This document shows, in pieces, positions 1 through 43,672 of a stretch of DNA of 43,672 nt. Source of the DNA: an uncultured SAR86 cluster bacterium. GTDB taxonomy: Bacteria; Pseudomonadota; Gammaproteobacteria; Magnimaribacterales; Magnimaribacteraceae. The first letter of the stretch is position 1; the number at the start of each line of letters is the position of its first letter. The translations under genes were made by a program, and so were the position numbers. A model generated the notes under the pieces. The model was given only the letters and a program-made list of their open reading frames with translations. It made no database searches and was not told the origin of the DNA. The stretch lies in contig CACJMO010000009.1 of the NCBI GenBank assembly GCA_902594545.1, positions 1 to 43,672 on the forward strand. Direction: 5' to 3'.

Positions 1-289
1 TTCCCGCAGCATTGTTCACAAGACCATGAATAGGCGCTTCTTCAAATATTTCGTTGATAGTATTATCAACATCTTGAGCCCCTCTAATGTCCAATCCATA
101 GCACTTAACACTCCCACCTTGTTCATCCATAAGCTCTTTGGCAGTTTCTTCTAAAACTCCCACTCTACGACCACAAATAAGAACTTCAGCACCGTATTTC
201 AGAAAGTATCGTGTCATTTCTTTTCCTAAACCAGAACCACCACCGGTTACAAGAATTCTTTTTCCTTTGAGCAAGTCTTCTTTAAACAT
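1..289 (-). CDS. Short-chain dehydrogenase/reductase (SDR), 3' end cut by window
   Basis: This is the N-terminal 96 residues of an SDR oxidoreductase; the rest lies beyond base 1. It starts MFKEDLLKGKRILVTGGGSG, and the TGGGSGLG sequence is the glycine-rich NAD(P)-binding motif of classical SDRs. An NNAAG-type motif (VNNAAG) appears at the cut end, as expected for the family. The ATG at 289 follows an AGGGAG ribosome-binding site. Substrate cannot be told from this part; the catalytic Ser-Tyr-Lys residues lie outside the window. It is transcribed away from the MFS gene, whose 3' end lies 63 bases upstream. Confidence 0.9.
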   Translation of the reverse strand, partial: MFKEDLLKGKRILVTGGGSGLGKEMTRYFLKYGAEVLICGRRVGVLEETAKELMDEQGGSVKCYGLDIRGAQDVDNTINEIFEEAPIHGLVNNAAG

Positions 290-311
290 TATTTCTCCCT
301 ATTTTTTTTAC

Positions 312-317
312 ACTATA
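312..317 (-). promoter_or_regulatory. Probable extended -10 promoter for the SDR gene
   Basis: On the minus strand the sequence TGGTATAGT is an extended -10 element (TG-N-TATAGT). It would start transcription about 15 bases before the AGGGAG ribosome-binding site of the SDR. No good -35 box is visible at the usual spacing, so this is a moderate call. Confidence 0.4.
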
Positions 318-352
318 CCAAATATTACAGTTTAAACATTTAATAAAGTAAG

Positions 353-1603
353 TTAATCAGATCCTTCAAAAGCCTCGATATTCCTATCTTCTCGATAGTT
401 TTTATTCCTTATCCATTTATGGCGCTTACTTGAAAAAATAAAGACAAGAGCTATGAGCATTACTGAAGAGCCCATTAAATAAGGATAAGAAGGGTTTAAG
501 GTATAGAGAGGCATTGATATTAAGGGAGAAGCTATATGCCCAATGGGTATCACCATTCCTAAAAAACCTCCTGCCGCACCCTGGTAGTCTTTGCCTACCG
601 ATAAAGAAAGAGAAGAAGATATCCCTGGCCCTAACATACCATTACCTAAACCAAATAGAAAAAAACAAATATAAGCATGTACTAACGATTCACTAAAAGC
701 ATACCCAAAAAGGGATAAACAATTAAATATTACACCCATCTTGATTAAAGAACCCGGGGAAGTCTGCAATCTGTCTGCAATTAGCAATTGACCATTTAAG
801 ACGCCGAGACCAGCAAGCATAAAGCCAATACTTGCGAAAGCTATATACTCATCAGAGTTAGGCATAATGACATCTTGAAAAAAGAAAGCTGATGTCTGAA
901 ATAAGGATGCATTACATATTCCAAAACCTGCTGAAATTACTAAAAAAGGCCAAACTCTATAGTCGAACATTGAAAGTTTTTTTTGTTCTATAATTTTTTT
1001 TGAATAAGGCGGTGACTCCTCAATCGTTATTAAAAACATAACCACGAAAGCGCCTGCAGCAAAGAAGAAAAAAGGAGCTGTATAAGAAATTAATAATAAA
1101 AATCCAGCTATGGCAGGACCCAAGATTCTTCCCATAGAAAAACCAGAGTCAAGACGAGCAAAAGCCCTGCTTCGTGAATCAATTGAACTTATATCAGCTA
1201 CCCAACCACCTGAAGAAGGTCTTGTTGCGCTTCCAAAAATACCATTCAAGAGTCTTGCGGCAATCAGTAGAAAGAATAATAAAGCTCCTGTAAGTAGTCC
1301 TTTTTGGCCTAATGAAATTGTAAAACTAAAAAGCATTAATGAAATAGCAAATCCCAACAAACCTACAATTACTATTTTCTTTCGACCAATTCGGTCGCTT
1401 AGTTTTCCCCATACTGGACTCAAGATCATCCAAGCAACTGCTGAGGTAGCAAATATTGAACCAATTTGGATTTCACTAAGACCCAAATCTCTTGCTACTG
1501 GTGGTATGGTTATAAACACAAGTGTTTGGCCTGCACCTACGCACAAGAGTCCTGCTGCCAAGATCCAAATAGTATTGGGTAACTTTTCAGCTTTTTTATT
1601 CAT
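353..1603 (-). CDS. Major facilitator superfamily (MFS) transporter
   Basis: This 416-residue inner-membrane protein has about twelve hydrophobic segments. The loop after the second segment reads GKLSDRIGRKK, the MFS motif A between helices 2 and 3. A second motif-A-like loop is weak, as is common. Length and motif resemble TetA/drug-efflux or metabolite transporters, but the substrate cannot be assigned. The start overlaps the end of the unknown 188-residue gene by 8 bases, so it is the last gene of a trpS / unknown / MFS operon and is probably translationally coupled. No terminator is visible after it. Confidence 0.88.
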   Translation of the reverse strand: MNKKAEKLPNTIWILAAGLLCVGAGQTLVFITIPPVARDLGLSEIQIGSIFATSAVAWMILSPVWGKLSDRIGRKKIVIVGLLGFAISLMLFSFTISLGQKGLLTGALLFFLLIAARLLNGIFGSATRPSSGGWVADISSIDSRSRAFARLDSGFSMGRILGPAIAGFLLLISYTAPFFFFAAGAFVVMFLITIEESPPYSKKIIEQKKLSMFDYRVWPFLVISAGFGICNASLFQTSAFFFQDVIMPNSDEYIAFASIGFMLAGLGVLNGQLLIADRLQTSPGSLIKMGVIFNCLSLFGYAFSESLVHAYICFFLFGLGNGMLGPGISSSLSLSVGKDYQGAAGGFLGMVIPIGHIASPLISMPLYTLNPSYPYLMGSSVMLIALVFIFSSKRHKWIRNKNYREDRNIEAFEGSD

Positions 1604-2162
1604 ATGTGATTATGAGCAAAAAAACTTTATTTCTCTCTGGATCTCTAATTACATATTCATAATAACTTGTAAGACTGTGAGACCATTCGTGCTCATAAAC
1701 TATTGCTTCTTGTGAAGAGGAATTGAAAGTTAAACATTTTTCAAGAAAATAACATTGACTTTCATCAGTCACTAAATGGTTAAGCAAGTCTTTAACATCT
1801 GTCAGTTTCTCTTTCGTAATGGGTGGACACGACCATTTGGGTGAACTAACTAACTGAATAATCTCTTCTTTAAACTTCTTATTTCCGACAAAAGTAAAAT
1901 CTTTCGGTTCAATAGTATTGAGCAAGAAAGGACCATGTTTATCATCGCTCTTCTGACTAAAGTGGTCAAAAAACATTCCTTTATAAACTATTGAATTTAT
2001 TAAGGAATGAAAAAATATTTTATGCGTTTGATTAAACAAGTATTCTTCAGAAGCAATAGGGATCAGGCGCATCAACCCATGATCATGAAGTCTTATTGTC
2101 AGTTGTTTTTGTTTAACTAAATTAAAGCGGTCAGCTAAGGGTAAGATATTAGGATTTCCCAC
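1596..2162 (-). CDS. Conserved-looking unknown protein, 188 residues, coupled to trpS
   Basis: I do not recognise this family. The protein is soluble, with no signal peptide or membrane helix, and moderately rich in His and aromatic residues (for example RLHDHGLMRL near residues 24-33 and YEHEWSHSL near 155-163). It begins with GTG whose G is shared with the last base of the trpS stop codon (TAGTG). An AGAGG ribosome-binding site lies about 7 bases upstream, inside the end of trpS. Its own end overlaps the MFS start by 8 bases. The tight overlaps at both ends argue that it is a real, co-translated gene. Neither neighbour reveals its function. Confidence 0.75.
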   Translation of the reverse strand: MGNPNILPLADRFNLVKQKQLTIRLHDHGLMRLIPIASEEYLFNQTHKIFFHSLINSIVYKGMFFDHFSQKSDDKHGPFLLNTIEPKDFTFVGNKKFKEEIIQLVSSPKWSCPPITKEKLTDVKDLLNHLVTDESQCYFLEKCLTFNSSSQEAIVYEHEWSHSLTSYYEYVIRDPERNKVFLLIITYE

Positions 2163-3172
2163 TAAAAACCTCTTATACCAACTGCAGATCTTATTTTTTT
2201 TATCAATGGGGTGGACACCTCTTTAGCTTTATTAGCTCCATCTATAAGAACTTGTTCTACATAACCCCTATCTTCAATAATTCTGTCGTACTCATTCTTG
2301 TAGGGCTTTAAAAATTCATTTAAACGATCAAATAAGATAGTTTTAGCTTTCCCCCAAGCTATCCCATTATCGTATTGGCTTTTAAGTTCATTTAAATCGC
2401 TTTCGCTGGATATAGCTTTGTATAAACTAAAAACAGTGCAATTCGAGGAATCTTTGGGCTCTCCGGGCTCTAAAGAGTTAGTCTTAATTTTCATGACAGA
2501 CTTTTTAAGTTTTTTTTCGTCCAAGAAAATAGGAATTGTATTGTTATAGGACTTGCTCATTTTTCTACCATCCAGACCTGGGAGGATCCCAGTTATTTCA
2601 CTAATTTGAGCTTCTGGTGGAGTTAGTAGCTCCCCATAATGATGGTTAAAGCGGAGAGCTATATCGCGCGTCATTTCTATGTGTTGCTTCTGATCCTGTC
2701 CTACAGGAACAATATCAGCATTAAACATCAAAATATCAGCTGCCATTAAAATGGGATAATTATAAAGACCCATGGTAATGCCTTTATCTAAATCAGATGA
2801 TCCGGTGTTTTCGTTTTCAGCTAAAGCAGCTTTATAGGCATGCGCTCTATTCAAAAGTCCTTTAGAAGTCATACATCCCAAGATCCACGCAAGCTCAAAG
2901 ATATGAGAGATGTCTGACTGACGATAAAATACAACCTCTTTAGGGTCTAATCCACAAGCCAGCCAACATGCTGCTATTTCAAAACTAGATGAGTGAGTTA
3001 ATTCTGAATCAGTATTTTTGATCAAAGAATGGTAGTCCGCGAGAAACAAAAAAGATTTGTTTTGCTCTTCACTGCTTGCCTCAATAGCTGGAAGAATTGC
3101 ACCAACTAAATTACCTAAATGAGGGGTACCGCTCGTTGTAATTCCCGTTAAAACTGTTTGTTTTTTTTCCAC
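2162..3172 (-). CDS. trpS: Tryptophanyl-tRNA synthetase
   Basis: This class I aminoacyl-tRNA synthetase charges tRNA-Trp with tryptophan in the cytosol. The HIGH-like motif is TPHLGN (residues 16-21) and the KMSKS loop is intact at 204-208. Its 336 residues match the usual bacterial length of about 334. The start is a GTG with a GAGGAG ribosome-binding site 5 bases upstream. It is the first gene of an operon with an unknown protein and an MFS transporter, and is divergent from thpR across an 83-base gap. Confidence 0.97.
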   Translation of the reverse strand: MEKKQTVLTGITTSGTPHLGNLVGAILPAIEASSEEQNKSFLFLADYHSLIKNTDSELTHSSSFEIAACWLACGLDPKEVVFYRQSDISHIFELAWILGCMTSKGLLNRAHAYKAALAENENTGSSDLDKGITMGLYNYPILMAADILMFNADIVPVGQDQKQHIEMTRDIALRFNHHYGELLTPPEAQISEITGILPGLDGRKMSKSYNNTIPIFLDEKKLKKSVMKIKTNSLEPGEPKDSSNCTVFSLYKAISSESDLNELKSQYDNGIAWGKAKTILFDRLNEFLKPYKNEYDRIIEDRGYVEQVLIDGANKAKEVSTPLIKKIRSAVGIRGF

Positions 3173-3216
3173 TGATGCTCCTCAAACTATTCTAACTCAA
3201 GTTAATGACAAAATGC

Positions 3217-3244
3217 TTGATAAGTATGGCCTATTTATTATTAT
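3217..3244 (+). promoter_or_regulatory. Candidate sigma-70 promoter for thpR
   Basis: TTGATA at 3217-3222 and TATTAT at 3239-3244 are separated by 16 bases. The predicted start of transcription is about 5 bases before the thpR ATG, and no clear Shine-Dalgarno sequence lies between. It fits the near-leaderless pattern seen at other first genes in this window. Confidence 0.4.
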
Positions 3245-3255
3245 TCTAAAGAAAT

Positions 3256-3801
3256 ATGGCCAGAATATTTTTAGCTTTGACTCCTGGAAAGGATCTTAAT
3301 GATCAGATAATTGAGCTAAAAAAAGATTTAAAGCATAGCACTCTGTCAGAAGCAGAAATAAATTGGCAAAAGAATGATGACCACCATATAACAGTTAATT
3401 TTGTAGGTTCTATGGAACCCGAACAGATTGAGGAAATGTATGAAGGCATTTCTAAAATTAACTTCATGAGTCATCTGCAACTTGATATAACCCATATAAG
3501 TTTTTTTCCTAACGAGGACAGTCAATTACTTGCAGCAATTATTAAGCCTACTAATCAATTACAAAAATTATTTGAAAGGATTGATGAAGTTGTAATTAGG
3601 ATAGGATTTGGATCTTCGTTGAAAGTTTACCGGCCCCACATTACCTTGGGTAGATTTAAAGACAAAACAAGACCTCAATTTTCATTCGAAGGATATGAAG
3701 AGATTGACATTTCGTCTAGAGTTAATTGTATTGACGTTTACGAAAGTGAATTTGAAAAGGGTAAGACAAACTTTAACCTCTTGAGAAAATTTGAATTTTA
3801 A
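3256..3801 (+). CDS. thpR: RNA 2',3'-cyclic phosphodiesterase (2H family, 2'-5' RNA ligase-like)
   Basis: This 181-residue protein belongs to the 2H phosphoesterase superfamily, whose bacterial members hydrolyse RNA 2',3'-cyclic phosphates and can join tRNA halves through 2'-5' bonds in vitro. The two defining HxT motifs are present: HIT at residues 44-46 and HIT at 128-130, the latter within RPHITLGRFK. Length matches the 175-185 residues usual for ThpR. It appears monocistronic, divergent from trpS and followed by a 204-base gap of unusual composition. Confidence 0.93.
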   Translation: MARIFLALTPGKDLNDQIIELKKDLKHSTLSEAEINWQKNDDHHITVNFVGSMEPEQIEEMYEGISKINFMSHLQLDITHISFFPNEDSQLLAAIIKPTNQLQKLFERIDEVVIRIGFGSSLKVYRPHITLGRFKDKTRPQFSFEGYEEIDISSRVNCIDVYESEFEKGKTNFNLLRKFEF

Positions 3802-4005
3802 GCGAAGTTGAAGGGCTCAGTGCGGGTTTCTCACTGTGTGGCCAATACCCTTTTCGGCTCACAAATCGTTAAAAACTAACTTTTTCACCCTTCTTCTTCT
3901 GTCCATTTTCTTCCTGATTTGGGTCTCGAGGTCCAATTCTTTCCGAAATATGTCCTAAGAAAAATTTAACAAAAAAAATTCTTTATGCAAGAAAAATTTA
4001 AAATT
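3802..4005. other. 204-base gap of atypical composition; possible small RNA, repeat or remnant
   Basis: No convincing gene is seen. The half next to thpR (about 3806-3860) is visibly more GC-rich than its surroundings and holds a small inverted repeat, CAGTG / CACTG, with a 9-base loop around 3820-3838. On the minus strand there is an open stretch with no ATG that would encode a hydrophilic peptide including HISERIGPRDPNQEEN, ending about 80 bases after thpR. Just after the LOG stop the minus strand has TTCTT-GCATA-AAGAA followed by eight T, a weak AT-rich terminator candidate for the LOG gene. The whole may be a dispersed repeat, an sRNA or decayed coding sequence. Confidence 0.35.
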
Positions 4006-4590
4006 TTATTTTCTTCCCAATCTTTTAAACCAATCATTTGTGTTTCTTTTTTTAAACGCATGAATGAAATCAAAGATTTCATCCAGTGAATTAGATATAA
4101 ATAATTCTTCGAATGTTGACTCTGGAAGAAACCCTTCTTGGACTGAAAACTCTGTAAATTCATATAGTTTAGAATAGTAACCTTCTACGTCATAAAGGGC
4201 TATCGGCTTTGAGTAGATTCCAAGTTGATTCCAAGCTAGAGCTTCAAAAAACTCTTCCCATGTTCCAACTCCTCCAGGAAGGGAGATAATTGAATCTGAT
4301 AAAGATGCCATTCTGGACTTTCTTTCATGCATGGTAGAAACGACTTCTAAATGAGTTAATTGCGTATGCCCTACTTCCACATCATGAAGTTTTTCAGTTA
4401 TTACTCCTGTTACTGAAGCACCGCCTTCTAAGGCTGCATCTGCAACAACCCCCATCAAACCCTTGCTACCACCGCCATAAACCATTGATAGTTTATTTTT
4501 TGCAATAGCAAACCCAAGTTCGCGAGCACTTTCTGAATAAATCTCTTTTGTGCCCGAAGCAGAACCAGCAAACACACATACACTTTTCAT
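4006..4590 (-). CDS. LOG family protein (nucleoside 5'-monophosphate phosphoribohydrolase)
   Basis: Members of this family (LOG / YgdH-like, once annotated as lysine decarboxylases) cleave the N-glycosidic bond of nucleoside monophosphates, releasing a base and ribose 5-phosphate. The signature PGGVGTWEE lies at residues 105-113, with the MHERK segment at 87-91 and a GGGSKGLMG nucleotide-binding loop near 39-47. At 194 residues it has the size of the short, plant-LOG-like type rather than the long PpnN type. In bacteria the role is usually nucleotide salvage or turnover; cytokinin production should not be assumed. It is divergent from the DsbA-like gene. Confidence 0.92.
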   Translation of the reverse strand: MKSVCVFAGSASGTKEIYSESARELGFAIAKNKLSMVYGGGSKGLMGVVADAALEGGASVTGVITEKLHDVEVGHTQLTHLEVVSTMHERKSRMASLSDSIISLPGGVGTWEEFFEALAWNQLGIYSKPIALYDVEGYYSKLYEFTEFSVQEGFLPESTFEELFISNSLDEIFDFIHAFKKRNTNDWFKRLGRK

Positions 4591-4620
4591 AATTACTTAC
4601 TTTGAATTTATCATATAACC

Positions 4621-4626
4621 TATAAT
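4621..4626 (+). promoter_or_regulatory. TATAAT -10 box immediately before the DsbA-like gene
   Basis: A perfect TATAAT lies 3 bases before the first ATG (4630) and 6 bases before the second (4633). Transcription would start at about 4633, on the second ATG, giving a leaderless message. No Shine-Dalgarno sequence is visible, and the -35 region (TTACTT) is weak. Confidence 0.45.
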
Positions 4627-4629
4627 TAA

Positions 4630-5295
4630 ATGATGGAAAAATTAAAAATTGATATTGTATCTGATGTAGTGTGTCCTTGGTGTGTCATTGGCTTTAAGAA
4701 TTTGCAAAAAGCTATAAATCAAATGGAAGATAAAGTGGAATTTGAAGTTGAATGGAAACCATACGAACTACATCCTGAAATACCTGAAAATGGGTACGAC
4801 AAGAAACTATATATGCAACAAAAATTTGGTGATTTATCCGGAAGACCTTCTCCCTACGAACAAATATCAGAGATTGGTAAAACTCTAGGTTTTGATTTTA
4901 ATTTCTCTAAATCAGAGAGAATACCCAATACTTTTAATGCGCATAGACTTTTATGGAAAGCTAAAGAATATGGAATTCAAACTCGTATTTCTGAGGCTCT
5001 CTTCAAGGCTTATTTTACTGAAGGAATTGATATAGGCTCTAATGAAGAACTTATAAAGATTGCGACAGCCGAGGGAATGGAAGAGCAATCTACCAGAACC
5101 TTCTTGAATTCAAAAGAAGGAGGTCAAGAGACTGCCGATGAAGAGATGAGTTTCATAGAAAAAAGTATTGGCGCAGTGCCTACCTACTTTATTAACGAAA
5201 AATATATTATTCAAGGTGGGCAAGAGCCCGAAACCTTTGTGTCATTCTTGAATAAAATTTTAGAGAAAGAAAATAGAAATGAGACTGCTCTCTAA
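4630..5295 (+). CDS. DsbA-family thioredoxin-fold oxidoreductase (FrnE type)
   Basis: This 221-residue protein is of the FrnE / 2-hydroxychromene-2-carboxylate isomerase branch of the DsbA family. The active site CPWC is at residues 15-18, in the usual context DVVCPWCVIG. There is no signal peptide, so it acts in the cytosol, probably as a thiol-disulfide oxidoreductase or isomerase. The GAVPTYFIN segment near residues 176-184 carries the cis-proline loop of the fold. Two tandem ATG codons open the gene; the second may be the real start. It leads a three-gene operon, and the next gene overlaps its end by 17 bases. Confidence 0.9.
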   Translation: MMEKLKIDIVSDVVCPWCVIGFKNLQKAINQMEDKVEFEVEWKPYELHPEIPENGYDKKLYMQQKFGDLSGRPSPYEQISEIGKTLGFDFNFSKSERIPNTFNAHRLLWKAKEYGIQTRISEALFKAYFTEGIDIGSNEELIKIATAEGMEEQSTRTFLNSKEGGQETADEEMSFIEKSIGAVPTYFINEKYIIQGGQEPETFVSFLNKILEKENRNETAL

Positions 5296-5899
5296 AATTA
5301 ATATCAATAATGCTAATTTGGAGGAAGAATTCTTTCCTTTTTTTCATGTAGAAAATTGTTTTGGTAATGAATTAGACTCTGGTGAACTACTAAGAGACTT
5401 CCCTTCCATTAATGCAGGTGGAAGTTTTCCAACTGAAAAACTCAGTCAAGGTCCATTAAAAAAACTTATAGAAGAATTAGAAGGCGCAGAATTTAAATCT
5501 ATCATTGAAGATAAATTTGATATTAACCTTGAGGATGCTGAAGTTATTACAACTTTAAGAGGATTTTCTAGATCTAAAGATGGTCAAATCCACACTGACT
5601 CGAAAAGTAAAATTGTTACAGTCCTTATTTATCTGAATCCAGATTGGAATTATCAAAAAGGTAATCTGAGACTACTCAAAGACAACAATAATCTCGATAA
5701 TTACATTAAAGAAATACCTTCTAAGATTGGTAATTTAGTTGCCTTTAAAGTAACTGCAAATTGTTGGCATGGATTTAAAGCTTACGAAGGTAAAAGGCTG
5801 TCAATCCAATTAAATTATGTGAACCCTCAATCTGCTTCATCGCACAGGTTTAGACACACAATAAGTTCTAAAATAAAACAGATACTAAAAAGGCCATAA
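5279..5899 (+). CDS. Putative 2OG-Fe(II) oxygenase
   Basis: This 206-residue protein looks like a small cupin-fold dioxygenase. The likely iron triad is H105-x-D107 (QIHTDSKS) and H164 (NCWHGF), with R173 (GKRLSIQLNY) placed to bind 2-oxoglutarate. No signal peptide is present. The reading frame overlaps the DsbA-like gene by 17 bases and is followed one base later by the proposed start of waaC, so the three are co-transcribed. The link to waaC suggests modification of a surface glycan or sugar precursor, but this is only inference from position. Confidence 0.75.
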   Translation: MRLLSKININNANLEEEFFPFFHVENCFGNELDSGELLRDFPSINAGGSFPTEKLSQGPLKKLIEELEGAEFKSIIEDKFDINLEDAEVITTLRGFSRSKDGQIHTDSKSKIVTVLIYLNPDWNYQKGNLRLLKDNNNLDNYIKEIPSKIGNLVAFKVTANCWHGFKAYEGKRLSIQLNYVNPQSASSHRFRHTISSKIKQILKRP

Positions 5900-5900
5900 A

Positions 5901-6869
5901 CTGAAGATTTTAATCATAAAATTAACTTCAATGGGTGATTTAATGCATGCCCTTCCCGCGCTAACAGAAGCCAGGGAAAATGTACCCGAAGCCTCCTTTG
6001 ATTGGGTCGTTGATAAGAATTTTCAATCGGTCCCTGAGTGGCACCCTGCTGTTAAATCTACTTTAGTAACTAATCATAGAGAATGGAAATTGAACCTCAT
6101 TTCATCAAACACTAGAAATGAAATAAAAACAGTTGTGAATGAGATTAATCAAAACGATTATGACATTGTCGTAGACATGCAAAACAATCTCAAAAGTTCA
6201 TTCATTTCATTTTTAATCAAGAAAGAAGTAATAGGCATGGATGCTGAAAGTGCCAGAGAATATCCAGCTCATTTATCCTACTCCAGAAAAGCATCAATCT
6301 CTAAAGATCTTCATGCGATAGAAAGACAAAGAGAACTGATGGCGTTTGCTTTAGGTTATGGAACTCAAGATAAAGATTTTGGTTATGGTATATCTGAAAA
6401 CAAATTTACCAATCCTTCCTTTCAGCTTCCTAGTAAATATGCTGTATGCGTTCAAAATGCTAGCTGGGTGACAAAGCAATGGCCTGTGGATTACTGGAAA
6501 GAATTAATTTTAGAGCTTGAACCACAAGGATTAGACTTTCTCTTTCCTTCTGGCAGTCAATCCGAGTTAGAAAATGCTAGAGAAATTTGTGAAGTGTCTA
6601 CTAGAGCCCATGCCTTGGATGTCCTGCCTCTTAATGAAATAGCTTACATACTGAAGAGAGCTAAATTCTCTATATGTTCTGATACCGGTCTAGCTCACTT
6701 ATCTGCAGTAACCAATACTCCATCATTAACTTTATACGGTCCTACGGATACTAAATTAATAGGCACATCAGGCACAAATCAAAATCACATGATTGCAAGT
6801 AACGGTAACTTAGAAAATATAAAAGTCAAAGAGGTTACAGAAAAACTCAAGATATTAGGATTTATCTAG
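5901..6869 (+). CDS. waaC: Lipopolysaccharide heptosyltransferase I-type glycosyltransferase (GT9)
   Basis: The GT9 family adds heptose to the Kdo of the LPS inner core at the cytoplasmic face. The N-terminus KILIIKLTSMGDLMHALPAL is the family's opening strand and GD-x-(I/L)-H loop. The C-terminal half has CSDTGLAHL and LYGPTDTKLIG, which closely match WaaC. The first in-frame ATG (5931) would cut off the first beta-strand. The proposed start is a CTG at 5901, one base after the preceding stop, with AAGG 8-11 bases upstream; this gives 322 residues. The end overlaps the converging PhyH gene by 8 bases. Heptosyltransferase is confident; acceptor specificity is not. Confidence 0.87.
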   Translation: MKILIIKLTSMGDLMHALPALTEARENVPEASFDWVVDKNFQSVPEWHPAVKSTLVTNHREWKLNLISSNTRNEIKTVVNEINQNDYDIVVDMQNNLKSSFISFLIKKEVIGMDAESAREYPAHLSYSRKASISKDLHAIERQRELMAFALGYGTQDKDFGYGISENKFTNPSFQLPSKYAVCVQNASWVTKQWPVDYWKELILELEPQGLDFLFPSGSQSELENAREICEVSTRAHALDVLPLNEIAYILKRAKFSICSDTGLAHLSAVTNTPSLTLYGPTDTKLIGTSGTNQNHMIASNGNLENIKVKEVTEKLKILGFI

Positions 6870-8055
6870 GACTTCCTTCCTTTGCAGATTTAATTGCTGC
6901 CTTTAATGTGTATTTCTTTTTTAATTGCCTCTGGGAAGATTTAGGTGAGAGCTCCCCCACCCTAATGTACTCGCCTTTATCAAAGGCTTCTCTGAAAGGT
7001 TTTATATTCCCGTGACTCTCATCAACTTTTCCTGCTGCACCCATACCAAATCCCTCGATAGTGGCTCCATAAGTTGCGGCTTGCATGCCCATTCTGTGAA
7101 GTAATTTCGGAGATGCATTCTTGATGATCTTGGGATCAACTGAGATTACCCAATTTTCTTGAGTTCTCATCCAAGACTTTACATTAGACATGGCTGCGAC
7201 AAATCTAATCTTGTTTGTTTTATTTACTCCTGTTCCGTGAAGTAACCTGCCATCAAATAGCATGATTGTTCCTGCCTTAGCCTCTAAATTGATTGCTGGA
7301 GGCAATTTTCCTACTTCACCATTACTGCCTGCTTTAATAATGTTCTTATGGCTACCAGGTATTATTAATGTACCTCCGTTTACTTCATTAACGTCTTGAG
7401 GGATGTACAGGGTGTTAACTAAAGCCGGGGCTTCTTCAGTAATCCAAGGTGATAGAGGGCTTTGATCTATATGTAAAACTTGAGGGTAGTAGCCTTTCTC
7501 AGATCCGTTAGCGAGAAATGAATGACATATCCAACCTTCACCAAGCGTTTCATTTAAGAATGTTTCTATCAACAAACCAGCTTGCACGCTTGAAATATCT
7601 TGTTCTATACATCCCCTGAAAACATCTCCTTTATTTATTAATGTGTGAACATATTGTCCCGAGGGAGTCATACTTTTAAGTCCAGCTAACTCCTCTCCTT
7701 TTGCTTGATCCAAAAGTCTTCTTATAAATCTTTTGCATTGTTTTTTCGACATTCCTTCTTCAATAAGAGCATATCCCCATTTCTTGAAGTCTTTTCTTAT
7801 TTGTTTAATTTCTTTTGTAGGAGTTGGGAGCTTTTTTGTTTTCCAATAAGGATGTTTTCTTCCGACTGTAGTATTCCAATAACGGCCTTTATTTAAGTCT
7901 AAGGGTTTTCTAAAATCAGGTGGTAATAACCAAGGATTATTCTTGAAGATAGAAGTATAAGGTTCTTTTGAATTCAGAAAGTCCTTAAAAAGTAATTCCT
8001 TGTCTTTGGACTCTTTTTTTATATATTCTTCCGTAAATTGTTCAATTTTAGCCAT
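6862..8055 (-). CDS. Phytanoyl-CoA dioxygenase (PhyH) family oxygenase
   Basis: This 397-residue protein is an Fe(II)/2-oxoglutarate dioxygenase of the PhyH family. The iron ligands are visible as H195-x-D197 (LHIDQSP) and H273 (LLHGTGVN), with R284 (NKIRF) as the 2-oxoglutarate-binding residue. A roughly 90-residue basic, Lys-rich N-terminal extension precedes the catalytic domain. Family substrates range from branched fatty acyl-CoA to small zwitterions and halogenated compounds, so the substrate is open. A strong ribosome-binding site (GGAAGAGG) precedes the ATG. It is apparently monocistronic and converges on waaC. Confidence 0.9.
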   Translation of the reverse strand: MAKIEQFTEEYIKKESKDKELLFKDFLNSKEPYTSIFKNNPWLLPPDFRKPLDLNKGRYWNTTVGRKHPYWKTKKLPTPTKEIKQIRKDFKKWGYALIEEGMSKKQCKRFIRRLLDQAKGEELAGLKSMTPSGQYVHTLINKGDVFRGCIEQDISSVQAGLLIETFLNETLGEGWICHSFLANGSEKGYYPQVLHIDQSPLSPWITEEAPALVNTLYIPQDVNEVNGGTLIIPGSHKNIIKAGSNGEVGKLPPAINLEAKAGTIMLFDGRLLHGTGVNKTNKIRFVAAMSNVKSWMRTQENWVISVDPKIIKNASPKLLHRMGMQAATYGATIEGFGMGAAGKVDESHGNIKPFREAFDKGEYIRVGELSPKSSQRQLKKKYTLKAAIKSAKEGSPR

Positions 8056-8133
8056 GGCAAACCTCTTCCTTTCAAGAACAATCCTACCCTCTTTTTGGTG
8101 TCGAAAACAAGAAGGTTATAAAACTTAAAGATT

Positions 8134-8595
8134 CTAAAAAGTTTTTTTATTATCAGGAAAAGGGTATTCTTCGGCCGTTTTAAAGAACTCAAGAATCTCA
8201 TTAACACTTTGAGAGCCAAAATCAACGAAAGCTTCGTTTTGCTTAACTCTGACACTCCAGGTAGACATGATATGTTTATGCAAATTCTTCGAAGGATAAT
8301 AAAGCTTTCTGCGTTTATCACCACCAACCTTTGAAAGATAAAATTTCTTTTTCACCAAAAAATTTATAAACCTCTCAACCGACTTGTCACTTAAGTTTGT
8401 CTCTTCTTTTAAGTCATTACTTATGAAGAATCCTTTATCTCTAACAGCTATTTCAGCTAATAGGAAAAGGACGGTATACCTTTGGTCGTAGATATACAGC
8501 TCAGGTATGCCTAAAGCCTTAATAGCTGGGTTTAAAGCCGTTTTAGCACTTGCAGTAGCTTTAACCAATTGAAGATATTTGTCATAAATATGCAC
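8134..8595 (-). CDS. Winged-helix DNA-binding protein, putative transcriptional regulator
   Basis: The frame is open back to a TTG at 8730, but that start would overlap the divergent ferritin-like gene by 12 bases. I prefer GTG at 8595 (153 residues), just behind an extended -10 box. The middle of the protein (ISNDLKEETNLSDKSVERFI followed by a basic KKKFYL...GDKRRKLYY wing) has the pattern of a MarR-like winged helix: recognition helix, then beta-wing. No ligand-binding domain is recognisable. It may regulate the divergent ferritin-like gene. Family assignment is by pattern only, and the start is uncertain. Confidence 0.6.
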   Translation of the reverse strand: MHIYDKYLQLVKATASAKTALNPAIKALGIPELYIYDQRYTVLFLLAEIAVRDKGFFISNDLKEETNLSDKSVERFINFLVKKKFYLSKVGGDKRRKLYYPSKNLHKHIMSTWSVRVKQNEAFVDFGSQSVNEILEFFKTAEEYPFPDNKKTF

Positions 8596-8601
8596 CTTTA
8601 A

Positions 8602-8610
8602 ATTATAACA
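8602..8610 (-). promoter_or_regulatory. Extended -10 element (TGTTATAAT) upstream of the winged-helix gene
   Basis: The minus strand reads TGTTATAAT, an ideal TG-N-TATAAT extended -10 box. The expected transcription start is at or next to base 8595, exactly the GTG proposed as start codon, which again implies a leaderless message. Confidence 0.5.
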
Positions 8611-8718
8611 CAACACACATACCCCCCTATGGTATTGGGAACCTAAATCATAATGATTCTCAAAGTCAGTTCCATTTCCAATAAGCTTTTTAACAAGTTT
8701 ATTTGGTAAATTACAGGT

Positions 8719-9144
8719 ATGAATACACAAAAAGTTAATGATTTACTAAATGAAATTATGGAGTATGAGCTAGCTGGTGTTGTGAGATATACCCACTACT
8801 CTCTAATGGTTACTGGTCCTTATAGGCTGCCTATAGTTGATTTCCTCAAAGAGCAAGCGAATGAGTCTCTACAGCATGCTCAGCAAGCCGGGGAGCTACT
8901 AACCGGATTAGATGGCCACCCAAGCCAAAAAATTGCGAAAATTGTTGAAACAAATAATCACTCGATCAAAGACATACTGGAAGAGAGCTTAGCACATGAA
9001 ATGCATGCTCTTAACTTATACAAAGATCTGCTAGAAATAGTTGAAGGAAATTCAATTTATCTAGAAGAATACACAAGAGGATTAATTGGCCAAGAGGAAG
9101 CACATCAACTTGAGCTTAGAAAAATGTTGAAAGATTTTAGTTAG
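8719..9144 (+). CDS. Ferritin-like / bacterioferritin-family diiron protein
   Basis: This 141-residue, all-helical protein belongs to the ferritin-like superfamily, probably a bacterioferritin-type subunit for iron storage or oxidation. Candidate diiron ligands are E17 (MEYELAG), E49 and H53 (NESLQHA), E94 (AHEMHA), and E127 with H129 (QEEAHQ). It is shorter than the 155-160 residues of classical Bfr. The E49-H53 spacing is E-x3-H, where Bfr has E-x2-H, so it may be a distinct subgroup. No heme-ligand methionine can be assigned. It is divergent from a winged-helix gene. Confidence 0.82.
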   Translation: MNTQKVNDLLNEIMEYELAGVVRYTHYSLMVTGPYRLPIVDFLKEQANESLQHAQQAGELLTGLDGHPSQKIAKIVETNNHSIKDILEESLAHEMHALNLYKDLLEIVEGNSIYLEEYTRGLIGQEEAHQLELRKMLKDFS

Positions 9145-9154
9145 AAAAAAGAGT

Positions 9155-9391
9155 CTATCTTTTGTTCGGAGATTTATGTCTTCCGAAGACATAGCCTCTT
9201 TTAGAAATATGTTTGGTCTTCCTTCCGTAAACTCGTTCTCGCCATAATTTATATGAAGATAACTTAAGTTCGTTTTTCATCAGCTGTTTAACCTCCTTTT
9301 CTGAAAGGCCATAGTTACCCTCGATAGCTTCAAAAGGAGTCCTGTCTTCCCAAGCCATCTCTATAATTCTCGATATTTCTGAAGCTTTCAT
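9155..9391 (-). CDS. TIGR03643 / DUF2805 family small protein
   Basis: This 78-residue protein starts MKASEISRIIEMAWEDRTPF and ends in a basic tail (GRKTKHISKRGYVFGRHKS). It matches my memory of the TIGR03643 (DUF2805) family, a small conserved protein with a helix-turn-helix-like N-terminal half and unknown function. The basic C-terminus suggests nucleic-acid binding, which is inference. It lies 44 bases downstream of the VOC gene on the same strand, and its end faces the ferritin-like gene with 10 bases between. Confidence 0.82.
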   Translation of the reverse strand: MKASEISRIIEMAWEDRTPFEAIEGNYGLSEKEVKQLMKNELKLSSYKLWRERVYGRKTKHISKRGYVFGRHKSPNKR

Positions 9392-9435
9392 GTTAAAAAC
9401 CCGACTTATAATGTTTGAATTTAGATAAATTAAGT

Positions 9436-9735
9436 TTATTCTTTTGAAACTTCTATCATTTCCAAATTATTGCCGTCTAAATCTTTAATATAGATAGAAG
9501 CAGTTCCATCTCTATGCTTTGTTAAATCACCAAATACTGAGGCATCTTCAGTTTCTATTGCAAAGTGAAAAGGATGTTGCTCCGGTAACACTAAAGCCAA
9601 ACTGGTGTTTGCAAAATCTATCATTGCCCAGGTTTCATCCTGATAAGACACCTCTACTTCGTAATTTTTTTTATACCATTCTACAGATCTGGCAATATCT
9701 TCAACCTGTATGGCTATATGATGAATTTTGTCCAT
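9436..9735 (-). CDS. VOC (glyoxalase/bleomycin-resistance fold) family protein
   Basis: The 99-residue protein MDKIHHIAIQVEDIARSVEW... shows the beta-alpha-beta-beta-beta start of the vicinal-oxygen-chelate fold (HHIAIQV) and the C-terminal ...YIKDLDGNNLEMIEV, the family's DPDGN-x-(I/L)-E strand. H6 and E96 are plausible metal ligands. The frame stays open upstream to 9921, but that part is the translation of tRNA-Ser, so the ATG at 9735 is the start. It lies 17 bases after the tRNA on the same strand and is probably transcribed with it. No strong ribosome-binding site is visible. Substrate unknown. Confidence 0.85.
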   Translation of the reverse strand: MDKIHHIAIQVEDIARSVEWYKKNYEVEVSYQDETWAMIDFANTSLALVLPEQHPFHFAIETEDASVFGDLTKHRDGTASIYIKDLDGNNLEMIEVSKE

Positions 9736-9752
9736 AACTTTATGAGGCGCAG

Positions 9753-9844
9753 TGGCGGATAGTGAGGGATTCGAACCCCCGAAGGGTTTGACCCCTTGCC
9801 GGTTTTCAAGACCGGTGCATTCAACCAGACTCTGCCAACTATCC
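9753..9844 (-). tRNA. tRNA-Ser (anticodon UGA)
   Basis: The acceptor stem pairs GGATAGT with ACTATCC, followed by discriminator G and an encoded CCA (3' end at 9753). The D-arm (GCAGAG...), an anticodon stem CCGGT / ACCGG with loop CTTGAAA giving UGA, a long variable arm (AAGGG / CCCTT) and a T-arm with GGTTCGAAT are all present. The long variable arm and the anticodon identify tRNA-Ser reading UCA and other UCN codons. Confidence 0.97.
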
Positions 9845-9866
9845 TTGATTTTATTGCAGCGCGAGC

Positions 9867-9875
9867 ATTGTAACA
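9867..9875 (-). promoter_or_regulatory. Extended -10 promoter of tRNA-Ser
   Basis: The minus strand has TGTTACAAT (TG-N-TACAAT) followed by a GC-rich stretch (GCTCGCGC), the discriminator type typical of stringently controlled stable-RNA promoters. Transcription would start about 16 bases before the mature tRNA 5' end. Confidence 0.5.
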
Positions 9876-9913
9876 AAAAGATCTTCGCATATGTTAAGGA
9901 TGAATGATGTTTT

Positions 9914-9922
9914 TGATACAAT
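9914..9922 (+). promoter_or_regulatory. Candidate extended -10 promoter of the nadA-nadC-nadB operon
   Basis: TGATACAAT is a TG-N-TACAAT extended -10 box, with a partial -35 (TTAAGG at 9894-9899) at 17-base spacing. Transcription would begin about 4-5 bases before the ATG at 9934. If used, it excludes the alternative starts at 9904 and 9907, which have AAGGA at 9896-9900. Confidence 0.4.
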
Positions 9923-9933
9923 TCGCATTAAAC

Positions 9934-10968
9934 ATGGAAGCTTCGTCGAAATTTCTCAATACAGAATTAATTGACCGTCATAAGGACTCTTTAAATAAAA
10001 CAAATAGTCCTGCAAATAAGGAAGACTTATTTGCGTCGATAACAAATAACCTCATAAAAAATAATACCTCCATTGTTTCTCATTATTACGTTGATCCATT
10101 GATTCAGGAAATAACTGAAAAAACAGGCGGTTTCGTAGGCGACTCCTTGGAAATGGCTAAGTTTGGAAGTCAATGCGATTCAAAGAATCTTGTTGTTTGT
10201 GGTGTTAAGTTTATGGCTGAAACAGCAAAAATTTTAAGCCCAGAAAAAAATATCTTTGTTCCTACATTAGAGTCAACTTGTTCTCTAGATTTAGGATGCC
10301 CTGCTCCAGAATTAAAAGCTCTTAAAGATAAGTACCCTGATAGAGTGTTGGTCGTTTACGCTAATACTTCTGCGGAAGTCAAATCTATGTCTGATTGGGT
10401 AGTTACATCGAGTATAGCCAAAGAAATAATCGAAGATCTTCACCTAGAAGGCAAAAAAATTCTTTGGGCACCCGATAAGTATCTTGGCAGTTACCTACAA
10501 AAAGAGACTGGGGCAGATATGATTCTATGGGATAGCGCTTGTGTAGTTCACGAAGAGTTCAAGGCTGACGGAATTAGAAACTTAAAAGCTCTTCATCCTG
10601 ATGCGGGAGTACTAGTGCATCCTGAATCTCCTTCAGAAGTTATCGATATGGCTGATGCAGTAGGCTCTACATCTCATCTTATAAAAGCCTCACAAGAATT
10701 ACAGTTCAAAAAATTTATAGTTGCAACTGACAAATCTATCTTCTATAAAATGAGTCAATTTTCTCCAGACAAAGAGTTTTATGAAGCCCCTACTGGGGGA
10801 GTTGGATCTTCTTGTAAAAGCTGTGCACATTGTCCCTGGATGGGATTAAATTCTCTTCAAAATCTTGATGAATGCGTGGTCGAATTAAAAAATGAAATCG
10901 ATCTAAATGATAATCTGATTGAACTAGCAAAGAAGCCACTTGATAAAATGATTCAATTCAATGCTTAG
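9934..10968 (+). CDS. nadA: Quinolinate synthase A
   Basis: NadA condenses iminoaspartate with dihydroxyacetone phosphate to quinolinate using a [4Fe-4S] cluster, the second step of de novo NAD synthesis. The signature HYYVDP is near residue 50. The likely cluster cysteines are C89 (VVCGVKFMAE), C203 (DSACVVHEEF) and C300 (CKSCAHCPWM, the one before Pro). The start at 9934 gives 344 residues, close to the 347 of E. coli, and places HYY at the expected distance. Starts at 9904 or 9907 would add a hydrophobic 9-10 residue leader but have a Shine-Dalgarno, so the start is not settled. The end overlaps nadC by 8 bases. Confidence 0.95.
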   Translation: MEASSKFLNTELIDRHKDSLNKTNSPANKEDLFASITNNLIKNNTSIVSHYYVDPLIQEITEKTGGFVGDSLEMAKFGSQCDSKNLVVCGVKFMAETAKILSPEKNIFVPTLESTCSLDLGCPAPELKALKDKYPDRVLVVYANTSAEVKSMSDWVVTSSIAKEIIEDLHLEGKKILWAPDKYLGSYLQKETGADMILWDSACVVHEEFKADGIRNLKALHPDAGVLVHPESPSEVIDMADAVGSTSHLIKASQELQFKKFIVATDKSIFYKMSQFSPDKEFYEAPTGGVGSSCKSCAHCPWMGLNSLQNLDECVVELKNEIDLNDNLIELAKKPLDKMIQFNA

Positions 10969-11809
10969 AGATTATAAGCCCGATTTAAAAAAAGTTTCTA
11001 AATCCATAGCTAATGCTTTAGAGGAAGACATTGGTCTTGGAGACGTTACCGGCGAATTAATTAATACAAATCTGTCTATACAAGCCAAATTAATTTGCAG
11101 AGAAGAGACTATCCTGTGTGGTACACAATGGTTTACAGAAGCATTTAAACAGCTTGATCCAAATATATCCATAAACTGGAATAAGCAAGAAGGTGATTTA
11201 ATCTCCGCAAATACTGAACTTGCTCTATTGAAAGGCAACGCTAGATGTATGGTTGCATCAGAGAGAACTGGGCTTAATTTTCTACAAATGATGTCGGGTA
11301 TAGCCTACAAAACCTATAAATATGTAAGTTCGCTTAGCAGATCAAATACAAAATTACTGGATACCAGAAAAACTCTCCCTGGACTGAGGTATGAGCAAAA
11401 ATACTCCGTGCTTGTAGGCGGTGGAGAGAATCACAGAATGGGTTTGTACGACGCAGCCTTGGTAAAAGAAAATCATATTGCTTCAGCAGGTTCTATTGAG
11501 AATGCTGTTAACTCTTTAAGGTCTAATGGGATTCAGCTAATTGAAGTTGAAGTAGAAAGCCTACATCAGCTCGACGAAGCAATAAATTCTGGTGCTAATA
11601 TAGCTATGTTAGATAACTTTGATGACGATAGCCTCAAAAAAGCTACAGAGATAGCCAAGGGAAAAATTAAGCTCGAAGTATCAGGAAATATAGATTTGAG
11701 TCAAATCAATAAATTAAAAAAGCTGAATATTGATTACATTTCTTCAGGAGATTTAACAAAAAACATCTCGGCAACAGACTATTCCTTAATTTTCGAAAAA
11801 ATTGATTAA
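10961..11809 (+). CDS. nadC: Nicotinate-nucleotide pyrophosphorylase (carboxylating)
   Basis: NadC converts quinolinate and PRPP to nicotinate mononucleotide with loss of CO2. The 282-residue protein carries the family core DTRKTLPGLR at residues 134-143 and GGGENHRMGL at about 153-162, whose Arg and Lys residues bind quinolinate and PRPP, plus VKENHI near 168-173. Length is typical. It overlaps nadA by 8 bases and nadB by 8 bases, so all three are translated as one unit. Confidence 0.97.
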   Translation: MLRDYKPDLKKVSKSIANALEEDIGLGDVTGELINTNLSIQAKLICREETILCGTQWFTEAFKQLDPNISINWNKQEGDLISANTELALLKGNARCMVASERTGLNFLQMMSGIAYKTYKYVSSLSRSNTKLLDTRKTLPGLRYEQKYSVLVGGGENHRMGLYDAALVKENHIASAGSIENAVNSLRSNGIQLIEVEVESLHQLDEAINSGANIAMLDNFDDDSLKKATEIAKGKIKLEVSGNIDLSQINKLKKLNIDYISSGDLTKNISATDYSLIFEKID

Positions 11810-13367
11810 AACTGACGTACTCATCATAGGTAGTGGAGCAGCGGGAATGACTGCTGCTATTGAGCTGTCTAAAAATTTTGAAGTAACCTTAATTTCAAAA
11901 AATTCTCTTGTTGATAGCTCTACTTGGTATGCCCAAGGTGGAATTGCAGCTGTGATAGATGAAAAAGATAGCATTGAAGAGCATCTAAGAGATACCTTAA
12001 TAGCGGGAGATGGACTTTGTAACATAGAGGCTGTAAGAGAATGTGTTTCTAAAGGTAGAGAAGCTATAAATTGGCTCAGTGATCTTGGCACTAGCTTCAC
12101 CCTAGATGAAGCTTCTAAAGACTTTCATCTTACTCAAGAAGGCGGTCATTCAAAAAGGCGTGTTGTACATTCAGAAGATGCTACTGGTAAAGAAGTTTCA
12201 AGTTCTCTGGCAGAAATTGTCAGAAATATATCAAACATTAAAATTTTGGAAAATCATATTTGTGTAGACTTAGTTACTAATGGAGGGCGTTGTATTGGAG
12301 CCTATGTCTTGAATATCGACTCGAATAAAGTAATAACATTTAATACAAGTTCAACAATAATCGCTACCGGCGGTGCGAGTAAAATTTATCTCTATACAAG
12401 CAATCCGGATGGTTCGTCTGGTGATGGTATTGGGCTTGCGTGGAGAGCTGGATGTAAAGTTGAAAATTTAGAATTTAATCAATTCCACCCTACATGCTTA
12501 TACCACCCTGAAGCCAAATCATTTCTTTTAAGTGAGGCTCTAAGAGGTGAAGGTGCAATACTCAAAAATCATAAAAATGAAAGATTTATGGAGAAATACG
12601 ATTCAAGATTAGAACTTGCCCCTAGAGATGTAGTTGCAAGATCAATTGATAAAGAAATGAAAATCTCTGGTGCAGACAACGTATTTTTAGACATAAGTCA
12701 CAGACCATCTGAAGAAATTAAGAAAGAGTTCCCTAATATATATGATCAATGCAAGAAGTATGGATTTGATTTAACTGAGGAACCTGTCCCGGTTGTTCCA
12801 GCTGCTCATTATACTTGTGGAGGTGTAAAGGTTGATCTTGATAGTCAAACAAATATATCCGGTTTATACGCCATAGGAGAGGTTTCTAGTACTGGTCTGC
12901 ATGGCGCTAACAGGATGGCAAGCAACTCTCTTCTTGAGTGTATTGTTTTTGCCAAAAAAGCTTCTGATCATATTAGAAAAAGCTTTAGGAGAAATAATAT
13001 TGAGATAGCGGAATGGGACATTTCAAAAGTTACTGAAACTCAAGAAGGTGTCATCATTAGGCACAATTGGGATGAGATTAGAAGATTGATGTGGGATTAT
13101 GTTGGAATTGTTAGATCTAACAACCTTTTAAAAAACGCTGAGACAATGATGAAAAATATAAGCCTAGAGGTAGACGATTTTTATGGTAAATATCTAATAT
13201 CCTCTGATTTGATAGAGCTTAGAAATATCACCTTAGTTGCAAACCTGACCATTAAAAGTGCTCTAAAAAGAAAAGAAAGTAGAGGACTTCATTATTCTTT
13301 GGACTACCCAAATTTATTAAAAACGGCGAAACCAACTATTTTAGATCCCAAAAAAGTTAAAGCTTAA
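11802..13367 (+). CDS. nadB: L-aspartate oxidase
   Basis: NadB is the flavoprotein that oxidises aspartate to iminoaspartate, feeding NadA. The N-terminal FAD-binding motif GSGAAGMTAA is at residues 10-19, followed by the YAQGGIAAV segment. LSEALRGEGA and HGANRMASNSLLE are the conserved substrate and FAD regions. The 521-residue length is normal. The start is a TTG at 11802, within the last codons of nadC, and the next in-frame ATG would remove the FAD motif. The stop directly abuts the converging crotonase gene. Confidence 0.97.
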   Translation: MIKTDVLIIGSGAAGMTAAIELSKNFEVTLISKNSLVDSSTWYAQGGIAAVIDEKDSIEEHLRDTLIAGDGLCNIEAVRECVSKGREAINWLSDLGTSFTLDEASKDFHLTQEGGHSKRRVVHSEDATGKEVSSSLAEIVRNISNIKILENHICVDLVTNGGRCIGAYVLNIDSNKVITFNTSSTIIATGGASKIYLYTSNPDGSSGDGIGLAWRAGCKVENLEFNQFHPTCLYHPEAKSFLLSEALRGEGAILKNHKNERFMEKYDSRLELAPRDVVARSIDKEMKISGADNVFLDISHRPSEEIKKEFPNIYDQCKKYGFDLTEEPVPVVPAAHYTCGGVKVDLDSQTNISGLYAIGEVSSTGLHGANRMASNSLLECIVFAKKASDHIRKSFRRNNIEIAEWDISKVTETQEGVIIRHNWDEIRRLMWDYVGIVRSNNLLKNAETMMKNISLEVDDFYGKYLISSDLIELRNITLVANLTIKSALKRKESRGLHYSLDYPNLLKTAKPTILDPKKVKA

Positions 13368-14141
13368 TTACTTACGCTTAAAGTTCGGAGTTTCTCTTGA
13401 AAGGGAAGCGGCAATGCCAGCTTTAAAATCTTCAGTTTTCTGAAGCCTTACTTGTTCACTTAACTCCCAATCCACAATGTTTTCAATCTGATCGGCAAGG
13501 TCTCCTTTGAGTGTAGCTCTTATTGATTCTACAGCCATAGGTGCTGAGCTCGCTATAGACATAGCAAAAGCTTCTGCCTCTTCATTGAGCTCTTCTTTAG
13601 AGCATAATTTATCAGCAAGACCCATTGCAAAGGCTTCTTCACCATTAACTCTTCTTGCAGACAAAAGCATGTCCATAGCTTTCTGTATCCCCACTATTCT
13701 TGGAAGAGTTATAGATGAACCAAATCCGGGGTGAAACCCTAATTTAGCAAAATTTGCTGCAAATCTTGCTTCAGGGCAAGCAACTCGAAAATCTGCAGAC
13801 AAAGCCAATCCTAGTCCTCCGCCAACAGCCGCACCTTGTACTAATGCAATTACAGGTTTTTTTGTTCTAAATAATCTTACTGCCTGAGCATACAACTTCT
13901 TATAGGGTACAGACTTATCGAGCATATCTTCATCTTCTCCAAAATTTGCACCGGCACAAAAGTTTTTTCCTTCTGATTTAAGGATGATCACTCTGCATTC
14001 ATCCTCTTCATCCAAGGCTTCATAGGCATCAGCAATTTGTTGAATTAAAAAAGCATCAAAAAAGTTATTGGGAGGTCTATGAATTTCTACAAAAGCCAGA
14101 TTACCTTTCAGACTAACGGATATATCATCAAATTTCTGCAT
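13368..14141 (-). CDS. Enoyl-CoA hydratase/isomerase (crotonase) family, atypical active site
   Basis: This 257-residue protein has the crotonase oxyanion-hole segments: NFCAGANF (about 60-67) and GAAVGGGLG (about 103-111). Aligning by eye to rat enoyl-CoA hydratase, the two catalytic glutamates are both missing: the GGGCE position reads GGGLG and the PE position reads NF (residues 130-131). It is therefore unlikely to be a standard hydratase and may be an isomerase, thioesterase or other crotonase. It follows the alkyl-sulfatase-like gene by 2 bases in the same operon, and its stop abuts that of nadB. Confidence 0.85.
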   Translation of the reverse strand: MQKFDDISVSLKGNLAFVEIHRPPNNFFDAFLIQQIADAYEALDEEDECRVIILKSEGKNFCAGANFGEDEDMLDKSVPYKKLYAQAVRLFRTKKPVIALVQGAAVGGGLGLALSADFRVACPEARFAANFAKLGFHPGFGSSITLPRIVGIQKAMDMLLSARRVNGEEAFAMGLADKLCSKEELNEEAEAFAMSIASSAPMAVESIRATLKGDLADQIENIVDWELSEQVRLQKTEDFKAGIAASLSRETPNFKRK

Positions 14142-14143
14142 AA

Positions 14144-15844
14144 TTAATTCCTCAAACTGCTAAAGAAAGAAAGTAAATCTGCCCTACTTCCTTCAATCTC
14201 CAATGTGCCATTGACAAGAGAAACGGGCAAACTCTTTATACCTGATAGTATTGCCTTTAAATCCTCTTCTTTAGATTTTACTTGAACAGAAGATCCAGGG
14301 ATCATGAATGGCTGAATTTCAAGAACGCCTTTTCTAAGAAATAGTGAAAAGGTTTTTGTGCTATCTGTGAAAGTAAACAATAGCTGCATATCCTTATCAA
14401 TGGACTTTTCAGGAATAACATTAACTTTAAGAACTTCCATCATAGCTTCTATGGGATATTTCTTAACTACGTCTATATCGGGAAGCAATATATCATTGGG
14501 TTTATAATTCTCATCAAGCTCCCTAGCACTACTAAGGTAATAATATCTCGAATTAGGATTACTTTCTTTTGCCCCCAAAGCAACCAACGCCGATTGCCTT
14601 AATAGTTGAGTTTGGCGATCACCTGGTTTCATTCTTAAAAGATAATCAGTCAATTGCAAAGACCACTGAAATTCATCATTTAGATAAGATTGTTCTGCTT
14701 CTTGAAATAACTTCTCCCAGCCTCCGGCCAAATTAATGATATTAGAGGCTTCTTCCTTTTTTGGAAGAGGTTTTAAAGAAGAAGGATTTCCGTCAAACCA
14801 TCCGAGATATCCCGAAAATACGTTTTTGGCTGACCATGCTGGTGAGCCATAGAATTCCTGCAAATAAGGGGAATCTCCCAAATGCTTAGGAAGGATTAAA
14901 TTTTCAGCAATTTCATCAGGCTCCATACCCATATTCATTAATCTGATTGTTTGATCATGAATATATTGAATTGCATCACGATAAGTCGTTAGCAAGTTAT
15001 TTATCGTTTTTGCTCCAACTAATGGTCTTGTGTGACTAGGAACAAGGTATTCAGGTTCCAAGTATCGCATCATGTCAATGCTATTTACCCAGCCAACTAA
15101 ATCTCTATAGGGCGTTCCTCTTATTGTGTACAAGTTAGGAAAAGTTTTGTAGAAGTTATCTCCAGGAAATAAAGCTCGTTTCTCGGGCAACCAAACAAAC
15201 AGCTGATCATTTGTTTCTCCAGGAGCATGGTAAAGCTCGATTTTTATTCCGGCAGCTGTAAATGCAAGCTTGTCCGAAAATGTTTTAGTTGGATAAAGAA
15301 GACCAGGCTTCCTTCCATCTCTCCCTATTTCGAGGAAAGGACCTATTCCATTATTTTCAACCTCCTCTCTTGGAAGAACATTGCCAAACATTCGACTGCT
15401 TCTGGAAGAAATAATAGGTCTTAAAATCCCTATGACTCTGGAAAGATACTTTCCGGTAGATTCATGAGCATAAATTTCAGTTGAATCTTCTGCAAAAACA
15501 CTAGCACCATAGGTATGATCACCGTGATTGTGAGTATAGATTATCGCCTCTACCGGATTCGAGTTTATTGAATCAAAAAGATCCTTAACTTCTTGAGCTG
15601 TTTCCACAGTTCCGGTGGTATCTATAATTACATTTGAACCATCACCTTCAATCATTATGGCATTAGCTAATGCAAAGCCTACAGCCACATGAATCCCTTC
15701 GGTTACTTCTATGATCTCTTTTCTAAATTCTTCGGTGTGATTAATAAGGTCTTCAGGAGTGGCTTCCTTAGCTGCCTCTATTGGTTCTGTTTCTGAACAA
15801 CTAAATAGAAAAAAAAGAATTGGAATCAGAAATTTAATTTTCAT
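14144..15844 (-). CDS. Metallo-beta-lactamase-fold alkyl sulfatase-like lipoprotein
   Basis: This 566-residue protein resembles the SdsA/BDS1 alkyl sulfatases, which release sulfate from long-chain alkyl sulfates. The N-terminus ends in a lipobox LFSC (Cys16), so it is probably a lipoprotein outside the inner membrane. The zinc motif THNHGDH is at about 104-110, with PGETNDQ and PSHTRP later supplying further ligands. A middle helical region (HLGDSPYLQEFYG) and a C-terminal SCP2-like domain (last about 120 residues) complete the family layout. It is somewhat shorter than SdsA1 (about 650). It sits directly upstream of a crotonase, consistent with processing of an acyl chain. Confidence 0.85.
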   Translation of the reverse strand: MKIKFLIPILFFLFSCSETEPIEAAKEATPEDLINHTEEFRKEIIEVTEGIHVAVGFALANAIMIEGDGSNVIIDTTGTVETAQEVKDLFDSINSNPVEAIIYTHNHGDHTYGASVFAEDSTEIYAHESTGKYLSRVIGILRPIISSRSSRMFGNVLPREEVENNGIGPFLEIGRDGRKPGLLYPTKTFSDKLAFTAAGIKIELYHAPGETNDQLFVWLPEKRALFPGDNFYKTFPNLYTIRGTPYRDLVGWVNSIDMMRYLEPEYLVPSHTRPLVGAKTINNLLTTYRDAIQYIHDQTIRLMNMGMEPDEIAENLILPKHLGDSPYLQEFYGSPAWSAKNVFSGYLGWFDGNPSSLKPLPKKEEASNIINLAGGWEKLFQEAEQSYLNDEFQWSLQLTDYLLRMKPGDRQTQLLRQSALVALGAKESNPNSRYYYLSSARELDENYKPNDILLPDIDVVKKYPIEAMMEVLKVNVIPEKSIDKDMQLLFTFTDSTKTFSLFLRKGVLEIQPFMIPGSSVQVKSKEEDLKAILSGIKSLPVSLVNGTLEIEGSRADLLSFFSSLRN

Positions 15845-15856
15845 TTTCTTATTGTA

Positions 15857-17236
15857 TCAACTCTTTAGGTCGAGAACTTTCATCCAGCGTCTTGATTTAT
15901 ATCTCGCTGCAAGCAAGACTCCTTTAAGGAAATAGTCTGCAACCAAAGTTGCATAGATCCATTCAATCGAGAGTCCAAGTACATAAAAGATGTAAGCAAG
16001 AGGTACACGAACAAGCACTAGTCCTATGAGAGTTATAATGAGAGGCGATTTGGTATCTCCAGCACCTCTTACAGCCCCTCCTATTGAAAATTCAATTGCC
16101 ATGAAGGGCTGCATAATTCCTAGTATCCACACAAAAACTACTGCTTTGTTGATCACATCGATATCATTTATGAAGAAAGCAGATAGTTCTCTTGAGAAAA
16201 TAGCCAAAACTATGCCTAAAGTTCCCATGGAAAGCATTGTCAGACCTGCTGCTTTGAATCCAGACTCATAAGCTTTATCTGGATCAGATGCTCCTAGGTG
16301 TTGTCCAGTTAATGTTGCACCTGCTATGGCGAAGCCATTTCCTACGGTAAATGAGACCATAAGGACATTTACGCCTATATTGTAAGCCGCAACGGCATCT
16401 GTTCCATAAAGAGCAACTATCCAAAAGAATGACAACATTCCGAATTGAAAAATAAAAGACTCGAGCCCAGCTGGATAACTGATAGTTATTAATTGATTCA
16501 ATCTTTCGTAGGTCATTGAACCCGCTTTGCCTACTTGAACAGCAAGTTTTTTACCAAACCAAAGTGCTAGAACTAAAATAGAGTTAAAAGTGAAAGCTAA
16601 GCCACCAGCTAGGGCTGCTCCAACAACACCCATTTGAGGGAAACCAAAACGCCCTTCAACCAGCCCGATTAATAAAAATATATTTACGATATTTGTAACT
16701 AAACCTATATAAAGTGGAGTTTTAGCATCTCCAGCTGCTCTTTGGGCAGTACCGAGAACCATAGAAATTGCAAATACTGGAGTGAAGCCCACTAAAATTT
16801 GAGTGTAGGTAACTGACAATTCTCTAGAAGCTTCATCAAGACCGAATAAGCCGATCATATAATCAGCACCAATCCATAAAAGAATTACTGTAAAAAAGGA
16901 AATTAATAAACAAAGCCCCATGGAGGCTCTAGTAACTTGAGCAGCTTCATGAGCATCCCCTGACCCAATAGCTCTTGCAACTAAGGCTGTTGTCCCAGCC
17001 ATAATAGCCATTAGTAATGCTTGAAAAACCCAAAATATACGTTGTCCAGTCCCAACTGCGGCTACTGCTTCGGCTCCTAAAGACCCTACCGCTTTTATTG
17101 CAACCAGACCGACAGAAGCAAATAATAAATTACTTAGAATTGAAGGCCAGGCTAAACCCCAAACACTCAAAGACTCTGGATGAGTTATTTCTTCGGGTTG
17201 ATTTTTGGTTGGGTTTTTATCTGCTTCCGTGGACAT
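15857..17236 (-). CDS. MATE family cation-coupled efflux transporter
   Basis: This 459-residue membrane protein has about twelve hydrophobic segments and the MATE two-fold repeat. Diagnostic stretches include LAWPSILSNLLFASVGLVAI at the first helix and GAVRGAGDTK near residue 390, matching the repeat-equivalent GTAQRAAGDAKTPL near 165. MATE proteins export cationic drugs or metabolites using Na+ or H+. The gene ends 12 bases before the alkyl-sulfatase-like gene and may be its operon leader. The substrate cannot be predicted. Confidence 0.92.
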   Translation of the reverse strand: MSTEADKNPTKNQPEEITHPESLSVWGLAWPSILSNLLFASVGLVAIKAVGSLGAEAVAAVGTGQRIFWVFQALLMAIMAGTTALVARAIGSGDAHEAAQVTRASMGLCLLISFFTVILLWIGADYMIGLFGLDEASRELSVTYTQILVGFTPVFAISMVLGTAQRAAGDAKTPLYIGLVTNIVNIFLLIGLVEGRFGFPQMGVVGAALAGGLAFTFNSILVLALWFGKKLAVQVGKAGSMTYERLNQLITISYPAGLESFIFQFGMLSFFWIVALYGTDAVAAYNIGVNVLMVSFTVGNGFAIAGATLTGQHLGASDPDKAYESGFKAAGLTMLSMGTLGIVLAIFSRELSAFFINDIDVINKAVVFVWILGIMQPFMAIEFSIGGAVRGAGDTKSPLIITLIGLVLVRVPLAYIFYVLGLSIEWIYATLVADYFLKGVLLAARYKSRRWMKVLDLKS

Positions 17237-17275
17237 AAAAAAGGCTGCTATAGTACCACAATCAAATATTGAATT

Positions 17276-17854
17276 ATGGCTAAGCTTTATTTTAATTATT
17301 CATCCATGAACGCTGGAAAATCTACTATGCTGCTTCAAGCCAACCATAATTACAACGAAAGAGGAATGAACGCTCAGCTATATACTTCTGAGCTGGATAC
17401 TCGATTTGGGAATGATGAAATTACTTCAAGGATAGGTTTAAAGAAAAAATCCAATATATTTACAACAAAAACAGATATTTATAGCGATATTTTAAATAAG
17501 AATAATGAAGTATCAGTAGATTGTTTGCTCATAGATGAAGCTCAGTTTTTAACAAAAGAACAGGTAACACAATTAGGTATGATCGTAGATAAATTAGACA
17601 TACCAGTACTCGCTTTCGGTATTAGAACGGATTTTCAAGGCAACTTATTTGAGGGCAGCAAATACCTTCTGGCATGGGCAGATAATCTAAAAGAGATAAA
17701 AACAGTATGTCACTGTGGCAGAAAAGCCACCATGGTTTTAAGAATCAATGATAAAGGTCAAGTAATAGAAGATGGCATGCAAATTGAGATTGGTGGTGAG
17801 GACAAATACGTCTCTGTATGCAGAAAGCATTTCTTCGAAAAAAATGTTGGTTAG
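17276..17854 (+). CDS. tdk: Thymidine kinase
   Basis: Type II thymidine kinase phosphorylates thymidine to dTMP in the salvage pathway. The P-loop SSMNAGKST is at residues 9-17, and the Walker B/catalytic segment LLIDEAQFL includes E88. The zinc site is C145, C147, C182 with H185 (CHCGRK ... CRKHF), so one of the usual four cysteines is His. The 192 residues are normal for the family. Its end overlaps that of the converging nucleoside transporter by 4 bases, so substrate import and phosphorylation genes lie side by side. Confidence 0.96.
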   Translation: MAKLYFNYSSMNAGKSTMLLQANHNYNERGMNAQLYTSELDTRFGNDEITSRIGLKKKSNIFTTKTDIYSDILNKNNEVSVDCLLIDEAQFLTKEQVTQLGMIVDKLDIPVLAFGIRTDFQGNLFEGSKYLLAWADNLKEIKTVCHCGRKATMVLRINDKGQVIEDGMQIEIGGEDKYVSVCRKHFFEKNVG

Positions 17855-19101
17855 AGAATGCCGATCATAAAGCCTGTAAGACATGAGGCCAATAAGGCTC
17901 CCCAAAGAGCTTTTCCTGAGACAGAGATTAAGTCCATCCTCCTCTCAGGTATCATTGCACTTAATCCGCTTAATAAAATTCCTACAGAACTAAAGTTAGC
18001 AAAACCACAAAGAGCATAAAGCATGATTAGCTGACTCCTGTCAGTAAGCTGATAGGTATCTGTGTCAGCCAAATAAAGATAAGCTACAAACTCATTTAGA
18101 GCTGTTTTCACACCTAAAAGCTGACCTGCGATTATCGACTCTTCCCATGGAATGCCCATAAACCAAGCTAAGGGCGCAAATAAATATCCAAGAAGAAGTT
18201 CTAAAGTAACAGGATTACCGAGAAGTGGAGGTAAAAGACTCAAAATTGAGTTTGCTAAAAATACCAATGCCATTACAACTATCAACATAGCAATAACATT
18301 GAGGAAAATATCAAGACCATTTTTTGTACCTTGTGTTATTGCATCCATAACACTTGAGTAAAGCTCATTTGATTTTTTATCGGGGAAATCTGTTTTTACG
18401 TCACTGGGTAGCATCATATTTGCATACATTATTCCTGCTGGAACAGATATTAATGAAGCAGATAGAAAGTGACCTATCAATCCCGCCCCATATATTGGAT
18501 ATAACATGGTTGTGTAAACAACCATGACTGATCCTGCAATCGTTGACATGCCTACAGTCATGATAATTAACAGTTCATGCCTGGTCATGGATGCGAGATA
18601 GGGTTTAATTAATAAAGGAGCTTCTACTTGGCCCAAAAACACATTAGAGGTGGCTCCTAGACCTATAGGCCCTCCTACATTCAATGGCCTTTTAAAAAGA
18701 ATAGAAAGAGCGTTAACGATAACCGGGATAATTTTTAGCCTCCAAAGAAGTGCAGATATAGCCGACATAACAATAATCAACGTTAATCCACCAAAAGCAA
18801 AAATAAAAGTTCCACCTGGATTAATTATTTCAAATGGTGCATTTGGTGCACCATCTGCTAAATAACCAAATACAAACCCGGTACCGTAATCATTTGCTGC
18901 TTTCAATACCATTACTCCATCCGATAAAACGGTAAAGAAAGAACTGATTATTTCAACCTTAGTTAAAAGGATAGCCAAGATTAGTTGAATTAAGACTCCA
19001 CTTACAACATACCTAATCTTAATTGACTTAATGTCTTCACTGAATATTGCGCCTAGCGCCAAAAGAGCAAATAAGCCTATTGTTGATTGCAAATACTCCA
19101 T
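17851..19101 (-). CDS. nupC: Concentrative nucleoside transporter (NupC/CNT family)
   Basis: This 416-residue inner-membrane symporter imports nucleosides with H+ or Na+. The CNT core reads GLGATSNVFLGQVEAPLLI near residues 148-166 (nucleoside-binding G-Q-x-E-A-P), and the second half has GVKTALNEFVAYLYL. The last part, CGFANFSSVGILLSGL, is also typical. The ATG shares its A with the stop codon of the upstream oxygenase gene (TAATG), so the two are coupled. Pairing with tdk supports a thymidine or pyrimidine nucleoside preference, which is inference. Confidence 0.94.
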   Translation of the reverse strand: MEYLQSTIGLFALLALGAIFSEDIKSIKIRYVVSGVLIQLILAILLTKVEIISSFFTVLSDGVMVLKAANDYGTGFVFGYLADGAPNAPFEIINPGGTFIFAFGGLTLIIVMSAISALLWRLKIIPVIVNALSILFKRPLNVGGPIGLGATSNVFLGQVEAPLLIKPYLASMTRHELLIIMTVGMSTIAGSVMVVYTTMLYPIYGAGLIGHFLSASLISVPAGIMYANMMLPSDVKTDFPDKKSNELYSSVMDAITQGTKNGLDIFLNVIAMLIVVMALVFLANSILSLLPPLLGNPVTLELLLGYLFAPLAWFMGIPWEESIIAGQLLGVKTALNEFVAYLYLADTDTYQLTDRSQLIMLYALCGFANFSSVGILLSGLSAMIPERRMDLISVSGKALWGALLASCLTGFMIGIL

Positions 19102-20033
19102 TACATTAATTTAATTTCTTTCAATCTCTCTTGTAAAAAATCCTCAGCATAAATACCTTCAGGATAACGATTTGGATTGTTGTCATCAATTGTAGTGGAT
19201 AGTGTTTGAATAAACCAATCTGGATTCGGATGAACAAAGAATGGAATTGAATATCTAGATGTTTTCATCTCTTCAGGTGTAGCTGTCACTCTATGCGTAG
19301 TCGAAACAAGAAAGTGATTAGTTAATCTTTGGAGCATATCTCCAACATTACAAATAATTACATCGTCCTCAACAGACGCCCTGAGCCATTTGTTATCGGA
19401 TGATAATATTTCAAGACCAGCCTGCTGGCCGCCTATTAGTAATGTTATTAAATTTATATCTTCGTGAGCACCTGCTCTCTCCCCTGCCTCTTTTTCTTCT
19501 ATCGGAGGATAATGTATAACTCTCATGACACTATTTCCTTTATTAGTAATGTCATGGAAATACCTTGAATCTTGTTCTAAATAAAGAGCAATTGCTTCCA
19601 ATAGAGTGTTACCTAATTGATCAAACTGCAGAAATAAATTATTTGTTATTTCCTTGAATCCTTTAATATCAGGTATATCTAGATTGTCGGGCATCCATTT
19701 TTTATACCGATCAGTTGCATCTAACTCTCTGCCTACGTGCCAAAATTCTTTCAGATCAGCAAAACTTGCATCTTTTGGAGTTTCAATTTTAAAAGGCGTA
19801 TAACCTCTGGCCCCGTGCAGTTCAGATTTGAAATAAGTTTGTTTTTTTTCTGCTGTATAGCCAAAAAAAATATGGAATAGCTCTTGGGTATCTTTGACGA
19901 GTTGAGTGTCAATTCCGTGACCTTGTATCCCACAAAAGCCCCAACGATGAAAGCTATTGCCTAGATTTTTTGAAAAGCTTTCAGCATCTTTTCTAAAATC
20001 ATCTAAAGATAAGACTGGGAAAGGGGTTTTCAA
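19101..20033 (-). CDS. Isopenicillin-N-synthase-like 2OG-Fe(II) oxygenase
   Basis: This 310-residue protein has the two-part layout of the IPNS/DIOX family: an N-terminal non-haem domain (FPVLSLDDF...GFCGIQGHGI) and a C-terminal 2OG-FeII oxygenase domain. Iron ligands are H190-x-D192 (AHEDINL) and H247 (STTHRV), and R260-x-S262 (SRYSIPFF) binds the co-substrate. No member of an antibiotic cluster is nearby. The start is a TTG at 20033 with no clear ribosome-binding site. It is coupled to the nucleoside transporter, so nucleoside or nucleobase oxidation is one thought, but the substrate is unknown. Confidence 0.88.
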   Translation of the reverse strand: MKTPFPVLSLDDFRKDAESFSKNLGNSFHRWGFCGIQGHGIDTQLVKDTQELFHIFFGYTAEKKQTYFKSELHGARGYTPFKIETPKDASFADLKEFWHVGRELDATDRYKKWMPDNLDIPDIKGFKEITNNLFLQFDQLGNTLLEAIALYLEQDSRYFHDITNKGNSVMRVIHYPPIEEKEAGERAGAHEDINLITLLIGGQQAGLEILSSDNKWLRASVEDDVIICNVGDMLQRLTNHFLVSTTHRVTATPEEMKTSRYSIPFFVHPNPDWFIQTLSTTIDDNNPNRYPEGIYAEDFLQERLKEIKLM

Positions 20034-20045
20034 TTTAAATAAAAT

Positions 20046-20074
20046 TTGTAATTAATTTCGATTGAATAGATTAT
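20046..20074 (+). promoter_or_regulatory. Candidate sigma-70 promoter of the PfkB kinase gene
   Basis: TTGTAA (20046-20051) and GATTAT (20069-20074) are separated by 17 bases. Seven bases follow before the ATG at 20082, so transcription would begin at the start codon itself. There is no Shine-Dalgarno sequence. Confidence 0.45.
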
Positions 20075-20081
20075 ATCTCAT

Positions 20082-20975
20082 ATGAATAAGATATATGGTT
20101 TCGGAAATGCCATGATAGATATTGAAATACAGATAGAAGAAAAAGACCTTCTTGAGATCAATATTGAAAAGGGAAATATGAAACATATCGATGATGGTGA
20201 GCTTGAATCTCTTTTAAATAAATACTCCAACAATATTGAATCTAGACTGCCTGGAGGATCTATTGCAAATTCCTTGTATGCAGCTAATCAAAATGGTGCT
20301 TCTATTCACTTTTCTTGTTCGGTGGGTGATGATGATTATGGAGATTATTTTGTAAGTAGTTTCGAAAATAATGAAAATCTTATTACTTACAAAAGATCCA
20401 AATTACCAACAGGCATATGTCTTATCTTTGTAACGGAAGACGGTGAAAGAACAATGGCATCCAATCTAGGAGCAAATCTAGAGCTAAGACCTGAAATTCT
20501 AAATCTTGAAAAAATAGGCAATTCAGATTTCCTTATTTTTGATAACTTTTCCCTTTTCTCCGAAAGCGGTTTAAATACTGTTATCGCTGCGCTTCGTGAA
20601 AAACAAGAATCAAAAGTTTGTTTTGGTATTTCCGATAAAACTTTAATAGATGAAAATTTAAAAAACCTTAAATGGCTAAGTCAAAACAAGATTGATCTAA
20701 TTTATGGAAACAATAATGAACTTTCGGAACTGAGAAATAAGGTCACCATTAAGTCAAAAAATATATTGGAAAGCTTCGGAAAGAAAGGAGCCGGCTTTAA
20801 TGGTTCACTAGTGCCAGCACCAAAAATTGAAGTGATAAATACAAATGGTGCTGGTGATGCTTTAATTGGAAGCTTTCTTGCTTTCAAGGATCGTTTTGAT
20901 GACAAAACAGCTCTATTTAAGGCTGTAGGTTATGCTTCCAGAGTTTGTAGAGTAAATGGTCCCAGGCTTATATAA
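20082..20975 (+). CDS. PfkB-family sugar/nucleoside kinase (adenosine kinase-like)
   Basis: This 297-residue ribokinase-fold enzyme phosphorylates a sugar or nucleoside. The signature NTNGAGDA is at residues 253-260, with D259 as the catalytic base, and the substrate loop RLPGGSIANS is at 55-64. The opening YGFGNAMIDIE resembles adenosine-kinase-like members of marine bacteria. With tdk and the nucleoside transporter close by, nucleoside salvage is the best guess. The C-terminal GYASRVC is typical. A perfect hairpin terminator starts directly after the stop codon. Confidence 0.88.
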   Translation: MNKIYGFGNAMIDIEIQIEEKDLLEINIEKGNMKHIDDGELESLLNKYSNNIESRLPGGSIANSLYAANQNGASIHFSCSVGDDDYGDYFVSSFENNENLITYKRSKLPTGICLIFVTEDGERTMASNLGANLELRPEILNLEKIGNSDFLIFDNFSLFSESGLNTVIAALREKQESKVCFGISDKTLIDENLKNLKWLSQNKIDLIYGNNNELSELRNKVTIKSKNILESFGKKGAGFNGSLVPAPKIEVINTNGAGDALIGSFLAFKDRFDDKTALFKAVGYASRVCRVNGPRLI

Positions 20976-21003
20976 AAGAAACGCCACAAAAGTGGCGTTT
21001 CTT
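20976..21003. terminator. Bidirectional intrinsic terminator
   Basis: A 12-base perfect inverted repeat (AAGAAACGCCAC, loop AAAA, GTGGCGTTTCTT) lies between the converging kinase and TonB-receptor genes. Its T-rich and A-rich flanks allow it to end transcription from both sides, but it begins only one base after the kinase stop codon. Confidence 0.9.
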
Positions 21004-21017
21004 GATGCAGATAAAAT

Positions 21018-24000
21018 CTAGAATTGATATTTAAATCCTAAATTCCATTGATAAGAAGATTGACCATCTCGGTTATAAACAAACAGTCCATCATCAGCAT
21101 CAACGCCGACGATGTTGTATCTACCTTGCGAATCATAAGGATTATCTTCGTCTAAGATAATTTGTCTGCTTCTATTGCTGTATTCTCTGACAATACCCTT
21201 ATCATCATCGATTAGATTTAGCAGGTTAGTTATATCTAGATAAACAATTACTTTATGGTCTCCCATGAGATTGATATCTTGAGTAATTCTTAAATCTAAA
21301 GAAGAAAGCCAAGGACTATTGAATGCATTTCTAGGCACAATACCGCCTTTATATGATGCAAGACCAGATCCATTTACGTGAGCCATAACAGCTGCAGCAG
21401 TTGCAGCATCTTTAAATACGACATTCGGGTCGTTTACTCCTGTAGGCACATAGGCAGCATCATAACCTCCGTCTGTCCTATCATTAGCAAAGGAATCATC
21501 ATATCCATCAAAAGTTACACTATACGGCTCGCCAGATTTTCTTACATATACTAGAGAAAACCTTGTATCGTTATTTCCTATAATTTGAGTAGTGTAATCT
21601 AAGCTCGATATAAATTTATGTTCAACCATGAAATTAGATCTCGCGGCAGATATGTTTTCTCCATCAGATCGAACAGATCTTGCATAAGAGCTTTCACTTT
21701 GTGCACTAGTAAGTTCAAAGATATCACTAGCATTCATCTTGGTATAAGCAGCCATCCAGCTAAGATCACCAAACTCTTTAAATGCAGAGAAAGTCCAAGC
21801 TTCTGATTTTCCTTCATCGGAATTCGTTAGTCTGTAATCTCCTCTTCCGCCATAGATTCCTCTTCCATCAGCCAGAGTACCTTCTCTTTCCAATCCAAGA
21901 TCTGTAAAAAAGACAGCTTGTCTTACTTGGTCTAAATTGTACTCAAGCGTTAGATCCCATCCACTATCAAGAAGCATGTCTAACCCTAAACTAGTTCTCC
22001 ATGATGATGGTGCTTCGAAGTTTGGATCAGTGCTTTGTGCAACGCCGTAAGGATTATCGCCCGAGGGTACGACATACTTAGAGTCAGGAGATGTTAGCCA
22101 GAAAGCAGTAGGATCACCTTTTGGCATAGGTCCAGGGAAATTGCTTGCGGATGGGTCATAAGAGAACCAGCCTCTGTAGTCTCCCGTAGCTCCAGTTCTT
22201 GAGTAGGCATTACCATACCAGACTCTAGGAATACGACCCATGAATAACCCCCTTCCTCCGCGTAGGGTTGCTGCAACCACTTTGTCTCTCTCTCCAAACA
22301 TCGATTCAGAAACATCCATATTGAATGAGAATCTTGGTTGGATTAAGTCAAAGTCAAATTTAGATGCATTAGAGAATCCATATTCTTTTACAAAGTTAAC
22401 ATTTGTAGCGGGAGCTACAGGCGTTACAACTGAGTCATATCTAAGTCCAAACTGAACAGTAAGATCGCTGTTTACATACCATTTGTCTTGTATATAAAAA
22501 GTTTTCTTATTTACTTCAAAGTCAGCAGCCATGCTTCTTGTTGCTGTATGGCCTGCATAAGGTTCATGAATTCTTAATCTGCTCCAAATACCATTTTTAT
22601 AGTCTTCAAAGCTCCTGAATCTTACTTCACCGTTATATCTAGCTATAAATAAATTAACAACATCAGAATTATCTTCTTCGTAACCGAAGGTATAAACATG
22701 ATCATCATTATCGTAATCAGCTTTGAATGTTAAGAACTCAGAATCTACTTCAATGACATTCGCGCCTCGATATCTATCACCGCCTAAAAACACATTGTCC
22801 CTATCACCTGAATCTGGATCAGTAATGGTTATGTTCATTTCAGGGAAAAGGTCATCTCCATAGGAAGAATCATCTTCAACCATTTCATAAGTTGTATATT
22901 TAAATTTAGTAGATAACCTATCTGACCAATCACTATACAAAGTGAAAGAAGCTCTATCTATTTCGGGATCTTTGTAATACCAGTTATTACTGAAGACCGT
23001 TCTAGACCAATTATTGTATCTCTGAGGGGTGAGATCTTCTGAATGAGATAGGTTTAAAGTAGCCCTATGGTCATCACTGATGACAGCGTCAAGTTTAACT
23101 GTCCATTCTTCATGAGTTTCATCAAACGTTACCAAATTAATATATCCAGGATCATATCCACCATAGTTATCTATAGTAAATTGCCTGATTTCATTAGCTA
23201 ATGCTGTTGTAACAACTCTTGCAGGATTTTGCGCACCGCTGTCTTTAGTTCCATAAAGGCCCGGAAGAGATTTGGTATTTTCTTCATATCCTACAAAGAA
23301 AAATAATCTATCTTTTAAGATTGGTCCCGCCAAAGTAAAAGCCATGACTTCGTCTTCGAATTCAGGGAAATCTTGTCCTTGATAATCTCCCACATTACCC
23401 TCGTCTCTATTTTGATAGTAAGCTGATCCATGAAACTCATTTGTTCCGGATTTAGTTACCACGGCAATAGAACCACCTGTAGTATTTCCTCTAGATACAT
23501 CAAATGGAGTGATGTCTATGGACAACTGATCAACAAAATCCAAACTAACAGGATTTCTCATTCCACCAAAACCATTATCGTTTAGACCAAATGGGTCATT
23601 GAAGCTTATGCCATCAATTGTGAAGTCATTGTATCGAGCGTTAGCTCCCATGACGCTGATTTGAGCGTCTCTTCCAACTCCGCCATTCACTGAAACTCTT
23701 GGATCCATTTTCGCGAAGTCCGCAACAGATCTGTTGATCGTTGGCACAGCATCCATCGCATCTCTATTTAAAAGAGTGCTTGTTCCCATTTTGAAAGCTT
23801 CAGCTGGTTTTGCTGTAACAACTACCTCATCAGCAGCTGAAGAGCTTGAGAGTGTTACACTGAAGGACAAAGGGTCACCTAGTGAAAGATAGAGTCCGCT
23901 TAGAGATTCTGAATCATAACCAGGAGCCGATACCTTAACAGTATAAGGACCACCTATAGGTAAGAATGATAGTGAGAAGCTACCTGAACTTCCTGCAGTT

Positions 24001-24164
24001 GTTGTTTTAGTGATACCTGTAGGTGTATGTTCAGCAACAATAGTTGCACCAGAAACATTTACGCTTCCTCGCATTCCTGAAGTAGTATCTACGTCAGAAA
24101 AAGTTGGTAAGCTCAAACAGATAATCGATGTTAAAAGAAGAATTCTTTTGAAGATTGGTTCCAT
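21018..24164 (-). CDS. TonB-dependent outer-membrane receptor with carboxypeptidase-regulatory-like N-terminal domain
   Basis: This 1048-residue protein (from ATG 24164; the frame is open to a TTG 4 codons earlier) starts with a signal peptide (about 1-23). A CarbopepD_reg/CnaB-like beta domain follows (about 27-110, GSFSLSFLPIGGPYTVKVSA), then DEVVVTA at the plug entry, the plug (DAQISVMGANARYNDFTIDG) and a large 22-strand barrel ending in Phe (WNLGFKYQF). This is the Oar-like layout. Such receptors import siderophores, glycans or peptides, or act in adhesion; the substrate is unknown. A GGGG ribosome-binding site precedes the ATG. It is monocistronic, bounded by the terminator at 20976-21003. 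Confidence 0.93.
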   Translation of the reverse strand: MEPIFKRILLLTSIICLSLPTFSDVDTTSGMRGSVNVSGATIVAEHTPTGITKTTTAGSSGSFSLSFLPIGGPYTVKVSAPGYDSESLSGLYLSLGDPLSFSVTLSSSSAADEVVVTAKPAEAFKMGTSTLLNRDAMDAVPTINRSVADFAKMDPRVSVNGGVGRDAQISVMGANARYNDFTIDGISFNDPFGLNDNGFGGMRNPVSLDFVDQLSIDITPFDVSRGNTTGGSIAVVTKSGTNEFHGSAYYQNRDEGNVGDYQGQDFPEFEDEVMAFTLAGPILKDRLFFFVGYEENTKSLPGLYGTKDSGAQNPARVVTTALANEIRQFTIDNYGGYDPGYINLVTFDETHEEWTVKLDAVISDDHRATLNLSHSEDLTPQRYNNWSRTVFSNNWYYKDPEIDRASFTLYSDWSDRLSTKFKYTTYEMVEDDSSYGDDLFPEMNITITDPDSGDRDNVFLGGDRYRGANVIEVDSEFLTFKADYDNDDHVYTFGYEEDNSDVVNLFIARYNGEVRFRSFEDYKNGIWSRLRIHEPYAGHTATRSMAADFEVNKKTFYIQDKWYVNSDLTVQFGLRYDSVVTPVAPATNVNFVKEYGFSNASKFDFDLIQPRFSFNMDVSESMFGERDKVVAATLRGGRGLFMGRIPRVWYGNAYSRTGATGDYRGWFSYDPSASNFPGPMPKGDPTAFWLTSPDSKYVVPSGDNPYGVAQSTDPNFEAPSSWRTSLGLDMLLDSGWDLTLEYNLDQVRQAVFFTDLGLEREGTLADGRGIYGGRGDYRLTNSDEGKSEAWTFSAFKEFGDLSWMAAYTKMNASDIFELTSAQSESSYARSVRSDGENISAARSNFMVEHKFISSLDYTTQIIGNNDTRFSLVYVRKSGEPYSVTFDGYDDSFANDRTDGGYDAAYVPTGVNDPNVVFKDAATAAAVMAHVNGSGLASYKGGIVPRNAFNSPWLSSLDLRITQDINLMGDHKVIVYLDITNLLNLIDDDKGIVREYSNRSRQIILDEDNPYDSQGRYNIVGVDADDGLFVYNRDGQSSYQWNLGFKYQF

Positions 24165-24293
24165 AATTAACCCCAAAAATTAATTAAAAAATAGTTAGAT
24201 TCATTCTACACCTCTTGGGTATAAAAGAAATAAAAACTGACTGAAATTTAAGTGAAAACTATGTGACTTTGAACCAATCTCTACTCGAATGCA

Positions 24294-25562
24294 CTATCCC
24301 AGTATCGAATCCTTATTGAGATAGCCTCTTAAAGCATCTGGAACTGACACTGAGCCGTCTGATTCTTGAAAATTTTCCAAAATTGCAAGCACTGTTCTGC
24401 TCAATGCCAAACCTGAGCCATTGAGCGTATGGAGTAATTCAGTGTTTTTGTCTCCACTTCTTTTCCATCTCGCTTTTAACCTTCTTGCTTGAAAGTCTCT
24501 AAAATTTGAGCAAGAAGAAATTTCTCTATAAGCATTTTGAGAAGGAACCCAAACCTCTAAATCATATGTTTTAGCTGCTGAAAAACCAATGTCACCGGAG
24601 CATAATGAAACAACTCTATAAGGCAGATCTAATTTTTTAAGAATGGATTCAGCATGCCCTGTTAATTCCTCCAAGGCTTCTTCAGAATCAGAGGCCTCTA
24701 CCGCCTGAACCAATTCGACCTTCTCAAACTGGTGAAGTCTCATAATCCCTCTTGTATCTTTACCATAGCTGCCTGCTTCACTTCTAAAGCAAGGAGTATG
24801 ACAAACATATTTTATCGGAAGGCTGACCGAATCAAATATCTCCTCTCTGAGGAGATTCGTAACTGGAACTTCGGCTGTTGAAGTTAAATAAAATTCATTT
24901 TTGTTATCTAACTTAAATAAATCTTCTTCAAATTTAGGTAGTTGGCCAGTTCCTAACAAAGAATCTTTGTTAACTATGTATGGGACGTATACTTCTTCGT
25001 ATCCATTCTCCGACACATGGGTATCCACCATAAAACTAATTAATGCTCTCTGGAGTTGAGCAATTTCGTTCTTAAAAACTTTAAATCTAGAACCGGTGAT
25101 TTTTACCCCGGCCTCCATATCTATTTCTTTATCCGCGATCTCAAGATGGTCTTTAACAATAAAGGTAAATTCTTTAGGAGAGCCATGTTTTCTGATCTCT
25201 AGATTATCTGTTTCGTCTTTACCATCTGGCACATCAATATCTATTAAATTTGGAATAGACAAAGTAAATTCTTCAATAGCTCTTAATAACTCATCTAATA
25301 TTTTTGTTTGTTCTTTAATCTCTTGGGTAAGATTTGAAGCTTTATCCTGTAAAGAGCTTATATCTTTACCATCTTTCTTAGCCAAGCCAATCTCTTTCGA
25401 GATATCATTCAGTTGAGACTGCTGTGTCTCGTTTTTACTCTGTAGATCTTTTCTTTTTGTTTCTAGTTTTGTCCAAGTATCGATATCAAAGACATATCCT
25501 CGTCTCTTGAGATTATCAATTACAAAATCTGTATCTTTTCTCAGCCGTTTTGGGTCTAACAT
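24294..25562 (-). CDS. serS: Seryl-tRNA synthetase
   Basis: This class II synthetase charges tRNA-Ser. The 422 residues comprise an N-terminal coiled-coil tRNA-binding arm (about 30-105) and a catalytic core. Motif 2 appears in CFRSEAGSYGKDTRGIMRLHQF and motif 3 in NGSGLALSRTVLAILENFQ. Start ATG 25562 has a TAGAAT box 6 bases upstream and no ribosome-binding site, so it may also be transcribed on its own. It lies 19 bases after lolA, last in the ftsK-lolA-serS group. Its cognate type of tRNA, tRNA-Ser(UGA), lies at 9753-9844. Confidence 0.97.
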   Translation of the reverse strand: MLDPKRLRKDTDFVIDNLKRRGYVFDIDTWTKLETKRKDLQSKNETQQSQLNDISKEIGLAKKDGKDISSLQDKASNLTQEIKEQTKILDELLRAIEEFTLSIPNLIDIDVPDGKDETDNLEIRKHGSPKEFTFIVKDHLEIADKEIDMEAGVKITGSRFKVFKNEIAQLQRALISFMVDTHVSENGYEEVYVPYIVNKDSLLGTGQLPKFEEDLFKLDNKNEFYLTSTAEVPVTNLLREEIFDSVSLPIKYVCHTPCFRSEAGSYGKDTRGIMRLHQFEKVELVQAVEASDSEEALEELTGHAESILKKLDLPYRVVSLCSGDIGFSAAKTYDLEVWVPSQNAYREISSCSNFRDFQARRLKARWKRSGDKNTELLHTLNGSGLALSRTVLAILENFQESDGSVSVPDALRGYLNKDSILG

Positions 25563-25581
25563 GTTTAAATTCTAAAACTTT

Positions 25582-26196
25582 CTAGTGATAAACAATATCA
25601 ATTTCTTTTGGAATAGAAATTTCTAAATCTTCATTAGGGAATGAAAGCCAAGAAAGATTGAAGAAAGATAAAGTCACTGTTTGTCCAAAAGAATCGGTAT
25701 AGCTTAATTCTTCTAATTCAAAATTCCTGAAGTTAAGAAATAATTTTTCTAAGAAAGCATCATTACTTTTAGGGGTTATTTCACAGATAGTTGTATTTTT
25801 GATCTTATCGCAATAGCTTATTTGATAAAGAGAGCTGAGACTGGAAACATCAGAAGTAAAAATGGAGATAGGAGTGTTTTTAAAATAATCCTCTTGAGGC
25901 AATACATCCATTTGCTCTAATTCATAATCAAGTCGAAAAATTGATTTACCATCAGAACCAATAACTTCTTGCATGGGTTCAAAATAAATAATCTTAAATT
26001 TTCCGTCTCTAACGGCCTTTATTGTTCCACTGACTGTCCTTTCATTGCCATCTTGGAAAGTTCTTTGCGTAAATTCTGCAGTTAAGTACTTTTTGTTATC
26101 AAAGTAATCGAAGAGGTTAGATTTATTTATTTCTTCAGCAAAAGATAAGTTAACTGAAACAGCAAAGCAAGAAATAACAAGAAACTTGTAAATCAT
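25582..26196 (-). CDS. lolA: Outer-membrane lipoprotein carrier protein
   Basis: LolA is the periplasmic chaperone that carries lipoproteins from LolCDE to LolB. The 204-residue protein starts with a signal peptide (cleavage near residue 20, SFAEE). It has the LolA core: TAEFTQRTF near 38-46 with the conserved FxQ-like segment, then SGTIKAVRDGKFKIIYFEP with the conserved Gly-Lys-Phe and Pro. The gene overlaps the phosphodiesterase gene by 4 bases. Position between ftsK and serS is the conserved gammaproteobacterial place for lolA. Confidence 0.93.
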   Translation of the reverse strand: MIYKFLVISCFAVSVNLSFAEEINKSNLFDYFDNKKYLTAEFTQRTFQDGNERTVSGTIKAVRDGKFKIIYFEPMQEVIGSDGKSIFRLDYELEQMDVLPQEDYFKNTPISIFTSDVSSLSSLYQISYCDKIKNTTICEITPKSNDAFLEKLFLNFRNFELEELSYTDSFGQTVTLSFFNLSWLSFPNEDLEISIPKEIDIVYH

Positions 26197-27353
26197 TGTA
26201 ACTCTATGATTTTTCCCTGCATGTATTCTGGTACATCGAGATTTAAAAGATCTAAAATTGTAGGTGTAATATCTAGTTGATGAACTTTTTGCAATCTCTT
26301 ATTTGCTACTTTATTGCCGTAAGCAAGAAATATACCGTGCATATGTTTATTTTCTTTAGGATTGTATCCATGCATACCGATGGGTGGATTAGAATTACTT
26401 CTAGTTACAAGCATGTTAGGGATACTGGTAGTAACAATTACATCTCCTGTTCTTGTCTCATTAAACATATTAAATTCCTTTGGAAGATCTTCTTTAGACC
26501 AAACAGAAAGGTGTTGGTTTTCTTGTAAAGAGGAAATGGCCCTTTTAAGTTCTTCTTTCTTATCTAAAAAAATATGCGCAACTGCAGGGCCGGTCGAAAT
26601 TCTTGCGTCTATAGAATTTAATTTCAAAATTTCTTTTAAATTTATGAAATTTGATACATCCGACATACCATGATCGCTAACCACTAAAAGAGTCACTTTA
26701 TCCCAAATATTTCTTCGTGTTATTTCTTCTATTAGTTGGAATAAGATTTTGTCTTGTTTATTTAGTTGTTTGAATACATCAGGATGAGTAGCTCCTTTTT
26801 GATGAGCAACGGAATCGGTCCCATGCCACCAACTCATTATTAGGCGGGGTCTTAAATCAATGTCCATATCCAACCATTCTAAAATTTGGTCTAGTTTTTC
26901 CTTTTCACTTATACGTCCATTGAATGGAGCTTTGCTGTAACTAATTGACGTCTCTCTCCAGTCAGTTTCAGATCCTACCCAAAAATAAGTAGCGGTTTTA
27001 ATGTCCTGATTTTCTACAATTGACCAAACAGGTTCTGATTGAATCCAGCTGGCATCTGGACTGTAACTAAATGACCCTCTTTCTTTGTCGTAAAACGAGT
27101 TGTGCAAAATACCATGTAAATCTGGCGTAACACCGGTAGCCATAGTTACATGAGTCGGAAAGGTGGATGATTGATACACAGGAACTAACGAAGATGCTCT
27201 TGCACCTGCTTTTGTTATATAGCTAAATGCCTCGGTTTCAGTTCTTTCCAAGTAATCAAATCTAAGTCCATCTAGGGAGATGACTATTACAATATTTTCA
27301 TCTGAATGGACAAATGATGAAAATAAGAACAGTAAGAAACAGAGCTTCTTCAA
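26193..27353 (-). CDS. Secreted alkaline-phosphatase-fold phosphodiesterase (NPP/ENPP family)
   Basis: This 386-residue protein belongs to the nucleotide pyrophosphatase/phosphodiesterase group. Metal ligands and nucleophile are visible: D in ISLDGLRFDY, the Thr of STFPTHVTMATG, D/H in VVSDHGMSDV, and H in GMHGYNP. The start chosen is TTG at 27353, one base after the ftsK stop, giving a clean signal peptide (MKKLCFLLFLFSSFVHS). An ATG at 27398 inside ftsK would add 15 unrelated residues and lacks a ribosome-binding site. It probably hydrolyses nucleotides or phosphodiesters in the periplasm. It is inserted between ftsK and lolA, which are adjacent in E. coli. Confidence 0.88.
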   Translation of the reverse strand: MKKLCFLLFLFSSFVHSDENIVIVISLDGLRFDYLERTETEAFSYITKAGARASSLVPVYQSSTFPTHVTMATGVTPDLHGILHNSFYDKERGSFSYSPDASWIQSEPVWSIVENQDIKTATYFWVGSETDWRETSISYSKAPFNGRISEKEKLDQILEWLDMDIDLRPRLIMSWWHGTDSVAHQKGATHPDVFKQLNKQDKILFQLIEEITRRNIWDKVTLLVVSDHGMSDVSNFINLKEILKLNSIDARISTGPAVAHIFLDKKEELKRAISSLQENQHLSVWSKEDLPKEFNMFNETRTGDVIVTTSIPNMLVTRSNSNPPIGMHGYNPKENKHMHGIFLAYGNKVANKRLQKVHQLDITPTILDLLNLDVPEYMQGKIIELQ

Positions 27354-27354
27354 T

Positions 27355-29727
27355 TTAGTCTTCTGGTGGTGGGGGAATAAGAACTTCTCGGTTGCCATTC
27401 GAGGCCATCGGACTCAATACCCCAGCTTCTTCCATGGTCTCAATCATTCTTGCAGCTCGGTTGTAACCTATGCGTAATCTTCTTTGTACCGCCGAGATTG
27501 ATGCTCTTCTTGATTGTGCAACAAAGGCTACTGCCTCATCATACAGTTCATCTTTTTCTCCATCCTCGTCTTCTTCTGAAGCTATTCCAGGCATGCCTAC
27601 TACAGCACCTTCTTCTTGTGTTACTTCATCTAAATATTCTGCTTTACCTCTCTGCCTCCAATCATCCGCTACTCGCTGCACTTCGTCATCACCCACAAAG
27701 GCTCCATGAACCCTTTGTGGAATAGAAGTTCCCGGCGCTAAATACAACATATCACCTTTTCCAAGAAGCTGCTCAGCACCACCTTGGTCTAGAATTACTC
27801 TGGAATCCATCTTAGAAGCGACTTGAAATGCGACTCTGGAAGCAATATTGGCTTTAATGAGACCTGTGATTACATCAACAGAAGGTCTTTGGGTTGCAAG
27901 CAACATATGTATTCCAGCTGCCCTTGCCTTTTGGGCTATTCTTGCTATCAATTGTTCAGCAGTTTTACCAACCACCATCATTAAATCTGCTAATTCATCA
28001 ACGGCCAATACGATCAGTGGCAGTTCTTCAAGATCAGGAGCCTCTTCACCCTCTTCTGCATCGTTAATTTTCCATGTAGGATCTTTGATTGGTTCTCCGG
28101 AAGATATAGCATCTGTAACTTTTTTGTTATAGCCATTAAGATTTCTTACTCCTAAGTGGGCCATTAACTTGTAGCGTCTTTCCATTTCATTGACACACCA
28201 CCTGAGTCCGCTGGATGCTTCTTTCATATCAGTTATCACTGGAGCAAGAAGATGAGGTATATCTTCATATACAGACAACTCTAACATTTTGGGATCTATT
28301 AAAATCATTCTTACTTGTTCGGGATTAGCCTTGTAGAGAATACTTATAAGCATGGCATTGATTGCGACAGACTTTCCGGATCCTGTTGTTCCAGCTACCA
28401 ATAAGTGAGGCATAGAGGCTAAGTCCGCCACCACAGCAGAGCCACTTATATCTTTTCCTAATGCTACTGTTATAGGGCTTTTAGATTCATCATAATTCTT
28501 GCTCGATAGCACCTCACTCAACAAGACGGGCTGTCTATCCTCTCGAGGAACCTCTATGCCGATGGTATCTTTACCTTCAATAACTTCAACAATTCTTACA
28601 CTTGTTTTTGCAAGAGAACGAGCTAAATCCTTGCTTATGTTCGATACCTGATTTACCTTCAACCCACTTGGGAGTTTGAGTTCGAGTCTTATAACAACTG
28701 GTCCTGGTTGAATGGATTCAACTTCAACATCATTCACGTTGTATTCTGCAAGCTTTGAAACTACGAGCTCTCCCAGCCTACGAAGAGAATCTTCTGATGT
28801 TTCATCAGAAAATTCTTGTTTCTTTTCCTCAAGCAAAGATAATTTTGGAGGCGAAGTGGGTTCTTTGTATTCAAATAATTCGGCCTGTTTCTCTTGCTCG
28901 ACTCTTTTGCTGGTTTCTATTTTAGGTTTTGGTTGTATCACCTCTGCGGGTTTTGTTTTTTCTTTAATCTTTGTGCTAACTATGACCTTTTCTTGTCTTT
29001 CAAGTTTTTCGGCTCTTAGTTTTTGCTTTTCTCTGATCTTTTCTAAAATTTCGGAAGCCTTATCTCCAAAGGATGAGCCTGAAGAAACTAAAAGCTCCTG
29101 CGATTTATTGATAAGCGCAACCCATGAAACCTCCAAAGAAAGAGTTAGTCCCAGCAAAAGTGTTGAAGAAAACAATAGTACACTTCCTATGAAGCTAAGT
29201 GGAATTATGAAGAGAGAAGAAATCTTTGAGCCTATCAAACCCCCACCTTCTTGAGGTAAAAAACTGATTCCCGGTTCAAGAATTAAAGAGAATAAAGTAG
29301 ATCCAGAAACAACCACTAATATCCAACCAAAAATCTTCAGTCCCAGTAAACCTGTATAAATATCTGAAAAAGGTACTCGATTTCTGGAGAGTAAAAAATG
29401 TCTAATTAAAGGCCACAAAAGCCAATAAACCAGAATATAAGACATGTAACCGAATATGGTTAATAGAAAATCGCTTACATAAGCACCCCAACTACCCACT
29501 GCGTTTGATACTTGAGTGATGTCTTGATTGTTACCAGAAAAAACTTGTGTATTCCATCCAGAATCGCGGGGAGAAAAAGTTGTTAGTGCAAGAAGGATGA
29601 AAATTCCAAAAAACCCTTGAATAATTAACCAAGAATCCAATATCAGTTTGTTAAGGCGTATACGAGATACCGATACAGCTTGGTTCGATGATTTCTTTGT
29701 TGCTTGAGCCTTTTTAACCACTAACAA
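27355..29727 (-). CDS. ftsK: DNA translocase FtsK
   Basis: FtsK couples cell division to chromosome segregation, pumping DNA to the dif site and activating XerCD. The 790 residues include an N-terminal membrane domain with four helices (about 30-200), a charged linker (about 225-310) and the RecA-like motor. Walker A is GTTGSGKS (446-453) and Walker B is [11 protein letters not shown] (571-581). The C-terminal winged-helix gamma domain (last about 65 residues, [20 protein letters not shown]) reads KOPS. The start is TTG at 29727 or GTG at 29721; neither has a clear ribosome-binding site. It is the first gene of the ftsK / phosphodiesterase / lolA / serS operon and divergent from trxB. Confidence 0.97.
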
Positions 29728-29759
29728 ATCTAAGTTTTAACTATTGTATAGTTTATTAA

Positions 29760-30761
<1,002 letters not shown>

Positions 30762-30762
30762 A

Positions 30763-31536
30763 ATGCAATACCTGAAGATAGAAAAACAAGATGCTATTGC
30801 AATAGTAAGCATCGATCGAACTGAATCTATGAATGCCTTGAGTATTGATGTTCTAAAGGAGATCTGCACATTAAAGGAACTCTTCAGAGAGGATCTAGAG
30901 ACAAGGGTAGTAATTTTTACTGGAGAAGGTAAAAATTTTTCTGCAGGAGCCGATCTTAAGGAAAAAGCTCAATTATCAACAAAACTAGAATCCTGGAGAA
31001 ACAACTTTGGAAAACCTGCCATTAAGTCAATATTAGAAATAGACCAAATAACAATAGCTGCTGTAAACGGATATTGTCTAGGAGGAGCTGCGTGTATCGC
31101 TTCAGCTTGTGACTTTAGAATCGCATCTGAAGAGGCGATATTGGGATACCCTGAAATTAACTTAGGAATTAACCTGAACTGGCTTGGATTACCTTTAGCT
31201 GTTCGTTTAATAGGACCTGCAAAAGCCAAGAAAATGGTGATTGGCGGAAAAAATGAAGATGCTAAAACCCTTTTTTCATGGGGTTTTTACGATGAAATAT
31301 GTCGACCTGAAGAACTGTTAATTAAAGCAAAAGAAATGGCCAGTCTTTATGCGTCCAAATCACCTATTGCCGCTCAAATGATCAAAAGGAGTGTTAACAA
31401 TCTTGTGTACAAGAATGATGAGTCCATAATGCATATGGACTATGACCAAACATTATTGACTCATGAAACTAAAGACCGAAAAGAGGCCGTTACAGCTTTC
31501 TTCGAGAAAAGAGAACCAGAGTTTAAAGGCGATTAA
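30763..31536 (+). CDS. Enoyl-CoA hydratase/isomerase family protein
   Basis: This 257-residue crotonase-fold protein has oxyanion-hole segments NFSAGAD (about 58-64) and CLGGAA (about 105-110). By eye, the Glu of the PE motif is kept (GYPEINLG, E131), while the GGGCE glutamate position is Cys111. A single-Glu arrangement is found in some hydratases and isomerases of the family, so the reaction is uncertain. It is in an operon with trxB, and its stop directly abuts that of the converging flavin oxidoreductase gene. Confidence 0.88.
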   Translation: MQYLKIEKQDAIAIVSIDRTESMNALSIDVLKEICTLKELFREDLETRVVIFTGEGKNFSAGADLKEKAQLSTKLESWRNNFGKPAIKSILEIDQITIAAVNGYCLGGAACIASACDFRIASEEAILGYPEINLGINLNWLGLPLAVRLIGPAKAKKMVIGGKNEDAKTLFSWGFYDEICRPEELLIKAKEMASLYASKSPIAAQMIKRSVNNLVYKNDESIMHMDYDQTLLTHETKDRKEAVTAFFEKREPEFKGD

Positions 31537-32517
31537 TTAAGCTGATTTACTCTCTAGAGCCTTTTTAGCTTCTTCGTATTCTTCCACTAAAGCATCAACA
31601 GCCTGTTTTACAGACGGTACATTGTGCAAGTTGCCAATGCCCTGTCCCGAGCCCCAAATATCTTTCCAAGCTTTCTTTTGGTTGTCACCACCCATTCCTG
31701 AACTTCCAAAGTTCATATCATTCTTATCGGCATACGGAAGATTATCTGGATCAAGCCCTGCGTTAACAACACTAGGCTTTAAGTAGTTTCCATGAACGCC
31801 TGTGAAAGTTGAAGAGTACATAATATCGTTGGCTGTACTTTCTACGATCATATCTTTATAGCCTTCAGAAGCATTCGCTTCCTCAGTAGCAATAAATCTT
31901 GTGCCAATGTAAGCGAAATCTGCACCCATAGCTTGAGCAGACAAGATAGATGCCCCATGAGAGATACTACCGGATAAAGCTACAGGTCCATCAAAGAATT
32001 CTCTTACTTCTCTAACTAAAGCAAAAGGACTGAGCGCACCAGCATGACCACCTGCTCCAGCACAAACAAGAATTAGTCCGTCCGCTCCCTCATCAACAGC
32101 TTTTTTTGCATGTCTTATATTAATTACATCATGCATCACAGCGCCGCCGTAGCTGTGCACTGCATCTACAACAGACTTAGGAGCTCTTAGACTTGTAATG
32201 ATTATTGGCACTTCATGTTCTACACACACTTCCATGTCATGTTCTAACCTATTATTTGAATGATGACATATCTGATTGACTGCAAAAGGAGCCACGACCG
32301 CATCAGGATTTTGCTCTTTAAATTCAGTAAGTTCCTTTTTCATCATTGAGATCCATTCTGTTAACTTTTCTTCAGGTCTCGCATTTAAAGCGGGAAAAGA
32401 ACCAACAACACCTGCTTTACACTGTGCTAATACAAGCTCAGGATAAGAAACAGTAAACAAAGGAGCACCGATAACAGGTATCCTAGTTTTATCTTTTAAA
32501 AAATTTACAACATCCAT
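31537..32517 (-). CDS. Nitronate monooxygenase-like FMN-dependent oxidoreductase (first copy)
   Basis: This 326-residue TIM-barrel flavoprotein is of the nitronate monooxygenase / 2-nitropropane dioxygenase superfamily, which also includes FabK-like and other NAD(P)H-dependent flavin oxidoreductases. The FMN-phosphate region reads GAGGHAG near residues 156-162 (with the catalytic-type His), followed by ALSGSISHG and GADFAYIGTRFIAT. True nitronate activity is not proven by sequence. A strong AGGAG ribosome-binding site precedes the ATG. It ends the SDR / sohB / acuI-like / small membrane protein operon. Confidence 0.88.
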   Translation of the reverse strand: MDVVNFLKDKTRIPVIGAPLFTVSYPELVLAQCKAGVVGSFPALNARPEEKLTEWISMMKKELTEFKEQNPDAVVAPFAVNQICHHSNNRLEHDMEVCVEHEVPIIITSLRAPKSVVDAVHSYGGAVMHDVINIRHAKKAVDEGADGLILVCAGAGGHAGALSPFALVREVREFFDGPVALSGSISHGASILSAQAMGADFAYIGTRFIATEEANASEGYKDMIVESTANDIMYSSTFTGVHGNYLKPSVVNAGLDPDNLPYADKNDMNFGSSGMGGDNQKKAWKDIWGSGQGIGNLHNVPSVKQAVDALVEEYEEAKKALESKSA

Positions 32518-32535
32518 TTTATTTCTCCTAATAGA

Positions 32536-32667
32536 TTACTGACTGGATACCCAAAAATAAGCTGCTGCAGTCAAACTTAAAATAATAACTACTGCAGCAA
32601 TGGCATCAAGCTTGCTGTCTTCTTGACGCATTAATTCTTTTTCTTCATCTGTATGATGATCTGACAT
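32536..32667 (-). CDS. Small single-pass membrane protein, 43 residues
   Basis: This short gene lies between the acuI-like and flavin-oxidoreductase genes. It starts at an ATG with an AGGAG ribosome-binding site 6-7 bases upstream. The first 20 residues are charged and acidic (MSDHHTDEEKELMRQ...). Residues 21-40 form one hydrophobic helix (AIAAVVIILSLTAAAYFW), and the protein ends in Ser-Ser-Gln. No signal peptidase site is visible, so it should stay anchored with the acidic end in the cytoplasm. Its function is unknown. A similar-sized membrane protein precedes the second copy of the flavin oxidoreductase. Confidence 0.78.
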   Translation of the reverse strand: MSDHHTDEEKELMRQEDSKLDAIAAVVIILSLTAAAYFWVSSQ

Positions 32668-32681
32668 TTCTATTCTCCTGT

Positions 32682-33671
32682 TTAATTTAAATTGACTAAT
32701 ACCCTGCCAACCTGTCCACCTTTCAAAATTGTATTTATTTCAGTCTCGAGTCCTTCCAAAGAAACTTCTCTAACCAGACCAGATAAGTCCAACTTCCAAT
32801 CTGATGCAAAATTTTCCCAGACTTCTTCCTTCTTGCCGAGTGGAATTTCTACTGAATCAATGCCCAAAAGAGCATTTCCTCTTAATATAAATGGAAAAAT
32901 AGAGCTTTCAAAAGATGGTCCTCCTACTAGGCCGCTGCATGCTACAGCACCACCTGGTCTTAAAGATGCTAATAAAAGAGATAGTACGCTTCCACTTACC
33001 ACATCTACGCCCATATCCCATAGAGGTTTTCCCATGGGCAGTCTAGTCATTTCGGCTAATTCATCCCTTGAGATTACTTCTGAAGCACCAAGTTTTTTTA
33101 ACATAGAATGTTCAGCTTCCTTTCCTGTGACGGCAGTTATCTCAGATCCGAGTTTAGACAAAAGCATAACAGCAATTGAACCAACTCCACCTGTGGAACC
33201 AGTTACGATAGATTTGAGACCTTCTAACTTTTGATCGGCATAATCTTCTAGTGCTTTTATAGATAGACCAGCGGTGAGTCCTGCTGTACCGAGAGACATT
33301 GCCTCAACTTCGCTAAGGCCCGAAGGTAATGAAATTGCCCAATCAGCAGGCACTCTTATGTATTGTCCGAAGCCTCCAGAAGTATCCATACCGAGGTCAT
33401 AACCAGTAACAATGACAGTATCCCCCTCTTTAAAGTTTGGGTTATTTGATTCTTGCACATTTCCCACGGCATCTATCCCAGGGGTATGAGGGTAATTTCT
33501 TGTAACACCAGGAGATCCAGAGGCAGATAAAGCATCTTTATAGTTCAAAGATGAATAATTAACTTTAATTAAGAGATCGCCTTCTGGCAGATCATTAATA
33601 CTTCTCTCTATGATAGATAATGTGTTTTGATTTTCCCCTTTTGAGGATTCAAGAGCTTTAAATGTTGTCAT
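32682..33671 (-). CDS. acuI: Acryloyl-CoA reductase-like quinone oxidoreductase (AcuI/YhdH, MDR family)
   Basis: This 329-residue medium-chain dehydrogenase/reductase lacks zinc ligands and matches the YhdH/AcuI subgroup. NYSSLNYKDALSASG, YPHTPGIDAVG and VTGSTGGVGSIAV (the NADPH Rossmann motif) are characteristic. AcuI reduces acryloyl-CoA to propionyl-CoA with NADPH, detoxifying acrylate from DMSP breakdown or reactive acyl-CoA from other routes. I see no DMSP lyase or dddP-type gene in the window, so general acrylate defence is equally likely. The ATG overlaps the sohB stop (ATGA). Confidence 0.87.
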   Translation of the reverse strand: MTTFKALESSKGENQNTLSIIERSINDLPEGDLLIKVNYSSLNYKDALSASGSPGVTRNYPHTPGIDAVGNVQESNNPNFKEGDTVIVTGYDLGMDTSGGFGQYIRVPADWAISLPSGLSEVEAMSLGTAGLTAGLSIKALEDYADQKLEGLKSIVTGSTGGVGSIAVMLLSKLGSEITAVTGKEAEHSMLKKLGASEVISRDELAEMTRLPMGKPLWDMGVDVVSGSVLSLLLASLRPGGAVACSGLVGGPSFESSIFPFILRGNALLGIDSVEIPLGKKEEVWENFASDWKLDLSGLVREVSLEGLETEINTILKGGQVGRVLVNLN

Positions 33672-34687
33672 GATATAAACCTGTCCCTGTTAATTAAGTC
33701 ATAAAATTTCATTAAAGATTTCTCCAAGATTAACTGCATTGAAAATGCAAACTTCTCCGACAAATTCTTTTTCTCCTCGAAGTTTATTTCAAATAATTTT
33801 GCACTTTTAGATAACTCTACTAAATAATTATCAGAAGTTTCCAAAGCGTCAACTAGTCCGACTTCTAATGCCTTTTCGCCTTGCCAAACTTCACCTGTGG
33901 CAACAACATCTGTATCTACTTGTGGGCGCTGGTCCTTTACAAAATCTTTAAAAATTAAATGGAGATCTTCTAAATCTTCTTTGAATTTTTCTCTTCCTGC
34001 ATCAGTATTTTCGCCAAGAGTTGTTAATGTTCTTTTAAATTCTCCCGCAGTATGCATCTCAAAATCAATTAAATTTTTCTTGAGAAGCCTGTGGAAATTT
34101 GGGAGTTGAGCAATAACACCAATTGAACCTACTATTGCCCAAGGTGCAGCTATTATTTTTGAAGCTACGCAAGACATAAGATAACCACCGCTTGCAGCAA
34201 CTTTGTCGATACATACCGTTAAATTAATTTTATTATCAACCAGTCTTTTGAGCTCAGCTGCACAAAGACCGTAGGCGTAAGCCGATCCTCCTCCGCTTTC
34301 AACTTTAACTACTACCTCTTTACATTGTGTTTCAGATAAAAGAATTGCATTTATTTCTTGTTTTAGCTTTTCAACCTCAGAAGCTTGGATATCTCCTTTA
34401 AAGTTAAGAACAAAGACTGATTCTTCAGTATCCTCTTTATTCTTTTTCTTTTTCTTTTTAGCTTCTTCTTTGTTAAATTTCTTTAACTCTTTAGGATTCA
34501 TCAAGGACCCTTTTACAGCATTACCCATTTCCTCATATTTCTCGGAAAGGTTGCTGATACTTAGCTTCCCTTTTGGTAACGATTTACCTTTTGAAGAGCC
34601 GATTATCATCAACAGAGGCACTGTGACAGCAAGAGCTATCGTGAATACCTTCAGTAAGAAGATTAAGTAATCTAAGAGAAGTTCCAT
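33668..34687 (-). CDS. sohB: S49-family inner-membrane protease SohB
   Basis: This 339-residue membrane-anchored serine protease has an N-terminal helix (about 8-29) and a Lys-rich linker (residues 74-84). The ClpP-like domain has Ser166 (AASGGYL) and Lys218 (GEFKRT) forming the expected Ser-Lys dyad. SohB and SppA cut signal-peptide remnants and damaged membrane proteins. It follows the SDR gene by 3 bases and overlaps the acuI-like gene by 4, so it is in the middle of this operon. Confidence 0.94.
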   Translation of the reverse strand: MELLLDYLIFLLKVFTIALAVTVPLLMIIGSSKGKSLPKGKLSISNLSEKYEEMGNAVKGSLMNPKELKKFNKEEAKKKKKKNKEDTEESVFVLNFKGDIQASEVEKLKQEINAILLSETQCKEVVVKVESGGGSAYAYGLCAAELKRLVDNKINLTVCIDKVAASGGYLMSCVASKIIAAPWAIVGSIGVIAQLPNFHRLLKKNLIDFEMHTAGEFKRTLTTLGENTDAGREKFKEDLEDLHLIFKDFVKDQRPQVDTDVVATGEVWQGEKALEVGLVDALETSDNYLVELSKSAKLFEINFEEKKNLSEKFAFSMQLILEKSLMKFYDLINRDRFIS

Positions 34688-34690
34688 TTT

Positions 34691-35458
34691 TTACTTGGGC
34701 TGCATCCTAATTGCACCATCCAATCTAATGGTCTCTCCATTTAGAAAAGGATTTTCAACCATATGTTTTGCGAGTGCGGCATACTCAGAAGGTATACCTA
34801 ATCTCTTAGGAAATTGTGTCATTTCTATGAGAGGATTTCTAACAGCATCCGGTGCCATACCCATTAAAGGAGTATCGAAAATACCAGGAGCTATTGTGTT
34901 GATTCTAATTCCCATTCTGGCCAAATCTCTAGCTATGGGAAGAGTCATACCAACAACTCCGCCTTTACTCGCGCTATAGGCAGCTTGACCAATTTGACCA
35001 TCAAAAGCAGCAACTGAAGCAGTATTTATTATCACGCCACACTCTCCATCTTCATTAGGTTCATTATCTGCCATTGCAACAGCAGCTAGTCTTAAAACGT
35101 TAAAAGTTCCATTTAAGTTGATGTCAACAACTGTCTTAAAATAATCAAGGGGATGAGCACCATTTTTACCAACAGTTTTACTGGCGCTACCAATACCTGC
35201 ACAGTTTACAACTACATGTAGGCCGCCAAAAACCTCCACGGTTTTATCTACGGCAGATTGGACGGAAGATTCATCAGTAACATTAGCAATGACGTAACTT
35301 GCATTTGATCCAAGCTTTTCCACGGCACTTTTTGCATTATCTTCGTTTAGATCTAAAAGCATGATCTTAGCACCTGCATCAAGTAATGTTTCTGCAGTAG
35401 CTAAACCTAAGCCTGAAGCACCACCAGTTATAAGAGCTACTTTATTTGAAATTTCCAT
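34691..35458 (-). CDS. SDR family 3-hydroxyacyl-CoA dehydrogenase-like protein (HSD10 type)
   Basis: This 255-residue short-chain dehydrogenase has TGGASGLG (11-18), NCAG (85-88), and the catalytic residues Ser148, Tyr161 and Lys165 (AYSASKGG). The long insertion before the active site and the end [10 protein letters not shown]...[13 protein letters not shown] match type 2 3-hydroxyacyl-CoA dehydrogenases (HSD17B10-like), which oxidise 3-hydroxy-2-methylbutyryl-CoA and related intermediates. An AGGAG ribosome-binding site precedes the ATG. It is the first gene of the operon that ends with the flavin oxidoreductase at 31537. Confidence 0.9.
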
Positions 35459-35489
35459 TTTTTCTCCTGTTATCTCGCATTAAAAGTTG

Positions 35490-35503
35490 CGTGATATTAC
35501 ACG
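35490..35503. repeat. Inverted repeat in the SDR promoter region (possible operator)
   Basis: CGTG-ATATTA-CACG is a perfect 4-base inverted repeat with a 6-base centre, 32 to 45 bases upstream of the SDR start. It overlaps a TAATAT sequence on the minus strand that could be the -10 box. A small repressor site is possible, but the repeat is short enough to occur by chance. Confidence 0.3.
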
Positions 35504-35558
35504 ATAAGAGAAAAAAATTCATGAATAGTATCCTTGTAAGAACTAAAAAAAACGACAT

Positions 35559-35575
35559 CGCACGAAAATAGTGCA
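35559..35575 (+). promoter_or_regulatory. NtrC-like activator binding site
   Basis: CGCACGAAAATAGTGCA contains GCAC-N7-GTGC, the half-site arrangement and spacing of the E. coli glnA NtrC sites (GCAC-N7-GTGC). It is centred about 63 bases before the start predicted from the sigma-54 element at 35603-35620. Only one such site is seen. Confidence 0.5.
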
Positions 35576-35602
35576 ATTTTTAATTAAATTACTTAATTTT
35601 AA

Positions 35603-35620
35603 TTGGCACCTAAATTGCAT
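35603..35620 (+). promoter_or_regulatory. Sigma-54 (-24/-12) promoter of the TorF porin gene
   Basis: TTGGCACCTAAATTGCAT fits the sigma-54 consensus TGGCAC-N5-TTGC exactly, with the GG and GC dinucleotides separated by 10 bases. The predicted start is near 35630, leaving a leader of about 30 bases with a good TAAGGAG ribosome-binding site. A weak sigma-70 reading (TTGGCA with TATTTG 17 bases later) is also possible. Confidence 0.65.
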
Positions 35621-35660
35621 ATTTGTATTTGTATTATTTATAAACTTATAAGGAGTTAGA

Positions 35661-36275
35661 ATGAAAAATCTTTTAAAACTTGGGGTCATAACTGTTTTTT
35701 CAAGTGTTATGTCTCTTCAAGCTGCTGAATTTGAGAGCAATGTAGCTCTTTCAAACGACTATGTTTGGAGAGGAATGTCTCAAACTTCAGAAGAACCTGC
35801 GATTTCTGGTGGTTTCGACATTGCTGGTGATAGTGGACTTTATTTTGGTACATGGGCTTCCAACGTAGAATTTGGAGATGGAGCTGCATTGGAACTTGAC
35901 TGGTATGCAGGATATGCAAGCGAGCTCGAAAATGGTTTCAGTTATGACATCGGGTACCTTGCATACACTTATCCTGGTGAAGACTCATTAGATTTCGAAG
36001 AGATCTACTTAGGGCTCGGCTATAGCTATTTTGGATACACTTTTTCTTCAGGACAAGATGGAGCACCTGATAATTCCGAAATTTCTGTAGCACTTGGTGA
36101 TACTGGACTAGGGTTTACTTACGGCGACTATGATGATTATGGCGAATACACTTTAATTAGTTATGATCTGCCCGTATCGATAGCTGGACTTTCAGTATCC
36201 CTAGCTTTTAGCGACTTCGACGCTGAGGCTGACGGTGCCGACGAAGACACTTTCCTAATAACTTTCTCAATGTAA
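35661..36275 (+). CDS. TorF/Gcw_chp-family putative outer-membrane porin
   Basis: This 204-residue protein has a signal peptide (cleaved near AAEFES, about residue 21) and alternating short beta-strands ending in a C-terminal aromatic-free LITFSM. The opening mature sequence FESNVALSNDYVWRGMSQT is the hallmark of the TIGR02001 (Gcw_chp, TorF) family. In many Proteobacteria such genes lie next to glnK-amtB, suggesting a role in nitrogen-compound uptake across the outer membrane. Here it stands alone, with its own sigma-54-like promoter and terminator. It has a strong TAAGGAG ribosome-binding site. Confidence 0.88.
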   Translation: MKNLLKLGVITVFSSVMSLQAAEFESNVALSNDYVWRGMSQTSEEPAISGGFDIAGDSGLYFGTWASNVEFGDGAALELDWYAGYASELENGFSYDIGYLAYTYPGEDSLDFEEIYLGLGYSYFGYTFSSGQDGAPDNSEISVALGDTGLGFTYGDYDDYGEYTLISYDLPVSIAGLSVSLAFSDFDAEADGADEDTFLITFSM

Positions 36276-36326
36276 TTCTTAACTCCCCGTTAAGTTAGCA
36301 TTCTTATACTCCCCAGTTAGGATGCA
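36276..36326. repeat. Imperfect tandem repeat after the TorF gene
   Basis: Two copies of about 25 bases follow the stop codon: TTCTTAACTCCCCGTTAAG... (36276-36300) and TTCTTATACTCCCCAGTTAG... (36301-36326), sharing TTCTTA-ACTCCCC-GTTA and GCA. The first copy also forms a hairpin (CTTAAC / GTTAAG). It lies between the porin stop and its terminator, so it would be in the 3' end of the mRNA. Confidence 0.6.
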
Positions 36327-37478
36327 TTAAGGGCCAGACGCAAGTCTGGCCTTTTCTTTGTTAAAAAGTGGTCTTGCATAAGTAAGTAAAAGTTCTTTTT
36401 TTTCTTCAGTGCTAAGACCTTTAGTTCTATCCTGTAAAAACCTATATGAATCACTATTCACAAAAGTTGGATCGTATAAATCAGATTCAAAATTATTTTC
36501 TTTTAGTAAGCAAATTGCAGAGTATGAAACCGGCCAAATCTTATAATTCTTAATTATCTCTGTTTCAATTGATGCAGCGAGTTTGCTCGTTTCAGACAAA
36601 GAAGTATCGATGGGCTTGCAAATGTGCAAATGCACTTTGCCTTTAAATCCAAAAATTCCTTTTGCCATTTCCATTAAATCGCTTTGATTAATCTCTTGGT
36701 TAGACATTGAATCTTGATGATCCCAGCCCTTTGCCTTGATTACATCCAAAGGATCGTACTCGTAAGAAATCGATACAGGGGTCAGATTGGTATTTTTTAT
36801 CCAATCATTCAGGTCTAGATCTTTTCTGTGATGAAGATAGAGCATTTTTAAGACAGCTTCATCCGTATAGTCGTTTCCATCATTAGCTCTGCCCTCTTTT
36901 TGAGCAATCCAAATACTTTCGTTATCTTGAAATAGAGAGTGGCTTATATAAGCCGATAGCTTAGTAAGCTTTCTCAAGGTTTCTTTTATGCCCTTAATAT
37001 CTCTATGAACTACAAAGCTTTTGTTCAATCTCATGAGATTTTCTGCAAACCCTCCATCTAGCAAATTATCACCTATTGCAATTCTCACAGTGCTATATCT
37101 CTCAGAATGTAAAAGATAATTCAAAAAGGCTGGATCAAGAGATATATCTCTATGATTTCCAATAAAAAGTGTAGGTCTGTCTGAAAGATTCTCTTCACCA
37201 CTATAAGAAAAACCACTTGTTGTTTTGGCAATCATGCTCTCTACAAGTGGAGCCATGCGATCTTGAAACTGCTCTATTGAATCGCAATCACCGAAAATTT
37301 GAATAAACTTCCTTTTGATATAAAACTGGAAAAATGCAGAAAAAAATTTATTTCCTTTTGGGTAAATTAAGTCAGCAATGAATTGATGAAATTCTTTATC
37401 ATTCTCTAGTTCTTTAAGTTTGTCTTTGACTTCTCTATCTTCAAAGGACTTTATATCTTCAAAATTTTGATCGCTCAT
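36327..37478 (-). CDS. PlsC-like lysophospholipid acyltransferase family protein
   Basis: This 383-residue protein resembles glycerol-phosphate acyltransferases. The first motif is GNHRDISLD (107-115): the His and Asp are separated by five residues where PlsC has four, a variant I associate with a distinct acyltransferase subgroup. The EGR motif is QKEGRAND (193-200). An N-terminal stretch of about 90 residues precedes the catalytic domain, and no clear transmembrane helix is seen, so it is probably a peripheral membrane enzyme. Downstream of an alpha/beta hydrolase and opposite a glycerophosphodiesterase, it suggests phospholipid remodelling. Confidence 0.82.
   Translation of the reverse strand: MSDQNFEDIKSFEDREVKDKLKELENDKEFHQFIADLIYPKGNKFFSAFFQFYIKRKFIQIFGDCDSIEQFQDRMAPLVESMIAKTTSGFSYSGEENLSDRPTLFIGNHRDISLDPAFLNYLLHSERYSTVRIAIGDNLLDGGFAENLMRLNKSFVVHRDIKGIKETLRKLTKLSAYISHSLFQDNESIWIAQKEGRANDGNDYTDEAVLKMLYLHHRKDLDLNDWIKNTNLTPVSISYEYDPLDVIKAKGWDHQDSMSNQEINQSDLMEMAKGIFGFKGKVHLHICKPIDTSLSETSKLAASIETEIIKNYKIWPVSYSAICLLKENNFESDLYDPTFVNSDSYRFLQDRTKGLSTEEKKELLLTYARPLFNKEKARLASGP
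36329..36355 (+). terminator. Intrinsic terminator of the TorF gene, inside the opposing gene's coding end
   Basis: GGCCAGAC-GCAA-GTCTGGCC is a perfect 8-base stem with a GNRA-type tetraloop, preceded by AAG and followed by TTTTCTTT on the plus strand. It occupies the last codons of the converging acyltransferase gene (encoding ARLASGP). Confidence 0.88.
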
Positions 37479-37517
37479 TTATATTCAAACATGCTGTGAT
37501 GAGGCAGATAGAGGGTT

Positions 37518-38477
37518 TTAATCTTGGTGTGAGTCTATGAAATCAATAATAGCTCTACCAACCTGCGTAGGTTGTCTATATGTGACATCATGAGTACCCT
37601 CTTCAATAGTAATCAATCTTCCGTTTGGAAAGATTTCTTTAAACTCCTCAGAGCCACTATATGGAACCACTCCATCCAATGTTCCCCATATAGCTGAAAT
37701 GGGTACATTTTTATTGTTTAAGCTTCGGTACATTTCCCTAGCATCAAATAAATTGAAGTTTCTGACTGTAGATAACAAAGATTCATTGAAGCCAGTAAAA
37801 ACTAATTGTTTTTGGAATAAAGGCAAAAACTCGTCTTCATTTATTGATAAAGGATCATCACTGAATTGTGTTTCAGACATATTTCCAACTCCATAGAGGC
37901 GGTTACTAAAGACTCTCCAAAACCAATCACCAATTATAGGCATTGTTATCCAACTTCCCGTTGAAGGAGAAATTTTACTAAATCCTGCAGGTGCAATCAG
38001 TGAGGCACTTTTTGTATGCTCAGGGTAAGATTCAGCATAGTGTCCAACAATAGGTCCGCCCATTGAATAACCGACTAGATGAACTTTTTCTTTTATCTCT
38101 TGTGAGGCAATTAGTTCTCTTAACGTCTCTACGTACAAATCTTTATCATAAGGGATTCTAGGCCTCTCTGAATACCCTCTTCCAAAATGATCATACACGA
38201 GCACTTTAAAGCCTTTATCTAGAAACTGATTTATAAGCCCTCTCCACACAAAGCTTGGTGTAGAAAAGCCATGAACCAATACTAATGTTCCTTTGTATTC
38301 CAACTCATTTTTAGGAAGAAACCATTCATAATATATATGTCCCCTTGATAACTTTACCCAGCTGCCACTTTCAGGTATGTCGTCAATCGTAATTTTCTTC
38401 AAATTGTAAATTTGATAAAAATAAGGAATCGCAAGAAGTCCTATGATTAAAAATACTAGTAGAAAAAGTTTCTCCAT
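37518..38477 (-). CDS. Membrane-anchored alpha/beta hydrolase
   Basis: This 319-residue protein has an N-terminal hydrophobic helix (about 3-20) and an alpha/beta-hydrolase fold. The oxyanion-hole region is LVHGFSTPSF (67-76), the nucleophile elbow is GYSMGG with Ser138, and Asp (GTLDGVVPYSG) and His (EEGTHDVTYR) complete the triad. Substrates may be lipids or esters. An AAGGAG ribosome-binding site precedes the ATG. It lies 39 bases upstream of the acyltransferase on the same strand, and a lipase/acyltransferase pair is plausible. Confidence 0.86.
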   Translation of the reverse strand: MEKLFLLVFLIIGLLAIPYFYQIYNLKKITIDDIPESGSWVKLSRGHIYYEWFLPKNELEYKGTLVLVHGFSTPSFVWRGLINQFLDKGFKVLVYDHFGRGYSERPRIPYDKDLYVETLRELIASQEIKEKVHLVGYSMGGPIVGHYAESYPEHTKSASLIAPAGFSKISPSTGSWITMPIIGDWFWRVFSNRLYGVGNMSETQFSDDPLSINEDEFLPLFQKQLVFTGFNESLLSTVRNFNLFDAREMYRSLNNKNVPISAIWGTLDGVVPYSGSEEFKEIFPNGRLITIEEGTHDVTYRQPTQVGRAIIDFIDSHQD

Positions 38478-38523
38478 ATTAAGCTCCTTTCTCTATAGTA
38501 TAGTCCAATAAATAAGTAGATTA

Positions 38524-39270
38524 ATGCATCCTTTTTTTCAAGACTTCGATTTCTATGGCTTCGTCCATAGAGGCGGAGATGAAGTTGAAACAGAAAATAC
38601 CCTCGAAGCCTTTAAATACTCTTCTGACTTAGGTTTTGTTTTTATGGAAACGGATGTGCAAGCCACGAAAGATGGTCATGTAGTCATATTTCATGACTCT
38701 AACCTAAAAAGAATGGCGGGAATTAAAAAAAAAATAAGTCAGTTGAATCTTGAGGAAGTTAAATCCATTGAACTCTTAAATGGAGGAAAAATACCTCTCT
38801 TGAGTGAAACCCTTGAAAGTTTTCCCAGTCTTCGTTTTAACATCGACATTAAAACCGAGGATGCTTTGGATGAGACAGTTAAAATCGTCAAAAGAATGAA
38901 TCGTTTGGATAGGGTCTGTCTCGCCTCCTTTTCTTCAAAGAGACTAAAAAAAATAAGGGAGTTATCCGGCCCCAATGCATGTACTTCTTCCGGTCAAATG
39001 GATATCTTTAAAATGATCTGTAACTCTATTGGATTCAACTTTGAAGCTGTAGCTAGTGATTGTGCTCAAATCCCTCTTTCTCAATGGGGCTTACCAGTCT
39101 TAACAAGAAGATTTTTAAAGGTTGCACAAAAACAAAATAAATTAGTACATATTTGGACAATAGATGATGAGCAGACAATGTATGATCTTATAGATTTTGG
39201 AGTCCAAGGTCTTATGACAGACAAACCAAGCATACTCAAAAAGGCTTTGGTAAATAGAGGATTATTTTAA
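38524..39270 (+). CDS. Glycerophosphodiester phosphodiesterase family protein
   Basis: This 248-residue TIM-barrel enzyme hydrolyses glycerophosphodiesters to glycerol 3-phosphate and an alcohol. The GDPD motif is clear: H15-R16 (VHRGG), E24-N25-T26, E42-x-D44 (METDVQATKDG) and H57-D58 (IFHDSN). There is no signal peptide, so it is cytosolic. The end (LVHIWTIDDEQTMYDLIDFGVQGLMTDKP) is the conserved last strands of the family. No ribosome-binding site is visible. Its stop overlaps that of the converging UMF1 gene by 4 bases (TTAA). Confidence 0.93.
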   Translation: MHPFFQDFDFYGFVHRGGDEVETENTLEAFKYSSDLGFVFMETDVQATKDGHVVIFHDSNLKRMAGIKKKISQLNLEEVKSIELLNGGKIPLLSETLESFPSLRFNIDIKTEDALDETVKIVKRMNRLDRVCLASFSSKRLKKIRELSGPNACTSSGQMDIFKMICNSIGFNFEAVASDCAQIPLSQWGLPVLTRRFLKVAQKQNKLVHIWTIDDEQTMYDLIDFGVQGLMTDKPSILKKALVNRGLF

Positions 39271-40517
39271 TCGGGCACTCTTCTCAGTAATATTAATCCT
39301 GGTATAAATAAAACAAGCAGGCTGAGTATTCCAATACTTGGACTGCCTGAAATCAAAGCTATACCTGAAACCATAAAAGGCCCTATAAAGACAGAAGATT
39401 TCCCTATGAAGTTATAAAAGCCAAAAAATTCAGCAGCCTTGTCCTCAGGAATGAGGGTACTGAAATAAGATCTGCTAATGGCCTGAACACCTCCTTGAAC
39501 AAGCCCTATTACAGAGGCCATAACGAAGAACTCAATTGCACTATCCATCTGAGAACTAAATATCACCACACCTATGTAAACTAGAATTGCAAAAGACAAT
39601 GTTTGCTTGTGTCCGAATTTATCGGAATATTTTCCAAAAACAAGTGTAGCTGGAAAACCTATAAATTGAGTCAATAAAAGTGCACCAATCATGGATTGAG
39701 CAGACAAGCCAATATCTGAACCGTATGAGGTTGCCATTCTAATGATCGTATCTACCCCATCCATATAGAGAAAATAAGCAAGCAAAAATATTACTGCACT
39801 TTTGTATCTGCTAATGGATTGGCTTGTTTGATAAAGGCTTTGAAAAGCATCTTTAGATATTTGAAAGAATGTTTTTCCTTCTTCCGCTAATTTTGTTTCT
39901 TTAACACCTGTAATTAAGGGCACTGTAAAAATACTCCACCAAATCGCGACACTTAAAAAGGACCAAAGAACAGCTTCTACTTGAGAGTTGAGTCCAAATG
40001 AGTTTGGAAAAGAAAACATTAATACGTTAATTAGAAATAGAAGACCTCCTCCAAGGTAACCTAAAGAAAATCCCAAGGAAGAAACTCTATTTCTGTCCTT
40101 ATTGCCAGAAACTGAAACCAATAGGGAATCATAAAAGATATTTCCCCCCGAAAATCCGATTACACCCACTGCATAAAAGGTAATAGCAAATTTCCAGGAG
40201 CTTTCTGGTATGAAAAATAAATAACCCGTCGCCAATATGCCTAATACTGCAAATGTTAAAAGTAATTTCTTCTTAGAGTTACCTGCATCTGCAATAGCAC
40301 CCATAACAGGGGCACTAATTGCAATCAAAAGCCCAACTAACGAGTTAGCTGATCCAATAATAAAAGTGCTTTCAGCATCTGGTAAATCAGATGCCCAGTA
40401 AGATTTAAAGAAAATAGGAAAAAATCCAGCCATGACTGTTGTTGCGAATGCTGAATTTGCCCAATCATAGAAGGCCCAACGCCATGCTTGGTTAGATAAT
40501 TTTCTTTGACGTTTCAT
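39267..40517 (-). CDS. MFS transporter, UMF1/Atg22-like
   Basis: This 416-residue protein has about twelve membrane helices and opens with QAWRWAFYDWANSAFATTVM, the diagnostic N-terminus of the UMF1 (Atg22-like vacuole effluxer) family of MFS proteins. The loop KYSDKFGHKQTL in the second half is a motif-A equivalent. Family substrates are poorly known; amino acids are suspected for Atg22. The ATG has no clear ribosome-binding site, and a TTATTAT box lies just upstream. It is divergent from the small membrane protein / flavin oxidoreductase pair. Confidence 0.9.
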   Translation of the reverse strand: MKRQRKLSNQAWRWAFYDWANSAFATTVMAGFFPIFFKSYWASDLPDAESTFIIGSANSLVGLLIAISAPVMGAIADAGNSKKKLLLTFAVLGILATGYLFFIPESSWKFAITFYAVGVIGFSGGNIFYDSLLVSVSGNKDRNRVSSLGFSLGYLGGGLLFLINVLMFSFPNSFGLNSQVEAVLWSFLSVAIWWSIFTVPLITGVKETKLAEEGKTFFQISKDAFQSLYQTSQSISRYKSAVIFLLAYFLYMDGVDTIIRMATSYGSDIGLSAQSMIGALLLTQFIGFPATLVFGKYSDKFGHKQTLSFAILVYIGVVIFSSQMDSAIEFFVMASVIGLVQGGVQAISRSYFSTLIPEDKAAEFFGFYNFIGKSSVFIGPFMVSGIALISGSPSIGILSLLVLFIPGLILLRRVPD

Positions 40518-40558
40518 ATGATTTGTGTGAATAATAACTCTTTTATTGGGAGGAAAAA

Positions 40559-40669
40559 ATGGAAGAGGATAAAAAGACTTATAAATACATGACTATGTTT
40601 GGTGCGATCATCGGTGTAGTTGTAGTTCTGCAATTAATATTAGCGAACTATCTTCAATCTATTTACTAG
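40559..40669 (+). CDS. Small single-pass membrane protein, 36 residues
   Basis: This short gene has a strong GGGAGG ribosome-binding site about 6 bases before the ATG. It encodes a charged N-terminus (MEEDKKTYKY), one hydrophobic helix (MFGAIIGVVVVLQLILA, about residues 13-29) and a short polar end. It lies 30 bases upstream of the second nitronate-monooxygenase-like gene on the same strand and is probably co-transcribed with it. Its size, layout and place parallel the 43-residue protein at 32536-32667, although the sequences are not obviously homologous. Function unknown. Confidence 0.75.
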   Translation: MEEDKKTYKYMTMFGAIIGVVVVLQLILANYLQSIY

Positions 40670-40699
40670 ATCTATTCAAACATAATAAAAGGAGAGATT

Positions 40700-41836
40700 A
40701 TGAACTCAAAAATTTGTGAGCTTTTAGATATTGAGTTTCCTTTGGTTGCTTTTACACATTGTAGGGATGTTGTAGTAGCAGTATCAAAAGCCGGAGGTTG
40801 TGGAGTCTTAGGTGCAGTAGGCATGTCACCTGAGCAACTTGAACAAGAACTTAAGTGGATTGATGACCATATAGATGGAAAACCATATGGTGTTGACGTT
40901 CTAATACCTAACAAAATGGTAGATCAAAGTGAAAAGTTTGATCCTGAAAAATTAAAAGGCATGATTCCCCAAGAGTACGCTGACTTTAGAGCAGATGTTC
41001 TTGAAAACCATGATATAGAAGCAAGTGATTTAAGAACTATAGATACTGCGGGTTCCAGCTTTGCTGCGAATACTAAATCTGATGGAGCTAAGGCGCTACT
41101 AGATGTAGCTTTTAATCATCCGATTAAGTTGATAGCCAATGCATTGGGAGTCCCGCCAGATTGGATGCTGGAAATGGGTAAAGAAAATGATGTAAAAGTG
41201 GCTGCCCTACTGGGAACCGCCCAACATGCAATCAATCAGGTGAAAGCAGGCGTAGATATACTTGTTGTATCAGGAACGGAGGCAGGCGGTCATTGCGGAA
41301 GTGTCTCTACCATGGTTTTAATTCCTGAAGTCTATGAAGCCATTCAACCTTATGGCGATGTTCCTATTCTAGCTGCGGGTGGAATAGTCACTGGAAAACA
41401 AATGGCTGCTGCAATGACAATGGGAGCCTCCGGAGCTTGGTGTGGATCAGTTTGGTTAACTACTGTTGAATCAGAAGTGCCTCCGGTTATCAAAGAAAAG
41501 ATGGTAGCAGCAAATTCAAGTCAAACAGTTCGCTCAAGAAGTCGTACAGGAAAGCACTCAAGACAACTTGTTTCACCCTGGACAGAAGCTTGGGAATCAG
41601 AATCAGCACCTGAACCACTGCCGATGCCGCTTCAGCCTATGGTTGCAGAACCTGCACTTCAAAAAGTGGCGAAACTTGCAGAAGGTGGCCACGGTGGAGC
41701 AAAAGACTTAGCAACATACTGGGTCGGGCAAGGTGTAGGCCTGATGAATCAGAGCATATCAGCAAGTGATGTTGTTCAAGAGTTTAAAGAGGACTTTATC
41801 GGAGCTTACGAGAGGCTAACGGGGTTCGTTGAATAA
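40700..41836 (+). CDS. Nitronate monooxygenase-like FMN-dependent oxidoreductase (second copy)
   Basis: This 378-residue flavoprotein is of the same superfamily as the enzyme at 31537-32517, but of a different, longer subgroup. Conserved parts include CDV-region VAFTHCRDVVVAVSKAGGCGVLG at the N-terminus, VVSGTEAGGHCGSVSTMVL (the GGH FMN region), AAGGIVTGKQMAAAMTMGA and CGSVWLTT. The C-terminal 100 residues include an RSRTGKHSR segment not present in the first copy. The ATG has a GGAGAG ribosome-binding site. The natural substrate is unknown; acyl-CoA or lipid-derived nitro compounds cannot be told apart here. Confidence 0.88.
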   Translation: MNSKICELLDIEFPLVAFTHCRDVVVAVSKAGGCGVLGAVGMSPEQLEQELKWIDDHIDGKPYGVDVLIPNKMVDQSEKFDPEKLKGMIPQEYADFRADVLENHDIEASDLRTIDTAGSSFAANTKSDGAKALLDVAFNHPIKLIANALGVPPDWMLEMGKENDVKVAALLGTAQHAINQVKAGVDILVVSGTEAGGHCGSVSTMVLIPEVYEAIQPYGDVPILAAGGIVTGKQMAAAMTMGASGAWCGSVWLTTVESEVPPVIKEKMVAANSSQTVRSRSRTGKHSRQLVSPWTEAWESESAPEPLPMPLQPMVAEPALQKVAKLAEGGHGGAKDLATYWVGQGVGLMNQSISASDVVQEFKEDFIGAYERLTGFVE

Positions 41837-42652
41837 TTAACTCTGAGTTAAACCGTCTTTTAAAATAAAAAACTGTCTAGACTCATCATTTACATCTTCA
41901 GTTAAGGTGTGAGTGATGAGTCTTTTGGCACCCTCAGGTGCATATTGAAGAATGTAAGATTTTCTTATTCCGTTTGATAAATTAGGGCCTGTTCTATGAG
42001 GTGTTAAGGATGAAAACACCGCAATACTTCCTGCTTTAAGTGGCAACGTAATAGACTCAGATGAGTCAAGAGGGATTTCGTACCCTAAGTCGGTAGTTTC
42101 ATGGTGAAGAGTACCATTTCTATGAAGTCCAGGAACAACACAAGGACATCCATTTGTTTCATCTGTATCCGTCAAGGCTACCCAACAAGTGAGATATGCT
42201 TGAGGTTCAATAAATGTATAGCCGTTATCCTGGTGCCAAGGAAATTCATCTTTTGTACCTGGTTTCTTATAAACAGCCTGATCCCAATAAAGCCTTACAT
42301 CTGGTCCAATTAAATCTTTACAGATATCTCCAAATACTTTGTGCTTACTGAAGTTTTTTAGATCTTCCGATTGAGTAACTAAATGAGTCGTGAATGTAAT
42401 TTCTTCAGCTCTAGAGATAAAAAACTTTCCACCATCTAAACCTTTTAAAGCTTCAGTAACATTGAATTCATAGGGATCAATTTGATTGACAACAGACTCA
42501 ACCTCTTCAGGTGAAAAGGCTTCTTCAACTACAACATAACCGTTTTCGTTAAAACAAGTAATCTCTTCATCAGAAAAAAAACTATAAGGTCCTTCTGGTA
42601 TGGACCAAGAAAAACTGTTGTTATTCTCATGTAACTGTAATCTCTTACTCAT
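41837..42652 (-). CDS. Phytanoyl-CoA dioxygenase (PhyH) family oxygenase
   Basis: This 271-residue Fe(II)/2-oxoglutarate dioxygenase has iron ligands H140-x-D142 (PWHQDNGY) and H219 (TPHRTGPN), with R230 (GIRKSY) for the co-substrate. Together with the WVALTDTDETNGCPCVVPG strand this is the standard PhyH/EctD-like core. It starts 2 bases after the dihydroorotase-type gene and is coupled to it. Its stop abuts that of the converging flavin oxidoreductase. The substrate is unknown. Confidence 0.91.
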   Translation of the reverse strand: MSKRLQLHENNNSFSWSIPEGPYSFFSDEEITCFNENGYVVVEEAFSPEEVESVVNQIDPYEFNVTEALKGLDGGKFFISRAEEITFTTHLVTQSEDLKNFSKHKVFGDICKDLIGPDVRLYWDQAVYKKPGTKDEFPWHQDNGYTFIEPQAYLTCWVALTDTDETNGCPCVVPGLHRNGTLHHETTDLGYEIPLDSSESITLPLKAGSIAVFSSLTPHRTGPNLSNGIRKSYILQYAPEGAKRLITHTLTEDVNDESRQFFILKDGLTQS

Positions 42653-42654
42653 AG

Positions 42655-43672
42655 TTATCTATCGAATTCTAGTTGCACTCCCAAATTTGTTTCCAAAATC
42701 TTTCCATCATTGTAAGCATGCTTACCATTAATAAAAGTACTGACAACCTTTGAATGAAACTCATCTCCTTCAAAGGGTGACCAGCCACAGAAGTAAGAGG
42801 TCGTATCACTAGTTGCTCCTTGCTCGAGATCAACTAAAACACAGTCTGCCCAATAACCCTCTCTTATGTAGCCTCTTTCTTTGATTTTAAATCGATCAGC
42901 AACCTTGTGAGAAAGGTAAAATGGAATATCAGTAAGTGAATATATGCCCTCTCTGACCATTTCCAGTAAAACTATTAAAGTATGTTGAACGCTCGGCATT
43001 CCTGAAGGACATTGCATATAATGATTTGATTTACCATCCAAAACATGTGGTGCATGATCAGTTGCAACATAATCTATATGACCATCAAGCAGTCCTTTTC
43101 TTAAAGCCTCACGATCAGACACTTCTTTGATAGAAGGATTACATTTGATTAGCGAACCTTTTCTTTCGTAATCCTCCCTAGAAAAATACAGATGCGGAAC
43201 ACATACTTCACATGTTATTTTCTTTTCATTAATCCCAGCATTAGAAAAGAGAGAAACTTCTTCTTTTGTAGTCAGGTGAAGAACATGTAAATCAGAATTA
43301 TGCTTTTCCGCAAGCCCGATAGCTTTTTTTGTTGATTTTATACAAGCTTCTCTTGATCTGATATCAGCATGCATATCTACTGGAATTTCTGCACCATATC
43401 TTTGTGAATAATCTTCTTCAAGAGCCTTGATCATGGGGGTGTCTTCACAATGAGTTGTGATAATTACAGGTGATTCTCGAAATAGATTATTAAGAGCATT
43501 ATCATCATCTACAAGCAAATTGCCTGTAGAAGCACCCATAAATATTTTGATTCCGCATACTTCTTTAGGATCTATGGCCTTAATCTCATCAATGTTGGTA
43601 TTCGAGGTACCCATGTAGAAAGAGAAATTTGCAGAGGCATTTTGTTCACCAAGCTTTATTTTCTCCCTCCAT
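42655..43672 (-). CDS. Dihydroorotase-type amidohydrolase, 5' end cut by window
   Basis: The frame is open to the window edge, so the ATG at 43614 is internal and not the start. The visible part is the C-terminal 338 residues. It holds KIFMGASTGN (the carboxylated Lys of class I dihydroorotases), THCED, HVLHLTT (metal-binding His) and ATDHAPH (catalytic Asp). The N-terminal HxH metal site lies outside. Dihydroorotase closes carbamoyl aspartate to dihydroorotate in pyrimidine synthesis; a related hydantoinase-type activity is less likely. It is followed 2 bases later by the PhyH gene. Confidence 0.87.
   Translation of the reverse strand, partial: WREKIKLGEQNASANFSFYMGTSNTNIDEIKAIDPKEVCGIKIFMGASTGNLLVDDDNALNNLFRESPVIITTHCEDTPMIKALEEDYSQRYGAEIPVDMHADIRSREACIKSTKKAIGLAEKHNSDLHVLHLTTKEEVSLFSNAGINEKKITCEVCVPHLYFSREDYERKGSLIKCNPSIKEVSDREALRKGLLDGHIDYVATDHAPHVLDGKSNHYMQCPSGMPSVQHTLIVLLEMVREGIYSLTDIPFYLSHKVADRFKIKERGYIREGYWADCVLVDLEQGATSDTTSYFCGWSPFEGDEFHSKVVSTFINGKHAYNDGKILETNLGVQLEFDR

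Follow-up and report, generated by a model that had tools for sequence, protein, structure and literature searches.

A TorF-type porin gene of a SAR86 bacterium with a predicted NtrC/sigma-54 promoter, standing apart from glnK-amtB

Proteins of PF09694/TIGR02001 are catalogued as 'protein of unknown function' or 'TorF family putative porin', and we take NlmA of Herbaspirillum seropedicae to be a TIGR02001 member. By the geometry of sigma-54 promoters, transcription begins 12 nt beyond the -12 element, and the NtrC sites of glnAp2 lie at -108 and -140. The pores of the porins KdgM and NanC, as those of other sugar-acid porins, are basic. One report describes the nlmA (orf1)-glnK-amtB genes of H. 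seropedicae as an NtrC-dependent operon in which an amtB::lacZ fusion rose 21-fold under nitrogen limitation, and NlmA, found in membrane extracts, was placed most probably in the periplasm (PMC3023670). A different device, the glutamine riboswitch, is described in a second report (PMC9004378) from cyanobacteria, from further bacteria of the sea and from a marine phage. Among the matches listed, the titles and opening abstract lines of open-access papers held no report of NtrC, rpoN or glutamine riboswitch regulation in SAR86.

Here we describe the torF gene of an uncultured SAR86 cluster bacterium. The window, that is, the whole stretch of DNA analyzed (43,672 nt), is contig C9 of a 1.34 Mb genome assembly that is 71% complete. 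It was compared with 81 relatives including its own genome, belonging to the SAR86 family of the window (f1) and to the sister families f2, f3 and f4, and with a sample of Gammaproteobacteria. In our best explanation, to which we assign a probability of roughly 0.8, torF would encode an acidic barrel that is induced through NtrC and sigma-54, became detached from a torF-glnK-amtB operon and aids nitrogen uptake. New in this are the split locus, the compact and rigid promoter spacing and the control of the same gene by promoter or by riboswitch in sister families; the arrangement is already known in kind from H. seropedicae, whose NtrC-dependent operon serves as the experimental precedent.

The torF locus and its gene order

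The torF gene (35661-36275, forward strand) encodes 204 residues with a signal peptide at about residues 1-22, read by eye, as was the AAGGAG ribosome-binding site at 35650-35655 (forward strand). Its product scores 126.8 bits against TIGR02001 (cut-off 47.15) and 96.7 bits against PF09694 (cut-off 24), in agreement with the family assignment first made from the sequence. The predicted sigma-54 promoter TTGGCACCTAAATTGCAT (-24/-12) occupies 35603-35620 on the forward strand, 58 to 41 nt 5' of the ATG at 35661, and is an exact TGGCAC-N5-TTGC with the GG-N10-GC core. Upstream, at 35560-35574, without strand assignment, lies the NtrC-type dyad GCACGAAAATAGTGC, of the form GCAC-N7-GTGC, at a distance of 44 nt from the box. 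Both elements thus stand where the original prediction had placed them, and each exact pattern occurs once in the window. From sigma-54 geometry, transcription is predicted to start at 35630 (forward strand), 12 nt downstream of the C in the -12 GC, which puts the centre of the dyad at about -63. The box and the half-site spacing are those of the NtrC/sigma-54 promoters of glnA (glnAp2) and glnK.

torF stands alone between an SDR dehydrogenase gene read divergently (34691-35458, reverse strand) and a convergent acyltransferase gene (36327-37478, reverse strand), which served as the left and right synteny markers. A terminator-like site of the intrinsic type, found by sequence scan at 36329-36354 on the forward strand, follows torF, which is therefore read as monocistronic. 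No TMAO-respiration genes were seen in 31000-41000 (ORF list inspected by eye, with a Pfam scan of two flanking genes), and the TorF name thus misfits the setting of a gene that is otherwise like the TorF porins in its scores and predicted fold. Reading the name as TMAO uptake was rejected, as the neighbours gave it no support and the literature listings yielded no paper tying the gene to TMAO.

A torF gene was found in 67 of the 81 genomes (26/35 in f1, 13/16 in f2, 15/15 in f3 and 13/15 in f4). All 13 f2 loci have the order box-torF-glnK-amtB, with glnK and then amtB directly after torF and the same SDR gene on the other side; at its far end the block is bounded by the same acyltransferase gene in 12 loci, the thirteenth being cut by a contig end. 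In f2, glnK and amtB thus lie between torF and the acyltransferase gene, and the gene order is that of nlmA-glnK-amtB, in which the gene of a membrane-associated protein also comes first. In f1, by contrast, the SDR, torF and acyltransferase genes lie together with no match to glnK or amtB in the five loci retrieved over that length. The source genome carries two glnK-amtB copies elsewhere, each with its own sigma-54 box, and its torF is not part of the nlmA-type gene order. Given the shared flanking genes, the window torF is split from glnK-amtB, and its description as an orphan holds by synteny with f2.

The orphan state arose either because f1 lost glnK-amtB from the locus or because f2 acquired them there by insertion. 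We consider the loss likelier, because adjacency of torF and amtB is common in the class: of 74 class genomes with TIGR02001, at least 37 have an amtB no more than 2.5 kb from it, most often at a distance of some 500 nt, a lower bound among the amtB matches listed (the f4 genome G037 is one missed). The tendency of TIGR02001 genes to sit beside glnK-amtB, stated in the original prediction, is thereby borne out for amtB. The window gene would then have begun as the first gene of an ancestral torF-glnK-amtB operon and become detached when glnK and amtB left the f1 locus, torF itself keeping both its place and its sigma-54/NtrC promoter.

The f4 torF genes are preceded by the glutamine riboswitch RF01739 in 12/12 leaders with sequence available (57-71 bits; gathering threshold 35), at a distance of 55-70 nt from the start codon, and amtB is the next gene in 12/12 loci, with no glnK match. 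The riboswitch would lower expression of torF-amtB at high glutamine. At threshold, RF01739 was found before none of the f3 torF genes scanned, with 0/9 loci in one scan and 0/5 in another. In the source genome it was detected only at C1:66810-66926 and thus not before torF, in contrast to the related f4 genes. Further RF01739 matches stand before GSII or GSI genes, both in f4 and in the f2 genus g15, and before a gltB-like gene in the f3 genus g13 (gene identities by eye). The source-genome match is a tandem pair in front of a basic ORF of 46 codons that matched nothing in Pfam (L242 1430-1709), possibly encoding a peptide resembling the glutamine-synthetase-inactivating factors, by analogy with the cyanobacterial gif genes.

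The predicted barrel

An AlphaFold2 model of the torF product, built from an alignment of 74 of the 75 torF ORFs from the window and its relatives (the G002 ORF, which holds an X, was omitted), is a 12-strand barrel with a pLDDT of 91.2 and a pTM of 0.80. In Foldseek searches the sole solved structure with E below 0.001 was the porin VhGalP (8xua; E 7.5e-4), and KdgM (4fqe) and NanC (2wjq) came next, among other porins. These three share only 8-12% identity with the query, at a TM of about 0.55 by query length. The window barrel differs from these 12-strand porins in its composition. Past residue 22 it has 35 Asp/Glu, a single Lys/Arg (Arg37) and no His, giving a net charge of -34. The predicted pore side holds 12 acidic and no basic residues and the lipid side 6 and 0, an assignment made crudely from strand alternation rather than from coordinates. 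So negative a barrel would favour cations. AT-rich codon use favours Lys and Asn, and the acidic composition runs counter to this.

Side-chain nitrogen is correspondingly scarce, at 0.071 atoms per residue past residue 22 and 0.083 for the whole protein, the lowest value among 40 ORFs of the window (median 0.309). Family means past residue 22 are 0.092 in f1, 0.085 in f2, 0.121 in f3 and 0.070 in f4, and the Gammaproteobacteria sample gave 0.168 and 0.191. Low side-chain nitrogen is thus a family-wide trait, strongest in SAR86. The acidic composition fits either cation selectivity or nitrogen sparing. It was also considered as a sign of nitrogen control, a use that is weakened by the acidity of the f3 proteins and of class members not adjacent to amtB.

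The strongest competing reading accepts the promoter and denies the import of nitrogen: the barrel would be a general or carbon-source porin of the KdgM/NanC kind, or an envelope-remodelling protein of nitrogen starvation. Its closest solved folds, VhGalP, KdgM and NanC, are indeed oligogalacturonate and sialic-acid porins, and f3 retains one to three acidic torF copies without box, riboswitch at threshold or nearby amtB, so no visible nitrogen control is needed for the barrel to be of use. One paper, moreover, argues that sigma-54 centrally controls the exterior of bacteria (PMC3162934). Against this stand the shared operon with glnK and amtB in all f2 loci and with amtB in all 12 f4 loci, the adjacency to amtB in at least half of the class genomes, and the fact that the gene is under nitrogen-status control of two unrelated kinds. 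The acidity of the window barrel also sets it against the basic sugar-acid porins, and on balance we regard a role other than nitrogen import as rather unlikely.

A role of the TorF barrel in nitrogen acquisition is likely, to judge from gene order and shared control. The barrel would then most probably make the outer membrane more permeable to ammonium or to a different small nitrogen compound, which AmtB or other carriers would take in. Ammonium as the main substrate is a doubtful proposal. Slightly better placed, and still tentative, is the wider suggestion that TIGR02001 barrels may be dedicated nitrogen-limitation channels, probably selective for cations and passing ammonium or small amines, whose switches were exchanged within SAR86; a near lack of nitrogen-bearing side chains is what would be expected of a bulk protein made when nitrogen is short.

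Promoter conservation and regulators

Both regulators sought after the original prediction are encoded in the source genome. RpoN, with its core-binding and DNA-binding domains, lies on contig C3, and a single full NtrC (receiver domain, AAA+ domain with GAFTGA, Fis-type HTH) adjoins NtrB, ntrBC being located downstream of a GSII-type glutamine synthetase gene (glnII). The enzyme encoded with ntrBC (L050 3738-4843; 323 residues, by eye) is of the GSII type instead of the usual GSI. Weak PF00158 matches on contig C10, in a 754-aa frame, were dismissed as other AAA proteins.

Among the relatives, rpoN was found in 26/35 f1 and 12/16 f2 genomes and in 0/15 of f4, and f3 yielded only C-terminal fragments, in 5/15. 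Strong matches to bacterial enhancer-binding proteins (bEBPs) were present in 32/35, 13/16, 11/15 and 0/15 genomes of f1, f2, f3 and f4, and none of the 81 genomes had more than one. The f2 genus g15 lacks torF, rpoN and NtrC/bEBP matches in 3/3 genomes. No rpoN was found in seven of the 38 f1 and f2 genomes with a torF box (G007, G014, G020, G021, G023, G029 and G065), probably owing to incomplete assemblies. The f3 fragments (G069, G036, G063, G075 and G078) are intact ORFs of 78-91 aa in which nothing of sigma-54 is left but the C-terminal RpoN-box part (PF04552). The one in G069 (L259 1108-1341, reverse strand) comes immediately behind an lptB-like gene, the position that full rpoN occupies in the source genome. 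Such ORFs may be remnants or small DNA-binding proteins. The NtrC of f3 keeps GAFTGA in G036 and G060, and has GAFKGA in G039, which has no rpoN match.

The exact box occurs three times in the whole source genome, before torF, before glnK-amtB and before an operon of two microproteins; with up to one mismatch it occurs at 62 places. The exact dyad is likewise found at three places, the torF leader, the glnII-ntrBC leader and inside a coding frame at C1:220236. The pattern TGGCAY-N5-TTGCWT was present in 19/19 genomes of the genus, in one to seven copies, and the reversed pattern in none, a soft control because the reversed pattern is CpG-rich. Box matches numbered 2-9 in 13 f2 genomes (g15 excluded) and 0-4 in 15 genomes without full rpoN (12 of f3 and f4, three of g15). 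Because matches to the box by itself also turn up as background where full rpoN is lacking, it is the position and conservation of the box that count.

Leaders of 75 torF ORFs were compared, the 26th f1 gene (G010) being cut by a contig end. The box, with up to one mismatch, was present in 25/25 f1 leaders; the dyad was exact in 17/25 and, with up to two mismatches, lay 42-44 nt from the box start in 24/25, the exception being G020. Conserved columns of the f1 alignment cover the box and the dyad, and also a TGTA where transcription is predicted to start. All 13 f2 leaders carry the box, whereas it is missing from the 24 f3 ORFs and from the 13 f4 leaders (that of G070 with just 83 nt available). 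The box is thus present in 38/38 leaders of f1 and f2, against 0/37 in f3 and f4, the families without full rpoN. The regulatory reading of the original prediction is supported by this conservation, and the computational refutations named with it failed.

The promoter of torF is not special to the source genome and is common across the class. In a sample of 20 of the 37 amtB-adjacent genomes, with genes analyzed in-frame and expectations taken from first-order Markov resampling, the TIGR02001 genes had the box in 18/20 (0.42 expected), the exact dyad in 17/20 (0.21 expected) and both in 16. For 20 of the 37 other genomes, which may include adjacent cases absent from the list, the box was found in 12/20 (0.46 expected), the exact dyad in 5/20 (0.16 expected) and both in 5. 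From the frequency of box and dyad in the amtB-adjacent sample, the sigma-54/NtrC promoter of torF is probably ancestral. The distance between box and dyad was 78-145 nt in the class sample, a range that the 44 nt of the window do not match; the f1 enhancer, a single dyad kept at 42-44 nt, is both closer and more rigid in its placement.

The sigma-54 box might instead work with another or a distant enhancer, the nearby dyad not being the activator, as may hold in f2. No credible dyad was found within 200 nt in the f2 torF leaders (L114-L126), where the best matches, with two to four mismatches at scattered places, were not accepted; several f2 glnII leaders do carry NtrC dyads. Several boxes of the window's own genus also lack a dyad with up to one mismatch within 150 nt. 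The fixed dyad spacing in f1, however, and the lack of a second strong bEBP match in any of the 81 genomes make a different activator of the window gene improbable. A chance origin of box and dyad, with torF transcribed from the sigma-70 promoter TTGGCA/TATTTG remarked on in the original prediction, has a negligible probability: the GG-N10-GC core is short and has its background, but the distribution of the box over the families and the rigid f1 spacing speak against it, and sigma-70 consensus sites in 35440-36420 numbered none, with 2.5 expected from shuffles.

Control of the window torF by NtrC and sigma-54 is therefore the reading we retain as very probable. The promoter elements, the regulators, the gene order of f1 versus f2 and the f4 riboswitch rest on sequence and conservation, from which we infer binding by NtrC and induction by nitrogen limitation. 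Under nitrogen shortage, NtrB would phosphorylate NtrC, which would bind the dyad at about -63 and drive sigma-54 RNA polymerase at TGGCAC-N5-TTGC, and the output would be a monocistronic mRNA for the small acidic barrel, a predicted outer-membrane protein.

The genus regulon and implications

The genus yielded 91 listed box sites, of which 30 were fetched and 26 assigned: nine to glnK, eight to a pair of microproteins, three each to torF, an Anbu-like protease and a TauE-like permease. The expectation that glnA, glnK and amtB would carry the same pair of elements held in part. In the source genome, glnK1 has the box and lacks the standard dyad, showing only outward-facing half-sites, and the glnII-ntrBC leader has dyads and no box of the TGGCAC-N5-TTGC type.

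The microprotein pair (about 40 and 44 aa, with hydrophobic stretches by eye and no Pfam match) is conserved right behind the sigma-54 box in the ten genus genomes in which it was seen. In the source genome (L052 1823-2079; contig C7, site 33295) the ORF begins 10 nt past the box, and the same pair follows sites in L084, L085, L086, L094, L099, L102, L109, L110 and L138. Genes resembling TonB-dependent receptors, by eye, lie behind sigma-54 boxes with no near NtrC dyad in L252, L257 and L260 (f2) and in L152 (f1).

According to one study, Anbu increases in nitrogen-limited Pseudomonas putida and is unchanged under various other conditions (PMC5666114). In the f1 genome G011, a sigma-54 box and an NtrC dyad precede the gene of a 493-aa partner of the Anbu-like protein; there, on contig C10 (L142 about 2025-2203), the two genes are separated by a pair of divergent sigma-54 boxes with a single NtrC-type dyad in common. 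In two f2 genomes with rpoN, RF01739 precedes a 477-aa ORF (L229 and L232) that is 53-54% identical to the 493-aa partner over 474 residues. As judged from these leaders, nitrogen-status switches would have been exchanged on torF (f1 and f2 versus f4) and apparently also on the Anbu partner (f1 versus two f2 genomes).

SAR86 bacteria are abundant in the ocean, where they live at low ammonium. With two unrelated nitrogen controls on torF and a class-wide linkage to amtB, nitrogen acquisition at the outer membrane becomes a directly testable function for PF09694/TIGR02001. Families of one order with full, remnant or no sigma-54/NtrC would show the dismantling of a regulatory system, and its replacement, in the course of genome streamlining.
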